From positions 124,001-188,000 of the forward strand of contig NZ_JAINWI010000003.1 in the NCBI RefSeq assembly GCF_021021435.1: a stretch of 64,000 nucleotides of DNA. The letters run 5' to 3'. The notes beneath the pieces are model-generated. The model was not told the origin of the DNA and did not search any database. It saw only the letters and a list, made by a program, of their open reading frames with translations. The position numbers were made by a program, and so were the translations under genes. Below, in pieces: positions 1 through 64,000 of the stretch. Within the stretch, counting starts at the first letter, position 1, and each line of letters starts with the position of its first letter. This stretch comes from Seohaeicola saemankumensis (GTDB taxonomy: Bacteria > Pseudomonadota > Alphaproteobacteria > Rhodobacterales > Rhodobacteraceae).

Positions 1-424
1 GCGCCGCGCGTGTCTTGAGCGCCGCCGCATCCGATCCCGATCCCGGTTCTGTCAGGCAGTAGGACAGCACGGTCTCCATGCTCAGCACGCGCGGCATGAA
101 GCGCGCTTTCAACGCGTCCGATCCGAAACTGTCCAGCATCTTGGCGCACATGTTGTGGATCGACAGGAATGCCGCAACCGAGGGGCAGGCCATGCTCAAG
201 GCCTCGAACACCAGCGTCGCGTCCAGACGGCTCAGCCCCGCGCCGCCGCCTTCTTCCGAGACATAAAGCCCGCCGAACCCCAGCGCGCCGACCTGCGGCC
301 ACAACTCTTTCGGGATCGTGCCTGCGGCCTCCCATGTGCGGGCATGGGGCGCGATATGTTCTTGGCCGAAATCGCGCGCCATGTCGAAGATGGCGGCTTG
401 TTCCTCGGTCAGGGCGAAATCCAT
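1..424 (-). CDS. Acyl-CoA dehydrogenase, N-terminal part (runs off left edge)
   Basis: The first 141 residues of an acyl-CoA dehydrogenase are present; the rest lies beyond position 1. The protein opens MDFALTEEQ, has the N-terminal helical domain, and reaches the CLTEPGSGSD segment that in this family contacts flavin and substrate. The family oxidises acyl-CoA to enoyl-CoA with FAD and passes electrons to ETF. Lying downstream of mmsA on the same strand, it is most likely the isobutyryl-CoA dehydrogenase step of valine breakdown; this is inferred from context. The ATG at 424 follows a GGAGAC-type ribosome site. Confidence 0.85.
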   Translation of the reverse strand, partial: MDFALTEEQAAIFDMARDFGQEHIAPHARTWEAAGTIPKELWPQVGALGFGGLYVSEEGGGAGLSRLDATLVFEALSMACPSVAAFLSIHNMCAKMLDSFGSDALKARFMPRVLSMETVLSYCLTEPGSGSDAAALKTRAA

Positions 425-562
425 GGGTGTCTCCTCCGAAACGACTGAATTGAACGCGTGTTTAATTCTGAACTGTTGCAGCAGTTTTTCAAGCGCCGCG
501 ACAGAAAAAGCCTCCCCTGCTTCTTCTTGCCGCAAATATCCGAAAACCGCATCTGCATCAGG

Positions 563-594
563 AAAACGGCCCCCTATGACTCACACCGGGGGCC
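563..594 (-). terminator. Rho-independent terminator after mmsA
   Basis: An 8-bp perfect stem (CGGCCCCC / CGGGGGCCG) with a 12-nt loop is followed on the minus strand by TTTT. It sits 10 nt past the mmsA stop and separates mmsA from the acyl-CoA dehydrogenase gene, so the latter may be reached by read-through or by its own promoter in 425-562. Confidence 0.65.
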
Positions 595-603
595 GCGTAT
601 CGG

Positions 604-2103
604 TCAATCCATCGGCTTGAAGTTGAACGCCGCGCCATCCTTGATGCCGCTCGGCCAGCGCGATGTGATGGTCTTGGTGCGCGTGTAGAACTTGAACGCA
701 TCCGGACCGTGCTGGTTCAGGTCGCCAAAGGCTGATTTCTTCCATCCGCCGAAGGTGTGATAGGCCAGCGGCACGGGGATCGGCACGTTGATCCCGATCA
801 TGCCCACGTTGATACGGTTGGCGAAATCGCGCGCGGCGTCGCCGTCGCGGGTAAAGATCGCGGTGCCGTTGCCATATTCATGGTCCATCGCCAGACCCAG
901 CGCTTCTTCATAGCTTTGTGCGCGCACACAGGACAGAACGGGGCCGAAGATCTCTTTCTGGTAGATATCCATGTCGCGGGTCACGCGGTCGAACAGATGC
1001 GGGCCAACGAAAAAGCCGTCCTCATAGCCTTGCAGGTTGAAGTTGCGCCCGTCCACAACCAGATCAGCGCCCTGATCAATGCCGGACTGGACCAGACGCA
1101 TGATGTTTTCCTTGGCTGCTGCCGTCACGACAGGGCCGTAATCCACATCTTTGCCACCCGTATAGGGGCCGACTTTCAGCGCTTCGATGCGCGGAACCAG
1201 CTTCTCGATCAAACGGTCCGCAGTTTCATCGCCAACGGGAACCGCGACCGAGATCGCCATGCAACGCTCGCCCGCTGCGCCATATCCGGCGCCGATCAGT
1301 GCGTCAGCGGCCTGGTCCATATCGGCATCGGGCATGATGATCATGTGGTTCTTGGCACCACCGAAGCACTGCACGCGCTTGCCGTTGGAACAGCCGCGAC
1401 CATAGATATATTCCGCAATCGGGGTCGAGCCGACAAAGCCGACCGACTGGATCACCGGATGGTCAAGGATCGCGTCCACGGCCACCTTGTCGCCATTGAC
1501 GACCTGCAGGATACCTTTGGGCAGGCCTGCTTCTTCCATCAATTCGGCCAGCATCAACGGCACGGACGGATCACGCTCGGAAGGTTTCAGGATGAAGGCG
1601 TTGCCGCAGGCAATCGCAGGGGCAAACATCCACATCGGGATCATGGCCGGAAAGTTGAAAGGCGTGATGCCCGCTGTCACACCCAGCGCCTGACGCATCG
1701 AATACATGTCGATACCGGGGCCGGCGCTGTCGGTGAATTCACCCTTCAGCAGTTGCGGTGCGCCGATGCAATATTCCACGACTTCCAGACCGCGCTGCAC
1801 GTCACCGGCAGCATCGGGCAGGGTCTTGCCGTGCTCGCGGCTCAGTGCCTCGGCTAGTTTGTCCATGTCGCGGTTCAGCAGATCGACGAATTTCATCATC
1901 ACCCGCGCGCGTCGCTGCGGGTTCACGGCTGCCCATGCGGGCTGCGCCTTGGCTGCGACTTCAACGGCATGGGCCAGTTCCTCGGGGCTGGCCAGCGGGC
2001 ATTTCGCCTGCACTTCCCCTGTCGCGGGGTTGTAAATATCGGAAAAACGGCCCGACGTGCCTTTGACATGCGCGCCGCCGATGTAATGGGTCAATTCCTG
2101 CAT
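604..2103 (-). CDS. mmsA: Methylmalonate-semialdehyde dehydrogenase (CoA-acylating)
   Basis: A 499-residue aldehyde dehydrogenase, the usual length for MmsA, which converts methylmalonate semialdehyde to propionyl-CoA in valine and thymine catabolism. The nucleophile is Cys281 in GAAGERCMA, and the NAD-binding segment TPFNFPAM lies near residues 148-154. The start MQELTHYIGG at 2103 has a strong AGGAGG site 8-10 nt upstream; an in-frame ATG at 2196 would add 31 residues that run into the divergent promoter and is rejected. Its neighbours are an acyl-CoA dehydrogenase downstream and a divergent LysR gene that is probably its regulator. Confidence 0.95.
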   Translation of the reverse strand: MQELTHYIGGAHVKGTSGRFSDIYNPATGEVQAKCPLASPEELAHAVEVAAKAQPAWAAVNPQRRARVMMKFVDLLNRDMDKLAEALSREHGKTLPDAAGDVQRGLEVVEYCIGAPQLLKGEFTDSAGPGIDMYSMRQALGVTAGITPFNFPAMIPMWMFAPAIACGNAFILKPSERDPSVPLMLAELMEEAGLPKGILQVVNGDKVAVDAILDHPVIQSVGFVGSTPIAEYIYGRGCSNGKRVQCFGGAKNHMIIMPDADMDQAADALIGAGYGAAGERCMAISVAVPVGDETADRLIEKLVPRIEALKVGPYTGGKDVDYGPVVTAAAKENIMRLVQSGIDQGADLVVDGRNFNLQGYEDGFFVGPHLFDRVTRDMDIYQKEIFGPVLSCVRAQSYEEALGLAMDHEYGNGTAIFTRDGDAARDFANRINVGMIGINVPIPVPLAYHTFGGWKKSAFGDLNQHGPDAFKFYTRTKTITSRWPSGIKDGAAFNFKPMD

Positions 2104-2180
2104 GGGATAACTCCTCCTGAGATCTGGCCGCAGGATAGGCTTGCATAATTGATGTGGAAAGGGGCAAGTTTCCAAAAAGG

Positions 2181-2198
2181 TTTTGCATTTTTGCAAAA
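2181..2198. promoter_or_regulatory. Inverted repeat between mmsA and lysR, candidate operator
   Basis: TTTTGCA-TTTT-TGCAAAA is a perfect 7-bp dyad in the 104-bp divergent intergenic region. It ends 10 nt before the LysR start, overlapping its ribosome site, so binding could repress the regulator gene and affect mmsA. A weaker dyad (GGAAA...TTTCC) lies immediately upstream. Which protein binds is inferred from position only. Confidence 0.5.
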
Positions 2199-2207
2199 GG
2201 GGACAGT

Positions 2208-3104
2208 ATGGACCTGCAATGGGATGACATGAAGATATTTCTGGCGGTGGCCCGTACGGAAAGCCTGTCTGGTGCCGGTCGCCTGCTCAAGGTCGATCCG
2301 GCCACCGTGGGCCGTCGTATCGCAAGGCTAGAAGAGGGGCTTGGCACGCCGCTTTTTGCCAAGTCTCCCCAAGGCTATGCGATGACGGATGCAGGCCAGC
2401 GGCTTATATCGCATGCAGAACGGGCCGAGGCGGCGATGGGATCGGCGGTCGAGGAACTGGCAGGGCAGGCGGGCGCGCTGTCGGGCCAGATCCGCATCGG
2501 TGCGCCGGATGGCTGCGCCAATTTCCTGTTGCCGCAGGTCTGCGCCGCCATCGTCGCCGAAAACCCCGATCTGGAAGTGCAGATCGTGGCCCTGCCGCGT
2601 GTCTTCAACCTGTCCAAGCGCGAGGCCGATATGGCCATCGGTGTCAGCCCGCCTGCCGCTGGCCGTCTGACCGTGCAGAAGATCACCGATTACAAGCTGC
2701 ATCTGGCTGCCTCGCGCCGCTATCTGCGCCGCAACCCTTCGATCAAGACCCTCAATGATCTGAAGCAACACCGGATCGTCGGCTATATCCCCGATATGAT
2801 TTTCGACAAGGAACTGGACTACCTGACAGGCATCGGGGTCGAGCGGGTGCAGCTAGCCTCGAACTCGGTGTCGGTGCAGTTCAACTGGATCAGGCAGGGC
2901 GGTGGCGTGGGCATCGTGCATGACTTCGCGATCCCCTCGGCCAAAGGGTTGGTCAAGATCTTGCCCAGCCAGATCAGCCTGACGCGGAGCTTCTACCTGA
3001 TCCGTCACGCCGATGACCGCCGCATGGACCGTCTGAACCGTCTGGCCCTTGCGCTGGCCGAAGGGCTCAGACGCGAGGTCGCGCGTCTGGAAGCCGAGAC
3101 ATGA
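2208..3104 (+). CDS. LysR-family transcriptional regulator, probable mmsA regulator
   Basis: A 298-residue LysR protein with an N-terminal winged helix (WDDMKIFLAVARTESLSGAGRLL, residues about 4-26) and a LysR substrate-binding domain (about 90-290). The region after the helix-turn-helix reads VDPATVGRRIARLEEGLG, the typical recognition helix and linker. I start at the ATG 2208, matching the family N-terminus, rather than at 2154, which would add 18 residues crossing the dyad. Divergent orientation to mmsA suggests control of valine or semialdehyde catabolism; the effector is unknown. Confidence 0.88.
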   Translation: MDLQWDDMKIFLAVARTESLSGAGRLLKVDPATVGRRIARLEEGLGTPLFAKSPQGYAMTDAGQRLISHAERAEAAMGSAVEELAGQAGALSGQIRIGAPDGCANFLLPQVCAAIVAENPDLEVQIVALPRVFNLSKREADMAIGVSPPAAGRLTVQKITDYKLHLAASRRYLRRNPSIKTLNDLKQHRIVGYIPDMIFDKELDYLTGIGVERVQLASNSVSVQFNWIRQGGGVGIVHDFAIPSAKGLVKILPSQISLTRSFYLIRHADDRRMDRLNRLALALAEGLRREVARLEAET

Positions 3105-3200
3105 CGCCCGCACAGGACGCTCTTTGCAGGGTTTTCTTGACAGCACAGCGCGGCTGATGGACGCTGGACCTATTGCACGTCCCGAGGAGGAGGAACATCA

Positions 3201-3635
3201 ATGCTGGTACATCAGATCCTGAAGTCGAAAGGCGACCATTCGGTTGTGACCGTCACAGCCGAGACTGCCATCACCGATGCTGTGCAGATTCTGGCCGATA
3301 AGCGGATCGGCGGTGTTGTCGTTTCGCCTGACGGGGTCACGGTGGAAGGAATCTTGTCGGAACGCGATATCGTGCGATCTCTGGCGCTGCGCGGGGCAGG
3401 CTGCCTGAACGAGACCGTCGGCGATATGATGACCCGCAACCCGTCCTGCTGCGCGCGTGGCGACAGTATGGATGACGTGCTGGCCCGTATGACCGATGGC
3501 CGCTTTCGTCACATGCCGGTGACGGAAGCAGGCGCATTGGTGGGTATCGTGACGATTGGCGATGTGGTCAAGGCGCGGATCGACGAGCTTGCGATGGAGA
3601 AATCAGCTCTTGAAGGGATGATCATGGGCCACTGA
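3201..3635 (+). CDS. CBS-domain protein (paired CBS motifs)
   Basis: A 144-residue protein made almost wholly of two CBS motifs: residues about 8-65 (ETAITDAVQILADKRIGGVVV) and 75-130 (SMDDVLARMTDGRFRHMPV). Paired CBS motifs (Bateman modules) bind adenosine nucleotides and act as energy or redox sensors. No catalytic domain is attached, so its partner is unknown. It has a strong GAGGAGGAGG ribosome site and precedes coaD by 90 nt, perhaps on one transcript. Confidence 0.85.
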   Translation: MLVHQILKSKGDHSVVTVTAETAITDAVQILADKRIGGVVVSPDGVTVEGILSERDIVRSLALRGAGCLNETVGDMMTRNPSCCARGDSMDDVLARMTDGRFRHMPVTEAGALVGIVTIGDVVKARIDELAMEKSALEGMIMGH

Positions 3636-3725
3636 CGGTCTGCAGCTTTTGGGCTTGCATTCATCAGCGCAATAATATTGCGTGCGACGCAGAAACGACT
3701 GCAAGACCATAGACGGAGCCTGCCC

Positions 3726-4235
3726 ATGCGCATCGGACTTTATCCCGGCACCTTCGATCCGATCACCTACGGGCATATGGATATCATCCGCCGCTCTGCC
3801 ACGCTGGTGGACCGGTTGGTGATCGGTGTCGCCATCAACCGCGACAAGGGGCCGATGTTCTCGCTGGAAGAACGCGTCGGCATGATCGAGGCCGAGTGCA
3901 AGGCCCTGTCGGTCGAAACAGGGACCGAGATCGTCGCCCATCCGTTTGAGAACCTGCTGATCGACTGTGCCCGTGATGTCGGCGCGCAGATGATCGTGCG
4001 GGGGCTGCGCGCGGTGGCTGATTTCGAGTATGAATTCCAGATGGTCGGCATGAACCGCGTTCTCGACAGCTCGATCGAGACGGTGTTCCTGATGGCCGAA
4101 GCGCGGCATCAGGCGATTGCCAGCAAACTGGTCAAGGAAATCGCGCGGCTTGGGGGCGATGTGCATAAATTCGTACCGCCCGCCGTAAATATCGCCCTGC
4201 GCGCCAAGCTGGGGCAAACACCCAAGCCTTTGTGA
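3726..4235 (+). CDS. coaD: Phosphopantetheine adenylyltransferase
   Basis: A 169-residue enzyme that transfers AMP from ATP to 4'-phosphopantetheine, the penultimate step of coenzyme A synthesis. The nucleotidyltransferase TYGH motif (T/HxGH) is at residues 14-17 after PGTFDP, and the C-terminal AIASKLVKE matches the ISSTxxR/K-type motif. Length is normal for bacterial CoaD. The start MRIGLYPGTFDP follows GGAGCC; the upstream ATG at 3678 adds 16 non-conserved residues. Its stop codon directly abuts the stop of the convergent hydrolase gene. Confidence 0.96.
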   Translation: MRIGLYPGTFDPITYGHMDIIRRSATLVDRLVIGVAINRDKGPMFSLEERVGMIEAECKALSVETGTEIVAHPFENLLIDCARDVGAQMIVRGLRAVADFEYEFQMVGMNRVLDSSIETVFLMAEARHQAIASKLVKEIARLGGDVHKFVPPAVNIALRAKLGQTPKPL

Positions 4236-5189
4236 TTACGCGCTCTCGGCTATGGCCGCATCCGTGGCGCGAATGAACGCGGCACATGCGTCCGCGCGGG
4301 TTACAGGCAGCATATGCCCGCCCTCGATCACCTCCAGCCCGATATGTGGATACTGCGCGACCAGCGCGCGGCCATGCAGATCGGCCTCAAGAATGCGGTC
4401 CTGAGCGCCGTAGAGAATCTGCACCGGCACAGCCAGACTGCTATATTGTCCCGACATCCAGCGCAGGTCGCGCCCCGAGGCCAGATAATCCCGCGATGTA
4501 TTGCGGAACGAGGCAGGCCGCAGCCCCAGCAATGCGCCACCTTTGACCGCGTAATCGTCGGGAACCGGATCGGGTCCGAAAATCTGTTCCAGCACCTGGG
4601 GTGCGCTGCGGATCGAGGCGGGGATTGCGACCAACCATGAAACCGCGAAACGCAAGGCAGGACTTTTGATATCAAGCCCACTGAACGCTTTGATCGGTCC
4701 GCTGGGTGGCTGGGTCAGTGGCGCCAGCAGCGCCAGTCCGCGGATCTGGTCGGGATGCTTCATCGCCAGACACAGCGCGATAGCGCCGCCCAGCGAATGC
4801 CCCACAACCAGCGGACGCTCCAGCCCCAGCGCCGCGATGACCTGCCTGACCGTTTCAGCCTGCGCGCGCGGATTGGCTGGCGCGTCGGGGGCACGGTCGG
4901 AATAGCCCATGCCGGGGCGGTCGATCACGATGACGCGGTTCGTGTCGGTCAACAGGGCGCTAAGGGCGAGAGTAAAGTTTCCTATCTGCCCGCCCAGACC
5001 ATGCACCATAATGATCGCAGGGCCTTTGCCCTCGTCGGTATAATGGATGCGCCCTTCGGGTAGATCCAGAAACTGTCCGCGCGGCGGTATCGCCATCTCG
5101 GCTCCGCGCTTGGTATTCCACGTGAACCAGACCAGTGCCGCTGCCGCGAGCAGGATCATCAGCAACAGGGCAATCAGCAACATCTGCAT
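4236..5189 (-). CDS. Alpha/beta hydrolase with N-terminal membrane anchor
   Basis: A 317-residue alpha/beta-hydrolase fold protein. A hydrophobic stretch at residues about 3-23 should anchor it in the membrane or act as an uncleaved signal. The nucleophile elbow is GHSLGG with Ser132, the oxyanion segment is MVHGLGG near 61-67, and the catalytic His is in GGHMLPV near the C-terminus. The Asp is probably in GAQDRIL. Substrate cannot be predicted. It lies downstream of a 47-residue membrane protein on the same strand. Confidence 0.85.
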   Translation of the reverse strand: MQMLLIALLLMILLAAAALVWFTWNTKRGAEMAIPPRGQFLDLPEGRIHYTDEGKGPAIIMVHGLGGQIGNFTLALSALLTDTNRVIVIDRPGMGYSDRAPDAPANPRAQAETVRQVIAALGLERPLVVGHSLGGAIALCLAMKHPDQIRGLALLAPLTQPPSGPIKAFSGLDIKSPALRFAVSWLVAIPASIRSAPQVLEQIFGPDPVPDDYAVKGGALLGLRPASFRNTSRDYLASGRDLRWMSGQYSSLAVPVQILYGAQDRILEADLHGRALVAQYPHIGLEVIEGGHMLPVTRADACAAFIRATDAAIAESA

Positions 5190-5270
5190 GGGCAGGACCT
5201 TTCATCATGTATGGTCGCGCCACGATAGGGAACATATCATCAGGGGCAAGCCCCGATCCCCCTCAGCCGC

Positions 5271-5414
5271 CTAGCGCCAGAAGGCCAGCCATTCGATCAG
5301 TTCAGCCAGCTTGCGGCTCAGAAACAGCAGCCCCGCGCCATCATAGAGCACCGCATCAAGACCGAGACCGGCAACGATCAGCAGCCCAAGGCCGATGGCG
5401 ATCTGGTTGGTCAT
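5271..5414 (-). CDS. Small membrane protein, 47 residues
   Basis: The frame beginning MTNQIAIGLGLL encodes one hydrophobic helix (residues about 4-22) followed by an amphipathic tail ending LIEWLAFWR. An AAGGA site precedes the ATG at 5414; a longer frame from 5480 would read through the gap terminator. It lies just past that terminator and upstream of the hydrolase gene. Function unknown; I recall similar unnamed small proteins beside gap in related genomes but could not check. Confidence 0.6.
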   Translation of the reverse strand: MTNQIAIGLGLLIVAGLGLDAVLYDGAGLLFLSRKLAELIEWLAFWR

Positions 5415-5437
5415 GCGCGATCCTTGTAGCAGGGGTC

Positions 5438-5473
5438 GGAAAAAAAGAAGGCTGCGACAGCTATGCCGCAGCC
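5438..5473 (-). terminator. Rho-independent terminator of gap
   Basis: On the minus strand GGCTGCG...CGCAGCC forms a 7-bp stem with a 10-nt loop, followed by TTCTTTTTTT. It begins about 30 nt after the gap stop codon. Confidence 0.8.
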
Positions 5474-5503
5474 CCCCCATCCGTGCAAGCCTTCACAAAA
5501 GGA

Positions 5504-6505
5504 TCAGCCCAGCCGCCCCATCAATGCGGCAACATCCGCCATGCGGCAGGAAAAGCCCCATTCATTGTCATACCATGCCAGAACGCGCACAAGTCGCCCC
5601 CCGATGACCTTGGTCTGGTCGGGTGCAAAGATCGAACTTTCTTCGGTATGGTTGAAATCAATCGACACTTTGGGTTCCGGGTCATAGCCCAGAATCCCCT
5701 TCATCGGCCCTGTTGCAGCCTCGGCCACAATTGCGTTCACATCGGCCACGGTGACATCCTTGCCTGCCAAGAATGTCAGATCGACGGCGCTGACATTCGG
5801 CGTCGGCACGCGAATGGCTGATCCGTCCAGCTTGCCTTTCAACTCGGGCAGCACCTCGCCCAAGGCCTTGGCAGCGCCGGTCGAGGTCGGGATCATCGAC
5901 ATCGCCGCCGCGCGCGCGCGATAAAGGTCATTGTGCCGCCGGTCCAGCGTGGGCTGGTCGCCGGTATAGCTGTGAATTGTCGTCATAATGCCGCTCTCGA
6001 TCCCGATGGCGTCATTCAGAACCTTGGCCAGCGGGGCCAGGCAGTTCGTGGTGCAAGACCCGTTCGAGATCATCACCTCATCCGCAGTCAGCGCGTCATG
6101 ATTCACGCCGTAAACAACCGTCCGGTCCACATTCTTGCCGGGGGCCGATAGCAGCACCTTCTTCGCGCCGCGTTCCAGATGTTTCTTGGCCTTTGTGCCG
6201 TCATTGAAATTGCCCGTGCATTCCAGCACGACATCAACGCCCGACCAGTCCAACTCGTCCATATTATAGGTTGACATCATCTCGATCCGGCCTGCACCCA
6301 GATCCATCCAGCCCTCGCCGGTGGTAACAGGGTTCCCGAAACGGCCATGCACCGAGTCGTAGCGCACCAGATGCGCCGCAGTCTCAAGCGGTCCGGTCGC
6401 GTTCAGTTTGACCACGCGCACATCCTGCCGCGCGCTTTCGGCGATATGCATCAGGGTGCAACGACCGATGCGGCCAAATCCGTTGATACCAAGGGTGATG
6501 GTCAT
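5504..6505 (-). CDS. gap: Glyceraldehyde-3-phosphate dehydrogenase, type I
   Basis: A 333-residue tetrameric-type GAPDH. The Rossmann motif GINGFGRIGR is at residues 6-15, catalytic Cys151 lies in SNGSCTTNCLAPL, and the catalytic His is in TTIHSYTGDQ near 178. The enzyme interconverts glyceraldehyde-3-phosphate and 1,3-bisphosphoglycerate. The segment around residues 32-38 reads VKLNATG, where NAD-specific GAPDHs normally carry an Asp (INDL-type) that binds the adenine ribose, so cofactor preference may differ. Two CceR-like boxes lie upstream, and tkt is nearby. Confidence 0.95.
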   Translation of the reverse strand: MTITLGINGFGRIGRCTLMHIAESARQDVRVVKLNATGPLETAAHLVRYDSVHGRFGNPVTTGEGWMDLGAGRIEMMSTYNMDELDWSGVDVVLECTGNFNDGTKAKKHLERGAKKVLLSAPGKNVDRTVVYGVNHDALTADEVMISNGSCTTNCLAPLAKVLNDAIGIESGIMTTIHSYTGDQPTLDRRHNDLYRARAAAMSMIPTSTGAAKALGEVLPELKGKLDGSAIRVPTPNVSAVDLTFLAGKDVTVADVNAIVAEAATGPMKGILGYDPEPKVSIDFNHTEESSIFAPDQTKVIGGRLVRVLAWYDNEWGFSCRMADVAALMGRLG

Positions 6506-6623
6506 GGGGGTTCTCCTGCGGCTGGCTGGGTTGCGCGCGGTATAGCCAAGGGGCAGGCGGGCGGAAAGGTGAAAAGCGACCGCCCGCAGCAGGAAAGCGG
6601 GGTAAACCCACAGGAAAACAGCA

Positions 6624-6637
6624 TGTTAGCGCAAACT
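6624..6637. promoter_or_regulatory. CceR-like operator upstream of gap (box 1)
   Basis: TGTTAGCGCAAACT agrees at 12 of 14 positions with TGTTAGCGCTAACA, the palindrome I recall for CceR, the LacI-family central carbon regulator of Rhodobacter sphaeroides. It lies 119 bp upstream of the gap start in the 296-bp gap/DUF808 intergenic region. Confidence 0.5.
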
Positions 6638-6665
6638 TTTTGGCAAGCACCTGATCTGTCCCCGA

Positions 6666-6679
6666 TGATGGCGCTAACG
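6666..6679. promoter_or_regulatory. CceR-like operator upstream of gap (box 2)
   Basis: TGATGGCGCTAACG matches the TGTTAGCGCTAACA consensus at 11 of 14 positions, with the right half-site intact. It lies 42 bp from box 1, about four helical turns, compatible with paired binding. Confidence 0.4.
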
Positions 6680-6801
6680 CCGCGCGCCCGCTAGTGTGAA
6701 TACGCCGTGGACATGTCGCCGTGGGAAGGCGGCTTGCCAAGGGCGCATGTCTTGCTAGTGTCGGAGCCACCCGCGTCGCGGGCAAAGTAGCGGAGTGGAC
6801 G

Positions 6802-7770
6802 ATGAGCGGATTGCTGGCCCTGTTGGACGATGTGGCGGCAATCGCCAAGGTGGCTGCGGCCTCGGTCGATGATGTGATCGGACAGGCGGCCAAGGCGGGG
6901 GCCAAGGCGGCAGGGGCCGCCATCGACGATGCCGCCGTGACGCCGAAATATGTCCACGGGTTCGAACCTGCGCGGGAATTGCCCATCGTCTGGCGCATCG
7001 CGCGCGGGTCGCTGAAAAACAAGATGCTGATCCTGCTGCCGGCAGCCTTGGCTCTGTCGGCTTTTGCGCCCGTCCTGATCACGCCCTTGCTGATGCTGGG
7101 CGGGGCCTATTTGTGCTTCGAGGGGGCAGAAAAAGTGGCCCATGTCCTGTTTCCCCATGCCGATGAGCATGTCGCCAAGGATCTGGATGTCGGTGATCCG
7201 CTGCATCTTGAGGAAAAGCGCGTCGCAGGCGCGATCAAGACCGATTTCATCCTGTCAGCCGAGATTATGACAATTGCTTTGGCGGCCATCCCCGCAGGGT
7301 CATTCCTGATGGAGGCAGCGACGCTTGCCGTGGTCGGGATCGGGATCACGGTCATTGTCTATGGCGGTGTGGCCCTGATCGTGAAGGCAGATGATGCCGG
7401 ACTTTATATGGCGAAGCATGGCTATCTTGGCCTGACCCGCGTGATTGGTCGCACTGTCGTGCGGGGTATGCCGGGTTTTCTGAAACTGCTGACCACGGTC
7501 GGCACAGCCGCGATGCTCTGGGTTGGTGGGTCGATCATCGTGCACGGGCTGCAGGTGTTGGGTTTTGCGGCACCGGCCCATTTTGTCCATGACGTCGCCG
7601 CCGCAATGGGCGCGATTCTGCCGCAGGCTAGCGGGGCGGTCACCTGGACAGCCACGGCCGCGATGGACGGTGTGTTCGGTCTGGCGCTGGGGCTGTTGCT
7701 GATCCCGCTGGTCACGCGGGTGATTGCCCCGCTCTGGTCCAGCGTCACAGGAAAAGGCCGCCCCGACTGA
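6802..7770 (+). CDS. DUF808 (YedI-like) integral membrane protein
   Basis: A 322-residue protein starting MSGLLALLDDVAAIAKVAA, the characteristic opening of the DUF808 family (E. coli YedI). After a soluble segment containing TPKYVHGF it has several hydrophobic helices, clearly around residues 75-110, 155-195 and 230-320, and the family segment CFEGAEK near 113-119. Family function is unknown. The start at 6802 follows GGAGTGGACG; the upstream frame from 6721 is not conserved. It is divergent from gap. Confidence 0.85.
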   Translation: MSGLLALLDDVAAIAKVAAASVDDVIGQAAKAGAKAAGAAIDDAAVTPKYVHGFEPARELPIVWRIARGSLKNKMLILLPAALALSAFAPVLITPLLMLGGAYLCFEGAEKVAHVLFPHADEHVAKDLDVGDPLHLEEKRVAGAIKTDFILSAEIMTIALAAIPAGSFLMEAATLAVVGIGITVIVYGGVALIVKADDAGLYMAKHGYLGLTRVIGRTVVRGMPGFLKLLTTVGTAAMLWVGGSIIVHGLQVLGFAAPAHFVHDVAAAMGAILPQASGAVTWTATAAMDGVFGLALGLLLIPLVTRVIAPLWSSVTGKGRPD

Positions 7771-7838
7771 TCGCGGGACGGCCCTGTTGCATCTTGCCAA
7801 AATACTCCTATCCGTCCTGTGCCGGATACGCGGTCTTG

Positions 7839-9854
7839 TCAGAGCAGCGCTTTGACCTTGTCGGCTACTGCCTGCGCTGTGATGCCGAATTGCTCGTAAA
7901 GCACTTCGGCAGGGGCGGAAGCGCCGAAATCATGCATCCCGACAAAGCCTGATTTTTCGCGCTTGCCGCCCTGTCCGAATAGCCAGCGGTCCCAGCCAAA
8001 GCGGACGGCCGCCTCGACCGCGACACGCACGGGGCCGCTTGGCAGCACACGGCGGCGATAGGTTTCGTCCTGTTCCTCGAACAGCTCCCAGCAGGGCATG
8101 GACACAACCCGTGTCCCGATGCCGTCGGCCTCAAGCAGGTCGCGTGCCGCCATCGCGATCTCGACCTCGGAACCTGTCGCCAGCAGGATCGCCTGCCGCT
8201 TGCCGGTCGCATCCGCCAGAACATAAGCGCCCTGTGCTGTCAGGTTCTTGGATTTATGCGCGGTCCGCAGCGTTTTCAGGTTCTGACGTGTCAACGACAT
8301 GACCGAAGGTGTCTGCTTCGAGGTCAGCGCAAGCTCCCATGCCTCGGCGGTTTCCACCGTGTCACAGGGGCGGAACACCATTGTATTGGGCGTGGCACGG
8401 CTGATCGCCAGATGCTCGACTGGCTGGTGGGTCGGGCCATCCTCGCCCAGACCGATACTGTCATGCGTCATCACGAAAACGGTCGGGATCCTCATCAAGG
8501 CGGCCAAACGCATCGCGGGGCGGGCGTAATCGGTAAAGCACATGAAGGTGCCACCATAGGGCCGGATGCCACCATGCAGCGCCATGCCGTTCATCGCCGC
8601 AGCCATGCCGTGCTCGCGGATGCCCCAATAGACATAGCGTCCCTTGCGGTTATCGGTGTCGAACACGCCCAGATCACCGGTCTTGGTATTGTTCGATCCG
8701 GTCAGGTCAGCCGAACCACCCACGGTTTCGCCCAGCACGGGGTTGATCACTTCCAGCACCATCTCGGATGATTTGCGTGTCGCAACCGAGGGCGCTGTTT
8801 CGCTGATCTGTTTCTTCAGCGCGCGGATCACGGCGGACAGACGGGCAGGGACCTCGCGCGCATAGGCACGGTTGAATTCGTCCTGCTTTTTGCTGTTGAG
8901 TGCGGCAAAGCGAGCGTCCCAGGATGCACGATCCGCAGCCCCGCGCTGGCCGATCGCTTCCCAGCCCTGCTTGATCGCGTCGGGCACCTCGAACGGTCCG
9001 CTGGTCCAGCCATAGGCGGCTTTTGTGTCCTCGATCAGCTTGGGATCGGTCAGAGCACCATGTCCCTTCGAGGTGTCCTGCGCGGATGATCCCAGCGCGA
9101 TATGCGTCTTGCAGGCGATCATCGAAGGTGTGGCGGTCTTCTTGGCCGCCGTGATGGCCGCGTCAATCGCCACAGGATCATGCCCGTCGATTTCCTGCAC
9201 GTCCCAACCCGAGGCGCGGAAACGTGCCACCTGATCGGTGCGATCCGACAGCGAGACTTTGCCGTCAATCGTGATGTCGTTATTGTCCCAGAACACGACC
9301 AGCTTGGACAGCGCATGCCGCCCAGCGATACCGATCGCCTCCTGGCTGATGCCTTCCATCAGGCAGCCGTCGCCCGCGATCACGTAAGTATAGTGATCCA
9401 CGACCTTGGCACCATAGCGCGCGCGCTGGATTTCTTCGGCCATCGCGAAACCCACGGCATTGGCGATGCCCTGTCCCAGCGGGCCTGTCGTGGTCTCGAT
9501 CCCCGTGGCGTGGCCATATTCGGGATGGCCTGCGGTTTTGGCACCCCACTGGCGGAAGTTGCGGATCTGGTCCAGCGTCATATCGGCATAGCCCGTCAGA
9601 TGCAGCAGCGCATAAAGCAGCATGGATCCGTGGCCCGCCGACAGGATAAAACGGTCGCGATCCGGCCAATGTGGGGCAGAGGCGTCGAATTTCAGATGTT
9701 TCTCGAAAAGAACCGTGGCCACATCGGCCATGCCCATCGGCATGCCGGAATGGCCGGAATTGGCGGCGTGGACCGCATCCAGCGTCAAGGTGCGGATGGC
9801 GGCGGCGCGCGCCCAATGGTCAGGATGGGCGGTTCGCAGGGCGGTAATGTCCAA
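7839..9854 (-). CDS. tkt: Transketolase
   Basis: A 671-residue thiamine diphosphate enzyme that moves two-carbon units between sugar phosphates in the pentose phosphate and Calvin routes. The TPP motif runs from GDGCLMEG to NND, and HAANSGHSG near the N-terminus is the typical substrate-binding segment. No ATG fits: translation most likely begins at TTG 9854 (read [14 protein letters not shown]), with AAGGA 8 nt upstream. A frame extending to 10391 crosses the opposite-strand coiled-coil gene and is not credible. The gene is convergent with DUF808 and near gap. Confidence 0.93.
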
Positions 9855-10069
9855 GGGATCGGTCCTTCGTCTGGCGATATGACAGGATGGCTTGACGGGC
9901 TTGATAGCAGCCTGCCGCGCAAGTTCAAGCGCAGGCTGTAACCCATTGGTGGCAAAGGGGGCGCATTTTGAATAACCATTGGGTAAAGTTTCACCGTGGC
10001 ACGGGGGCGATGATTCGCGCCCGCATCTGCCAGCCTTTGGTGAACGCAAACCGTGTGAAAGGTGGGCCC

Positions 10070-10612
10070 ATGAACGATATCGCCGAACTGGAGCGCAGGA
10101 TCGCCTATGCGATGGAACGCATCGCCAAGGGTGTCGAAGCATTGGACAAAGCTGCCCCGCCTGCGCAAGCGCAGGTCCCTGCGGGGGAACAGGGCGGCCA
10201 TGATGATGAACTGGCCCAACTGCGCGCCCAATTGACCGAAGAGCGTCTGGCCAATGCCCAGCTTGAGGAACGCCTGCGGGTGCTGAAGCAAAAGCAGCAG
10301 GTGCAGGCCGAGCGGAGCGAGGCAGAAATGGCCGGGACTCGCAGCGCCTTGACACAACTCGACGCCGAGCTGTCGCGCCTGCGTCGTGCAAACGAGCAGC
10401 TTGAGGCCAGCAACAGCGCCCTGCGGAAAGCCAATGAGTCCGGCGTGGGAGAGCCGCATCTGATCAACAAATCCATGATGGCCGAACTGGAATCCCTGCG
10501 TGCCGCGCGTCAGACGGATATCGCCGAGGTCGAGGCGATCAAGAACGCCTTGTCGCCCTTGCTGAAGGATGCCGCCGACGCGCAAGCGACCAAACAAGAG
10601 GAGGCGAACTGA
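10070..10612 (+). CDS. Coiled-coil protein upstream of zapA
   Basis: A 180-residue, charged, Gln/Glu/Ala-rich protein predicted to be largely coiled coil between residues about 45 and 140 (repeated LxxQLxxE-type heptads), with a Gly-poor tail near [12 protein letters not shown]. No enzyme motif is visible. Its TGA overlaps the zapA ATG by one base (TGATG), so the two are translationally coupled, which suggests a role with ZapA in cell division; this is inference. The start follows AAAGGTGG. Confidence 0.75.
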
Positions 10613-11004
10613 TGCCCGAAGTCGAGATCAAAATCGGTGGCCGCGCCTTCGAGGTCTTCTGTCAAGATGGCGAAGAGCATTACCTGCATTCGGCTGCAAG
10701 GATGCTGGATACCGAAGCCTCGGTTCTGGCGGGCCAGATCGGGCGCCTGCCGGAAGCACGTATGCTGTTGATGGCAGGGCTGATGCTGGCCGACAAGACT
10801 GCAGGGCTTGAGGACAAGCTGCGCGAGCTTGAGACCAGACTGGTCGACAAGGATGCCGAACTGGCCCGCATGGCCGCACGCCCCGCACCCGAGCCGCAAA
10901 AGATCGAAGTGGCCGTGATCCCGCCGGAACTGACCGAAAGCCTGTCGGAACTCGCCGCCCGCGCAGAATCGCTGGCCGATGCGGTCGAAGACAAGCTGGG
11001 TTAG
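10612..11004 (+). CDS. zapA: Cell division protein ZapA
   Basis: A 130-residue ZapA-family protein: [15 protein letters not shown] opens the small beta/alpha head, followed by a long C-terminal helix (about 65-125) that forms the antiparallel dimer or tetramer coiled coil. ZapA bundles FtsZ protofilaments at the septum. It is coupled to the preceding coiled-coil gene and followed by a probable 6S RNA, the arrangement known for zapA in many proteobacteria. Confidence 0.88.
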   Translation: MPEVEIKIGGRAFEVFCQDGEEHYLHSAARMLDTEASVLAGQIGRLPEARMLLMAGLMLADKTAGLEDKLRELETRLVDKDAELARMAARPAPEPQKIEVAVIPPELTESLSELAARAESLADAVEDKLG

Positions 11005-11165
11005 GGCTTGCTGCGGCAGCTCGAAACCCCGCTGCGTGAGCGCCAGCGCGAGCCCGTCGGTGATCAGGGCTTTGTCCAGAACATCGGCTTTACAGCTACC
11101 GAAGTAGCGCGCGCCATCGCCCTTGCGATTTGCGGATTGCCACTTGAAAGCAGATATGCCTCAGG
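11005..11165 (+). ncRNA. ssrS: Probable 6S RNA
   Basis: The stretch after zapA folds into an imperfect rod: nested pairs 11005-11007/11158-11160, 11011-11014/11150-11153, 11015-11018/11138-11141 and 11029-11032/11132-11135. An apical stem joins 11056-11065 to 11079-11088 (one mismatch, G-U pairs), and a side hairpin GCTAC-CGAA-GTAGC lies at 11095-11108. 6S RNA binds the housekeeping RNA polymerase holoenzyme and usually follows zapA. Identification rests on synteny and fold; ends are approximate. Confidence 0.55.
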
Positions 11166-11195
11166 TGCCTTTGTCATCCGGTGATGGCGACAGAA

Positions 11196-11227
11196 GAAAA
11201 AGGCCCCGCAGTGGGGGCCTTTCGCTT
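11196..11227. terminator. Bidirectional terminator between 6S region and grxD
   Basis: A GC-rich hairpin GGCCCC-gcagt-GGGGGCC is flanked by AAAAA on its left and TTTCGCTTT on its right, so it can stop transcripts from both sides: zapA/6S on the plus strand and grxD on the minus strand. Confidence 0.75.
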
Positions 11228-11246
11228 TCAGGGTATCAGTGACGGA

Positions 11247-11609
11247 TCAGGCGTTGGCTTCGCGGATCTTTTCGGCGGCGTCCTTGTCATATGTGATGCC
11301 GTTTGTCTCGAACAACTGGTCCAGTTCGCCCGACAACGTCATCTCGGTCACGATATCGCAACCGCCGACAAACTCGCCTTTGACGTAAAGCTGCGGGATG
11401 GTGGGCCAGTCGGAATAATCCTTGATCCCCTGACGGATATCGGCATCCGCCAGCACGTTCACATCCGCAAAATTCACGCCCATGTAATTCAGAACACCGG
11501 CAACGCGGCTGGAAAAACCGCATTGCGGCATGTCCTTGGTGCCCTTCATGAACAGCACAACATCGTTGGCGGTCACGGTCTGCTTGATCTGGTCGGTAGC
11601 ATCGGTCAT
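11247..11609 (-). CDS. grxD: Monothiol glutaredoxin, Grx4 family
   Basis: A 120-residue CGFS-type glutaredoxin with active-site Cys30 in MPQCGFSS, followed by WPTIPQLYVKGEFVGG, the glutathione-binding TIP segment. This class binds a shared [2Fe-2S] cluster and works with BolA in iron-sulfur trafficking or iron sensing. A bolA-like gene lies 47 nt upstream on the same strand, supporting that partnership. Confidence 0.95.
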   Translation of the reverse strand: MTDATDQIKQTVTANDVVLFMKGTKDMPQCGFSSRVAGVLNYMGVNFADVNVLADADIRQGIKDYSDWPTIPQLYVKGEFVGGCDIVTEMTLSGELDQLFETNGITYDKDAAEKIREANA

Positions 11610-11656
11610 CTGGTTCGTCCTTGATCAGGGGGAGGGGTCGCCCTCCCGAAAAGGTG

Positions 11657-11899
11657 TCAGTCGGGGGCTTTGGTCGTCAGGGCCAGTGCATGCAACTGGC
11701 CGTTCGCGCCATCCATCTTGCCTTTCAGCGTGGCATAGACGGCGCGCTGTTGCTGGACGCGGTTCATCCCCTTGAACGAGGCGTCAATCACCTCGGCAGC
11801 GTAATGGTTTCCGTCGCCCGCCAGATCGGTGACCGTGATCTTGGCCTGCGGAAAGCCCGCGCGGATCAGGTCTTCGATTTCCTGTGCTTCGATCGCCAT
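11657..11899 (-). CDS. BolA-family protein
   Basis: An 80-residue BolA/IbaG-type protein: AQEIEDLIRAGFPQAKITVTDL followed by the GNHYAAEVI strand and FKGMNRVQQQRAVYATL helix, with the HALAL C-terminal segment. These proteins bind CGFS glutaredoxins through a shared iron-sulfur cluster. It lies between purL and grxD, all on the minus strand. The ATG at 11899 has a GGAGAAGC ribosome site. Confidence 0.88.
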   Translation of the reverse strand: MAIEAQEIEDLIRAGFPQAKITVTDLAGDGNHYAAEVIDASFKGMNRVQQQRAVYATLKGKMDGANGQLHALALTTKAPD

Positions 11900-12011
11900 G
11901 CGGCTTCTCCTGTTGTCTTCTGTAAGATTTAGGCCTTTGCAGGTCGCGCTGCAAGGGTTGGTGGCAAGGGGCGGCCCGCGCGCGACGGGCAGCCAACCGC
12001 GCGCCCTTCAG

Positions 12012-14183
12012 TCAGCCGAGTGCCGTTTCGAATGCGCCGCGATAGAGCGCGGAAAGCTCAACCAACGGGGCCTCCGACCCTCCGAAACGGACGGTGCTGC
12101 CGCCGAATTTTCCAACCGTGCGGATACTGACGCCAGCCTTGCCCGCCGCGATCATCAGCGCTTCGGCCGAGTCGAAATTGCACGCAATCAGATAGCGCGC
12201 CTGATCCTCGCCGAACAGGGCAGGGGTGTCGGCATCGTCAATTTGAACACCGACTCCTGCGGCCTCGGCCATCTCGAAGGCGGCCATGGCCAGACCGCCA
12301 TCGGACAGATCGGTGCAGGCACGGATCAGTGTGTGATTGTCGCGGATGAAATCGCCGTTCTGGCGCTCGGTCTCAAGATCGACAGGCGGCGCATCGCCTT
12401 CCTCGCGGTTGAATACCTCGGCCAGCAGGGCGGATTGCCCCAGATGGCCGTGGGTCTCACCGACCAGTATGGCCAGATGCCCGTCGCGCGCCTGTCCGGT
12501 GATTGCCTGCTCGACATGCGGGATCAAGCCAACGGCGCAGATCGTGGGCGTGGGCAGGATGCCCTTGCCATCGGTCTCGTTGTAAAGGCTGACATTGCCC
12601 GACACGATCGGCATATTCAGCGCGGCGACAGCCGCACCGATGCCTTTGATCGCACCCACGAATTGCCCCATGATCTGTGGCTTTTCGGGATTGCCGAAAT
12701 TCAGGTTGTCGGTCGTGGCCAGCGGTTTCGCGCCCACGGCTGTCAGGTTGCGATAGGTTTCGGCAACAGCCTGTTTGCCACCCTCGAACGGGTTGGCGAA
12801 CACATAGCGCGGAGTCACATCCGAGGTGAAGGCCAGCAGCTTGTCGGTCCCGTGCACACGGATGATTCCCGCACCAAGGCCCGGTGTCTGCAAGGTATCC
12901 GCCATGACCTGACTGTCATATTGCTCGTAAACCCATTGCTTGGCCGCATAATTCGGGCTGCCGATCAGTGCGCGCAATCCGTCGATCGGATCAATTCCCG
13001 GCACATCGCCCAAAGGTTCCGCGGCAGGAGTCTCGATCCAGGGGCGGTCATATTCCGGCGCATTGCCAGACAGCGCCTTGAGCGGCAGATCGGCCTTGCA
13101 GACATTGTGATGCATGATCACAAAACGGTCTTCGGCGATGGTTTCGCCCACAATCGCGAAATCCAGATCCCATTTGTCGAAAACGGCCTTGGCCTCGGCC
13201 TCTTTTTCGGGGCGCAGAACCATCAGCATGCGTTCTTGTGATTCCGACAGCATCATCTCGTAGGCGGTCATGCCGGTTTCGCGGCACGGCACTTTCTCCA
13301 GATCCAGACGCACACCCAGATCGCCCTTGTCGCCCATCTCGACCGCCGAACAGGTCAGGCCGGCTGCGCCCATATCCTGAATGGAAATCACGGCACCTGT
13401 CTGCATCAACTCCATACAGGCTTCCATCAGGCGCTTTTCGGTGAAGGGATCACCCACCTGCACCGTAGGGCGCTTTTCTTCGATGGAATCGTCAAACTCG
13501 GCGCTGGCCATGGTCGCGCCGCCAACACCGTCACGGCCTGTCTTGGCACCCAGATAGACCACAGGCATGCCCACGCCGGAGGCGGCGGAATAGAAAATCT
13601 TGTCGGCATCTGCCAGACCGGCGGCAAAGGCGTTGACCAGACAGTTGCCGTTATAGGCAGGATGGAACCGCACCTCGCCGCCCACGGTCGGCACACCGAA
13701 GGCATTGCCGTAACCGCCGATTCCCTCGACCACGCCATGCACCAGCTGGCGCGTTTTCGGATGGTCCACAGCCCCGAAAGACAGCGAGTTCATCGCCGCG
13801 ATGGGCCGCGCGCCCATTGTAAAGACGTCGCGCAGAATGCCGCCCACGCCGGTCGCAGCCCCCTGATAAGGCTCGATATACGAAGGGTGGTTATGGCTTT
13901 CCATCTTGAACACCACGGCCTGCCCGTCACCGATATCCACCACACCGGCATTCTCGCCGGGGCCACAAATCACCTGCGGGCCTGTCGTGGGCAGGGTGCG
14001 GAGCCATTTCTTCGAAGATTTGTAGGAACAGTGTTCATTCCACATGGCCGAGAAGATGCCCAACTCGGTAAATGTCGGTTCGCGTCCGATGATATCAAGG
14101 ATGCGCTGGTATTCGTCGGGCTTGAGGCCATGTGCCGCGATCAGTTCAGGCGTAATGGCCGGTTCTTGTACCATGTCTTGCAT
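12012..14183 (-). CDS. purL: Phosphoribosylformylglycinamidine synthase subunit PurL
   Basis: A 723-residue small-type PurL, the synthetase subunit that uses ATP to convert FGAR to FGAM with ammonia from PurQ in purine synthesis. Visible hallmarks are [12 protein letters not shown] near the N-terminus, a glycine-rich ATP-binding [22 protein letters not shown] segment split over residues about 95-117, and the duplicated AIR-synthase-like core. The start MQDMVQEP has AGGGGGA 8 nt upstream. It leads a run with bolA and grxD on the minus strand. Confidence 0.96.
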
Positions 14184-14364
14184 GTCGTTCGTCCCCCTGG
14201 GCAGGTCTGCGAGGTCTCTTTACGACAAGGCCGCAGGCGGGGAAAGGGGCAGGGCGGCGATCCGGGCGTTGCTGCGGATGCAAAAAACTGTCGCCATCAC
14301 GGTAAACTGTCCTAACTCTGGCATGTGCCGGCGCTCTGCCGGGCGGTAATGGCAGAGGCGACAG

Positions 14365-15120
14365 ATGACGGTAGTAACAATCCTGGGCAGCGGGCCCAAT
14401 GTGATCAGTTCACAAGACTGGAAAAAATCCGGTCTGGGGCATGTTCTAACCATCAACAATGCTTGGCGGGTGCGCTCTGATTGGGACGCGTTGATCCATC
14501 CCGAGGATTTTCCGCAAGACCGCAGACCTGTGGAGATTGCCACGGGGCAAACTGTTGTGACCGCCGCCGACTATATCCCCGCCAATAATGCCTATGGCGG
14601 GGTAGTCTATGCAGGCGGCACGATGGCCTTTACCGCCGCCTATTGGGCGATGTGGCGGCACCGCCCCCGCGTTCTGGCTGTCATGGGCTGCGACATGGTC
14701 TATCCCGTGGCGGTCAACACGCATTTCTATGGCACCGGCACTGCCGACCCGCTACGCCCCGACATGACCCTGCAGAGCCTTGAAGCCAAGTCGGCGCGCA
14801 TCCTGTTGCTGGCCGCCAGACAGGGCTGCGCTGTGGTGAACCTGTCTGTGGATCAAAGCCGGCTGGTCTTTCCGCGCGCCAAGGTGGACCGGCCCGCGCA
14901 TGTTCATACGATCTGCATCGACGAGAACGCTGTGCGGGCCGCGTTGCAAGCTGAGCAGGACTTGGGTGCTCGCATTCCGTCTGGCCGCTACTGGGCAGAA
15001 GGACAGACGATTGATCCCGCCGCATTGGCGCGGATTGATGCAATGTGGTTGCAGGCCCATGACAGCAGCCTTGCGATGGCAGTGCGACTGATGAAGGCGA
15101 CACATCGCCACCGACTCTAG
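14365..15120 (+). CDS. MptE-like / DUF115-type protein of unknown function
   Basis: A 251-residue cytosolic protein opening TVVTILGSGPNVI, a GSGP nucleotide-binding turn like that of the DUF115/6-hydroxymethylpterin diphosphokinase MptE-like superfamily, which includes flagellin-modifying Maf proteins. Further features are YAGGTMAFTAAYWA (about 87-100) and VMGCDMVYP (about 112-120), both plausible active-site strands. No sugar-synthesis or flagellar genes are nearby, so substrate is unknown. It is divergent from purL and stands alone. Confidence 0.6.
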   Translation: MTVVTILGSGPNVISSQDWKKSGLGHVLTINNAWRVRSDWDALIHPEDFPQDRRPVEIATGQTVVTAADYIPANNAYGGVVYAGGTMAFTAAYWAMWRHRPRVLAVMGCDMVYPVAVNTHFYGTGTADPLRPDMTLQSLEAKSARILLLAARQGCAVVNLSVDQSRLVFPRAKVDRPAHVHTICIDENAVRAALQAEQDLGARIPSGRYWAEGQTIDPAALARIDAMWLQAHDSSLAMAVRLMKATHRHRL

Positions 15121-15180
15121 GCGAACAACGAGCCAGGGCCGATCTTGTCCGCGCAAATGCCCGCAGGCCCCCTTTTTTTG

Positions 15181-15209
15181 AAAAAAAAGGCCGAGCACTA
15201 AGCTCGGCC
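15181..15209 (-). terminator. Rho-independent terminator (candidate sRNA / LysR gene)
   Basis: GGCCGAGC-ttagt-GCTCGGCC is a perfect 8-bp stem followed on the minus strand by eight T residues. It ends the candidate sRNA and would also stop transcripts from the LysR gene at 15361-16266. Confidence 0.85.
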
Positions 15210-15279
15210 AAAGTCCAACAGGGAGGTATGATGGTGATGCGAACCTAATCAGCATCACCGTCAATTGCCCAATTAGGCA
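15181..15279 (-). ncRNA. Candidate small RNA with anti-Shine-Dalgarno segment
   Basis: On the minus strand a promoter-like pair TTGCGA (15310-15315) and TACATA (15286-15291), 18 nt apart, would start a transcript near 15279. It contains a small GCC/GGC hairpin, a perfect 8-bp stem GGTGATGC/GCATCACC (arms 15252-15259 and 15233-15240, 11-nt loop), an unpaired stretch with CCTCCC (15221-15226), and a terminator. It could also be the 3' UTR of the upstream LysR gene. No homology search was possible. Confidence 0.45.
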
Positions 15280-15360
15280 TCCGTTTATGTACGATCAAGA
15301 CAAAACATGTCGCAATACAGCAAGGCCGCTATGCACACTCTGCATAGCTTTCTTGTCTTG

Positions 15361-16266
15361 TTAAGTAAGTTCCTGATCTTTCATCTGTTTGCGATAACTG
15401 ATGATCTCTTCCTGCACGAAATCGCGGAAGGCCCCGACGCGTTTTGACTGCCGCAATTCTTCCGGATAGGCCAGAAACACAGGCACATCTACCGATTCAA
15501 TATCAGGCAGGATTCGCACCAACTCTGGAAAGTCATGTGTCAGGTAATCCGGCAGCACGCCGATCCCCAGATCATGCAACACGGCTTGCAGCACACCGAA
15601 GTAGTTGTTCACCGTCAGGGTCGAGCGGATATCATGCGTCATCAGGTACTGCACCAGATTGGCACCCGCCCCGACCTGCGCCGATTGCGGGTTCTGGCAG
15701 ATTAGGCGGTGACCGGCGATATCCTCGATCCGTTCGGGTGCTGCATTCTGCGCCAGATAAGAAGGAGAGGCGTAAAGCCGCATACGGATATGCATGAGCC
15801 GCTTGCGGATCAGGTCCGCCTGACTGGGCTCTTTCATGCGGATGGCTACATCAGCCTCGCGCATGGGCAAATCCAGCACCCGTTCTTCCAGCATCAGGTC
15901 AATCTTGATGTCGGGATATTTCTTGTAAAGCGCAGGCAGGCGCGGTGCCAGCCATAGGCTGCCAAAGCCCGTTGTCGTCGTGACGCGCAATTCGCCAAAG
16001 ACTTCTTCCTCGCTATCGCGGATGCGCGCCGAGGCGGTTTCCAACCGCTTGCTCATTGCGCTTGTCGCATCGAACAGCAACTCGCCTTGTTCGGTCAGAA
16101 TCAGTCCGCGGGCATGGCGGTGGAAAAGCGTTGTGTTCAAGCTTTCTTCCAGCGCGCGGATCTGCCTGCTGACCGCAGATTGCGACAGATGTAATGTATC
16201 TCCCGCATGTGTGAGGCTGCCCGCATCGGCGACGGCATGAAATATTCTAAGTTTGTCCCAATCCAT
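15361..16266 (-). CDS. LysR-family regulator divergent from indolepyruvate oxidoreductase
   Basis: A 301-residue LysR protein starting MDWDKLRIFHAVADAGS, with the helix-turn-helix at about 18-37 (LTHAGDTLHLSQSAVSRQI) and an effector domain from about 90 to 290. An ATG one codon earlier (16269) is equally possible; the frame up to 16314 runs into the promoter region. A perfect 21-bp dyad lies between it and the divergent ior gene, the usual arrangement for a LysR regulator and its target. Confidence 0.88.
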   Translation of the reverse strand: MDWDKLRIFHAVADAGSLTHAGDTLHLSQSAVSRQIRALEESLNTTLFHRHARGLILTEQGELLFDATSAMSKRLETASARIRDSEEEVFGELRVTTTTGFGSLWLAPRLPALYKKYPDIKIDLMLEERVLDLPMREADVAIRMKEPSQADLIRKRLMHIRMRLYASPSYLAQNAAPERIEDIAGHRLICQNPQSAQVGAGANLVQYLMTHDIRSTLTVNNYFGVLQAVLHDLGIGVLPDYLTHDFPELVRILPDIESVDVPVFLAYPEELRQSKRVGAFRDFVQEEIISYRKQMKDQELT

Positions 16267-16327
16267 CATCGCAATTTTCCGTCTTCCTGTGACGCCTGTG
16301 TGAAACAGGTGCAAATCCCTGCCTGTC

Positions 16328-16341
16328 TGTTAGCGCCCACA
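16328..16341. promoter_or_regulatory. CceR-like box in the lysR/ior intergenic region
   Basis: TGTTAGCGCCCACA agrees with TGTTAGCGCTAACA at 12 of 14 positions; only the right half-site is damaged. Its distance (109 bp) from the ior start is compatible with regulation but a chance match is possible. Confidence 0.3.
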
Positions 16342-16379
16342 TCGTCTATATCCTATTGGTCAAATAAAAAATAGCTTGG

Positions 16380-16400
16380 TAGGTCATAATTTGTGACCTA
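16380..16400. promoter_or_regulatory. Perfect operator dyad in the ior promoter
   Basis: TAGGTCA-TAATTTG-TGACCTA has 7-bp perfect arms and a 7-bp spacer. It overlaps a promoter-like pair TTGGTA (16376-16381) and TAATGT with a 17-bp spacer, 50 bp before the ior start codon. It is the most likely binding site of the divergent LysR protein. Confidence 0.65.
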
Positions 16401-16449
16401 ATGTTGGGTTATAGTTAAGATCTATATCGTTCAGATGAGGAGATGCACG

Positions 16450-19400
16450 ATGACAAGGCAGGATATCACGCTCAACGACCGGTTCGATCTGGAAAAGCCG
16501 TCGGTCTTGTTGAACGGAACGCAGGCCCTTGTCCGTCTGATGCTGATCCAGAAAGCGCGGGACCGTGCTGCCGGTCTGAATACGGCGGGTTTTGTGACCG
16601 GTTATCGAGGTTCTCCTCTTGGTGCGGTCGATATGCAGATGAACCGCGCCGCCAAACAACTGGCCGCCTCCGATGTCACCTTCGAGGAAGGTCTAAACGA
16701 GGATCTGGCCGCGACCGCCCTGTGGGGCGTGCAGCAGGCCGAGTTGCGCGGCGAGGGACGTTTCGATGGCGTCTTTGGGCTGTGGTACGGCAAAGGCCCC
16801 GGGGTGGACCGGTCGGGCGATGTGATGCGCCATGCCAATATGGCTGGTTCGTCCAAACATGGCGGCGTGCTGATGGCGATGGGCGATGACCATACCGGCG
16901 AATCCTCGACCGTGCTGCATCAATCCGAATGGGCGATGGTCGATGCTTATATGCCCGTGGTCAGCCCCGCAGGTGTGCAGGAAATCCTTGATTACGGTGT
17001 CTACGGCTATGCGCTGTCGCGCTTCTCTGGGCTTTGGGTCGGCCTCAAGACGATGAAAGACACGGTCGAGGCGACAGCCGTTGTCGACGGTCGTCCGGAC
17101 CGCATGAACCTTGTGATCCCTGAATTCGAGATGCCCGAGGGCGGTCTGAATATCCGGCTTGTCGACACCCCCCACGCGCAAGAGGCGCGTATGATCGACT
17201 ACAAGCGCTTCGCCGCCGAGGCGTTTTCCCATGCCAACAAGATGGATAAACGCATCTGGGGCAAACCGGGTGCGAAGATCGGCTTTGTCGCGGCAGGCAA
17301 GAACTGGCTGGATCTGGTCCATGCGTTGGCTTTGCTGAATATCGACGCGGACGAGGCCGAGCGTCTGGGCCTGACCACCTACAAGATCGGCCAGACCTTC
17401 CCGCTGGACATGAAGGGCTTTCACGACTGGGCCGAAGGGTTGGATCTGATTGTTGTGGTCGAGGAAAAGCGCAAGCTGATCGAAGTGCAGATCAAGGAAG
17501 CGATCTTTGACGACCGCCACGGCCGCCGCGTCTGGGGCTGGCATAAAGGCGGCGGTGCGGGGTCGATGCATGGCGAAGAGTTGTTCCCGACACGCGGCGC
17601 TCTGGACCCGATCATGATCGCCGAGAAACTGGGCGGTATCCTGATCGACGAGGGCCGCAGCACCGATGGCATCAAGGCAGGGCTATCCGCGCTGGCCGAT
17701 GCGCGGCGCAATGACAACGCGCAGGAACTAGCCTCGCGTCTGCCCTATTTCTGCTCGGGCTGTCCGCATAACTCCTCGACCAAAGTGCCCGAAGGCAGCC
17801 GCGCTTATGCGGGAATCGGGTGTCATTATATGGTCCAGTGGATGGACCGCGAAACCACAGGTTTCACCCATATGGGGGGCGAGGGTGCGAACTGGATCGG
17901 CGAGGCCAAATTCTCGACCCGCGATCACGTGTTCCAGAACCTTGGTGACGGCACCTATAACCATTCCGGCATTCAGGCGATCCGCGCGGCCATGGCCTCG
18001 GACGTGAACATTACCTACAAGATCCTGTTCAATGATGCGGTTGCCATGACGGGCGGTCAGGGCAACGAAGGTGACTTGACCTCGCAGCGGATCGTGGCCG
18101 AGTTGAAGGCGATGGGCGTCGCCCATGTCGCTGTGGTCTATGACGAAAAGGAAGGGTTGGACCTGTCCACCTTTCCCGCCGGTGTGGAAAAACACGAGCG
18201 CGCCAATTTCGAAGACGTGCAAAAGAAATATTCCAAAATCAAAGGCGTATCTGCCATTGTTTATGTGCAGACCTGTGCCGCTGAAAAGCGCCGTCGCCGC
18301 AAGCGGGGCACATTCCCCGATCCGGACAAGCGCGTCTTCATCAATACCGATGTCTGCGAAGGCTGCGGCGATTGCGGGGTGCAGTCCAACTGCGTTTCCA
18401 TCGTGCCGGTCGAAACCGAACTGGGCCGCAAACGCGCGATCGACCAGTCAAGCTGCAACAAGGATTTCAGTTGCCTCAAAGGGTTCTGCCCGTCTTTTGT
18501 GACGCTGGAAGGCGCCACACCTAAAAAGGCGGCGACAGCCTCGGTCGAACTGCCCGACATGCCTGCACCCGCACTGCCTGCGATCGACGGCACCTATAAC
18601 GTGGTAATCACCGGCGTCGGCGGGACCGGCGTTGTGACCATCGGTGCCGTCTTGGCGCAGGCCGCACAGATCGACGGCAAGGGGGCCGGTATGATGGAAA
18701 TGGCGGGTCTGGCGCAAAAGGGCGGCGCCGTGCATATTCATTGCCGCATCGCCAATCAGCCCGATGATATCAGCGCTGTGCGTGTCGCAACCGGCGAGGC
18801 GGATGCCCTGATCGGGGGCGATCTTGTGGTGTCCGCAGGGGCCAAGACCCTGGGTCTGACCCGCACGGGCCGCACCGGGGCTGTCGTGAACAGCCACGAG
18901 ATCATCACCGGCGATTTCACCCGCAACACCGAATTCGCCCTGCCTTCCGACCGCTTGGCCTTGGCCTTGGAGGCGCGTTTGCAGGACCGTGTGATGCTGT
19001 TCGACGCATCCGAATTGGCCCGCGTCACGTTGGGGGATTCGATATACTCGAACATGATGCTGTTCGGCGCGGCGTGGCAGCGCGGGCTTGTCCCGCTCAG
19101 CTACGAGGCGCTGATGCAGGCGATCAAACTGAACGGTGCGGCGGTTGAAAAGAACCAGCGTGCCTTCGAACTGGGCCGCTGGGCGGCGCTGCATCCCGAT
19201 CAGGCGGAAAAGATGCTGCGCCCCAAAGTGATTGAATTGCCCAAATCGCTGGAAGACAGAATCGCCTTCCGCGCCGATCATCTGGTGGCCTATCAGGGCA
19301 AGGGGCTGGCCAAACGCTATCGCAAGATGGTGGATGGCATCAGTGATCCGCGCCTTAAGGAAGCGGTCGCCAAGGGCTATCATAAACTGCTGGCCTACAA

Positions 19401-19872
19401 GGACGAATACGAGGTGGCGCGCCTTCTGCTGACCTCGCAGGAAAAGGCCGCCGAACAGTTTGACGGCGACTTCCGAATGACCTTCCATCTGGCACCGCCG
19501 ATCATCTCGAAAATCGGGCCGGATGGACGCCCCGTAAAGCGGACGTTCGGGCCGTGGATGGCCAAACCGATGCGCCTGCTGGCAGGGTTGAAGATGCTGC
19601 GCGGCACGCCGCTGGATATTTTCGGCCACACGGCCGAGCGCAAGATGGAGCGCGCCCTGATTGCGCAATACGAATCCGACATGGCCAATATCCTGCCCAA
19701 AGCAACCGCAGCCACGATGGAGGCGGTCGTCGCGTTGGCCGAATTGCCCCTGTCGATCAAGGGTTTTGGCCCGGTGAAAGAGGCGCATGAGGCCAGGGCC
19801 GCCAAGCGCCGCGAGGAATTGCTGGCCGTGATCCGCGATGGCGGCAAAGGCATGGCGCAAGCAGCCGAATAG
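16450..19872 (+). CDS. Indolepyruvate ferredoxin oxidoreductase, fused alpha/beta/gamma
   Basis: A 1140-residue fused 2-oxoacid:ferredoxin oxidoreductase. Residues from about 40 carry the pyrimidine-binding-type domain (GFVTGYRGSPLG), the central part the TPP domain (CSGCPHNSS, then GGQGNEGDL), then a cysteine cluster CEGCGDCGVQSNC (about 638-650) for iron-sulfur binding, and a C-terminal gamma domain (GVGGTGVVTIGAVLAQAA). It oxidatively decarboxylates aryl pyruvates to acyl-CoA in aromatic amino acid breakdown. The start at 16450 has AGGAG 7 nt upstream. A terminator follows. Confidence 0.93.
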   Translation: MTRQDITLNDRFDLEKPSVLLNGTQALVRLMLIQKARDRAAGLNTAGFVTGYRGSPLGAVDMQMNRAAKQLAASDVTFEEGLNEDLAATALWGVQQAELRGEGRFDGVFGLWYGKGPGVDRSGDVMRHANMAGSSKHGGVLMAMGDDHTGESSTVLHQSEWAMVDAYMPVVSPAGVQEILDYGVYGYALSRFSGLWVGLKTMKDTVEATAVVDGRPDRMNLVIPEFEMPEGGLNIRLVDTPHAQEARMIDYKRFAAEAFSHANKMDKRIWGKPGAKIGFVAAGKNWLDLVHALALLNIDADEAERLGLTTYKIGQTFPLDMKGFHDWAEGLDLIVVVEEKRKLIEVQIKEAIFDDRHGRRVWGWHKGGGAGSMHGEELFPTRGALDPIMIAEKLGGILIDEGRSTDGIKAGLSALADARRNDNAQELASRLPYFCSGCPHNSSTKVPEGSRAYAGIGCHYMVQWMDRETTGFTHMGGEGANWIGEAKFSTRDHVFQNLGDGTYNHSGIQAIRAAMASDVNITYKILFNDAVAMTGGQGNEGDLTSQRIVAELKAMGVAHVAVVYDEKEGLDLSTFPAGVEKHERANFEDVQKKYSKIKGVSAIVYVQTCAAEKRRRRKRGTFPDPDKRVFINTDVCEGCGDCGVQSNCVSIVPVETELGRKRAIDQSSCNKDFSCLKGFCPSFVTLEGATPKKAATASVELPDMPAPALPAIDGTYNVVITGVGGTGVVTIGAVLAQAAQIDGKGAGMMEMAGLAQKGGAVHIHCRIANQPDDISAVRVATGEADALIGGDLVVSAGAKTLGLTRTGRTGAVVNSHEIITGDFTRNTEFALPSDRLALALEARLQDRVMLFDASELARVTLGDSIYSNMMLFGAAWQRGLVPLSYEALMQAIKLNGAAVEKNQRAFELGRWAALHPDQAEKMLRPKVIELPKSLEDRIAFRADHLVAYQGKGLAKRYRKMVDGISDPRLKEAVAKGYHKLLAYKDEYEVARLLLTSQEKAAEQFDGDFRMTFHLAPPIISKIGPDGRPVKRTFGPWMAKPMRLLAGLKMLRGTPLDIFGHTAERKMERALIAQYESDMANILPKATAATMEAVVALAELPLSIKGFGPVKEAHEARAAKRREELLAVIRDGGKGMAQAAE

Positions 19873-19896
19873 GGCGCACAGCTACCTATCGCGCTG

Positions 19897-19931
19897 GACG
19901 CCTCCGCCTGCCGGCGGGGGCGTTCTGCTTT
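19897..19931 (+). terminator. Rho-independent terminator after ior
   Basis: A 12-bp GC-rich stem (GACGCCTCCGCC with GGCGGGGGCGTT, including G-T pairs) and a TGCC loop are followed by CTGCTTTT, 24 nt after the ior stop. Confidence 0.75.
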
Positions 19932-20000
19932 TACGCGACTGTTACATGCCGGTGGTCTTCTTTTCGTGTCCCACGCAGCGCAACACCGGAGTGATCAGGC

Positions 20001-20879
20001 GTGACAACCCAGACCAGCATCGCCCGCGATATCAGCTATGCCCATTCGGCCAATACCCGCAGCGGCCGCGCCCTTATCCGTCTGATGGAAAACGCAACAG
20101 GCCGGATCAACTTGATCCGCCGTGCCGCAGGATACGAGCATGACCTCGCGCAGGGGCGCGATTTCTGGCAGGTCATGGTGGAACGCTACGGCCTAAGCCT
20201 CGATGTGGTGCGTGGTTCTCTTGATCTGATTCCGCGGACCGGTCCGCTGATCCTGATTGCGAATCATCCATACGGCATTCTGGACGGGCTGATGCTAGGC
20301 CATATCCTTGCGCAAACGCGCGGCGATTTCCGCATTCTGGCGCATCATGTCTTCTGCAAATCCCCCGATCTGGCGCGGGTCGTGCTGCCCGTCGCCTTTG
20401 ATGAAACCAAACAATCGCTGCAAGTGAACCTCGACACCCGCAAAACCGCATTGTCCTATCTGGGGCAGGGCGGTGCTATCGGCATCTTTCCGGGCGGCAC
20501 GGTATCCACGGCGCAAAGGCCCTTTGCGCAACCGATGGACCCGGGTTGGCGTGGTTTCACCGCAAGGATGGTGGCGAAATCGGGTGCCACGGTTGTGCCG
20601 CTTTACTTCGACGGGCATACAAGCCGTTTGTTCCAGATCGCCAGCCACCTGCATTACACGTTGCGGATGGGGTTGCTGATCAAGGAATTTGCCAAGCGCG
20701 TCGATACCCCCGTGCGGGTCGCCGTGGGCAACCCGATCCCGACAGACCAGATCGCGGCGTGTGCAGGGGATAGCAAAGCAATGATGGATTTCCTGCGTAA
20801 AGCGACTTATGACCTGTCTCCGACACCCCTCGGCACCTATGCCTACGGGTTCGAGTTCGAAGAGAAACACCGGGCGTGA
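20001..20879 (+). CDS. Lysophospholipid acyltransferase-type protein (PlsC-like)
   Basis: A 292-residue acyltransferase. NHPYGILDG (about 92-100) is the NHPxGxxDG variant of the acyltransferase HxxxxD motif found in hemolysin/OlsA-type enzymes, and IFPGGTVS (about 160-167) is the FPxGT-like substrate-binding block. Such enzymes acylate lysolipids, including lyso-ornithine lipid. Translation starts at GTG 20001 with GGAG 9 nt upstream. It probably shares a transcript with murI, 28 nt downstream. Confidence 0.8.
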
Positions 20880-20907
20880 TTCCTCGCGCCCCTGCATTGG
20901 GCGCGCG

Positions 20908-21723
20908 ATGGCAGTAGGTATTTTTGACAGCGGGCTTGGCGGTCTGACAGTGCTTGATGCGGTTGCCAAGCGGTTGCCGGATGTGGACTTCGTCTATTAT
21001 GGCGACAATGCCCATGCCCCTTATGGCGTGCGGGATTCCGATGATGTTTACCAACTGACCAAGACAGCGGTGGAATATCTCTGGCTGCATGGCTGCGATC
21101 TGGTGATCTTGGCCTGCAATACCGCCAGCGCCGCCGCCCTGCGCCGTATGCAAGAGGCAGGCGTGCCCCCCGGCAAGCGGGTTCTGGGTGTTTTCGTGCC
21201 CTTGATCGAGGCGCTGACCGAACGGCAATGGGGTGACAATTCCCCGCCGCGCGAAGTGGCCGTGAAACATGTGGCTTTGTTCGCCACGCCTGCAACCGTG
21301 GCCAGCCGTGCTTTCCAGCGCGAACTGGCGTTCCGCGCCATCGGTGTCGATGTCGAGGCGCAGGCCTGTGGAGGCGTCGTTGACGCGATCGAGGATGGCG
21401 ACATGATCCTTGCCGAAGCCTTGGTGCGCAGCCATGTCGACGCGCTCAAACGCAAGATGCCCCATCCCGAGGCGGCCATTCTGGGGTGCACCCATTACCC
21501 GCTGATGCAGCAGGTCTTTCAGGACGCGCTTGGGCCCGATGTGCAGGTCTACTCCCAAGCCAATCTGGTGGCCGAAAGTCTGGCGGACTATCTGTCGCGC
21601 CGTCCCGATATGCTGGGGCAGGGCAAGGACAGAGTTTTCCTGACCACAGGCAACCCGCGCCGTGTCTCGGACCGCGCGACGCAGTTTTTGCGACGACAGA
21701 TCAGTTTTCAGTCGGCTGGTTGA
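20908..21723 (+). CDS. murI: Glutamate racemase
   Basis: A 271-residue cofactor-independent racemase supplying D-glutamate for peptidoglycan. Asp7-Ser8 in FDSGLGG, the first catalytic Cys70 in [10 protein letters not shown], and the second in LGCTHYPLM near the C-terminal third are all present. The ATG at 20908 (MAVGIFDSG) matches the family start; an in-frame ATG at 20809 would overlap the acyltransferase gene. It is flanked by acyltransferase and argC. Confidence 0.95.
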
Positions 21724-21807
21724 TCCCGGTCAAGGTTTCCGCTTCAGTTCGAGGCAATATTGAAAACTGTGCCGTGTCATGGGCCGGTGCAAGCAAGGAC
21801 AGATAAT

Positions 21808-22836
21808 ATGCCGCATTCCATCGCGATTCTGGGGGCTTCGGGCTATACGGGCGCCGAACTTGTGCGCCTGATCGCCACCCATCCCAATATGCGGATCACG
21901 GCCTTGGGGGCCAATTCCAAGGCGGGGCAGCGCATGGCGGATGTTTTTCCGCATCTGCGCCATCTGGATCTGCCCGATCTGCAGAAAATCGACGAGATTG
22001 ACTTCGCGGGCGTCGATCTGTGCTTTTGCGCGCTGCCGCACGCCACCTCGCAGGAGGTGATCCGCGATCTTCCCAAGACCCTGAAAATCGTCGATCTTTC
22101 GGCAGATTTCCGGCTGCGCGATCCGGCGGAATACAAGCGCTGGTATGGCCATGACCATGCAGCATTGGATTGTCAGGCCGAAGCGGTCTATGGCCTGACC
22201 GAATTCTACCGCAACGAGATCCGCGCGGCGCGTCTGGTCGCTGGCACAGGCTGCAACGCGGCCACCGGCCAATACGCGCTGCGTCCGCTGATCGCGGAAG
22301 GGGTGATTGATCTGGATGAGATCATCCTCGATCTGAAATGCGCAGTATCGGGGGCAGGGCGCAGCCTCAAGGAAAACCTGCTCCATGCCGAGCTGTCCGA
22401 GGGCTATCACGCCTATTCTGTCGGTGGCATACACCGGCATCTGGGCGAGTTCGATCAGGAGTTTTCCGCCGTTGCAGGGCGTCCGGTGCAGGTGCAGTTC
22501 ACACCCCATCTGATCCCCGCCAATCGCGGGATTTTGGCGACCGTCTATGTCAAGGGTGACGCGGCCCGCATCCATGAGGTGCTGAAATCCACCTATGCGC
22601 AAGAGCCGTTCCTGCAGGTGCTGCCCCTTGGCCAGCATCCTAGCACACGGCATATCCGCGGCTCGAATTTCTGCCATATCGGGGTGGTTGCCGACCGGCG
22701 AGAGGGCCGCACAATCGTGATCGCGGCGTTGGATAACCTGACAAAAGGTAGCAGCGGGCAGGCGTTGCAAAACGCCAATCTGATGTTAGGTGAAGACGAG
22801 ACAACGGGGCTCATGTTGGCCCCCTGTTTCCCGTAA
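21808..22836 (+). CDS. argC: N-acetyl-gamma-glutamyl-phosphate reductase
   Basis: A 342-residue type 1 ArgC, which uses NADPH to reduce N-acetylglutamyl phosphate in arginine synthesis. The Rossmann turn [12 protein letters not shown] is at residues 6-17, and the catalytic Cys lies in [14 protein letters not shown] near residue 150. The His pair region is in [11 protein letters not shown]. The start has AAGGA 8 nt upstream. It is followed closely by ccmE, 21 nt downstream. Confidence 0.95.
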
Positions 22837-22857
22837 AGCGGGATAAGGGAGAAGACG

Positions 22858-23322
22858 ATGGCGATGGGTGGTTTGAAAAAGAAGCGGCGGATTCAGGTTG
22901 TGGCTCTTGCGGCTGTGGCGCTGCTGATCTCGACCGCATTGATCGGCTATGCCATGCGCGACGGCATCAACTTCTTCCGCGCGCCCAGCCAGATCATCGC
23001 GGAGCCTCCCGGTCCGAACGAGGTGTTCCGCATCGGTGGGCTGGTCGAGGAAGGCAGCATCGTGCGCGGCGAAAGCGAACAGATCAAGTTCAGCGTGACG
23101 GATGGCGGCGCAAGCATTCCAGTCGTCTACACCGGCGTTTTGCCTGATCTCTTCACGGAAAACGAAGGCATGGTCGGCACTGGACGACTAGTAGACGGTG
23201 TTTTTGTGGCAACCGAAATCCTGGCCAAACATGACGAGACCTACATGCCCGCCGAAGTGATCGACGCACTAAAGGAACAGGGTATCTACAAAGAGCCGGG
23301 CGCTACCCCGTCGGATAGCTGA
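22858..23322 (+). CDS. ccmE: Cytochrome c maturation heme chaperone CcmE
   Basis: A 154-residue CcmE. A basic N-terminus (LKKKRR) and one membrane helix (about 12-31) precede a periplasmic OB-fold domain. The heme-binding His125 and Tyr129 lie in AKHDETYMP. CcmE takes heme from CcmC and hands it to CcmF-CcmH for attachment to apocytochromes. It is cut off from ccmF by a hairpin and two lysis genes. Confidence 0.95.
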   Translation: MAMGGLKKKRRIQVVALAAVALLISTALIGYAMRDGINFFRAPSQIIAEPPGPNEVFRIGGLVEEGSIVRGESEQIKFSVTDGGASIPVVYTGVLPDLFTENEGMVGTGRLVDGVFVATEILAKHDETYMPAEVIDALKEQGIYKEPGATPSDS

Positions 23323-23340
23323 CATTCGTAAAGATCGCCC

Positions 23341-23374
23341 AAGCCCGCCGTGCGCGGGCTTGTCACGGTTTTAA
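23341..23374 (+). terminator. Possible terminator after ccmE
   Basis: AAGCCCGC-cgtgc-GCGGGCTT is an 8-bp perfect stem; the following GTCACGGTTTTAA has only a short delayed T-run. It separates argC-ccmE from the lysis genes. The TTTTAAC here also resembles a CtrA half-site, but no full site is seen. Confidence 0.45.
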
Positions 23375-23409
23375 CGGCCATCATCCAGCCTGATCCCGCA
23401 TAAATCGGG

Positions 23410-24030
23410 ATGAGGCGGATGAAAAGCGTCAAGCAGATCGCACAGGAAATCGTCGCCCGCGAGGGTGGCTTTGTAAACGATCCCGCCGATCCGGGCGGGG
23501 CGACAAAACACGGTGTCACGCTTGGCACGCTGCAACGGCTGAAGCTGGACCTGACAGATGATGGCATCACCAGTGTCGCGGATGTCCAGGCCATGACACC
23601 TGCGCGGGCCGCCGAAATTTTCGTGCAGCATTATTACAACCGTCCCGGCCTGGACCAGTTGCCGCCGCGCATTCAGGCCAGCGTTTTCGACATGTATGTC
23701 AATGCAGGTGCAAACGCGGTTAAAATCCTGCAACGTCTTTTGCGCCAGATGGGGCAGAGCGTGACCGTAGACGGGATTATCGGGCCGCAAACCGTTGCGG
23801 CCGCGCGCGCGGCAGATGCGGCGGCGCCTGACCATCTGGCAGATGCCTACGGGATTGCGCGGCGCAATTACTATCTGCGGCTTGCCGATCTGCGCCCCGC
23901 CAGCCGCAAATTCGCCCGCGCACGCAATGGAACAAAAGGCGGCTGGATTCTACGAGCCGAGGAGTTCATCCATCCGCGCTATCACCTGAATCCTGCAGAA
24001 TTCTCTGCGAGGACGGCACAATGGCTTTGA
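23410..24030 (+). CDS. GTA-type endolysin, glycoside hydrolase family 108
   Basis: A 206-residue muramidase. The GH108 catalytic segment is EGGFVNDPADPGGATKHGVT (starting at Glu18), with Glu18 the expected acid. The middle region (VDGIIGPQT) starts the predicted peptidoglycan-binding part (PG_binding_3). No signal peptide is visible, so export needs a holin, which overlaps directly downstream. Similar pairs (rcc00555-rcc00556 in Rhodobacter capsulatus) release gene transfer agent particles. The start could be 23410 or the ATG at 23419. Confidence 0.85.
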   Translation: MRRMKSVKQIAQEIVAREGGFVNDPADPGGATKHGVTLGTLQRLKLDLTDDGITSVADVQAMTPARAAEIFVQHYYNRPGLDQLPPRIQASVFDMYVNAGANAVKILQRLLRQMGQSVTVDGIIGPQTVAAARAADAAAPDHLADAYGIARRNYYLRLADLRPASRKFARARNGTKGGWILRAEEFIHPRYHLNPAEFSARTAQWL

Positions 24031-24632
24031 TCGACACAATTCTGAGCGCCGTCTTCGGGAGCGGGCGCAACGTGCTGCGCGAAACCGCCGAGGTCTTCCG
24101 CGTCAACTCCGAAGAATCAGCCATCCGTGATGCCGCGCTGCGACAGGCGTCGTTGGCGCAATTCGGGGCCGAGTTCGCACAGGTCCGCAACGGCTGGTTC
24201 GACAGGGCGGTGGATGCAATCAACCGCTTGCCGCGTCCGCTGATGGCACTGGGAACATTGGGGCTTTTTACATCAGCCATGGTCGACCCCGTCTGGTTCG
24301 CCAGCCGGATGCAGGGGATCGCCCTTGTGCCTGAACCGCTCTGGTGGCTGCTCGGGGCGATCGTGTCATTTTATTTCGGCGCGCGCCATCAGGCCAAGGG
24401 ACAAGAATTCCAGATCCGTGTGGCCCAGAGCATGGCCCATGTCCCGCAAGTGGTCAGCAATCTCGGAACGCTCAGGGCGCTGGAGGACGCCAGCCAGACC
24501 GCCGAGACCGACCGACCGCAAAACCATTCCGCCACGTCCGAGGCTGATAGCGGCGCAGACAATCCAGCCCTTGTCGCATGGCGCCGTAGTGGGCAAGGCT
24601 CCCGCCCCCAAGACACCCCCGATATGCGGTAG
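24021..24632 (+). CDS. GTA-type holin (3TM holin family)
   Basis: A 203-residue holin-family protein with an amphipathic N-terminal third, hydrophobic segments at about 73-88 and 102-121 (LGTLGLFTSAMV; WWLLGAIVSFYFG), and a polar C-terminal tail. It fits the family named for gene transfer agent release. Its ATG lies inside the end of the endolysin gene (10-base overlap), so the pair is co-translated. No GTA capsid or tail genes are in the window. Confidence 0.82.
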   Translation: MALIDTILSAVFGSGRNVLRETAEVFRVNSEESAIRDAALRQASLAQFGAEFAQVRNGWFDRAVDAINRLPRPLMALGTLGLFTSAMVDPVWFASRMQGIALVPEPLWWLLGAIVSFYFGARHQAKGQEFQIRVAQSMAHVPQVVSNLGTLRALEDASQTAETDRPQNHSATSEADSGADNPALVAWRRSGQGSRPQDTPDMR

Positions 24633-24719
24633 ACCCGCGCAGGAAAGCCGCGACAATGTGATCATCCGCGTGCGCCGATTCCGTTTGGCCCGCCTCTGCG
24701 ATGGCCCTATAACAAGGGT

Positions 24720-26696
24720 ATGATAGTAGAACTCGGACATTTCGCCCTTATCCTCGCCTTTATCGTCGCCATTGTGCAGGCGGTGGTTCCAATGATCGGC
24801 GCGCACAAGCGCTGGCCGGGATGGATGGCCATGGCAGAACCTGCTGCCAACGCGCAATTCATGCTGACGGCTTTTGCCTTCGGCGCGCTGACCTATGCCT
24901 TCGTCTCCTCGGACTTCTCGGTCGCGCTGGTGGTGCAGAATTCGCATTCTCTCAAGCCGATGATCTACAAGATCAGCGGCGTTTGGGGAAACCATGAAGG
25001 TTCCATGCTTCTGTGGGTGCTGATTCTGACGCTGTTCGGGGCGATGGCCGCATGGTTCGGGGGCAACTTGCCACCGACGCTCAGGGCGCGTGTTCTGGCC
25101 GTGCAATCGGCCATTGCGGTGGCGTTTTTTGCCTTCACGATCTTCACATCAAACCCGTTCCTGCGCATGAGCGTGCCACCCTTTGACGGGCAGGATCTGA
25201 ACCCGCTGCTGCAAGATCCCGGTCTCGCCTTCCATCCGCCGTTTCTGTATCTGGGTTATGTCGGCCTCAGCATGGCGTTCTCTTTCGCTGTGGCTGCCCT
25301 GATCGAAGGGCGCGTCGATGCCGCATGGGGCCGCTGGGTGCGCCCTTGGACGCTGGTGGCTTGGGTCAACCTGACCATCGGGATCGGCCTTGGCAGCTGG
25401 TGGGCCTATTACGAGCTTGGCTGGGGCGGTTTCTGGTTCTGGGACCCCGTGGAAAACGCAAGTTTCATGCCATGGCTGATTGCCGCCGCCCTGTTGCATT
25501 CATCCATCGTGGTGGAAAAGCGCGAAAGCCTGAAAAGCTGGACGATTTTGCTGGCCATCATCGCCTTCGGCTTCTCGTTGATCGGCACGTTCATCGTGCG
25601 CTCGGGCGTGATTACAAGTGTGCATGCCTTCGCCAACGACCCCGAGCGCGGCGTGTTCATCCTGATGATCCTCGGCTTTTTCATGGGCGGCGCGCTGATG
25701 CTGTTTGCCGCCCGTGCGGGCGCGATGGAAGCCAAGGGTGTGTTCAGCCTTGTCAGCCGCGAAAGCGCGCTGGTGTTCAATAACATCATTCTGACCGTGT
25801 CCTGTTTCGTGGTCTTCGTCGGCACGATCTGGCCGCTGGTGGCCGAAATGCTGTTTGATCGCAAGCTGTCGGTCGGGCCGCCCTTCTTCGATATGGCCTT
25901 CACGCCTTTCATGGTCGTCTTGGGGGTAATCCTGCCTCTGGGTGCGATGATGCCTTGGAAACGCGCCGAAATCGCGCGCAGCTTCCGGCCTCTGGTGCCG
26001 GCACTGGTGCTGTCCCTGGCTATTGGCGCACTGGCCTTCGCGATGCAGACCGGACGCTCGGCCTTGGGGCCAATCGGCATGTTCCTTGGGACATGGCTTG
26101 TCTTTGGCGCAATGGTCGATGTCTGGTCGCGCACCGGACGCGGCGCTTTGGCAGGCCGTTTCGGCCGCCTGACCCGTCTGCCGCGCGCGGATTGGGGCAA
26201 GGCGATTGCCCATGCCGGGTTCGGCATTACTGTTCTGGGTGTGTCGGGACTGACTGCATGGCAGCAGGAAGACATCCGCGTGGTCCAGTTCAACCAGCCA
26301 TTCGAGATCGCGGGCTTTACCCTGACGCTGACCGATGTGCAGCGCGTGGAGGGGCCGAATTTCGCCTCGACCATGGGCACCGTGGACCTGGCCAAGGATG
26401 GTCGGGCGATTGCCACGCTCAACCCCGAAAAACGCTTCTATCCTGTGGCGCAGATGCCCACGACCGAAGCGGCCATTGATATCGGGTTCTGGCGTGACGT
26501 TTATGTGGTGATCGGCGACCCGCAGAACAATGGCGGCTGGGCAGTGCGGACCTATTACAAGCCGCTGGCCAACTGGATCTGGGGCGGCTCGATCTTGATG
26601 GCGCTGGGGGGCATGTTCAGCCTGAGCGACCGGCGTTTCCGTGTGGCGGCAGGTGCCGCCAAGCGCACGCCGGCGGGCGGAGTGCCTGCGGAATGA
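24720..26696 (+). CDS. ccmF: Cytochrome c heme lyase subunit CcmF
   Basis: A 658-residue polytopic membrane protein. The tryptophan-rich WWD signature GWGGFWFWDPVENASFMPW is at about residues 236-254, and SSVWGNHEGSMLLWV-like segment (GVWGNHEGSMLLWVL) near 88-102. CcmF with CcmH attaches heme to CxxCH motifs of apocytochrome c at the periplasmic face. It overlaps ccmH by 4 bases (ATGA). The start at 24720 has AAGGG close upstream. Confidence 0.95.
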   Translation: MIVELGHFALILAFIVAIVQAVVPMIGAHKRWPGWMAMAEPAANAQFMLTAFAFGALTYAFVSSDFSVALVVQNSHSLKPMIYKISGVWGNHEGSMLLWVLILTLFGAMAAWFGGNLPPTLRARVLAVQSAIAVAFFAFTIFTSNPFLRMSVPPFDGQDLNPLLQDPGLAFHPPFLYLGYVGLSMAFSFAVAALIEGRVDAAWGRWVRPWTLVAWVNLTIGIGLGSWWAYYELGWGGFWFWDPVENASFMPWLIAAALLHSSIVVEKRESLKSWTILLAIIAFGFSLIGTFIVRSGVITSVHAFANDPERGVFILMILGFFMGGALMLFAARAGAMEAKGVFSLVSRESALVFNNIILTVSCFVVFVGTIWPLVAEMLFDRKLSVGPPFFDMAFTPFMVVLGVILPLGAMMPWKRAEIARSFRPLVPALVLSLAIGALAFAMQTGRSALGPIGMFLGTWLVFGAMVDVWSRTGRGALAGRFGRLTRLPRADWGKAIAHAGFGITVLGVSGLTAWQQEDIRVVQFNQPFEIAGFTLTLTDVQRVEGPNFASTMGTVDLAKDGRAIATLNPEKRFYPVAQMPTTEAAIDIGFWRDVYVVIGDPQNNGGWAVRTYYKPLANWIWGGSILMALGGMFSLSDRRFRVAAGAAKRTPAGGVPAE

Positions 26697-27181
26697 CACG
26701 CCTTGCCCTGATACTCTGGCTGGCGCTGGGAACGGCTCTTGCGCCGGTGACAATCCTGATCGCACCGCAAGCGCTGGCGGTGCAACCCGACGAGGTTCTG
26801 GATAATCCCGTTCTGGAAGGCCGGGCCCGCGAATTGTCGCGCGGGCTGCGCTGCATGGTATGCCGGAATGAAAGCATCGACGAATCCAACGCGGAACTTG
26901 CGCGCGATATGCGGATTCTGGTACGTGAGCGTCTTGTGGAAGGCGACACCGATCAGGAGGTGATCGAGTTCATCGTTGACCGATACGGCGAATATGCGCT
27001 GCTGAAGCCCACGACGGGCGGGGCAAACTGGTTGCTCTGGGCCGCTGGACCCTTGATGCTGCTTCTGGCTTTGGCTGTCGGCCTTTCCTATCTGCGCGGA
27101 CGCGAAACCGCCCCCGAGACAGGCGCGGCACGGCTGAACGAAGATGAGAAAGCGCGGCTGAGCAAGATTCTCGAAGACTGA
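26693..27181 (+). CDS. ccmH: Cytochrome c maturation thiol reductase CcmH (CcmL)
   Basis: A 162-residue short-form CcmH. A signal sequence (about 1-30) precedes a periplasmic helical domain with the redox pair Cys54 and Cys57 in LRCMVCRNES, then a membrane helix at about 106-126. It reduces apocytochrome cysteines before heme ligation. Its ATG overlaps the ccmF stop. The TPR domain of long E. coli CcmH is absent, as usual in this group. Confidence 0.93.
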   Translation: MTRLALILWLALGTALAPVTILIAPQALAVQPDEVLDNPVLEGRARELSRGLRCMVCRNESIDESNAELARDMRILVRERLVEGDTDQEVIEFIVDRYGEYALLKPTTGGANWLLWAAGPLMLLLALAVGLSYLRGRETAPETGAARLNEDEKARLSKILED

Positions 27182-27259
27182 CGCGGGGTTTGTCCTTTTC
27201 CTTGGTATCCGCTGCGGTAAGGTAACACCCAGAGGCGGAGACAAGGAAAGGCCGGACTT

Positions 27260-28036
27260 ATGGAGTATCAGACCATCGCGCTGGACATCACCGACGATAT
27301 CGCGGTGCTGACCCTGGATCGCGCGGATAAGATGAACGCGCTGAACACACAGATGCGGGCCGAGATTGCGGATGCCGCGCGCGAAGCCGGCAAGACCGCA
27401 CGCGTGCTGGTCATCACCGGATCTGGCCGCGCATTCTGTTCGGGGCAGGATCTGAGCGACCGTGCCAATGCGGCCAATCTGGATATGGAACGCACGCTGC
27501 GCGACGAATATCTGCCGATGCTCAAGGCGATCTATGACTGCCCGATCCCCACGATCAGTGCCGTAAACGGTGCTGCGGCAGGGGCAGGGGCTAATCTGGC
27601 GCTGGCCGCCGATGTCGTGATCGCGACGCAGAGCGCCTATTTCCTGCAGGCATTCACGCGGATCGGCCTGATGCCCGATGCTGGCGGCACCTATTGGATG
27701 ACGCGGCAGATGGGCACGGCGAAAGCGATGGGGGCCGCACTTTTTGCCGACAAGATCAGCGCGCAGCAGGCCGATGACTGGGGCCTGATCTGGGAAGCTG
27801 TGGCGGATGACGCCTTTGACGCCACATGGCGCGCGCGGGCTGCGCAATTGGCCAAAGGTCCGACGGTGGCCTATGCCCATGTCAAACAGGCGATCCGTGG
27901 CAGTTGGGACAACAATCTTGAGGAACAGCTTGCACTGGAAGGCCGGTTTCAGGGCACCTGCGGCAAGACACGCGACTTCAAGGAGGGCGTGCTGGCCTTT
28001 CTGGAAAAACGCCCTGCCAGTTTCGAGGGGCGGTAA
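27260..28036 (+). CDS. Enoyl-CoA hydratase/isomerase family protein (PaaG-like)
   Basis: A 258-residue crotonase-fold enzyme. The oxyanion-hole elements are GRAFCSGQDL (about 56-65) and GAAAGAGANLALAAD (about 103-117). DAGGTYW at about 139-145 includes the Asp typical of PaaG-type isomerases, and the usual hydratase Glu pair is not both evident. This suggests a 1,2-epoxyphenylacetyl-CoA isomerase or related enoyl-CoA isomerase; the assignment is tentative because no paa genes are nearby. GGAAAGG precedes the start. Confidence 0.75.
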   Translation: MEYQTIALDITDDIAVLTLDRADKMNALNTQMRAEIADAAREAGKTARVLVITGSGRAFCSGQDLSDRANAANLDMERTLRDEYLPMLKAIYDCPIPTISAVNGAAAGAGANLALAADVVIATQSAYFLQAFTRIGLMPDAGGTYWMTRQMGTAKAMGAALFADKISAQQADDWGLIWEAVADDAFDATWRARAAQLAKGPTVAYAHVKQAIRGSWDNNLEEQLALEGRFQGTCGKTRDFKEGVLAFLEKRPASFEGR

Positions 28037-28083
28037 CGCCCCTCATCCGTCCTTGCGGACGTCTTCGGCAGGGTTTGACCCTG

Positions 28084-28158
28084 TCAGATCAGGGGCACGA
28101 AAGGCACGCCACATCCTGACATGGCCAGTAGCGCGGCGACGATGATCCATGTCCGCAT
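28084..28158 (-). CDS. Tiny predicted lipoprotein, 24 residues
   Basis: A 24-codon frame encodes MRTWIIVAALLAMSGC followed by eight residues ending VPLI. The LAMSGC is a lipobox that would leave a mature lipopeptide of only nine residues beginning at Cys16. A good AGGA site lies 6 nt before the ATG. It is in the gap between the hydratase and gltA, on the gltA strand. Its size and clean signal/lipobox suggest a real entericidin-like peptide, but function is unknown. Confidence 0.55.
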   Translation of the reverse strand: MRTWIIVAALLAMSGCGVPFVPLI

Positions 28159-28240
28159 GGTCAGTCCTTCCGTGGTGTTGACCTTTCGGCAGTCTGCGTG
28201 AGCGTTCCGGAATGGCCACCAAAACCCTGGTTGAAACAGA

Positions 28241-28271
28241 AACGGCGCCTCGAAAGGCGCCGTTTTTTTGT
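28241..28271. terminator. Strong terminator between hydratase region and gltA
   Basis: AACGGCGCCT-CGAA-AGGCGCCGTT is a perfect 10-bp stem followed on the plus strand by TTTTT. On the minus strand it follows the gltA stop by about 12 nt and is trailed by TTTC, so it probably serves gltA as well. Confidence 0.8.
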
Positions 28272-28281
28272 CTCTATCCGC

Positions 28282-29577
28282 TCAGCGGTTTTCGATATCG
28301 ACATAGTTGCGCTCGGTCTCGCCGCGGTAAAGCTGACGCGGACGACCGATCTTCATCTGCGGATCGGCGATCATCTCTTTCCACTGGCTCACCCAGCCGA
28401 CGGTGCGCGACAGGGCGAAGACAGGCGTGAACATCGAAGTCGGGAAGCCGATCGCCTCGAGAATGATGCCCGAATAGAAATCCACGTTCGGGAACAGCTT
28501 TTTCTCGATGAAATAGGGATCGTTCAGCGCGACGTGTTCCAACTCCTTGGCAACCTGCAGCAGCGGGTTGTCCTGCACGCCTAGCAGTTCCAGAACTTCG
28601 TCCGCCGACTGTTTCAGCACCTTGGCGCGCGGATCTGTGTTTTTGTAGACGCGGTGACCGAATCCCATCAGGCGGAACGGATCGTTCTTGTCCTTGGCGC
28701 GCTCGATGAATTCTGGGATGCGGTCCACCGTGCCAATCTCGCGCAGCATTTCCAGGCAAGCCTGGTTCGCGCCTCCATGCGCCGGACCCCAGAGGCAGGC
28801 AATACCGGCGGCGATGCAGGCAAAGGGGTTCGCGCCCGAAGACGACGCCAGACGCACGGTCGAGGTCGAGGCGTTCTGCTCGTGATCTGCGTGCAGCGTC
28901 AGGATACGGTCCATGGCGCGGGCGACGATCGGGTTCACATGGTAGGTTTCGGCCGGAACCGAGAAGCACATGTGGAGAAAGTTCGCCGCGTAATCCAGAT
29001 CGTTGCGCGGATAGACGAAAGGCTGGCCGATGGAATATTTGTAGGCCATCGCCGCAATGGTCGGCATCTTGGCGATCAGGCGGATCGAGGCCACCTCGCG
29101 CTGCCAGGGATCATTCACATCCAAGCTGTCGTGATAGAACGCCGACATCGCACCGACCACACCGACCATTGTGGCCATCGGATGCGCGTCACGGCGGAAG
29201 CCACGGAAGAAGTTGTGCATCTGTTCGTGGATCATCGTGTGACGTGTCACACGTGTCTCGAAATCCTCAAGCTGGGCAGAGGAGGGCAGTTCACCGTAAA
29301 GCAGCAGATAGCACACTTCGAGGAAATGCGATTTCGACGCCAACTGGTCGATCGGATAGCCGCGATGCAGCAGAATACCCTCATCCCCGTCGATATAGGT
29401 AATGGTGCTGTCGCAGCTTGCAGTCGAGGTAAAGCCCGGATCATAGGTGAATACGCCCGCCTGACCGTAAAGCTTGCGGATGTCGATCACTTCGGGGCCT
29501 GCCGTCGGTGTGAACATCGGCAGTTCAAAGCTTTGACCGTCAAAGCTCAGCGTCGCTGTTTTGCTGGTATCCGTCAT
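28282..29577 (-). CDS. gltA: Citrate synthase, type II
   Basis: A 431-residue hexameric-type citrate synthase condensing acetyl-CoA and oxaloacetate. Catalytic histidines are in [11 protein letters not shown] (about 261-271) and in [10 protein letters not shown] (about 300-310), with the catalytic Asp in the later [16 protein letters not shown] region. The N-terminal small beta domain ([16 protein letters not shown]) typical of the Gram-negative enzyme is present. It is 82 nt downstream of gltX on the same strand and followed by a terminator. Confidence 0.97.
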
Positions 29578-29659
29578 TTTCGTCCCTTCCTCACCGGCGG
29601 TTCCCGCAGATCGGGTGCGCCATACTATTATATCCGCCTGAAGAAGGAGTTAACCCATC

Positions 29660-31060
29660 TCAGGCTGCGGCATCCGACAGGCGCGCAAGGCTTTCCTCGC
29701 GCCCGAGCACCAGCAACATGTCGAATACACTCGGTGTGGCGCTGCGCCCCGCGATGGCAGCCCGCATGGGGCCTGCCAGCTTGCCGAATGTCATTCCCTG
29801 CATCTGTGCGAATTCGTTCAGGACGTGTTCAAGATCGTCCCGCGTCCAGCTAGCATTTTGCAGATGCGGCGTCAATTCTATCAGTATACCACGGGATACA
29901 TCGTTGAGTTGCTCTGCGGCTTTCGCCTCGGGTTGGATCGGGCGATCTGCTGTAATAAATGCAGCCTTATCAAGAAGTTCAAAGAAGGTTTTGGCGCGTT
30001 CCTTCAGATGTGGCATGGCTGCAAAGAACATTGCTTTCTTATGCGCGGGCAAAGCGGGCTGTCCTGTCGCTGCGAGGAAATCCATAAGCTCATGCAGCAG
30101 CGCGGCATCTGGCGTGGCAGCAATATGCTGGCCGCAGATGTTTTCGAGTTTCTTGAAATCAAGGCGCGCGGGCGATTTGCCGATTCCTTCCAGATTGAAC
30201 CATGCGAGCGCCTGCGCGTCGTTGAAGAACTCGTCATCGCCATGGCTCCAGCCCAGACGCGTCAGATAGTTCCGCATGCCCGCCGCAGGATAGCCCATCG
30301 CCTGATATTCCTCGACACCCAGCGCGCCATGGCGCTTGGACAGCTTCTTGCCATCGGGCCCGTGGATCAACGGGATATGCGCCCAGACAGGCACGCTCCA
30401 GCCCATCGCGTGATAGATCATCATCTGCCGCGCCGCATTGTTGAGGTGGTCGTCGCCACGGATCACATGGGTCACGCCCATGTCGTGATCATCCACGACA
30501 ACCGCCAGCATGTAGACAGGCGTGCCGTCGCCACGCAGCAGCACCATATCGTCCAACTGGTCATTGCGGATGGTCACATTACCTTGCACCTGATCCACGA
30601 TCACGGTTTCGCCTTCCTGCGGGGCTTTGATACGGATCACGTAAGGCAGGTCGGGATGTGTTGACGGATCAGCGTCTCGCCAGGGGCTGCGGTAGAGCGT
30701 CGACCGGCCTTCGGCGCGGGCCGCCTCGCGAAAGGTTTCGATCTCGTCTTGCGTCGCAAAACACTTGTAGGCGCGCCCCTGGTGCAGAAGCTGGCGCGCG
30801 ACATCGGCATGACGCGACGCACGCGCAAACTGACTGATCGCCTCGCCGTCATGGTCCAGTCCCAGCCAGTCAAGACCCTTGAGGATCGCGGCTGTTGCTT
30901 CAGGGGTCGAGCGTTCGCGGTCCGTATCCTCGATCCGCAGCAGGAATTTGCCGCCCTGCGCCCTTGCAAAAAGCCAGTTGAACAGCGCCGTGCGCGCCCC
31001 GCCGATATGCAGATAGCCAGTGGGAGAGGGCGCAAAACGGGTGACAACGGGGGAGGACAT
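29660..31060 (-). CDS. gltX: Glutamyl-tRNA synthetase
   Basis: A 466-residue class I synthetase. The HIGH-type motif is [17 protein letters not shown] near residues 11-27 and the KMSKS-type motif is [10 protein letters not shown] near 240-249. It charges tRNA-Glu, and probably tRNA-Gln in organisms using the GatCAB route. I place the start at [15 protein letters not shown]; 12 further upstream residues are possible from 31096. It is divergent from comEC, only 47 nt apart. Confidence 0.96.
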
Positions 31061-31107
31061 AGGCGGTCTTAACCTTTCGGTAATCATGGCTGGCATAGCC
31101 TTGTCGC

Positions 31108-33180
31108 ATGTCTAGCGATGCATTGGGCAGGGGGCAAGAGTTGCAGATCACAGCCCGGATCGAGCAGGTGTTCCTGGCCCAGCGCGGGCATCTGTTCGTA
31201 TGGGCGCCGGTCGTTCTGGCCGCCGGTATCGGCGTGTATTTCGCCTTGCGGTGGGAGCCTGAAATCCGGCACTACCTTGCCCTGATAGGGGGGATGGTGA
31301 TCGCCGTGGTAGTGGCGCGCCGCGCCGGACCTGTTGCCGCGCCGCTGTGTTGGGCTGTGGCGCTGTTTGCCTTGGGTATCTGTCTGGCGGGAGTGCGGAC
31401 CCATCTGGTCGCTGCACCCCAGATCGGATACCGCTACTACGGGCCGGTGGAGGGCCGGATCGTCGGCATCGACCGCTCGGCCGCGGATGCGCTGCGTCTG
31501 GTGCTGGACAATGTCGTGTTGGAACGGGTCGCGCCCGACGACACGCCTGCCCGCGTGCGTCTGTCCCTGCACGGGGACCAGTCCTATCTTGTGCCGAAGC
31601 CTGGGCAGATCGTGGTTCTGACAGGGCATCTGTCCGTGTCCAATGGCCCTGTCGAGCCGGGGGGCTTCGATTTTCGTCGTCATGCGTGGTTTCTGGGGCT
31701 GGGCGCTGTGGGATATACCCGCACGCCGGTTCTGCTCCTGACGCCACCCAAAGGCGAGCTACCCGTCTTTGCCGCGCGCATGTGGTTGTCGGCCCGTGTC
31801 CAGACAGCCTTGCCCGGCGAGGTGGGGGCCTTTGCAGCGGCTGTGATGACCGGTGACCGGTCCGGCATCGGGCAGGACACGCTTGAGGCGCTGCGGGTGT
31901 CCAATCTGGCGCATCTGCTGGCGATTTCGGGGCTGCATATGGGACTGCTCAGCGGCTTTGTCTTCGGACTGTTCCGTCTGGCCTTTGCCGCTGTGCCGGT
32001 GGTCGGGCTACGGGTGCCTGCGAAAAAGCTGTCGGCAGCTTTGGCGCTGCTTGTGGCGGCGGGCTATCTGGGTTTGTCGGGCGGCAATGTCGCGACCGAG
32101 AGGGCCTTTGTCATGGTCGCCGTAGTGCTGCTGGCGGTGATATTGGACCGCCGCGCCCTGACATTGCGTGCCGTGGCTGTGGCCGCCTTGATCATTCTCG
32201 TTCTGCAGCCCGAGGCGCTGATGGGGCCTGGGTTCCAGATGTCCTTTGCCGCGACCACCGCACTGGTGGCCGTGTTCGGCTGGCTGCGTGATGCGGATCT
32301 GCCGCGCTTGCCCCGTTGGGCGCGCGCCATCGCGGCGGTTTTCGTGTCCTCGGCTGTGGCAGGGCTGGCCACCGCCCCCTTTGGGGCGGCACATTTCAAC
32401 CAGTTTGCCCATTACGGGCTGTTCGCCAATTTGCTGAGCGTGCCCTTTATGGGCGCGCTGGTCATGCCTGCGGCGGTGCTGGCAACCTGTCTGCTGCCCT
32501 TCGGACTGGAGGGGTGGCCACTTTGGGCCATGGGACAGGGGCTGGGCTGGATATTGCATGTCGCGCATGTGGTATCGACCCTGGATGGTGCGCGCGGGTC
32601 AATTGCGACGCCGCCTGCTGTCGTGCTGCCAATGATGGCACTGGCGGCATTGTGGATCATGCTATGGCAGGGGCGCTTGCGTTGGGCGGGGGCAGTTCCC
32701 CTGCTGCTGGCGCTTGGCCTTTGGAGCCAGACCGAACGCCCTTTTGTACTGATTGCGGGCGATGGCGGTCTGGTTGGTGTGATGACACCGCAGGGCCGCG
32801 CGCTCAGCCAGTCGCGCGGGGCGGGTTTTACCGCCCGCAACTGGCTGGATCATGATGGCAATGACATGTCACAGGAAAGCGCTGCGGGTTTGTGGCGCGC
32901 ACCGATGGTTCTGCCGGATGGCGGACGGGTGATCCACCTGCGCGGCAAGACTGCCGCGGCGCAGGCCGCTTGCACGCGAAAGGACTGGCTTGTGATGAAC
33001 AGCACTGCCCCCAAGGGCCTGCCTTGCCGCGTCTTTGATGCGGTAACGCTACGCTCCAGCGGGGCAGTCGCGCTTTATCTGCGGGACGGTAATCTTGCAG
33101 TAGTCACGTCAAGCGATCTGACGGGCGCGCGCTTGTGGAACCGCCGTGTCGCGCCGCGGGACAGGCGCGCGCGTCAATAG
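31108..33180 (+). CDS. comEC: ComEC/Rec2-family DNA uptake channel protein
   Basis: A 690-residue polytopic protein with an N-terminal DUF4131 region (about 50-200) and the Competence domain from about 225 to 510, marked by [14 protein letters not shown]. ComEC forms the inner-membrane channel for single-stranded DNA during natural transformation, and in Rhodobacter capsulatus it is needed for uptake of gene transfer agent DNA. The C-terminal soluble part lacks a recognisable metallo-beta-lactamase motif, as in many alphaproteobacterial versions. Its 3' end overlaps lexA by 7 bases. Confidence 0.88.
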
Positions 33181-33896
33181 GTACGGATCAGCCCCACCAG
33201 ACGGCCCTGCACCTTGACCTGATGATCGGCATAGACACGGGTTTCATAAGCCGGATTCGCCGCTTCCAAAGCGATCGCGCTGCCGCGTCGCATGAATCGC
33301 TTCAGCGTCGCTTCCTGATCCTCGACCAAGGCCACAACGATATCGCCATTATCAGCGACCGAGGTTTCACGGATCACGACAACATCACCGTCATTGATCC
33401 CCGCCTCGATCATCGAATCGCCGCGGACTTCCAGCGCGTAATGCTCGCCCCGACCGCTGATCATCGAACTCGGCACAGTCACGGAATGCGAGATCTGACT
33501 GATCGCCTCGATCGGGACACCGGCGGCAATGCGCCCCATCACCGGCAGTTCCAACGCTTCGATCGTTTGGACGGGCAAGGCGCGCGAAGGCGGCGGGTTG
33601 TCGGGGCGGTCCCCGTCAATCACGCGAGGCGCAAAGCTGCCTTGTGCGGCACCTGCCTTGAGCCCGTGCTTTTCAGCCAGCGCATCGGGCAACTTCACGA
33701 TTTCCAGCGCCCTGGCGCGATGAGCCAACCGGCGGATAAAGCCGCGCTCCTCCAAAGCGGTGATCAGCCGGTGAATCCCCGATTTCGAGCGCAGATCAAG
33801 CGCTTCCTTCATTTCGTCAAAGGATGGCGGCACACCGTCGCGCTGTGTGCGTGTCTGGATAAAATCCAGCAGATCAAGTTGCTTCTTGGTCAGCAT
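33174..33896 (-). CDS. lexA: LexA SOS repressor
   Basis: A 240-residue LexA. The winged helix ([38 protein letters not shown]) is at residues 1-65; the self-cleavage bond is Ala125-Gly126 and the catalytic dyad Ser161 (RGDSM) and Lys199. The start at 33896 has AAGGGGA 8 nt upstream. An SOS box 75 bp upstream would overlap the alternative ATG at 33980, which argues for the shorter form. It follows moeA by gene order but has its own promoter. Confidence 0.96.
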
Positions 33897-33970
33897 CGGG
33901 TCGGTCCCCTTGGAGCGGGCGCGATCAGAGGCATCTGGCCAGAGCGCGCGAAACAGGTAAATTCCCGTTT

Positions 33971-33985
33971 GTTCTGCCATTGTTC
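33971..33985. promoter_or_regulatory. LexA (SOS) box of lexA
   Basis: GTTC-TGCCATT-GTTC matches the alphaproteobacterial SOS box GTTC-N7-GTTC exactly. It is 75 bp upstream of the lexA start, indicating autoregulation. Confidence 0.85.
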
Positions 33986-34029
33986 CCGTTTTGTGTCAAC
34001 ACCCGTGCTGAACAGCGGTTAATCCAGCA

Positions 34030-35223
34030 TCAGCAGGACAGGGGCAGAACCGGAACAACCTCGCCCGCGTCGCGCGGGCCGTCATGGGCCGGACGCAGCA
34101 CAAGGGCATTGGCCTCGGACAACACCGTCAGAAGCGAGCTGTCCTGACGGTCAAAGGCCAGAACCTCGCGCCCCTGTGTGCCCTCGCTGACATGGCCGCG
34201 CATGTAATGCGCGCGCGGACCATTGGCCGCGACCGGTGCCTGCAGCGCGGCGTGCAGAAGCGGGGGCAGGACATCTGTCAGTCCCAACATGGACCGCAGC
34301 ATCGGCAACAGGAAGAGATGGCCGCAGACAATCGCCGATACCGGATTTCCGGGCAGGCCAAGATAGGGTGTGCCATCCCCGAAAGCCCCCGCGATCAGGG
34401 GTTTGCCGGGACGCATGGCAATCTTGTAGAAGCTTTGGCGCAGCCCGAAACGCGCGGCCACCTGCGCGACCAGATCATGGTCACCGACCGATGCGCCGCC
34501 GATGGTCACGATCAGATCGGCCCCCATCGCCAACTCGTAGACCGTTGTCAGCGAGGCTTCGGTATCCCGTGCAATCGGCAGGATACGGGCAAAGCCGCCG
34601 GCATCCTCGATCATGGCTTTCAGGGCAAAAAGGTTCGAGGCGATGATCTGGTCGGGGCGCGGGTCTTCGCCGGGCATGACCAACTCGTCCCCCGTGGCGA
34701 TGATCGCAATCTCGGGTTTCCGCGTTACCGCGACATGGCCCGCATTCATCGCGGCCAGAAGCGCCAGTTCCGACGGACCCAGAATGCGCGGCGCAGTAAG
34801 ATGGTAGTCCGCTGCAAAATCAGCACCTTGCGGGCGGATATTCGTGCCGTGATCCAGCGTGTCGTCCAAGGTGATCTGCGCCCCGATCCGGGTAACATCC
34901 TCTTGGATGACCACCCGGTCGGCCCCTGCGGGCACCGGCGCGCCGGTAAAGATGCGCAACGCCTCACCCGCGCCAAGCTGCCCCGCCCAAGCGTGGCCCG
35001 CAGCAGCCTCGCCAATCACCTGCAACACCGCGCCGGGCCTGCAATCATCCTGCCGAAGCGCATAGCCATCCATCGCCGAGGCCGCAAACGGCGGTTGCGC
35101 CCGTCCCGCTGTCACGCTTTGCGCCAGAACCCGCCCCGCCGCCTGCGCCAATGGCACACGCTGCGCCTGAAGCGGCGCCACCAGCGCCAAACACAGCGTC
35201 TGAGCCTCGTCTACGGTGATCAT
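34030..35223 (-). CDS. moeA: Molybdopterin molybdenumtransferase
   Basis: A 397-residue MoeA that inserts molybdate into adenylylated molybdopterin. Family landmarks are SAMDGYALR (about 49-57), the IFTGAPVPAGADRVV segment (about 90-104), TGDELV (about 181-186) and IGGASVGDHD (about 246-255). Its ATG overlaps the stop of the upstream GIY-YIG gene by four bases. In related genomes moeA follows moaC directly, and the junction sequence here suggests the same ancestral order. Confidence 0.95.
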   Translation of the reverse strand: MITVDEAQTLCLALVAPLQAQRVPLAQAAGRVLAQSVTAGRAQPPFAASAMDGYALRQDDCRPGAVLQVIGEAAAGHAWAGQLGAGEALRIFTGAPVPAGADRVVIQEDVTRIGAQITLDDTLDHGTNIRPQGADFAADYHLTAPRILGPSELALLAAMNAGHVAVTRKPEIAIIATGDELVMPGEDPRPDQIIASNLFALKAMIEDAGGFARILPIARDTEASLTTVYELAMGADLIVTIGGASVGDHDLVAQVAARFGLRQSFYKIAMRPGKPLIAGAFGDGTPYLGLPGNPVSAIVCGHLFLLPMLRSMLGLTDVLPPLLHAALQAPVAANGPRAHYMRGHVSEGTQGREVLAFDRQDSSLLTVLSEANALVLRPAHDGPRDAGEVVPVLPLSC

Positions 35224-35226
35224 TCC
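35220..35226. repeat. 7-bp direct repeat, downstream copy (moeA side)
   Basis: TCATTCC (GGAATGA on the coding strand) spans the stop of the GIY-YIG gene and the start of moeA. The same heptamer occurs at the other end of the gene. Confidence 0.6.
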
Positions 35227-36131
35227 ACACGACCTTGCGAGGCTTCAACAAGTGCTTCTTCCCATTCGGCGTAGGTTTGACCTGTTGATTTAAAAACCCA
35301 GCTAGTTCGACCATTTGCCGAGCGACCAGAAACGATCGCAGCAGCGGCTGAGGGACTTGAAAAGGCATAGTTACTAGCAAAAATACGGTGATCCTCGTTT
35401 AGAACCAAAATTCCACTAGTCACGAGCTCATCATATAGTTTGAAGTAGTGTGTGTTGGAATTTCGGTCTCCAACCCAGGAAGACCTTGCCTGAGAGCCTG
35501 CTTGGACAATCAGTTCACCCGCTTCCAATACGGCAATGGCTTTTAAGCCCTGTCGAGGCATGTTGAATTCGAACACATTTCTGTCGAGCGGTGCCTCTTG
35601 TTCTTGCTTTAGCAATGATGGGCTACGCGTTTTCTTGAGGAACATGTCCACGCGGATTGCTGGAAGAACCATCATCAGAGTCTCAAGAAACCCTTCCATG
35701 TTTGAGATTGCTGCTTCCGATAGACTGCTACGCGGCGGCGTATTTCCATTCTCCAAAGGAATTGTTGCGACTTCCTTGGCAATCTCCACCAATCGCGATT
35801 CCAGATACTTTACATGAGCCTTGTGAAGATTGTTCGATGCTGACGTTATGAGGATAGCGTATTCCCACCATCCCTTTTTAACTACGTGGTCCCTGATGCG
35901 TGATCTCATGTCCTCGGCTTCACCTATGTAGGCCAGAGGCTCACCTTCGTTTTCGCCAATAAGGACATATACACCTGTATAGGACGTTTCTGAGCGCGCT
36001 AACCCTTCCATGATCTGTGTGCGTGGTACTCTGAGAACATGACCCGTCCAGTTGAAAACCTCGGCGGTCAGCATTCCGTCGGGTCGACCATCAATAAAAA
36101 ACAGTTCGAGAGATCGACCTTGAACACTCAT
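35220..36131 (-). CDS. GIY-YIG nuclease with C-terminal DUF4357 domain, inserted in moa/moe operon
   Basis: A 303-residue protein. The GIY-YIG domain spans about 50-132: GVY at 53-55, YIG at 68-70, an Arg in MRSRIRDH (78-80), Glu111 in KYLES and Asn130 in ENGNTPP, so all catalytic positions seem intact. A DUF4357-like module ([20 protein letters not shown]) ends the protein at about 250-292. The DNA is AT-rich: I count 23 G+C in 35401-35460 against 42 in the 34201-34260 of moeA. It overlaps both neighbours by ATGA. Likely acquired; related proteins accompany restriction-type systems, but its own role is unknown. Confidence 0.85.
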
Positions 36132-36134
36132 TCC
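36128..36134. repeat. 7-bp direct repeat, upstream copy (moaC side)
   Basis: TCATTCC spans the moaC stop and the GIY-YIG start. The two copies are 908 bp apart and exactly bracket the AT-rich gene. Confidence 0.6.
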
Positions 36135-36610
36135 GCCTCAAACCTTCCGGACTTGCCACCGTCTTTCAGCGTGACATGGATGCCGCCGATCTCCATCGCC
36201 TTATCCACGGCTTTGGTCATGTCATAGACGGTCAGCGCCGCCGTGCTCACGGCTGTCAGGGCTTCCATCTCGACGCCGGTCTGGCCTGTGGTCTTGACCG
36301 TGGCCTTGATCCGCACGCCGGGCAGGGCTGCGTCCAGCGTCAGATCCACCGTGACCTTGGTGATGGCCAGCGGGTGGCAAAGCGGGATCAGATCGGCGGT
36401 TTTCTTGGCACCCATGATTCCCGCCAGCCGCGCGACACCCAGAACATCGCCCTTCTTGGCACGACCTTCTGCAATGATTTCATATGTTTCGCTGGCCATC
36501 CTGATCCAGCCTGTGGCAACAGCCACGCGTGCGGTCACGTCTTTCTGCGACACATCGACCATATGCGCCTGACCCTGCGCGTCGAAATGGGTCAGGGTCT
36601 TGCCCGCCAT
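36128..36610 (-). CDS. moaC: Cyclic pyranopterin monophosphate synthase
   Basis: A 160-residue MoaC forming cyclic pyranopterin monophosphate in molybdenum cofactor synthesis. Conserved segments are LIPLCHPL (about 73-80), [19 protein letters not shown] and the C-terminal LKDGGKSG. The ATG at 36610 overlaps the trpC stop by one base (TGATG); a GTG codon just before it is a less likely start. moaA is not in the window. Confidence 0.95.
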
Positions 36611-37425
36611 CACATACCCCCGGGGCTAAGCGGATTGGCCAGCAATTGGCGCGTGGCCTGTTCGACACCGTCCTGCCGCATCAGGCTTTCCCCGATCAGG
36701 AAACAGCGCGCGCCATACATCGCCATATCGGCCAGATCCTGCGGCGTGCTCAGCCCGCTTTCGCAAACCATCAAGCCGTCCACGGGCACCTGTTTGGACA
36801 GGGTGCGCGTGGTATCGAGCGAAGTTTCGAACGTATTGAGGTTGCGGTTGTTGATCCCGATCAGGCGCGAGGACAGCAGGGTTGCACGCTCCAACTCGGC
36901 TGCATCATGCACCTCGATCAGCGCATCCATGCCCCAGTCATGCGCCACGGCCTCCAACTCCTGCGCCTGAGCATCGCTGACCGAGGCCATGATGATCAGG
37001 ATGCAATCGGCCCCAAGCGCCCGCGCCTCGACCACCTGATAGGGATCATACATGAAATCCTTGCGAAGTGCGGGCAACGCGCAAGCGGCACGCGCGGCGG
37101 TCAGATAGTCCTTGGCCCCCTGAAAGCTGGGGGTATCCGTCAGAACGGACAGACAAGTCGCGCCCCCCGCGGCATAGGCCTGCGCCAATGCCGGCGGGTC
37201 GAAATCCGCACGGATCAACCCCTTGGAGGGACTCGCCTTCTTGATCTCGGCGATCAGGCCATATCCGGTGCGACTGGCGGCATGCAGCGCATCGGCAAAC
37301 CCGCGCACGGGCGAGGCGGCTTTGGCCTCGTCTTCCAGATCGGCCAATGGTTTGGCAGCCTTGTCGGAGGCCACTTCGTCCAGCTTGTAGGCCTTGATGC
37401 GGTCCAGAATCGTTTCGGTCATCAT
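36610..37425 (-). CDS. trpC: Indole-3-glycerol phosphate synthase
   Basis: A 271-residue monofunctional TrpC (no fused TrpF). The barrel shows [13 protein letters not shown] (about 58-70), [27 protein letters not shown] with the catalytic Lys, and INNRNLNTF. It closes the indole ring of carboxyphenylamino-deoxyribulose phosphate. The start overlaps the trpD stop as ATGA, and a second ATG immediately follows. Confidence 0.96.
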
Positions 37426-38441
37426 GCCTCCGATGTGAGTTTGGCCAGAGCCGCCAGCTTTTGCCCAGCAGCACCGCTGTCGATACTCTCGCGGGCGCGG
37501 TCTACACCCTCGCGCAGGTCACTGGCCAGCCCTGCGACCACCAGAGCTGCGGCAGAGTTCAGCAAAACCGCGTCGCGATAGGCGTTTTTTGCCCCGTCCA
37601 GCAGGGCGCGCAGGGCAACTGCGTTCTCTTGCGGCGTGCCGCCCAGTATTTCCTCGAACGGATGGACGGGCAGGCCGAAATCCTCGGGATGCAACTCGGT
37701 CTCGCGGATCGTGCCATCCTCTTCCAGCGCGGCCACCCATGTGATGCCGGTAATGGTCATCTCGTCGGTGCCATCCGCGCCATGCACCAACCATGCGCGT
37801 TCCGATCCAAGCTGTCCCAGCACCTCGGCCATGGGCCGGATCAGGTCGCGCCGGTAAGCGCCGGTCAACTGGCGTTTGACGCCCGCAGGGTTGGTCAGCG
37901 GGCCAAGGATATTGAAGATCGTCCGCGTTCCCAATTCAGTGCGCGTTGGGCCGACATGGGCCATGGCTGGATGGTGCATCGGGGCCATCATGAAAGCGAT
38001 CCCGCAAGTATCAATTGCCTTTTCAACGACTTGTGGCCCGATCATCACCTGAATTCCAAGCTGCGTCAGCGCATCTGCAGCGCCTGATTTGGAACTCAGA
38101 TTGCGGTTACCATGTTTGGCCACAGGCACACCTGCCCCCGCCACAACAAAGGCAGTCGCGGTCGAGATGTTCAGCGTTCCCATCCCGTCGCCGCCGGTGC
38201 CGACAATATCCATTGCCCCCGCAGGCGCGCGCACCGCATGGCATTTACTGCGCATCACAGCAGCGGCAGCGGCATATTCGGCAACGGTTTCACCACGCGT
38301 CCGCAGCGCCATCAACAGACCGCCGATCTGGCTGGGTGTCGCCTCGCCCGCGAAAAGGATGCCAAAGGCGGTTTCCGCCTCGCTACGGGTCAGGGCGCGC
38401 TCGGCAGCAAGGCCGATCAGCGGCTTCAGCGCGTCGCTCAT
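37422..38441 (-). CDS. trpD: Anthranilate phosphoribosyltransferase
   Basis: A 339-residue TrpD joining anthranilate to PRPP. The PRPP-binding [14 protein letters not shown] lies at about 80-93 and the anthranilate site [15 protein letters not shown] at about 106-120. The start [10 protein letters not shown] at 38441 overlaps the trpG stop by four bases. A frame extending to 38600 lies within trpG and is discarded. Confidence 0.96.
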
Positions 38442-39019
38442 GCCGGAACCTTCATCACATTCAGGAAATTCTGCAACAGGGCATGACCGTGCTGCGAGGC
38501 GATGGATTCGGGGTGGAACTGCACGCCATGGATCGGCAGATCGCGATGCTGCAACCCCATGATGGTGCCGTCTTCGAGCCATGCCGTCACGTCCAGGCAA
38601 TCGGGCAGGCTGTCGCGTTCGACCACCAGCGAGTGGTAGCGCGTGGCGTCAAAGGGGCTGGGCAGTCCGGCAAAAAGACCCTGTCCGGCGTGATGCATCG
38701 CCCCCATCTTCCCATGCACGATTTCGTGGCATCGCACGACTTTGCCGCCAAAGGCCTGACCGATGGTCTGATGGCCCAGACAGACGCCCAGTAGGGGGGT
38801 CTTGGTCTCTGCGGCTGCCGCAGTCAGCGCCAGACAGATTCCCGCCTGATCCGGATCGCAGGGGCCGGGCGACAGGATGATCCCTGCGGGGTTCATGGCC
38901 ATCGCGGTTTGCACATCCAGCGCGTCATTGCGGCGCACTGTGATATCCGCGCCAAGATCGCCTAGATAATGCACCAGATTGTAGGTGAAACTGTCGTAGT
39001 TATCGATGAGCAGCAGCAT
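38438..39019 (-). CDS. trpG: Anthranilate synthase glutaminase component
   Basis: A 193-residue class I amidotransferase. Catalytic Cys is in [17 protein letters not shown] (about 78-94) and the His-Glu pair in [10 protein letters not shown] (about 169-178). It delivers ammonia to TrpE. The gene leads the trpGDC-moaC run, while trpE lies 2.5 kb away beyond an opposite-strand gene. Confidence 0.96.
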
Positions 39020-39246
39020 CTGGCCTATCTTTTCCGTTTGGGGGCTGGAGACCCGCACCATGGTCGCGGTATACTTGTTCAGGCTTGCGCCGGAGCGTCA
39101 AGGGGCGCAACCCGGAAAGCGGCGCAAAACAGGGGCTGACAGGGGGCAGGTCAGGGCCATATGCGAAAGCGCATAGGCCATGCCTGCGACCGGAACAGCC
39201 AAAGGATGGCCCGGCACGAGGCCGCAGGCAAGGAAAGGGCGGTACG

Positions 39247-40899
39247 ATGGCAACAGGTGCTTTTCGCGGAATATTGATGGGGACAGCCGTGTCGGTGATC
39301 GGCCTGTCCGCCCTGTCGATTCTGGCAGGCCCACCACAGGACAGGATGCCGCAACCGCAATCCGCCCCCGCGACGGGTCAAGCCGCAGCACCTGTGGCGC
39401 CATCGCCTGCAGAGTCCGCACCGGACACAGTGCCGCAAACGACTGAAACGACCACCACATCGCCCGATGCCGATGTTCCACCTGCAACAGCCGATGTGGA
39501 TGTGCCCGCAGGCAGCGGCTTCAACGCCGCGCGCGAGGACCGGCAAGCCGCTTTGCCAAGCCCCGACACAGCCCCGCAATCGGCACCGGCCCCCGCGCTT
39601 GAGGGCGATGGCGCGCCCGCAATCTCTGCGCTGCCATCGACCGACCGGACGCCTGCCGCCGCACCGCAGACAGAACAGGGCACGGATACCATGGCCCCCC
39701 CGCCGGAAGCCGGTGATGCGCCTGAGATCGCCACCGCTACCGAACAGACCCCGTCGCGCAACGCGGCGCCCTCCGAGCCGCAAAGCCCCGCCGCGCGCGA
39801 CATGACAGCAGTCCCCACGATCCCGACAGTCTCGACCGGACCGGCGCAACCCTTGGCCGATGATACCGCCGGCGCCGACAATCAGGGGCAGGATGAACCG
39901 CGCCGGCCCTTCTCGGACACCAGCCCGCGTCAGGAGGATGTGAACGGTCTGGCCGCAGCGTCACCTTTGCCTGCACAGCAACCCGCACCACGACGCCAGC
40001 CGCTGCCGATGATCGAACCGGCGCCGCCTGCTGTGGTGCCGGATCAGGACGGACCACGGGCACCCCAAGCAACGCAAGCGGTGCCCGATCTGGAACCTGT
40101 CGTGCGCCCCTCGATCGGTCGGCCTGCCACATCGCTGGTGGACAGACCTGCGCCGACCGGAGAGACAGTGATGTCCCCATCCGCCAGCAGAAGCGCCGTT
40201 CCCCTGCGCCGCAACGCGCTACCTTTTGACGACAGCGAGGACCGGCCCAAGCTGGCGATTGTCCTGATAGATCGCGGCGACAGCGTGGTCGATGTCGAAG
40301 CCCTGAAAGGTTTTCCTTATCCGCTAACCTTCGCCATCGACGCGGCGCGCCCCGATGCGCCCGAAGCCTCGGCCCTTTACCGTGCCGCCGGATTCGAGGT
40401 CATGGCGCTGGTCGACATGGCCCCCGGCTCGACCCCGCAAGATGCCGAGATCGCTATAGAGGTCTCGCTGGACGCGGTGCCGGATGCCGTGGCGGTGATG
40501 GAGGGCGACGCGACCGGATTTCAGGATACGGCGGCAGTATCGGGCCAGATCGCCGCTATTCTGGGCCAACGCGGCTATGGCTTGGTGATGTTGCCCAACG
40601 GGTTGAATACGGCGCAGAAGCTGGCCGCCAAGGATGGCGTGCCATCGGCCACCGTGTTCCGCGATTTTGACGGGGCCGGACAGGACGCCTCGGCGATCCG
40701 GCGTTTTCTTGATCAGGGCGCGTTCAAGGCCGGTCAGCAGGCCAACGGTCTGCCGGTCGTGGGCGATGGCGACGGTGTGATCATGCTGGGCCGGTTGCGG
40801 CCCGACACGATCTCGGCGCTCATGCTTTGGGGGTTGCAGGACCGCGCGCAACGCGTGGCGCTGGCCCCTGTTTCAGCGGTGCTGGGCGGGGTTGAGTGA
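39247..40899 (+). CDS. Divergent polysaccharide deacetylase family protein
   Basis: A 550-residue protein with an N-terminal membrane helix (about 10-27), a long Pro/Ala/Thr-rich low-complexity linker (about 30-330), and a C-terminal divergent polysaccharide deacetylase domain (about 330-550: PKLAIVLIDRG, PYPLTFAID, GYGLVMLPNGLNTA). It should lie in the periplasm, tethered to the inner membrane. The catalytic His/Asp set of active deacetylases is not obvious. It is opposite to, and interrupts, the trp genes. The ATG at 39247 follows AGGAAAGGGCGG. Confidence 0.78.
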   Translation: MATGAFRGILMGTAVSVIGLSALSILAGPPQDRMPQPQSAPATGQAAAPVAPSPAESAPDTVPQTTETTTTSPDADVPPATADVDVPAGSGFNAAREDRQAALPSPDTAPQSAPAPALEGDGAPAISALPSTDRTPAAAPQTEQGTDTMAPPPEAGDAPEIATATEQTPSRNAAPSEPQSPAARDMTAVPTIPTVSTGPAQPLADDTAGADNQGQDEPRRPFSDTSPRQEDVNGLAAASPLPAQQPAPRRQPLPMIEPAPPAVVPDQDGPRAPQATQAVPDLEPVVRPSIGRPATSLVDRPAPTGETVMSPSASRSAVPLRRNALPFDDSEDRPKLAIVLIDRGDSVVDVEALKGFPYPLTFAIDAARPDAPEASALYRAAGFEVMALVDMAPGSTPQDAEIAIEVSLDAVPDAVAVMEGDATGFQDTAAVSGQIAAILGQRGYGLVMLPNGLNTAQKLAAKDGVPSATVFRDFDGAGQDASAIRRFLDQGAFKAGQQANGLPVVGDGDGVIMLGRLRPDTISALMLWGLQDRAQRVALAPVSAVLGGVE

Positions 40900-40903
40900 T
40901 CTC

Positions 40904-41461
40904 TCAGGGCAAAGGCGCGTCGCGCCATTGACCGGGCTTCAGATCGCCCAACTGCCAGTCACCGATCCGCTGGCGGATCAGGCGCAGGGTCGGATGGCCG
41001 ATATGGGCCGTCATGCGGCGCACCTGCCGGTTGCGCCCCTCGGATATGGTCAGCATCAGCCAACTGTCCGGAACGGTCTTGCGATAGCGCACTGGCGGAT
41101 CGCGCGGCCAGAGCCAGTCCGGCGCGGGCACAAGCTGCACCGATGCAGGCCGCGTTATCCCGTCCTTGAGGGCGACACCCTGCCGCAGCGCCTGCAATGC
41201 GGCATCGTCCGGCACGCCCTCGACCTGTGCCAGATAGGTCTTTTCCATCTTGTGTTTGGGATCGCTAATGCGGGCCTGCAACCGACCGTCATCGGTTAGC
41301 AGTAACAGCCCCTCGCTATCGCGGTCCAGACGTCCTGCGGGATAGACGCGGGGAATATCGACAAAGGTCGACAGGGTCATGCGCGGGCTGTCAGCACTGC
41401 CTTTGTCTGTGAATTGCGACAGCACGTCGAACGGCTTGTTCAGCAGGATCAGGCGCGGCAT
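40904..41461 (-). CDS. rluE: Pseudouridine synthase, RluE-type
   Basis: A 185-residue RsuA/RluB/RluE-type synthase without an S4 domain, like RluE. The catalytic Asp is in [14 protein letters not shown] (about 42-55), with KTYLAQVEG and [10 protein letters not shown] as further motifs. RluE modifies uridine 2457 of 23S rRNA in E. coli; the exact target here is inferred. Its stop is 4 nt from that of the convergent deacetylase. Confidence 0.85.
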
Positions 41462-41559
41462 CTTGAGGCGCTTTCAAAACACGCAAAGACAGGGAATGCG
41501 GCGCGCGGATATGAGTAGTCAGGGCAAGAGGAAGGGCAGGGACGTGGCATCACATCGCC

Positions 41560-43068
<1,509 letters not shown>

Positions 43069-43079
43069 GGCAGGCGTCC

Positions 43080-44936
43080 TTACTGGAAGTTGCTATGCAC
43101 CGCATTGATTGCGGGCTGGTCCAGCCGGACACCGGCCTGCGTTTGCAACTGGCCGACATAAGCCTGAAACAGATCTTGTGCCAGACCGGCTCTTGCACTG
43201 GCGTCCAGACGTTCACGCAGGGCAGCCACATTGGGATTGTCTTCATCCGTCGGCAGGATTTCGTCCAGCCGCACGATCAGAACGGTCGGGCCTGCGCCCT
43301 CGTCCGGCCCGTTGATCACGGCCAGATCACCGGGTTCCATCGCAAACACACGCTCCAGAAAACCGGGGGCAGTACCGGGAATGAACTCGTCGCGGGTCAG
43401 GCCGTTTTCTGCGATCACTGCAAGCCCCAGTGCTGCCAGATCACCCGTGCTGGCATATTCTTCCACCAGCCTGTCCGCCATCGCGCGCAACTCGGTCACG
43501 GTCTGCGCCGCACGCCATCCGGCTATGGCCTGCTCGCGCACCTCGTCCAGAGTTTGCAGACGCGGCGGCAAGTCTTCTTCCAGACGCATGGCAAAGATCC
43601 CGCCATCATCCAGTTCTGTCAGGGCAGGATAGTCATCCACCTGCAAAGCCTGCGCAGCGCTACGGAACGCAGGGTAGGCCGCGATACCTGAGTCCACTTC
43701 GGGCGACCATGTGATCTGCTGCAACTCCATCTCGGTATCGGCGACCAGTTCTTCCAGCGTGGCCCCGCCCGCCAGCATGTCGTCGATACCACCGGCCTGC
43801 GCCTCGATCACGCGGCGCGCGCGGTCGGGGGCCAGTTCGGCGGCCAGATCGTCGCGCACCTCTTCAAAACTGATGCTTTGAGCATTGAGTACGCCGTTGA
43901 TGCGAAAAATCGCTGGCCCCAACGTGCTGGGATAGGGGCCGACAACCGTGCCGACCTCGGCTGCGAAAATATCGGCACCGGCACTGCCCAGATCGCTCTG
44001 CGAGACATCGCCCAGATCCACATCGGCCAGCGACAGCCCGCGATCCGCGACCAGCGTTTCAAAATCGGTCTCCCCTGCCGCCAATGCGGCAATGGCGGCC
44101 TCGGCAGCGGCGTCACCCGAAAACGCAAGACGCTCGACCAGACGGCGCTCGGGCGTGTCATATTCGTCGCGCCGCGCCTCGTATTCCGCGCGCAGGGCTT
44201 CTTCATCGACGGTGATCGTGTCGAGGATCATGTCAGGTGTCAGGGCTGCCACGGTGATGCGCTTGGCCGCAGGTGTGGTAAATGCCTCGGGATTGGCCTC
44301 GTACCAAGCGGTCAGTTGCGCCTCGTCAGGCTGGCTGACCGGAGCCTCCAGCATCGAAGCGTCCAGCGCTGCCCATGAAAAACTGCGTCGCTCTCCTGCG
44401 AAAGCCATGAGGGTATCGGCATAGGTCTGCGGCATCACGGCACTATCGACCATCGCACCTTGCAACAGGCTGCGCGCGGTCTCGCGGCGCAACTGGGTTT
44501 CGAAACGCGTCTCGCTCAGACCGGCCTGTTGCAGCGCGAAACGGTAAGCCTCGCGGTCGAAACTGCCATTGATCGACTGGAAGGCCGAAATTTGCAGGAT
44601 CTGGTCGGCCACAACCTCGTCCCCGACCGACAGGCCAAGGCGAGCCGCCTCGTTATCCAGTGCCGCGGCGGTCACAAGGCGCGAGAGAACCGCGCGGTCA
44701 AGGCCGATGGCCAACGCGTCGGAAAAAGGCAGTGGCTCGCGGGTCTGGGCCTCGATCGCGCGGATTTCTTCCTGCAGGCCGCGGGCATATTCGTCGATAT
44801 CAATCTCTTGATCACCGACAGAGCCGATTGAGCGCGCAGCGCCGGACAGATTGGTCGCGCCAAAGCCGGCCAGACCGACGATGAGCAGGGCCAGAAGTAT
44901 CCAGACCAGAGTTTTCGTGATGCTGCCGCGTGCCAT
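43080..44936 (-). CDS. ppiD: Peptidyl-prolyl isomerase PpiD / SurA-N domain protein
   Basis: A 618-residue periplasmic folding factor. One membrane helix at about 9-27 is followed by a SurA N-terminal-type helical domain (about 35-170) and a divergent parvulin-like region (about 235-360), then a C-terminal domain ending QAGVRLDQPAINAVHSNFQ. PpiD is anchored in the inner membrane near the Sec exit and chaperones secreted proteins. Parvulin catalytic residues are poorly conserved. It directly precedes trpE. Confidence 0.85.
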   Translation of the reverse strand: MARGSITKTLVWILLALLIVGLAGFGATNLSGAARSIGSVGDQEIDIDEYARGLQEEIRAIEAQTREPLPFSDALAIGLDRAVLSRLVTAAALDNEAARLGLSVGDEVVADQILQISAFQSINGSFDREAYRFALQQAGLSETRFETQLRRETARSLLQGAMVDSAVMPQTYADTLMAFAGERRSFSWAALDASMLEAPVSQPDEAQLTAWYEANPEAFTTPAAKRITVAALTPDMILDTITVDEEALRAEYEARRDEYDTPERRLVERLAFSGDAAAEAAIAALAAGETDFETLVADRGLSLADVDLGDVSQSDLGSAGADIFAAEVGTVVGPYPSTLGPAIFRINGVLNAQSISFEEVRDDLAAELAPDRARRVIEAQAGGIDDMLAGGATLEELVADTEMELQQITWSPEVDSGIAAYPAFRSAAQALQVDDYPALTELDDGGIFAMRLEEDLPPRLQTLDEVREQAIAGWRAAQTVTELRAMADRLVEEYASTGDLAALGLAVIAENGLTRDEFIPGTAPGFLERVFAMEPGDLAVINGPDEGAGPTVLIVRLDEILPTDEDNPNVAALRERLDASARAGLAQDLFQAYVGQLQTQAGVRLDQPAINAVHSNFQ

Positions 44937-45032
44937 GTTGCCCCTCGTTTTTCGGGTGTTTTTACGTGTCGCAGATGTCTACGCGTTGCACAGGCGCGGG
45001 GCAAGGCTGGATCGCGCCCCTTCGCCTGACCG

Positions 45033-46208
45033 TCAGATTGTCAGACCGGCCAACCTGCGAAACAGCGTGTCGATTCCCTGCGTGTCCACATTGGCAAAGG
45101 CGATCCGCAAATGGCGCGCGCCGGTCGGATCGCCCTCGGGCACGAACATTGTACCGGGCAGCGCCAGAATGCCCGCAGCGCTGACCAAATGCTGCGCCAG
45201 ACGATCCGAGGGTAGGTCGAAAGGATGCGCCATATAAGCGAAATAGGCCCCTACGCCGCGCAACTTCCAACCCTTGGCGGCCAGTTGCGGAAATGCGGCC
45301 TCGATTGCGGCGCGACGGGCAAGGATCTCGTCCCGCTCACCTGCCAGCCACTGATCCAGATTTTGCATCCCCCAAAGTGCGGCCATCTGGCCCAACTGGT
45401 TCGGGCAGATCGTGACCGTATCCAGAAACTTCTCGACCTGCGCCAGAAGGGCAGGGCTGGCCAGCATCGCGCCGACACGGTGGCCGGTCAGACGGTAGGC
45501 CTTGGAGAAGGAATAAAGCTGGATCAGCGTGTCATCCCATCCGGAATCGGTGAACAGATCATGCGCGGGACCGCTAACAGAGTGGAAATCGCGATAGGTC
45601 TCGTCCACGATCAGGGCGATCCCGTGCTGGCGTGCCAGATCGGCAAAGGCGCGGATCAGGGCCACGGGATATTCCACGCCTGCGGGATTGTTCGGGCTGA
45701 CCAGCGTGATCGCACGGGTGCGCGGGGTGATCAGGGCCGCGGCCTTGTCCGGATCGGGAAGCATATCCGCGCCGGTTGGCAAGGGCACAGCCCGCACGCC
45801 GGACATATCCAGCCACATTTTGTGATTGAAATACCAAGGGGTTGGCAGGATAACCTCATCCCCTTCGGCGGTTAGGGCCATGGTTGCAGCGTTGAACGCC
45901 TGATTGCAGCCCGAGGTGATGGCGACCTGATTGCGCGACACGTTTCCACCGTAAAGACGCGCTGTGCGGGCCGCGACTTCGATCCGCAGATCATCATTGC
46001 CCAGAACGGGGCCATAAAGATGCGCCTGCGCGGTATGGAGCGCTGCCTCGGCAATCGCCTCGCGCATCGCCATGGGGGGCAGTTCGACAGGAGCGGCCTG
46101 ACTGACATTGATCAGTGGGCGTTCGGGCGGAAACTGCACCCCGTCCAGCCAGCGCCGCGCCTCCATCACCGGAGGCGCGAAAGTCGAAGCGGTGCGGGTC
46201 ACGGTCAT
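45033..46208 (-). CDS. PLP-dependent aminotransferase, class I/II
   Basis: A 391-residue fold-type I aminotransferase. The PLP-binding Lys is in YSFSKAYRLTGHRVGAM (about 232-248), the NNPAG turn and DETYRDF segments bind cofactor, and an Arg near the C-terminus (ARHLRIAFAN) should bind the substrate carboxylate. Substrate unknown; aspartate- or aromatic-type are both possible. The ATG at 46208 has GAGG 6 nt upstream, favoured over 46232. Confidence 0.85.
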   Translation of the reverse strand: MTVTRTASTFAPPVMEARRWLDGVQFPPERPLINVSQAAPVELPPMAMREAIAEAALHTAQAHLYGPVLGNDDLRIEVAARTARLYGGNVSRNQVAITSGCNQAFNAATMALTAEGDEVILPTPWYFNHKMWLDMSGVRAVPLPTGADMLPDPDKAAALITPRTRAITLVSPNNPAGVEYPVALIRAFADLARQHGIALIVDETYRDFHSVSGPAHDLFTDSGWDDTLIQLYSFSKAYRLTGHRVGAMLASPALLAQVEKFLDTVTICPNQLGQMAALWGMQNLDQWLAGERDEILARRAAIEAAFPQLAAKGWKLRGVGAYFAYMAHPFDLPSDRLAQHLVSAAGILALPGTMFVPEGDPTGARHLRIAFANVDTQGIDTLFRRLAGLTI

Positions 46209-46298
46209 GGCAGCCTCATTCAGGCGTGGCACGCGAAGCGCCGGCGCAGATGGATATTTATGGCAAGAAGACGCAGGGAGCGCGGGCGAAAACGCGCG

Positions 46299-46802
46299 CT
46301 AGTCCTTGCCGCGGTAGGGTTCGACATATTGCAGCGCCATGTCCCAAGGGAAGAAAATCCACGTGTCCTGACTGACCTCTGTGATGAAGGTATCGACCTG
46401 TGGGCGGCCCTTGGGTTTGGCATAGACGGTGGCGAAATGCGCTTGCGGGTACATGCGCCGCACCACTTCCAGGGTTTTGCCGCTATCGACCAGATCATCC
46501 ACGATCAGAATGCCGGTGCCGTCACCCATCAGTTCGGGATCGGGTGCCTTCAGCACGCGTGCCTCGGACTGGGCTTGATGGTCATAGGACTTGATCGAGA
46601 TTGTATCCACAACGCGAATATCCAGTTCGCGGCTGACGATCATCGCAGGCGCCATGCCGCCGCGCGTAATCGCCACGACCGCACGCCATGCACCGTTGTC
46701 GGGTCCGTATCCCTGTAACCGCCACGCAAGGGCGCGGCTGTCGCGGTGGATCTGGTCCCAACTGATGTGAAAGCCTTTTTCATGGGGCAGGCGGTCGGTC
46801 AT
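46299..46802 (-). CDS. gpt: Xanthine-guanine phosphoribosyltransferase
   Basis: A 167-residue salvage enzyme making GMP and XMP from guanine or xanthine and PRPP. The PRPP loop is [12 protein letters not shown] (about 98-109), and the N-terminal [10 protein letters not shown] (about 44-53) and C-terminal WIFFPWD binding loop match E. coli Gpt. It lies 27 nt downstream of fabI on the same strand. Confidence 0.93.
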
Positions 46803-46829
46803 GGCAGCATCCTTTGCGGCGTTTCAGGC

Positions 46830-47651
46830 TCAGTCGTTGCGGTTTTTGACGGCATCAATGTCAGGCGCATCGACCGCTTTCATGCCGACGACATGGTACC
46901 CGGCATCGACATGCAAGGTCTCGCCCGTCACACCCGATCCTAGTTCGGACAGCAGATAGAGCGCGGATTTGCCCACATCCTCGATCGTCACATTGCGGCG
47001 CAGGGGCGAGTTCAGCTCGTTCCATTTCAGAATATAGCGGAAATCGCCAATCCCGCTGGCGGCAAGTGTCTTGATCGGGCCGGCGCTGATCGCGTTGACG
47101 CGAATACCGTCCTTGCCCAGATCCTCGGCCATATATTTGACCGAAGCCTCAAGTGCGGCCTTGGCGACGCCCATCACATTGTAATGCGGCATGACCTGCT
47201 CGGCCCCGTAATAGGTCAGCGTCAGGGCGCTTGCACCATCGCCCATCAGCTTCTCGGCGCGCTGCATCACGGCGGTGAAGCTGTAGCAACTGACATCCAT
47301 CGTCATCAGGAAATTGTCACGGCTTGTATCGACATAGCGGCCGCGCAATTCGTTCTTGTCGGAAAAGCCGATGGCATGCACCAGAAAGTCCAGCTTGCCC
47401 CATTTCGCCTCGATCTCGGCGAAGGCAGCATCGATGCTGGCCATGTCCGAGACATTGCAATCAATCAGCGTGGTGACACCGATACTGTCGGCCAAGGGGG
47501 CCACACGCTTGCGAAACGCCTCGCCCATATAGGTAAAGGCCATTTCGGCCCCCGCATCCGCACAGGCTTTGGCGATGCCCCATGCAATCGACTTGTCATT
47601 GGCCAGGCCCATGATCAGACCGCGCTTTCCGGCCATAAGAGTATTTGACAT
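46830..47651 (-). CDS. fabI: Enoyl-ACP reductase (NADH)
   Basis: A 273-residue FabI, the last reduction of fatty acid elongation and target of triclosan. The opening KRGLIMGLANDKSIAWGIA is the variant Rossmann loop, and the catalytic Tyr/Lys are in the YNVMGVAKAALE segment (Y-x6-K). The start MSNTLMAGKRG is preferred over an ATG 18 nt earlier. gpt follows downstream. Confidence 0.95.
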   Translation of the reverse strand: MSNTLMAGKRGLIMGLANDKSIAWGIAKACADAGAEMAFTYMGEAFRKRVAPLADSIGVTTLIDCNVSDMASIDAAFAEIEAKWGKLDFLVHAIGFSDKNELRGRYVDTSRDNFLMTMDVSCYSFTAVMQRAEKLMGDGASALTLTYYGAEQVMPHYNVMGVAKAALEASVKYMAEDLGKDGIRVNAISAGPIKTLAASGIGDFRYILKWNELNSPLRRNVTIEDVGKSALYLLSELGSGVTGETLHVDAGYHVVGMKAVDAPDIDAVKNRND

Positions 47652-47859
47652 TGCTGTATTCCCGCCCATGCTTAACTTGTGTAAATCCTTTAGGGGATTG
47701 CAGGTGACGCATCAAGGCTTGGCGGGAAAGGTCCCCTGACGCCCTTTGCGATTTCAGGTTCGAAAGTTGTTTTTGTTGTTCTGGACGCGTCTTCAAGGCT
47801 GGACTCTGGTAGTGTTCCGCGAAAAAAAGTGACCAAACGGTAAAAAAAGGTTTGTCCTG

Positions 47860-48465
47860 ATGAGTGACAGAGATGGTATATTCGGTGGTAATGATCCGTT
47901 CGAGATCGCGCGTCGCTGGATGGCCGAGGCGGAACAAAGCGAGTTGAACGATCCCAATGCGATCGCTTTGTCGACAGTCGACGCCGAGGGTCTGCCCAAT
48001 GCGCGCATGGTTTTGCTGAAGGAAATCGAAGCGGCTGCTTTCGTTTTTTATACGAATTACGAAAGTGCAAAAGCGCAGGAGCTCGACAGTGCGGGCAAGG
48101 CGGCTTTCGTCATGCACTGGAAATCCTTGCGCCGCCAGATCCGTGTGCGCGGTTTGGTCAGCAAGGAAGAGGGCCCGCAGGCAGACGAATATTACCGCTC
48201 GCGCTCGCTCAAAAGCAGGTTGGGGGCTTGGGCTTCCGCGCAATCGCGGCCTTTGGCGTCACGCACGGCCCTGATGGCCGAAGTGGCCAAGATCACAACC
48301 ATGAAAGGGACCAACCCTGACCGCCCGCCCTTTTGGGGTGGATACAGAATTGATCCGGTCGAGATCGAGTTTTGGGCAGATGGTGCATTTCGGCTGCATG
48401 ACAGATTTGTCTGGCGCCGAAAGAAACCGTCTGAACCTTGGGAGATTCAGCGACTGAATCCGTGA
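47860..48465 (+). CDS. pdxH: Pyridoxamine 5'-phosphate oxidase
   Basis: A 201-residue FMN enzyme forming pyridoxal 5'-phosphate. Family marks are [11 protein letters not shown] (about 46-56), [20 protein letters not shown] (about 92-98), ASAQSRPL and the C-terminal [11 protein letters not shown] ending RLNP. It supplies cofactor for enzymes such as the nearby aminotransferase. It is divergent from fabI with 208 bp between; I see no clear site there beyond short dyads. Confidence 0.95.
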
Positions 48466-48495
48466 CACTGACGTCACGTGAATGGTAAAGCTTAG

Positions 48496-48501
48496 TATAA
48501 T
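48496..48501 (+). promoter_or_regulatory. -10 element (TATAAT) of the cold-shock gene
   Basis: A consensus TATAAT lies 51 bp before the proposed start, in an AT-rich leader. No good -35 is visible at 17 bp; a palindrome TGACGTCA (48469-48476) lies where one would be. Confidence 0.45.
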
Positions 48502-48551
48502 CAGATATTTTATACTTGAACTATGTAAACGCTTGGACGACTGATCGTTAC

Positions 48552-49118
48552 ATGAGAGTAAAAGAAAATGTGGGTGACCCAGTGACACACGACGTTACAA
48601 CGACCCGCAGAGTGCTTGGATCGGTTAAGTGGTTTGATCCTGTAAAGGGTTTTGGTTTTGTAGTCGCTGACGAGGGCGGCCCGGACATTCTGCTGCATGC
48701 CAATGTGCTTCGCAACTTCGGCCAGAGTTCAGTGGCCGATGGCGCCAAAATAGAGATCGACGTGCAAGACACAGCTCGCGGCGTGCAGGCTGTCGAAGTG
48801 TTCCGCATCGAACCACCTGTCGGAAGCGAAGCCGCGATGCTGGCCGATTTCGAGGATATTGACCCCGAAATCATGCGCAACGCCCCTCTGGAGCCTTCGC
48901 GCGTTAAATGGTTCGACAAGGCCAAGGGCTTTGGCTTCGGCAATGTCTTTGGGCGTCACGAAGACGTCTTCATCCATATCGAGGTGCTGCGCCGTTCGGG
49001 TCTGGCCGATCTGCAACCCGGTGAGGCGGTATGCTTGCGGGTGATCGAGGGCAAACGTGGCCGGATGGCCACCGAAGTCTGTGCTTGGGAGGCCGCAGTA
49101 AAGGCCCGCAGCGAATGA
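48552..49118 (+). CDS. Double cold-shock-domain protein
   Basis: A 188-residue protein with two cold-shock domains: residues about 22-85 (GSVKWFDPVKGFGFVV) and 116-180 (RVKWFDKAKGFGFGNV), joined by an acidic linker. Both retain KGFGF RNP1 motifs; the second RNP2 is DVFIHI and the first is DILLHA. It should bind single-stranded RNA or DNA. I choose the ATG at 48552; a TTG at 48516 and a GTG at 48582 are alternatives. Its stop overlaps the DUF192 gene start (ATGA). Confidence 0.85.
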   Translation: MRVKENVGDPVTHDVTTTRRVLGSVKWFDPVKGFGFVVADEGGPDILLHANVLRNFGQSSVADGAKIEIDVQDTARGVQAVEVFRIEPPVGSEAAMLADFEDIDPEIMRNAPLEPSRVKWFDKAKGFGFGNVFGRHEDVFIHIEVLRRSGLADLQPGEAVCLRVIEGKRGRMATEVCAWEAAVKARSE

Positions 49119-49582
49119 TCCAACGGACAGTGCTGGCGCTTTGGCTGATTCTTGGCGCCAGCTTGGCGCAGGGCGCCGAATGCCGCGACGATACGGTCCA
49201 GTTGCGCGGTGACTGGGGGCAAGCGCGGTTCACGGTCGATTTGGCGGATACGCCGGATACCCGCAGCCGGGGTTTGATGTTCGTCGAATCCATGCCGAAA
49301 AGCGCAGGGATGCTTTTTGTCTATGACGCGCCGCAGCGCGCGACATTCTGGATGCGAAATACCCTGATTTCCCTCGACATGATTTTCACCGACGAAACGG
49401 GCACGGTGCAGCATGTGCACCACAGTGCGATTCCCGGCGACGAGACCACGATCGACGGGGGCAGCGGTATCCTGACCGTGCTGGAAATCAATGGCGGCAT
49501 GGCCCGTGCTATGGGTATCACGGAAGGTAGCCAGATGCGCCATCCGGCCTTCGCGCCTGCAAGCGCCGCCTGGCCTTGCTGA
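49115..49582 (+). CDS. DUF192 secreted protein
   Basis: A 155-residue protein with a signal peptide (about 1-20, cleavage after AQGA) and a DUF192 domain covering the rest: SRGLMFVESMPKSAGMLFVYD (split at about 48-68), FWMRNTLISLDMIF and a C-terminal NGGMARAMGI. The family is widespread and without firm function. It is translationally coupled to the cold-shock gene. Confidence 0.85.
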   Translation: MIQRTVLALWLILGASLAQGAECRDDTVQLRGDWGQARFTVDLADTPDTRSRGLMFVESMPKSAGMLFVYDAPQRATFWMRNTLISLDMIFTDETGTVQHVHHSAIPGDETTIDGGSGILTVLEINGGMARAMGITEGSQMRHPAFAPASAAWPC

Positions 49583-49717
49583 CAGCTGCGATCTTGTCTT
49601 GAAACTGTTTGAGACAGGGCCTTTCCGCGCACATCATGGCATATCCGATTCAATTCGCCACGACATGCTTTAAGGGCTTTTCAAACCGGCGCGGGCGGTT
49701 TAGATGCAGTCTCGGTC

Positions 49718-49794
49718 CGGGGCGTAGCGCAGTCTGGTAGCGCATCTGTTTTGGGAACAGAGGGTCGGGAGTTCGAATCTCTCCGCCCCGACCA
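49718..49794 (+). tRNA. tRNA-Pro (anticodon UGG)
   Basis: A 77-nt cloverleaf: acceptor CGGGGCG pairs with CGCCCCG, the anticodon arm TCTGT-TTTGGGA-ACAGA carries TGG, the T arm contains GTTCGAATC, and discriminator A plus CCA are encoded. Confidence 0.97.
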
Positions 49795-49833
49795 TTTGAC
49801 GCAAGCGGCCCCCCAAGCCCTGCTCATCTTTTC

Positions 49834-50346
49834 TCAAAGTAGCGTTCCACCCAGTTGGACCATGACCCGCGCAACCCGTCTTGCGATGCGGGGGTCCGGA
49901 AAGAAGACGCGCAGCACGTCACCGCCAGCGCGCGGCACCTCCAGGTAATTCGTAGCCGCCAGCACATAGCCTTCCCCCTGGCTTTCAAGGCGCAACCTGA
50001 TCACGCTTTCGGGCAGTTGCGCGATTGTGCCGTCATAGCGCAGGATCGCGCCCGCCGTTGCGTCGGGTGGCAGAAGCATCCGGCATTCGATGACCCCCGC
50101 GGCGGGGCGCAGGATTCGTTGCGTGGGGGCGGTGCAGATCTGCGGCAAGGCATCAAGCAGTGCATCGGGCGGTGCCACGAAATAGGCGCGCTGCTCGGGC
50201 AATGGCTGGTTTGATGGCGGAGCAGGTGCCGGAACCCGAGAACACCCTGCCAGCGCAAGCACCATGGCCAGCCCTGCAAAGCCCGGCGTCCCGAGGCGTG
50301 ATCGCCACGCAAAAAGTGCCAAAAAGAATCGCTGCCACATCATCAT
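49834..50346 (-). CDS. Hypothetical lipoprotein
   Basis: A 170-residue protein with a long N-terminal segment and a lipobox LALAGC placing the lipidated Cys at residue 35. The mature part is Pro-rich at first (VPAPAPPSNQPLP), then a compact domain with a single Cys pair (QICTAP and IECRML). A shorter start inside the leader is possible. No family recognised. It faces tRNA-Pro. Confidence 0.65.
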   Translation of the reverse strand: MMMWQRFFLALFAWRSRLGTPGFAGLAMVLALAGCSRVPAPAPPSNQPLPEQRAYFVAPPDALLDALPQICTAPTQRILRPAAGVIECRMLLPPDATAGAILRYDGTIAQLPESVIRLRLESQGEGYVLAATNYLEVPRAGGDVLRVFFPDPRIARRVARVMVQLGGTLL

Positions 50347-50876
50347 CTGGTAGTTGCCCGTGACCTTTCAGCATCATTTGGTAGGTTGCCTGAAATACAG
50401 GCAGTTCTCCACACGCAGGTGACGGACTAAACCTGATCCTTCAAAACTGGGTGTTAACCGTGCTGAATGCAACGTGTTTCGCCGCATATCCACAAAGCTA
50501 TCCCCAAGCCCGCTAAGATGAGTCTCGCACAGCCGATTTGGCAACGCGCGTTGAAACGTGGGTCAAGGAATTTTTGTTGTGCGTAAGTCAAAAATCTAAG
50601 TTGACGTTGCAGGTCCGGATACGTCAGATTGTGCAGGCCGGATAGTCGATCCACTATATGTTGTGTGTGTGATAGGGTCACGGCGAGGGACAAAAACAAA
50701 AACCATATCGGGCAGAGGCCAGACGCTGCCAAAGCGCCGCCAAACTTGCCCGCGCATGGGATCGCCTTTTTCGAAGGCGTGGCATGCGGGATGTTTTGCT
50801 TTCTCGGCCTCTTCCGGTGCGGTGATGTCGCGCAATGACGCGGTGTCGGATTTGAACGCTACACATGAGGCACGAG
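50347..50876. other. Intergenic region upstream of nrdJ
   Basis: About 530 bp without a convincing gene. It holds two DnaA-box-like 9-mers one mismatch from TTATCCACA (50405-50413 and 50486-50494), a promoter-like TTGACG with TCAGAT 17 bp later (50601-50629), and an NrdR box. I found no cobalamin riboswitch motif despite the B12 dependence of the downstream enzyme. Confidence 0.5.
50651..50666. promoter_or_regulatory. NrdR box upstream of nrdJ
   Basis: CCACTATATGTTGTGT, read on the other strand, fits the consensus ACACWATATATWGTGT at 14 of 16 positions. A TTGTG half-site (50629-50633) lies exactly 32 bp upstream of the TTGTG in this box, the usual spacing of paired NrdR boxes. Confidence 0.65.
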
Positions 50877-53800
50877 ATGAAGATCGACAGAAAATTTACA
50901 AAAGCCGGGCAGGACGCATATGCAGAGCTGGATTTCGTAACGACCGCTTCGGAAATCCGTAACCCCGACGGCACCGTCGTGTTCCGTCTGGACGAGGTGG
51001 AAGTTCCGGCAAGCTGGTCGCAAGTCGCATCCGACGTCATCGCACAAAAGTATTTCCGCAAGGCTGGCGTGCCGGTCAAACTCAAGAAAGTCGCCGAGAA
51101 AGGCGTGCCCGAATTCCTGTGGCGCTCGGTTCCCGATGGCGACAAGGTCGAAAAGACAGGCGAAACGTCGTCCAAGCAGGTATTCGACCGTCTGGCAGGC
51201 GCATGGGCCTATTGGGGCTGGAAGGGTGGATATTTCACCAAGGAAGAGGACGCGCGCGCCTATTACGACGAGATGCGCTATATGCTGGCCAGCCAGCGTG
51301 CGGCCCCCAACAGCCCGCAATGGTTCAACACGGGTCTGCATTGGGCTTACGGCATCGACGGTCCGTCGCAGGGGCATTACTATGTCGACTACCAGACCAA
51401 AGAGCTGACCAAATCCGCCAGCGCCTATGAGCATCCGCAGCCGCATGCCTGCTTCATCCAGTCGGTCAAGGATGATCTGGTCGGCGATGGCGGCATCATG
51501 GACCTTTGGGTGCGCGAGGCGCGCCTGTTCAAATACGGTTCGGGCACCGGCACCAACTTTTCGAGCTTGCGCGCCGATGGCGAGCGTCTGTCGGGCGGCG
51601 GAAAATCCTCGGGACTGATGGGCTTCCTCAAGATCGGTGACCGAGCGGCCGGCGCGATCAAGTCGGGCGGCACCACACGTCGCGCGGCCAAGATGGTGAT
51701 CGTCGATGCGGACCACCCCGATATTCAGGAATACATCAACTGGAAGGTCAAGGAAGAGCAGAAGGTCGCCAGCATCGTCGCCGGATCGAAGATGCACGAG
51801 CAGAAGCTGAACGCGATCTTTGCCGCGATCAAGGCATGGGATGGAAGCACCGAAGATTCGGTCAATCCGGCCAAGAACCCGCAGCTCAAGGATGCGATCC
51901 GCGGCGCGAAAAAGGTGATGATCCCCGAAACCTACGTCAAGCGCGTGCTGGATTATGCCAAGCAGGGTTACGGCTCGATCGAATTCCCGACCTATGACAC
52001 TGATTGGGATTCCGAGGCTTACGCTTCTGTATCCGGCCAGAACTCGAACAACTCGGTCCGCGTCACCGATGCCTTTCTCAAGGCTGTCGAAGATAACGCT
52101 GATTGGGAATTGATCCGCCGCACCGATGGATCGGTCGCCAAGACCATCAAGGCGCGCGATCTGTGGGAAGATATCGGTCACGCCGCATGGGCTTGCGCCG
52201 ATCCCGGCATCCAGTATCACGATACAGTCAACGACTGGCACACATGCCCCGAAGACGGCGCGATCCGTGGATCGAACCCGTGCTCGGAATACATGTTCCT
52301 TGACGATACGGCCTGCAATCTTGCCTCGATGAACCTGCTGAAGTTCTACAAGGATGGGCAGTTTCAGGCCGAAGACTATATGCACGCAACCCGCCTGTGG
52401 ACCGTGACGCTGGAAATCAGCGTGATGATGGCGCAATTCCCGTCCCGCGAAATAGCGCAGCGCTCTTACGATTTCCGTACGCTGGGTCTGGGCTATGCCA
52501 ATATCGGCGGTCTGCTGATGAACATGGGCCTTGGCTATGACAGCGAAGAGGGCCGCGCGATGGCCGGTGCCCTGACCGCGATCATGACCGGTGTGGCCTA
52601 TGCGACATCCGCCGAAATGGCTGGCGAGTTGGGTGCCTTCGACGGCTACAAGCGCAACAGCAAGCATATGCTGCGCGTGATCCGCAACCACCGCAACGCT
52701 GCTTATGGCGCGACAGATGGCTACGAGTCGCTGGCGACCAAGCCTGTGCCGCTCGATCACGCCAACTGTCCCGACCAGCGTCTGGTCGAACTGGCCAAAT
52801 CTGCGTGGGACGAGGCCTTGACCCTTGGCAAGAAGCACGGCTACCGCAACGCCCAGACATCGGTGATCGCACCTACAGGCACGATCGGTCTGGTGATGGA
52901 TTGCGATACCACGGGGATCGAGCCTGACTTCGCGCTGGTAAAATTCAAGAAGCTCGCCGGTGGCGGTTACTTCAAGATCATTAACCATTCTGTGCCCGCC
53001 GCGCTGGAAAAACTCGGCTATGGTTCCGCCCATATCGAGGAAATCGTATCCTATGCGGTCGGTCACGGCAGCATCGGCAACGCGCCCGGCATCAACACCA
53101 CCAGCCTGATCGGGCACGGCTTCGGCCCGCGCGAGATCGAGAAGGTGGAAAGCGCACTGGGATCGGCTTTCGACATCCGTTTCGTCTTCAACCAGTGGAC
53201 GCTGGGATCGGAATTCTGCCAGAACGTGCTGGGCATTCCAGCTGAAAAGCTGAACGATCCGACCTTCGATCTACTGCGTCATCTGGGCTATACCAAGTCG
53301 GATATCGAGGCGGCGAACGACCATGTTTGCGGTACGATGACTCTGGAAGGTGCCCCGCATCTGGACCCCGCGCATTACCACATCTTCGATTGCGCCAATC
53401 CTTGCGGAAAGAAAGGCAAGCGTTATCTTGGGGTTAACAGCCATATCTACATGATGGCGGCTGCACAGTCCTTCATCTCGGGCGCAATCTCGAAGACGAT
53501 CAACATGCCTAACGATGCAACCATCGAAGACTGCCAGAAAGCCTACGAGCTGAGCTGGAAACTGGGCGTCAAAGCCAACGCGCTGTACCGTGACGGCTCG
53601 AAACTCAGCCAGCCGCTGGCATCGGCGCTGGTGGAGGATGATGACGAGGCGATGGAGATCCTCGAAAGCGGATCGGCACAGGAAAAAGCTGCCGTGATCG
53701 CCGAGAAGATCGTCGAGAAGATCATCATCAAGGAAATCGCCCGTGGCCGTGAAAAGCTTCCCGAGCGGCGCAAGGGCTACACCCAGAAGGCCATCGTCGG

Positions 53801-54554
53801 CGGTCACAAGGTCTACCTGCGCACCGGCGAATATGCCGATGGCCAGCTGGGTGAGATCTTCATCGACATGCACAAGGAAGGTGCGGGTTTCCGCGCGATG
53901 ATGAACAACTTTGCCATCGCCGTATCTGTGGGTCTTCAGTATGGCGTGCCGCTGGAAGAATTCGTGGATGCCTTCACCTTCACCAAGTTCGAGCCGGCCG
54001 GTCTGGTGCAGGGCAACGACTCGATCAAGAACGCGACCTCGATCCTTGATTACATCTTCCGCGAACTGGCCGTGTCCTATCTGGACCGGACCGATCTGGC
54101 CCATGTGAAGCCGCAGGGCGCCAGCTTTGACGATCTGGGCCGTGGCGAGGAAGAGGGCGTGTCGAACGTGTCCGAAATTTCGGAAAACGCCGCTTCGCGC
54201 AGCCTTGAGGTGCTCAAGCAGATCAGCTCGACCGGCTATCTGCGTAAGCGCCTGCCGCAAGAACTTGTGGTGTTTCAGGGCGGGCAGAACGGCATGAACG
54301 AGTTGATGGCGACAGGGACCGATCCGGTCAGCGCGTTGCAGACCCTCGTGCCCGAAACCAGCTTCCGCGCCAGCGCCAGTGTCACAACCACCACTGCGGT
54401 GGCCAGCGGCACAGTCAGCATGGATGCCCGCGCCAAGGCCAAGATGCAAGGCTATGAAGGCGAGGCTTGCGGCGATTGCGGCAACTACACGCTGGTCCGC
54501 AACGGCACCTGCATGAAGTGCAACACCTGCGGCGCAACAAGCGGCTGTAGCTGA
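50877..54554 (+). CDS. nrdJ: Vitamin B12-dependent ribonucleoside-diphosphate reductase
   Basis: A 1225-residue class II ribonucleotide reductase that makes deoxynucleotides with adenosylcobalamin. The catalytic barrel includes the NSNNSVRV segment, [20 protein letters not shown] (split about 470-489) and [16 protein letters not shown]. The C-terminus has a TSCxxC-like zinc-ribbon ending CGDCG...CMKCNTCG. Size matches the long alphaproteobacterial form. ATG 50877 has GAGG 7 nt upstream; ATG 50865 is less likely. Upstream NrdR box suggests control with DNA synthesis. A strong hairpin follows. Confidence 0.95.
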
Positions 54555-54567
54555 TAAGATTGGGGTT

Positions 54568-54595
54568 GAGGGCAGATGTTGACGCATCTGCCCTC
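54568..54595 (+). terminator. Hairpin after nrdJ
   Basis: GAGGGCAGATG-ttgacg-CATCTGCCCTC is a perfect 11-bp stem starting 14 nt after the nrdJ stop. No T-run follows, so it may stabilise the 3' end or assist Rho-dependent termination. Confidence 0.6.
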
Positions 54596-54708
54596 GGCTC
54601 TCCCGCAATAGCCTAGAACGCTGCGGGATAAGCTAGTTCGGCTCTTCCGAGTCGATACGGAAACGTAGGACATAGACCGACATAGTGATCAATAGCGTTC
54701 TGAGTAGC

Positions 54709-54746
54709 CCACAGGTTTGCCACCAACATATGCTCGTGGCCTGTGG
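54709..54746 (+). promoter_or_regulatory. Hairpin/dyad in the leader of the DUF3892-like gene
   Basis: CCACAGG pairs with CCTGTGG and the inner CCAC with GTGG, making 11 bp with a 4-nt TTTG bulge on the left side. It ends 21 nt before the start codon, just before the ribosome site, so it could act as an operator or a translational control hairpin. Confidence 0.45.
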
Positions 54747-54767
54747 ATATCTTAAGGAGCCAATAGA

Positions 54768-54977
54768 ATGGCGAAGAAGAACATTACTGTAACTCGTGAA
54801 ACCGCCTCCGGCCTAAACACTCATTTCAATGTGCCGGGCCGTGGTGAGGTAACACGAGGACAACTTGTTCGCGAAGTCCAAGTAGGAAAGCATCCAGGGT
54901 ATCATACCCGAGATGTAAACGGTCGGCGCATAGTCGCTTCAAACCCTGATGGTTCTGAGAGGAACCATCTTGGATAG
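54768..54977 (+). CDS. Small DUF3892-like protein
   Basis: A 69-residue basic protein: MAKKNITVTRE, then a GRGEVTRGQLVREVQVGKHPGYH core (split) and a C-terminal NPDGSERNHLG. The pattern recalls DUF3892 proteins, of unknown function; recognition is tentative. AAGGAG lies 10 nt before the ATG. Local G+C is lower than in nrdJ (31 of 60 in 54781-54840). It stands alone with its own leader dyad and a downstream terminator, suggesting an acquired monocistronic gene. Confidence 0.6.
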   Translation: MAKKNITVTRETASGLNTHFNVPGRGEVTRGQLVREVQVGKHPGYHTRDVNGRRIVASNPDGSERNHLG

Positions 54978-54992
54978 ATAGCAAGTGAACAC

Positions 54993-55012
54993 GGGGCAGG
55001 TGCGCTTGCCCC
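54993..55012 (+). terminator. Short hairpin after DUF3892-like gene
   Basis: GGGGCA-ggtgcgct-TGCCCC, a 6-bp stem 15 nt after the stop, with no T-run. Probably weaker than the terminator at 55078-55109. Confidence 0.35.
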
Positions 55013-55077
55013 GGGCGGATCGGGCCGCAGGCAGAACACTCCGAGCGGTGAACAGATTGAGCCTGATCAGCAAAACT

Positions 55078-55109
55078 GGGGGGATGCGTGCATCCCTCCT
55101 TTTTCTTTT
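55078..55109 (+). terminator. Strong Rho-independent terminator
   Basis: GGGGGATGC-GT-GCATCCCTCC forms about 9-10 bp (very tight loop, likely opening to four bases) and is followed by TTTTTCTTTT. It ends the DUF3892-like transcript or an unrecognised short RNA starting within 54980-55075. Confidence 0.75.
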
Positions 55110-55283
55110 GCAGATAGATAATTCATTTCACGGTCATGCTCTTTCACGGATTGGTAGCATGCCGCGTGTCACCAGCTTGGCTGGCACAAAAATTATATTA
55201 AGGATTCATAACGTCTTGGCCGCGTAGCTGGCCGAAATCCGCTGGATTGACGCCGCGGAAACAGGAAAAGCCTGCAACCGGAG

Positions 55284-55309
55284 GGAACGATTTTCGACAG
55301 GGCGACGTT
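55284..55309 (+). promoter_or_regulatory. EcfG-type stress promoter candidate
   Basis: GGAAC-N17-CGTT matches the general-stress-response (EcfG) promoter of alphaproteobacteria. It lies 204 bp before csbD with a long leader. EcfG is not present in all Rhodobacterales, so this needs a genome check. The 55110-55283 stretch before it shows only AT-rich sequence. Confidence 0.45.
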
Positions 55310-55512
55310 GTCTTTGCATGGCGGCAGGGAAGCGCGTCACATGTCGGAAAAATCCCCGGCAGGGCATTTCTTCCCGTCGCAACACGGATCGCGGCACGAT
55401 GCGGCGATGCGTGAAGACAAGGACCAGCCTCATGCATCTTTTGCATGCGACGGGCTCCTGGCGAACCTGCGTGTGCTGCGTTTTGTGGCACCGATGATAG
55501 GAGTGAGTGAAG

Positions 55513-55710
55513 ATGAACTGGGATCAAATCCAAGGTAAATGGAAACAGTTTACGGGCAGCGCCAAAGAGAACTGGGGCAAGCTGACGGATGACGATCTGG
55601 ATCAGGTTGAAGGCAAGCGTGACCAGCTTGTCGGCAAGATTCAGGAAAAATACGGAATCGCCCGCGAAGAAGCCGAACGTCAGGTTGACGATTGGAGCAA
55701 CAGGAGCTGA
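55513..55710 (+). CDS. CsbD-family stress protein
   Basis: A 65-residue CsbD protein: MNWDQIQGKWKQFTGSAKENWGKLTDDDL, then EGKRDQLVGKIQEKYG and a C-terminal EEAERQVDDW helix. CsbD proteins are small, hydrophilic, highly charged and induced by general stress in many bacteria; the molecular role is unknown. Start ATG 55513 has AGGAG upstream; a GTG two codons earlier is possible. It lies between an EcfG-like promoter and the PRC-barrel gene. Confidence 0.88.
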   Translation: MNWDQIQGKWKQFTGSAKENWGKLTDDDLDQVEGKRDQLVGKIQEKYGIAREEAERQVDDWSNRS

Positions 55711-55740
55711 TCAGCGCGCCCTCGCGTTGAACAGGCCTGC

Positions 55741-55765
55741 GTGACGGCCTGATATAGGCCGTCAC
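55741..55765 (+). terminator. Hairpin after csbD
   Basis: GTGACGGCCT-gatat-AGGCCGTCAC is a perfect 10-bp stem 30 nt after the csbD stop. No T-run follows, so read-through into the PRC-barrel gene is possible. Confidence 0.55.
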
Positions 55766-55879
55766 ACCAGAACACCCGAAAATCAAAGGGGAATGGGCGC
55801 GCCCTCGCGCACAGTCCCGATCATAAAGGATGATGGGTCCGGCCGATGGTCGGGTGGCCCGCAGCCTAAGGAGAGACTC

Positions 55880-56809
55880 ATGAAAAATCTTATGACAACC
55901 ACCGCCATGGTCATCGCACTGGGCATGCCCGTTGCTGGCTACGCACAGACTGTCTCGACCACCACCGAGACTTCGGCATCTGCGACTTCGGCATCTGCGG
56001 GTGCGGAAACGGGCTTTCTGGCCGAGCGCGGCCTGAACGAGATGCTGGCCACCGACCTGATGGGCAAGGACGTCTATGTGCGTCAGGGCGCAGCAGAGAC
56101 CAATGGTGAAGCAGCCACGATGACTGCAGCGGACCTCGAAAACATGGATAATATCGGTCAGATCAACGATCTGGTACTGTCCAACGACGGGTCGGTTCTG
56201 GCCGTTGTGATCGGCATTGGCGGCTTTCTGGGCGTCGCCGAGCAGGACGTGGCCGTGACGATGGATCAGGTCAGCTTTGCAACTAACGCCGACGACATGG
56301 AAGAGACCTATGTTGTCGTCAATACGTCGGTTGAACTGCTGCAATCCTCGCCCGCCTTTGACCGCACCGCTGTGATGAACGGGGCGACCGGTATGCAGGA
56401 TGCAGATACGGCTGCAACCGACATGGAAAGCAGCACCGACGCGGATGCCGATGTTGCAACAGATGATGTCACGGACCGCGAGATGCTGACCGCGCCCGAT
56501 ACAGAGCGTGAGGGCTATACCGCTGTCACTGCAGCAGATGTGTCTGTTGACGATCTGATTGGCAAAACCGTCTATGACGCCGAGGACACGAATATCGGTA
56601 CGGTCGATGATGTGATCGTTGGCGATAACGGGTCGGTTCAGGACGTGATCATCGACTTCGGCGGCTTCCTTGGACTGGGTGCAACGCAAGTGGCGCTGAA
56701 CTTCGAGGAAATGACCATGCTGACCAACGAGGATGACGACCTGCGCGTCTATGTCTCGGCTACAGAAGAGCAGCTGGAAGCGATGCCGACTTATTCCGCA
56801 AACGACTGA
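55880..56809 (+). CDS. Secreted tandem PRC-barrel protein
   Basis: A 309-residue protein with a signal peptide (about 1-23, ending GYAQ) and two PRC-barrel-like domains at about 50-150 and 215-305. The two copies share the core DLxGKxVY...IGxxxDxxxxxDGSVxxVxxxxGGFLG, so the protein arose by internal duplication. The linker (about 165-205) is very acidic (DADADVATDD). PRC barrels bind proteins or RNA; exported copies are associated with envelope stress. AAGGAGAG precedes the start. It follows csbD. Confidence 0.82.
   Translation: MKNLMTTTAMVIALGMPVAGYAQTVSTTTETSASATSASAGAETGFLAERGLNEMLATDLMGKDVYVRQGAAETNGEAATMTAADLENMDNIGQINDLVLSNDGSVLAVVIGIGGFLGVAEQDVAVTMDQVSFATNADDMEETYVVVNTSVELLQSSPAFDRTAVMNGATGMQDADTAATDMESSTDADADVATDDVTDREMLTAPDTEREGYTAVTAADVSVDDLIGKTVYDAEDTNIGTVDDVIVGDNGSVQDVIIDFGGFLGLGATQVALNFEEMTMLTNEDDDLRVYVSATEEQLEAMPTYSAND
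55970..55999 (+). repeat. Two tandem 15-bp repeats within the PRC-barrel gene
   Basis: ACTTCGGCATCTGCG occurs twice head to tail, coding TSASA twice just after the signal peptide. Being in frame, it can expand or contract without breaking the gene. Confidence 0.8.
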
Positions 56810-56840
56810 TCGGAAGCTTCGTCCTGTCTTTAGGACAGCA

Positions 56841-56871
56841 CAAAGGGCCGTCCCCGAAAGCGGGCGGCCCT
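56841..56871 (-). terminator. Terminator after ornithine cyclodeaminase gene
   Basis: GGGCCG-CCCG...CGGGG-ACGGCCC forms a long stem with an AAAG/CTTT loop and is followed on the minus strand by TTTGTG. It also lies 37 nt past the PRC-barrel stop, so it may act in both directions. Confidence 0.6.
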
Positions 56872-56888
56872 GATGTGTCTGACGCCCT

Positions 56889-57947
56889 TCAGCCCGTTCC
56901 GACGGGTTTGGCGCGTGCCAGCATGCCGAAAAGATCGCGCGGATCATCAGGGTCTGCAAGCAGGTCCAGCGGCTGGAAAAACTCCGTGCCTTCAATGCGG
57001 TCGCGGATAAAGCGCAGGGCGCTGAAATCCTCGATGGCGAAGCCGACACTGTCGAACAGGGTGATCTGGCCTGCGTCCGCGCGCCCTTGGGCGGCACCTG
57101 TGATGACCTCCCATAGCTCGGTCACTGGATGATCTGCGGGCAGTTGCTGAATCTCGCCCTCGATCCGTGTCTGTTCGGGATATTCCACAAAGATGGCCGC
57201 GCGCCGCAGGATATCGGGATGCAGTTCCGTCTTGCCCGGACAATCCCCGCCAATGGCGTTGATATGCACACCGGCGCCGACCATATTGTCGGTCAGGATC
57301 GTGGCGTATTGCTTGTCAGCTGTGCAGGTCGTGATGATCTGCGCGCCCTCGATCGCCTCTTGCGGGCTACTGCAGACAGTGACCTGCAAACCTGACCGCC
57401 CCAGATTGCGCGCGGCCTTGGCTGTGGCACTTGCGTCGATATCGTAAAGCCGCACATGGCTGATCCCGCAGATCGCCTGCATCGCGATACACTGGAATTC
57501 CGACTGCGCGCCATTGCCGATCATCGCCATTGTGCTGGCCCCTGACGGGGCCAGATGCCGCGCGGCCAATGCCGAGGTCGCGGCGGTCCGGATCGCGGTC
57601 AGCAACGTCATCTCGGATAGCAGCACCGGATAGCCGTTATCGACGCGGGCCAGCATGCCAAAAGCGGTCACTGTCTGCAGGCCCGCCCGCATATTGCCGG
57701 GATGGCCGTTGACATATTTGAAGCCGTAAAGCGCGCCGTCAGAGGTGGGCATCAGCTCGATCACACCGACATCGGAATGGCTGGCGACACGCGGCGTCTT
57801 GTCGAAATGCGGCCAACGGCGGAAGTCATCCTCGATACACTGGGCCAGATCGCGCAGCATGTCGGGCAGTCCCAGATGGTGGACAAGCCCCATCATGTGA
57901 TCGACCGAGACAAAGGGCACCAGCGCTTTTTCAGAAGGGGTCAGCAT
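56889..57947 (-). CDS. Ornithine cyclodeaminase
   Basis: A 352-residue member of the ornithine cyclodeaminase/mu-crystallin family, which converts ornithine to proline and ammonia with bound NAD. Seen are MPTSDGALYGFKYVNGHPGN (split at about 66-85, substrate pocket), the Rossmann turn MIGNGAQSEFQ (about 142-152) and INAIGGDCPGKTEL with the Asp expected to act in catalysis. The gene is 48 nt downstream of arginase, which supplies its substrate, so ornithine is the likely substrate. Confidence 0.92.
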   Translation of the reverse strand: MLTPSEKALVPFVSVDHMMGLVHHLGLPDMLRDLAQCIEDDFRRWPHFDKTPRVASHSDVGVIELMPTSDGALYGFKYVNGHPGNMRAGLQTVTAFGMLARVDNGYPVLLSEMTLLTAIRTAATSALAARHLAPSGASTMAMIGNGAQSEFQCIAMQAICGISHVRLYDIDASATAKAARNLGRSGLQVTVCSSPQEAIEGAQIITTCTADKQYATILTDNMVGAGVHINAIGGDCPGKTELHPDILRRAAIFVEYPEQTRIEGEIQQLPADHPVTELWEVITGAAQGRADAGQITLFDSVGFAIEDFSALRFIRDRIEGTEFFQPLDLLADPDDPRDLFGMLARAKPVGTG

Positions 57948-57995
57948 GGCAATTATCCTGTGGGATTGCGTATTCGGGGCAAGATGAAAGGCAGA

Positions 57996-58925
57996 TCAGG
58001 CATAGGCCCTTGTGGTGCGGTCAAAGACGCGCCGTCCAAGGGCTGAGGCGGCCAGATCGACCATTAACTGTGCGGTGCGCCCGCGCTCGTCCAAAAAGGG
58101 GTTCAACTCAACCAGATCCATCGAGGTCATCAGCCCCGAATCGTGCAGCATTTCCATCACCAGATGCGCCTCGCGTACGGTCGCACCGCCGGGAACGGTT
58201 GTGACCACGCCGGGGGCTGCCGCGGGATCAATGAAATCTACATCCAGCGAGACGTGCAGCGCGCCACCCGCTGCGGTCACCCTGTCCAGAAACGTGCCAA
58301 GCGGGCGGGCGATACCTGTCTCGTCAATCTCGCGCATATCATGCCGGTGGATTCCGCTGTCCTGCAGCGCGGCGCGCTCTGCCGGATCGACCGAGCGCAG
58401 TCCGATGATGCAGATATTCTGTTCGGGCACACTGGCGGTCAGCGCGGGGAACCCCTCGAACCCGTCGCGCCCTGTAACATAAGCCAGAGGCGTGCCGTGC
58501 AGATGGCCCGATCCTGTGGTGTGCAGGGTGTGGAAATCGCTATGGGCATCCAGCCAGAGCACGAATTGGGGCCGGCCCATCGCATGGGCATGGGCGGTCA
58601 CACCGGCCACGCTACCCAGTGACAGGCTGTGATCGCCGCCCAGAAAGATTGGCAGGCCTTGATCCATCGCGGATTGTGCGGCGGCTGAAAGGGACCGGGT
58701 CCAGCCGATCGTTTCGGCCAGCGCATGCAGATGCGCAGGGGCGTCGGGCAGGGGGGCGACAGGGGCAGGGGACAAATTGCCCAGATCGCGCACATGATGG
58801 CCCAAACCGTCCAGCGCCTCGGCCAGTCCGGCGGTGCGATAGGCGTCAGGCCCCATCAGACAGCCACGGCTGCGTTTGCCGCTATCGACGGGGCAACCGA
58901 TCAATACGATGTCTTGCGGGGTCAT
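57996..58925 (-). CDS. rocF: Arginase
   Basis: A 309-residue ureohydrolase splitting arginine to ornithine and urea. Manganese ligands are in GGDHS (96-100), DAHSD (126-130) and SLDVDFIDP (near 225), and HLHGTPLAYV follows the second. Length and motifs fit arginase rather than agmatinase. With ornithine cyclodeaminase it forms a two-step arginine to proline path. A divergent AsnC/Lrp gene lies 117 bp upstream. Confidence 0.94.
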   Translation of the reverse strand: MTPQDIVLIGCPVDSGKRSRGCLMGPDAYRTAGLAEALDGLGHHVRDLGNLSPAPVAPLPDAPAHLHALAETIGWTRSLSAAAQSAMDQGLPIFLGGDHSLSLGSVAGVTAHAHAMGRPQFVLWLDAHSDFHTLHTTGSGHLHGTPLAYVTGRDGFEGFPALTASVPEQNICIIGLRSVDPAERAALQDSGIHRHDMREIDETGIARPLGTFLDRVTAAGGALHVSLDVDFIDPAAAPGVVTTVPGGATVREAHLVMEMLHDSGLMTSMDLVELNPFLDERGRTAQLMVDLAASALGRRVFDRTTRAYA

Positions 58926-58993
58926 GATGCTCTCCTGTTGTTGGAAACTGGTTCAGTATTGCGCCGTTCAGGGATGGATTACAGGCGCCAGAT

Positions 58994-59019
58994 TGATCAC
59001 TATGGGGTCAGTTTGATCA
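58994..59019. promoter_or_regulatory. Paired TGATCA sites between arginase and AsnC/Lrp gene
   Basis: TGATCA occurs at 58994-58999 and 59014-59019 (the latter within the perfect 10-bp palindrome TTTGATCAAA), exactly 20 bp apart, so on one face of the helix. It is a candidate Lrp-type operator for both genes. Confidence 0.5.
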
Positions 59020-59042
59020 AAGCGGATGGAGAAACCGACAGA

Positions 59043-59471
59043 ATGGATGATACCGATCAGGCCCTCATCCGCGCCCTGCGCCACGATGCCCGCGCCTCGT
59101 TATCGGCGCTGGCGGACCAGTTGGGCGTGTCGCGCACCACCGTGCGCGCAAGGATCGAGCGGTTGCAGCGGCAGGGCGATATCGCTGGCTTCAGCGTTGT
59201 ATTGAAAGGTGATGTGGCGCAAGATCCGGTGCGGGGGTTGATGATGATCGCTGTGGAAGGGCGCGGCGCGGATCGTATCCTGCGGCAGTTGAGCGGCTTG
59301 GCCGATGTGCGCGCCGTGCACAGCACCAACGGGCGCTGGGATATGATCGTCGAGATCGGCACAGCCACGCTGGAGGATCTGGACCGTGCGCTTGCAACAA
59401 TCCGGCGCTTTGACGGTGTCGTCAGTTCCGAGACGAACCTTTTGCTGCGCACCCGCAAATCCGGGCGCTGA
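59043..59471 (+). CDS. AsnC/Lrp-family regulator of arginine catabolism
   Basis: A 142-residue Lrp-type protein: helix-turn-helix at about 5-60 (DTDQALIRALRHDARASLSALADQLGVSRTTVRARIERL, in pieces) and a RAM effector domain at about 65-140 (GLMMIAVEGRGADRILRQL). By position it should sense arginine or ornithine and control rocF and the cyclodeaminase gene. The start ATG 59043 gives a normal family N-terminus; a frame open further upstream is ignored. Confidence 0.88.
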   Translation: MDDTDQALIRALRHDARASLSALADQLGVSRTTVRARIERLQRQGDIAGFSVVLKGDVAQDPVRGLMMIAVEGRGADRILRQLSGLADVRAVHSTNGRWDMIVEIGTATLEDLDRALATIRRFDGVVSSETNLLLRTRKSGR

Positions 59472-59506
59472 GAATTGCGTGCAGGGGTATGCAAGAAGCC
59501 GACCCG

Positions 59507-59980
59507 TCAGGCCGCGCGCGTCCAAGCCATTAACCACAGACCTGCCAGACACAGCGAGGCGACCGCGTTCCAACTGGCCATTGACAGGCCCAGCATCTCC
59601 CACGGCACCTCGTCGCAGCGCACCAGCGGGGCGGACATGATCTGCGCGAAAAGATCTTCGGTGGATTGGCCCGCAACGCCGGTGCTGCTGCAAGAGGCGG
59701 GGCCTTCCCACCAGCCGCGCTCGACTCCAGTGTGATAGAGGCCGACCCCTGCGGTTGTCAGCGCCGCGATAGTGCCAAGGCCAGCCAGAAGGCGCTGTGG
59801 AAGGATCGCCAGCAGCGCCAGAGCACCCACCGCCATGGCCGCCACATGCGGCCAGCGTTGCCAGATGCACAATTTGCAAGGGGCCATCCCGCCGATATGC
59901 TGGAAGGCCAGCGCACCGATCATCAGGGCGGCTGAACCCGCAGCAGCAAGGAGCATCCAGTGGCGGGCGGTCAGTTTCAT
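59507..59980 (-). CDS. dsbB: Disulfide bond formation protein DsbB
   Basis: A 157-residue four-helix membrane protein. The quinone-side redox pair Cys35-Cys38 is in APCKLCIWQRWPH and the DsbA-facing pair is Cys97 and Cys122 (PASCSST; LVRCDEVPW). It reoxidises DsbA and passes electrons to ubiquinone. Its ATG overlaps the stop of the YqaA-type gene by four bases. Confidence 0.93.
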   Translation of the reverse strand: MKLTARHWMLLAAAGSAALMIGALAFQHIGGMAPCKLCIWQRWPHVAAMAVGALALLAILPQRLLAGLGTIAALTTAGVGLYHTGVERGWWEGPASCSSTGVAGQSTEDLFAQIMSAPLVRCDEVPWEMLGLSMASWNAVASLCLAGLWLMAWTRAA

Positions 59981-60555
59981 AGGAAGCGTACTCCGTAGAA
60001 TCCGGCCAGCAGCATGATGACGAAAAGCGTGAACAACAAGCCCAGACGCTTTTCGATGAAATCACGAATAGGTGCGCCGAACTTCCACAAAAGCGCGGCA
60101 ACGATGAAGAACCGGAATCCCCGCGCAATGATGGAAGTCACGATGAAGGTGCCCAGCGGCAGGCCGGTCCAGCCCGACATGATGGTGATGACCTTGTAGG
60201 GAAAGGGTGTGATCCCCGCGATCAGCACCGGCCAGAAGCCAAGATCGTTAAAGCGCGTGTTGAAGGCGGCCATCGCGTCGCCCTTGCCCAGTGCCTCGAG
60301 AATGGGTTGGCCCAGCGCGTCATAGAAGAAGGCACCGATCACATAGCCCAGAATCCCCCCCAACACAGACGAAACCAGCGCCACGGTGGCGATGAGCCAT
60401 GCCCGCGAGGGGCGGGCAAGGATCATCGGGATCATCAGCACATCTGGCGGGATCGGAAAGACCGAGGATTCGATGAAAGCCACGAATGCCAAAACCCAAA
60501 GCGCCCGCGGATGCTGCGCCTGCCGCAAGGTCCAGTCATAAAGTGATCGTATCAT
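59977..60555 (-). CDS. YqaA/DedA-type (SNARE-associated) membrane protein
   Basis: A 192-residue protein with at least four membrane helices and the DedA-like segments FIESSVFPIPPDVLMIP (about 29-45) and GITPFPYKVITIMSGW (about 117-132). The family is linked to lipid scrambling/flipping and membrane integrity. Start ATG 60555 has AAGGA 9 nt upstream, favoured over 60591. It is co-translated with dsbB. Confidence 0.85.
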   Translation of the reverse strand: MIRSLYDWTLRQAQHPRALWVLAFVAFIESSVFPIPPDVLMIPMILARPSRAWLIATVALVSSVLGGILGYVIGAFFYDALGQPILEALGKGDAMAAFNTRFNDLGFWPVLIAGITPFPYKVITIMSGWTGLPLGTFIVTSIIARGFRFFIVAALLWKFGAPIRDFIEKRLGLLFTLFVIMLLAGFYGVRFL

Positions 60556-60822
60556 GCTGCGCCATCCTTGAGCATCGGTAGGTTGCGCCACCTGTTCAGG
60601 AAGGCTTTGAAGTTAGCTGCGGCCAAGGCTGTGGTCGGCCTGAATGCGCCCTTGGCGCGTTGTGTAGCCTTCCCTTTGTTCCGGGGCAAAGCGAAAACAC
60701 GACACAGGGGCGCAAACCATGCGGTTTTCGACTGGACGCGCCGCAGGTCGGACGGTAAATCAGCACCTGTGACCGGTGGGTTTGCAGTGCCATGATGTGG
60801 ACTGTCAGTCTGGTCAAGCTGT

Positions 60823-60906
60823 GCGGGTGTGGCGGAATGGTAGACGCGAGGGTCTCAAACACCCTTACCTCACGGTGTGTCGGTTCGAGTCCGACCACCC
60901 GCACCA
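60823..60906 (+). tRNA. tRNA-Leu (anticodon CAA)
   Basis: An 84-nt cloverleaf: acceptor GCGGGTG pairs with CACCCGC, anticodon arm AGGGT-CTCAAAC-ACCCT carries CAA, a long variable arm (TACCTCACGGTGT) is present as in class II tRNAs, the T arm has GTTCGAGTC, and discriminator A plus CCA are encoded. Confidence 0.95.
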
Positions 60907-61663
60907 CCCTGAACGATCGGTTTTGACGTTTAGCAGACACGCCGATCAATCCCTCCTGAAGACTACGCGCCACGCTGGTTTATCCGCATTCCGGTGGCCG
61001 CATTGATTCGGCTGTGTTTTCGGGGGCTCTCGATCTCTGAAACGGTTCAATCCCGCCTTGCATGGCGCATTGACGCTGACCGGCGAACAAAGGAGGCAGG
61101 GAAACAGATCATAAATTCGCCACATTGGTCGCAGCCGCCGGAGGGGTAAACTGTCGCGATTAAAGCGACAGTCAGGATGACTTTTTACCGGAAAAGTTTG
61201 TGGAATATTAAAAAACTTATATTTTTTGGGCGATCTCTCAAAAAATCTGTGTTTGCGGTTGTTTCCAATACACTCTGAAAAGCTCTCAGCAAGTCGCCTC
61301 AAAATTAAGAATGCGGCGGAAATTTGTCTTTTTTTGGAAAACTCTTGTTTTTCCTGACGAAGGGTTGGGGTATCCCATACCTATGTCCGTTTTGGACATA
61401 CGTTTGTCGGCTGCGGGGGCGGCCAAGAACGGACTGTGTCTTGAATAAGGCGCAAGGAAAGGCTGCTGATCGGGTTCGGTGTCACGAACCATTCTGCTGT
61501 TTGAGTATTCGCAATGCTGGCCAAGGCTGGCACCTGTGCTGCTGTCTTTGCTCTTGTCAGGTCATGGAACTGGGTTTCTGCGGTCATGTCCGAGTGGGGC
61601 AAGGTGCTGCGGGTTTACGAGTTGGGCTGGATTCATCCCCGGCCTTATCGGGTGAGTGATGTG
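60907..61663. other. AT-rich non-coding stretch after tRNA-Leu
   Basis: About 750 bp without a credible gene. G+C falls sharply in the middle: 18 of 60 in 61201-61260. Contents seen are homopolymer T and A runs, a short dyad GGTAT-CCC-ATACC (61369-61381) and the dyad at 61382-61400. Short frames on either strand here lack ribosome sites and family resemblance. No copy of the tRNA-Leu 3' end is found downstream. Confidence 0.5.
61382..61400. promoter_or_regulatory. Dyad upstream of Hint-domain gene
   Basis: TATGTCC-GTTTT-GGACATA has perfect 7-bp arms, directly after a smaller dyad, about 265 bp before the proposed Hint start. It could be an operator or an attenuator-like hairpin; the binding factor is unknown. 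Confidence 0.4.
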
Positions 61664-62389
61664 ATGACGATGAGAATCGATACGCGTGCGACTGGGACCC
61701 TCGTGCCGGGCAGCCACCCTCTTTTCAGAGGGCCCGTGCCCACTCCGGCGCAAGAGGTCGCGGTTGCGACAGCCGAAGTTGACGGCCGGAAGGAACGGAT
61801 TGTGCCCTGTTTTACGCCTGGAACCGCTATTGCCACACCGCGCGGTGAGCGTCTTGTAGACGAACTGCGCGTCGGTGACCGGATCATCACGCGCGACAAT
61901 GGCATCCGCGAGATCCGCTGGATCGGCGCGCAGTTCCTTGACGCATCCGACCTTGCCCGCAATCCGCATCTGCGCCCGATCCTGATCAAGCGTGGCTCGC
62001 TGGGCGAGAGCCTGCCCGAGCGCGACATGATGGTCAGCCCGAACCACCGGATTCTGGTCAGCAACGAGAAAACCTCGCTCTATTTCGAAGAGCGCGAGGT
62101 GCTGGCGGCGGCCAAGCACATGACCGGATCACAAGGAATCAAGGAAATCGAGGTGGAGCGCGCGACCTATATCCACTTCATGTTCGACCAGCACGAGGTC
62201 GTATTGTCCAATGGGTGCTGGACCGAAAGCTTCCAGCCGATGGATTATACTCTCAACGGGATCGGTACCGCTCAGCGGAACGAGATTCTCGAACTTTTTC
62301 CCGAACTGGCCACGCCGAAAGGGTTGGATGAGTATCTTCCTGCCCGCCGCTCGTTGGCCCATGACGAGGCGATGCTTTTGCATCGGTAA
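61664..62389 (+). CDS. Stand-alone Hint (Hedgehog/intein) domain protein
   Basis: A 241-residue protein. The Hint domain starts at Cys49 in IVPCFTPGTAIATPRG and includes VDELRVGDRIITRDNG, MMVSPNHRILV with His128, and a C-terminal HFMFDQHEVVLSNG. Hint domains cleave at their N-terminal Cys via a thioester. Only a 48-residue N-terminal leader precedes it, and no RTX or adhesin repeats are attached. Start is uncertain: ATG 61664, or in-frame ATG at 61586 or 61514. Roseobacters carry many such proteins, function unclear. Confidence 0.75.
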   Translation: MTMRIDTRATGTLVPGSHPLFRGPVPTPAQEVAVATAEVDGRKERIVPCFTPGTAIATPRGERLVDELRVGDRIITRDNGIREIRWIGAQFLDASDLARNPHLRPILIKRGSLGESLPERDMMVSPNHRILVSNEKTSLYFEEREVLAAAKHMTGSQGIKEIEVERATYIHFMFDQHEVVLSNGCWTESFQPMDYTLNGIGTAQRNEILELFPELATPKGLDEYLPARRSLAHDEAMLLHR

Positions 62390-62481
62390 TCCCAATCAGT
62401 TGCAGCTGTCCGGCCTGACATGATTGTCGGCGTGGACTTGACGGGGAAGGGACAGGGGGCTGCGCCTTCCTCGGAAAACAC

Positions 62482-62516
62482 AAAGGTCCGGAAAGCGTGT
62501 GCTTTCCGGACCTTTT
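62482..62516. terminator. Strong bidirectional terminator
   Basis: AAAGGTCCGGAAAGC-gtgt-GCTTTCCGGACCTTT is a perfect 15-bp stem with A/T tracts on both sides. It lies between the convergent Hint and nucleotidyltransferase genes and serves both. Confidence 0.85.
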
Positions 62517-62545
62517 GCATGGGATGCAGCGCTTCGGGGAAAAGC

Positions 62546-63145
62546 TCAGCTATTGCCCGCACGCCACGCGGCCCAGGCCTCGGGTGTGTCCAGATCGGTT
62601 GTGGCATGTGTATCTGGCAAATCCACCATCAAAACGCAGGTAGCCTGTTCACGCAGCAGATCGCGCGCGCCGCTATCGCCGTGGCATCGGGCCAGATCGG
62701 GAAACAGAGCGGCGGGAAAGATGACCGGATGTCCCGCTTGCCCCTGACTGTCCCGCGCGCGCAGGATCGCTGCGGGGGTTGCTTCATGGGCTGCAAGCAT
62801 GGTGGACAGATCGGTTTCATCCAGATCAGGCAGGTCGGCGGGCAGGATCATTACGGCATCGCAACCCGCAGGCAGGGCGCTGACGCCTGCACGGATGGAT
62901 GCGCCCATGCCTTCGGCGGCATCCGGCACGATCACGGGAATGACCTCCAGCCCGGCAAGGCAGGTCATCCGTGGATGATCGGCTGCGGGCAGGGTGCAAA
63001 GCACGGGCCCTGACGCCACCGCCATCGCGCGACGTAACATCAATTGTAGCAAAGGCTGCCCCGCGACCTGTTCCAACAGCTTGTCGCCCCCCCGCATCCG
63101 CGAAGAGGCACCGGCCGCCAATATCAGGATCGCGCAGCCTGCCAC
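62546..63145 (-). CDS. MobA/MocA-like nucleotidyltransferase
   Basis: A 199-residue NTP-transferase-fold protein. The nucleotide-binding signature LAAGASSRMRGGDKL is at about 9-23, and the metal/substrate motif is LPADLPDLD (about 100-108) with GHPVIFP further on. This pattern fits the MocA/MobA-like molybdenum cofactor cytidylyl- or guanylyltransferases, though other sugar or cofactor nucleotidyltransferases are possible. It is 3 nt downstream of the dehydrogenase gene, so probably in its operon. Confidence 0.75.
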   Translation of the reverse strand: MAGCAILILAAGASSRMRGGDKLLEQVAGQPLLQLMLRRAMAVASGPVLCTLPAADHPRMTCLAGLEVIPVIVPDAAEGMGASIRAGVSALPAGCDAVMILPADLPDLDETDLSTMLAAHEATPAAILRARDSQGQAGHPVIFPAALFPDLARCHGDSGARDLLREQATCVLMVDLPDTHATTDLDTPEAWAAWRAGNS

Positions 63146-63148
63146 GGA

Positions 63149-64000
63149 TCAGCCCCTCATCCGCGCGCCATCCGCATCGAAAAGCGGGGTCGTGATCAGG
63201 CGGGCAGGGCGCATTTGGCCCATGATTTCGATTTCGACGTCAAGCCCCTCCTGCGCGCGGTCAGATGGCACAAAGCCAAGGGCCACAGACTTGCCCGCGT
63301 AGTGCGAATAGCCGCCCGATGTGCAGAAGCCCTGCACCTTGCCATCCAGCCAGATCGGTTCGTAAGCGACGACATCTGCATCCTCTGCATCGACTTCGAA
63401 CGCGCACAGGCTGCGTGCCGCGCCGGTTTCCCGCTCGTGTTCGGCGGCTTTGCGCCCGATAAAATCGGTGTTTTTCTTGAACGAGATAAACCTGTCCAGC
63501 CCGGTTTCTGCCGCCGTATAGTCGGGCGAGAATTCGTTGAGCCAACTGCCAAAAAACTTGTCCAGCCGCAGGCTCATCATCGCGCGCATGCCGAAAGGTT
63601 TCATGCCGTGTTTCTGGCCTTCCTCCCATAGCACTGACCACAATGCGCGCTGCGCCATCGGATCGCAGTAAATCTCGAACCCCAGATCGCCGGTATAGCT
63701 GACGCGCTGCACGGTGCAATCGGCCATGCCTACTGTCATCTGCCGCACATCCATAAAGGCCATATCGCTGATATCCGTACGCGTGCAGGCGGCCAGCACC
63801 TCGCGCGCCTTGGGGCCTGCGATCTGGAAACCCGTCAGGCGGTCGCTGATATTCTCGACTGTCACGCCGCTATCCGCGTGTTGGTCGAACCAGCGCGTGT
63901 GATAGGCCTGCGCGCCATAGCTGGCGGTCAACTGGAACCGGTCTTCGGCCAGACAGGATACGGTGAAATCCCCGATCAGGCGGCCCTTGGGGGACAGCAT
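63149..64000 (-). CDS. Dimethylglycine/sarcosine dehydrogenase-like protein, C-terminal part (runs off right edge)
   Basis: 283 residues of the C-terminal portion are present; the N-terminal FAD domain should lie beyond position 64000. The visible part is a GcvT-like folate-binding domain: RLTGFQIAGPKAREVL, YTGDLGFEIYCDP, LRLDKFFGSWLNEFSPDYTAAETGLDRFISF (in pieces), and the C-terminal barrel ending TPLFDADGARMRG. Such enzymes demethylate dimethylglycine or sarcosine and pass the one-carbon unit to tetrahydrofolate. Which substrate applies cannot be told. Confidence 0.82.
   Translation of the reverse strand: MLSPKGRLIGDFTVSCLAEDRFQLTASYGAQAYHTRWFDQHADSGVTVENISDRLTGFQIAGPKAREVLAACTRTDISDMAFMDVRQMTVGMADCTVQRVSYTGDLGFEIYCDPMAQRALWSVLWEEGQKHGMKPFGMRAMMSLRLDKFFGSWLNEFSPDYTAAETGLDRFISFKKNTDFIGRKAAEHERETGAARSLCAFEVDAEDADVVAYEPIWLDGKVQGFCTSGGYSHYAGKSVALGFVPSDRAQEGLDVEIEIMGQMRPARLITTPLFDADGARMRG

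Follow-up and report, generated by a model that had tools for sequence, protein, structure and literature searches.

A predicted GIY-YIG/DUF4357 nuclease gene between moaC and moeA in Rhodobacterales and the apparent exchange of its C-terminal half

The gene and its operon

The stretch of DNA considered here (the window, 64,000 nucleotides of Seohaeicola saemankumensis) carries on its minus strand the gene order trpC, moaC, a gene for a protein of 303 amino acids (aa) and moeA. The genes and the joints between them are the following:

36610..37425, minus strand: trpC, the next gene upstream in the operon (IGPS match, 4.2e-94)
36128..36610, minus strand: moaC, the upstream neighbour (MoaC match, 7.4e-57; ATG start assumed)
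36128..36131, minus strand: ATGA overlap of the moaC stop and the nuclease gene start
35220..36131, minus strand: GIY-YIG/DUF4357 gene (PADLOC PDC-S14 family, phrog_12629), 303 aa, inserted between moaC and moeA
35220..35223, minus strand: ATGA overlap of the nuclease gene stop and the moeA start
34030..35223, minus strand: moeA, the downstream neighbour (MoeA_N match, 1.9e-37)

A sequence-only reading of this DNA had described a nuclease-like gene of foreign composition seated in a start/stop overlap, a description that is supported; empty direct junctions do exist in related genomes. The ATGA overlaps with both neighbours are as it gave them, the moaC stop ending at 36128 and moeA starting at 35223, and the low G+C content of the insert holds for the gene as a whole, which has 48.4% G+C compared with 61.1% for moaC, 65.6% for moeA and 60.6% for the window, and a third-position value (GC3) of 45.7% compared with 74.7% for moaC and 74.4% for moeA. 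When the window is set against empty congeners, the insert consists of one ORF, from ATGA to stop codon, in which neither a transposase or integrase nor any cargo beyond the single gene was found.

Protein domains and predicted fold

The protein divides into two parts of different conservation, joined by a linker:

35640..36131, minus strand: conserved N-terminal half with the GIY-YIG domain, residues 1–164, up to a ten-residue motif (from alignment, model and fold matches)
35577..35639, minus strand: variable linker, residues 165–185, low pLDDT at residues 170–181, which holds the left breakpoint of the exchanges described below
35223..35576, minus strand: exchangeable C-terminal half, residues 186–303, DUF4357, with weak RAMA similarity

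Among Pfam families, DUF4357 is matched at E=7.6e-17 and GIY-YIG below its cut-off (E=0.026, 15.2 bits versus 22.6). The match to phrog_12629 is nearly full length (E=1e-75) and that to the PADLOC model PDC-S14 is full length (E=8e-112), the latter being shared by all 45 aligned members. The catalytic positions of the GIY-YIG domain, which had been read as intact, are indeed so: 45 relatives share G53, Y55, Y68, G70, R78, E111 and N128 without exception, and H82 is present in 23. The model of the whole protein (pLDDT 90.5, pTM 0.60) finds its five best Foldseek matches among the viral models of BFVD with probabilities of 0.94–1.0 and E values of 0.0019–0.013, four of which bear the name GIY-YIG or homing/intron endonuclease. 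The corresponding search of the PDB returned no significant match, the only sensible one being 2lwf (probability 0.91, E=0.075), which we take to be the GIY-YIG domain of a plant glutaredoxin, and no solved structure was reached by sequence at E≤1 (alignment A3). Taken together, motif and predicted fold speak for a divergent member of the GIY-YIG nuclease superfamily.

The C-terminal half, modelled alone (m082d27f10020; pLDDT 93.5, pTM 0.83), finds nothing convincing among solved structures, its best match having an E value of 0.71 and a probability of 0.15. DUF4357 is matched in all of 27 such halves and RAMA weakly in 16 of the 27 at E≤0.1, the window's own half falling below the cut-off.

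Occupied and empty junctions

With one genome sampled per species, the gene is present after moaC in 2/7 genomes of the genus and 14/394 of the family; the 14 carriers include the window, and moeA is seen in 13 of them, the contig of G353 ending inside the gene. In the five other congeners, moaC and moeA are directly joined by ATGA without an insert. A further 60 family genomes with GIY-free junctions, picked from the best moeA matches listed and not known to carry the gene there, show a −4 overlap in 48 cases (mostly ATGA, some GTGA or TTGA), a −1 overlap in 4, a spacing of 40–121 bp in 7 and a 1-kb insert in 1, so that the empty junction is directly coupled in 52/60. The comparison of this junction across relatives, which the sequence-only reading had proposed, has thus turned up empty direct junctions, and a gene that resides here in few relatives. 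The placement of the nuclease gene between moaC and moeA exceeds chance.

The one other insert, in the moaC–moeA interval L162 of genome G009, is likewise AT-rich and about 1 kb long, with an ORF of about 200 aa that matches no Pfam family. At one in 60 sampled GIY-free junctions, such inserts do not support the idea of a general insertion hotspot.

The GGAATGA heptamer and the mode of insertion

The sequence-only reading had also noted the heptamer GGAATGA on the coding strand at both junctions, 908 bp apart, which is correct:

36128..36134, minus strand: GGAATGA, upstream copy, the end of moaC; also at the empty junction of congeners G001, G003 and G005
35220..35226, minus strand: GGAATGA, downstream copy; matches the upstream copy in 1/48 other occupants

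Its proposal that this repeat is a footprint of insertion finds no support in the other occupants of the site. Of 48 distinct ones, 31 overlap each neighbour by 4 bp, and only L054 has the same heptamer at its two ends; in congener G006, which has the gene at the same junction, the two ends share ATGATCA and not GGAATGA. In the collected DNA, GGAATGA forms the end of 21/252 ATGA couplings, which are not independent of each other, many being homologous. Because ATGA is forced by the coupling and GGAATGA recurs at other couplings, the repeat is not more than chance would give, and we take it to be coincidence combined with coupling constraint; as a target-site duplication at moaC–moeA it is rejected.

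Insertion through microhomology or target duplication at GGAATGA is accordingly very improbable in our estimate, even though the exact heptamer stands at both ends in the window and some related groups offer weak hints. The 3′ ends of group IIa members resemble the end of the upstream gene more than in shuffled pairs (88 matches over 16 bases versus 79.6 on average, P=0.009, n=9), one of them, in G209, has an 18-bp repeat, and the hisD-located group gives P=0.04 (n=5); the moaC group itself, however, gives P=0.13 (n=13), no correction is applied to these P values, and none falls below 0.28 when just the last 6 bases are compared. A pattern of GAGG...ATGA is also expected from a Shine–Dalgarno sequence followed by a coupled start.

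Group IIa (L067, L068 and L073–L080) is a recently scattered sub-clade that occupies many unrelated operons, and several of its members have ends like GAGGCNGCNGAATGA on both sides. This group may record the mechanism of insertion better than the window does.

Relatives in other operons

A relative at E≤1e-20 is present in 61/394 family genomes. Beside the 14 sites after moaC, those of the close group lie directly between hisD and a UPF0262 gene (5), between fdsB and fdsA (2) and after an hsdS-like gene (1, in G388); two more close-group copies near hisD have extra DNA before UPF0262, one of them also after hisD. A more distant member of group II, in G383, is again found between fdsB and fdsA. 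Other distant relatives occupy hsdM–hsdS and hsdS–hsdR junctions, an ABC-transporter pair, an ABC_tran–ABC-3 pair that we read as znuC–znuB, a PKS–glycosyltransferase pair and positions after type III res genes. Neighbours could not be named by the reference set at 28 of the 60 family loci.

Three side observations belong here. The hisD site of G027 (L006, L008 and L009) holds a copy broken by an in-frame TAG and by frame changes, an instance of loss by decay. In G024 (L055:4776-4985), a 70-aa DUF4287 gene that starts at the fdsB stop stands between fdsB and the nuclease gene. In the distant group III relatives L091, L092 and L097, the start lies where a type III restriction res gene ends.

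The genome collection yielded 552 relatives, of which the 80 most similar were analysed by locus. Among these best 80 of 552, 42 are located between moaC and moeA, 2 after moaC with moeA not seen, 9 between hsdS and hsdR, 7 beside one hsd neighbour and 20 elsewhere. By our reading, ATGA stands at both ends in 5 of the 9 hsdS–hsdR loci, so the gene family does occur at other ATGA overlaps, where the sequence-only reading had suggested looking for the gene. One of the 20 loci elsewhere, L229 of Gemmobacter aquatilis, is flanked by what we read as murA and a DUF2948-like gene, a short way upstream of hisD. The hisD–UPF0262 junction is looser than moaC–moeA: relatives have a −4 overlap in 7/23 readable cases and otherwise a spacing of 1 to 188 bp, with one of 818 bp, and hisD is missing upstream at 3/26 loci. 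The gene is lower in G+C than its flanks in 52/54 moaC–moeA loci, a few genomes being counted twice, versus 2/10 hsdS–hsdR loci.

At E≤1e-5, relatives occur in 2/50,697 phage records and 52/72,556 plasmid records, as well as at 37 viral-contig loci. Of the 52 plasmid records, the contexts of three were looked at, following the NCBI annotation: on a Roseomonas mucosa plasmid the gene stands between hsdS and hsdR and overlaps each by 4 bp; on Rhodococcus pDF01 it again follows hsdS, itself preceded by a methylase gene, and is followed by hsdR, the 4-bp overlap being confined to its start; and the copy on an Acuticoccus plasmid has no hsd neighbour.

One lineage at the moaC–moeA junction and its exchange between genomes

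In a quick tree of 100 rows, which has many weak forks, the 51 moaC-located sequences form one clade (SH-aLRT 98) whose sister (support 83) comprises seven hisD-located rows and L229, the hsd-located and other rows lying outside. Location at moaC versus elsewhere changes once on this tree, which suggests a single step into the moaC–moeA junction. The fresh insertion into the window genome that had been proposed thus gives way to an old lineage faithful to its site; many independent insertions into the junction, a separate candidate, are unsupported by this one clade.

A single clade at the site is also what speaks for an old insertion inherited vertically, lost many times and kept for some service to the molybdenum cofactor or trp operon, and this alternative can further draw on the 9/36 gene splits in common with the flank tree and on purifying selection, the uncultured pair L173/L177 having dN 0.018 versus dS 0.24, as expected of a working protein. 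The distribution of the gene fits it poorly: a flank tree of 79 genomes, 14 of them carriers and 65 non-carriers, calls for 11 or more changes between presence and absence, and places the carrier G006 and the empty G002 as sisters, a pair that by itself does not tell gain from loss. In 39 carriers, moreover, 17 gene splits reach a support of ≥95, and 7 of them conflict with flank splits of the same strength; the flank topology is rejected by the gene data (AU p=5.6e-14), and distances correlate at 0.47 between gene and flanks versus 0.79 between near and far flanks. Part of this conflict is noise or recombination within the operon, because the near and far flanks are themselves in conflict, each rejecting the tree of the other, with 4/23 strong near splits contradicted.

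Individual pairs depart from their flanks in both directions. In L173/L177, the identity of the gene, taken in steps of 100 bp, is 91–97%; it is still ~91% over the final ~110 bp of moaC, and mostly 61–84% in the flanks beyond. Fourfold-site differences are larger in the gene than in the flanks between the window and G006 (0.75 versus 0.44, a value for which the lower G+C content of the gene may raise the saturation level) and between L188 and L234 (0.39 versus 0.08). Equal values in gene and flanks, as expected under vertical descent, are found in L044/L172 and L045/L167. With the same family resident in unrelated operons as well, we regard vertical insertion with many losses as quite improbable. 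Because the history of the gene disagrees with that of its flanks, these trees and divergences establish, at the level of sequence comparison, that genomes have exchanged the moaC–moeA lineage with one another at this junction.

Exchange of the C-terminal half

The two halves of the protein differ in history. Across the 51 moaC rows, identity averages 0.69 for residues 1–160 and 0.45 for residues 186–303, with a correlation of 0.25. Fourteen pairs have N-half identities of at least 0.9, and in 10 of them, which come from three groups (5, 3 and 2 pairs), the C-half is below 0.6; the two halves of moeA are 0.74–1.00 identical in those 14 pairs. When 1176 pairs are compared, the largest half-to-half difference is 0.15 in moeA versus 0.54 in the nuclease, and both halves have the same nearest neighbour in 31 of 100 rows. 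Of the 16 hsd-located rows, 3/7 pairs with N-halves at ≥0.9 have C-halves below 0.6, so that swapping is not confined to housekeeping sites; the two halves agree better there, with a correlation of 0.68.

The edges of the exchange can be located in close pairs. In the metagenome-assembled genomes (MAGs) that carry L188, L232 and L234, the flanks are 80–100% identical per 50 bp, mostly ≥92%. Between L188 and L232, the first 500 bp of the gene are 90–100% identical, identity then falls to 30–60% up to the stop codon, and moeA after the stop returns to 86–98%. The same left edge, after the ten-residue motif, recurs in L172/L178, L167/L208 and L188/L202 at moaC–moeA and in L217/L231 at hsdS–hsdR, and the right edge is the stop codon or at most ~60 bp before it. 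The contrast is smaller in L188/L202, whose surroundings are only 62–86% identical, and absent between the halves of L164/L168, because the flanks of that pair have diverged too. L172, L178, L217 and L231 carry strain names, the pair L172/L178 belonging to the isolates Thalassobius sp. I31.1 and Paenihalocynthiibacter styelae, and L188, L202, L232, L234, L167 and L208 are MAGs. Judged by these identity profiles, the C-terminal half has been replaced as a block in the moaC–moeA lineage.

In the Sphingomonas pair L217/L231, where the order is hsdS, the gene and hsdR, the end of hsdS is mostly 24–46% identical, the nuclease N-half is conserved, the C-half stands at 40–78% and hsdR at 74–98%. A linked change of specificity in hsdS and the C-half of the nuclease is possible from these profiles.

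Homing or defence

Free-standing homing, in which the protein would cut the empty moaC–moeA junction and repair templated by a carrier would copy the gene in, as for the seg and mob genes of phage T4, could account for site fidelity combined with patchy presence, and the recent L173/L177 transfer, a short one-sided tract that takes in the end of moaC with moeA diverged from near the stop codon, resembles its outcome. The similarity of the modelled fold to phage GIY-YIG homing endonucleases points the same way, as does the arrangement in T4, where, in the part of PMC2988022 available to us, 5 of 12 ORFs for free-standing endonucleases are described as overlapping the ORF before them, and the start of mobE as lying in the nrdA stop. 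The replacement of the C-half nevertheless weakens this explanation, because the half presumed to read the target is exchanged for unrelated versions while the site stays the same. Relatives, moreover, reside in restriction operons and at many different junctions, and site fidelity is explained just as well by ordinary recombination through the flanks. A single intergenic gene and an empty site in relatives are both found here, as for homing endonucleases, but the conserved recognition half that would go with them is not, if the C-half is the putative reader. Of the resemblance to homing or microhomology-mediated insertion that the sequence-only reading had drawn, the heptamer has fallen away and homing itself has become unlikely.

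We favour, with somewhat better than even confidence, an operon-embedded nuclease of restriction or defence type. Such a role fits because a conserved, putatively cutting half joined to an exchangeable other half is common in restriction operons, and the PDC-S14 label agrees with it, being itself a prediction of a candidate system. Many relatives belong to type I restriction-modification operons, between hsdS and hsdR and often ATGA-coupled at both ends, and one lineage has settled at moaC–moeA in Rhodobacterales and its sister at hisD–UPF0262. The gene, having presumably no promoter of its own, would be translated by re-initiation after moaC, and would spread by homologous recombination through moaC and moeA; recombination through these conserved neighbours would explain both the spread at one site and the changing half. 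The GIY-YIG domain may cut incoming DNA that is recognized by the DUF4357 half, whose part as a DNA reader we infer from the weak RAMA similarity and the pattern of swaps. A modification-dependent (type IV) restriction enzyme would have no cognate methylase and would carry a reader domain for modified bases. No methylase adjoins the window gene, the one N6_Mtase match of its genome lying on another contig; since a partner methylase is not adjacent, the target is probably a modified base or a site absent from the host. Pressure from phages or plasmids would favour the swapping of C-halves.

A wider model, which we put forward tentatively and hold at less than even odds, takes the single ORF bounded by ATGA at both ends as the travelling unit, able to move seamlessly between restriction and housekeeping operons. 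Coupled junctions would serve as standing sites in Rhodobacterales, specificity would be renewed by a C-half cassette between the fixed motif and the stop-codon region, and housekeeping operons would act as hidden, promoterless defence loci. If this is true, anti-phage or restriction genes hide singly in biosynthetic operons, where searches by island, integrase or promoter miss them, and their target can be changed by swapping half a gene while the operon stays functional. The pairs with very similar nuclease halves, different C-halves and similar flanks form a natural panel for learning what DUF4357 recognizes. The evidence as a whole suggests that ordinary operons can host a travelling, probably anti-phage gene that appears to trade one half between strains.

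Comparison with known systems

In the literature covered, from which subscription journals and preprints were mostly absent, we found no description of GIY-YIG/DUF4357 genes in housekeeping operons or of swapped halves, and no experiment on the family. The parts of three papers available to us give the background: PDC systems are still to be characterized, PDC-S14 overlaps GAO_29 and is present in phage-susceptible strains of a P. aeruginosa panel (57% of 14), which counts against a defence role [PMC10855318]; DUF4357 has been noted together with GIY-YIG and in GmrSD homologues [PMC4619093]; and the roles of the GIY-YIG motif, along with the T4 free-standing endonucleases, are described in [PMC2988022].

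The window gene matches PDC-S14, a single-gene phage defence candidate of PADLOC, over its full length, and differs in its residence in a housekeeping operon and in the swapping of its C-half, neither of which is mentioned for PDC-S14 in the part of PMC10855318 that we could consult. With type I restriction-modification operons that carry a GIY-YIG gene between hsdS and hsdR, it has in common the gene family and, often, the ATGA coupling, but it adjoins moaC and moeA and no hsd gene. The T4 seg genes are similar in being single-gene insertions between conserved genes, with upstream overlaps and a GIY-YIG domain, as far as the consulted part of PMC2988022 describes them; unlike them, the present gene lies on a bacterial chromosome and has a DUF4357 half that is exchanged at a constant site, and its cleavage activity is a prediction. 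Finally, the defence hotspots of the E. coli core genome, to judge from the portion of PMC10121019 seen, likewise place defence-type genes at fixed core-gene positions that are mostly unoccupied, but those are islands of mobile elements with many cargos, whereas the moaC–moeA junction holds one gene in a coupled operon without an integrase, and another insert in only one of the 60 sampled GIY-free junctions.
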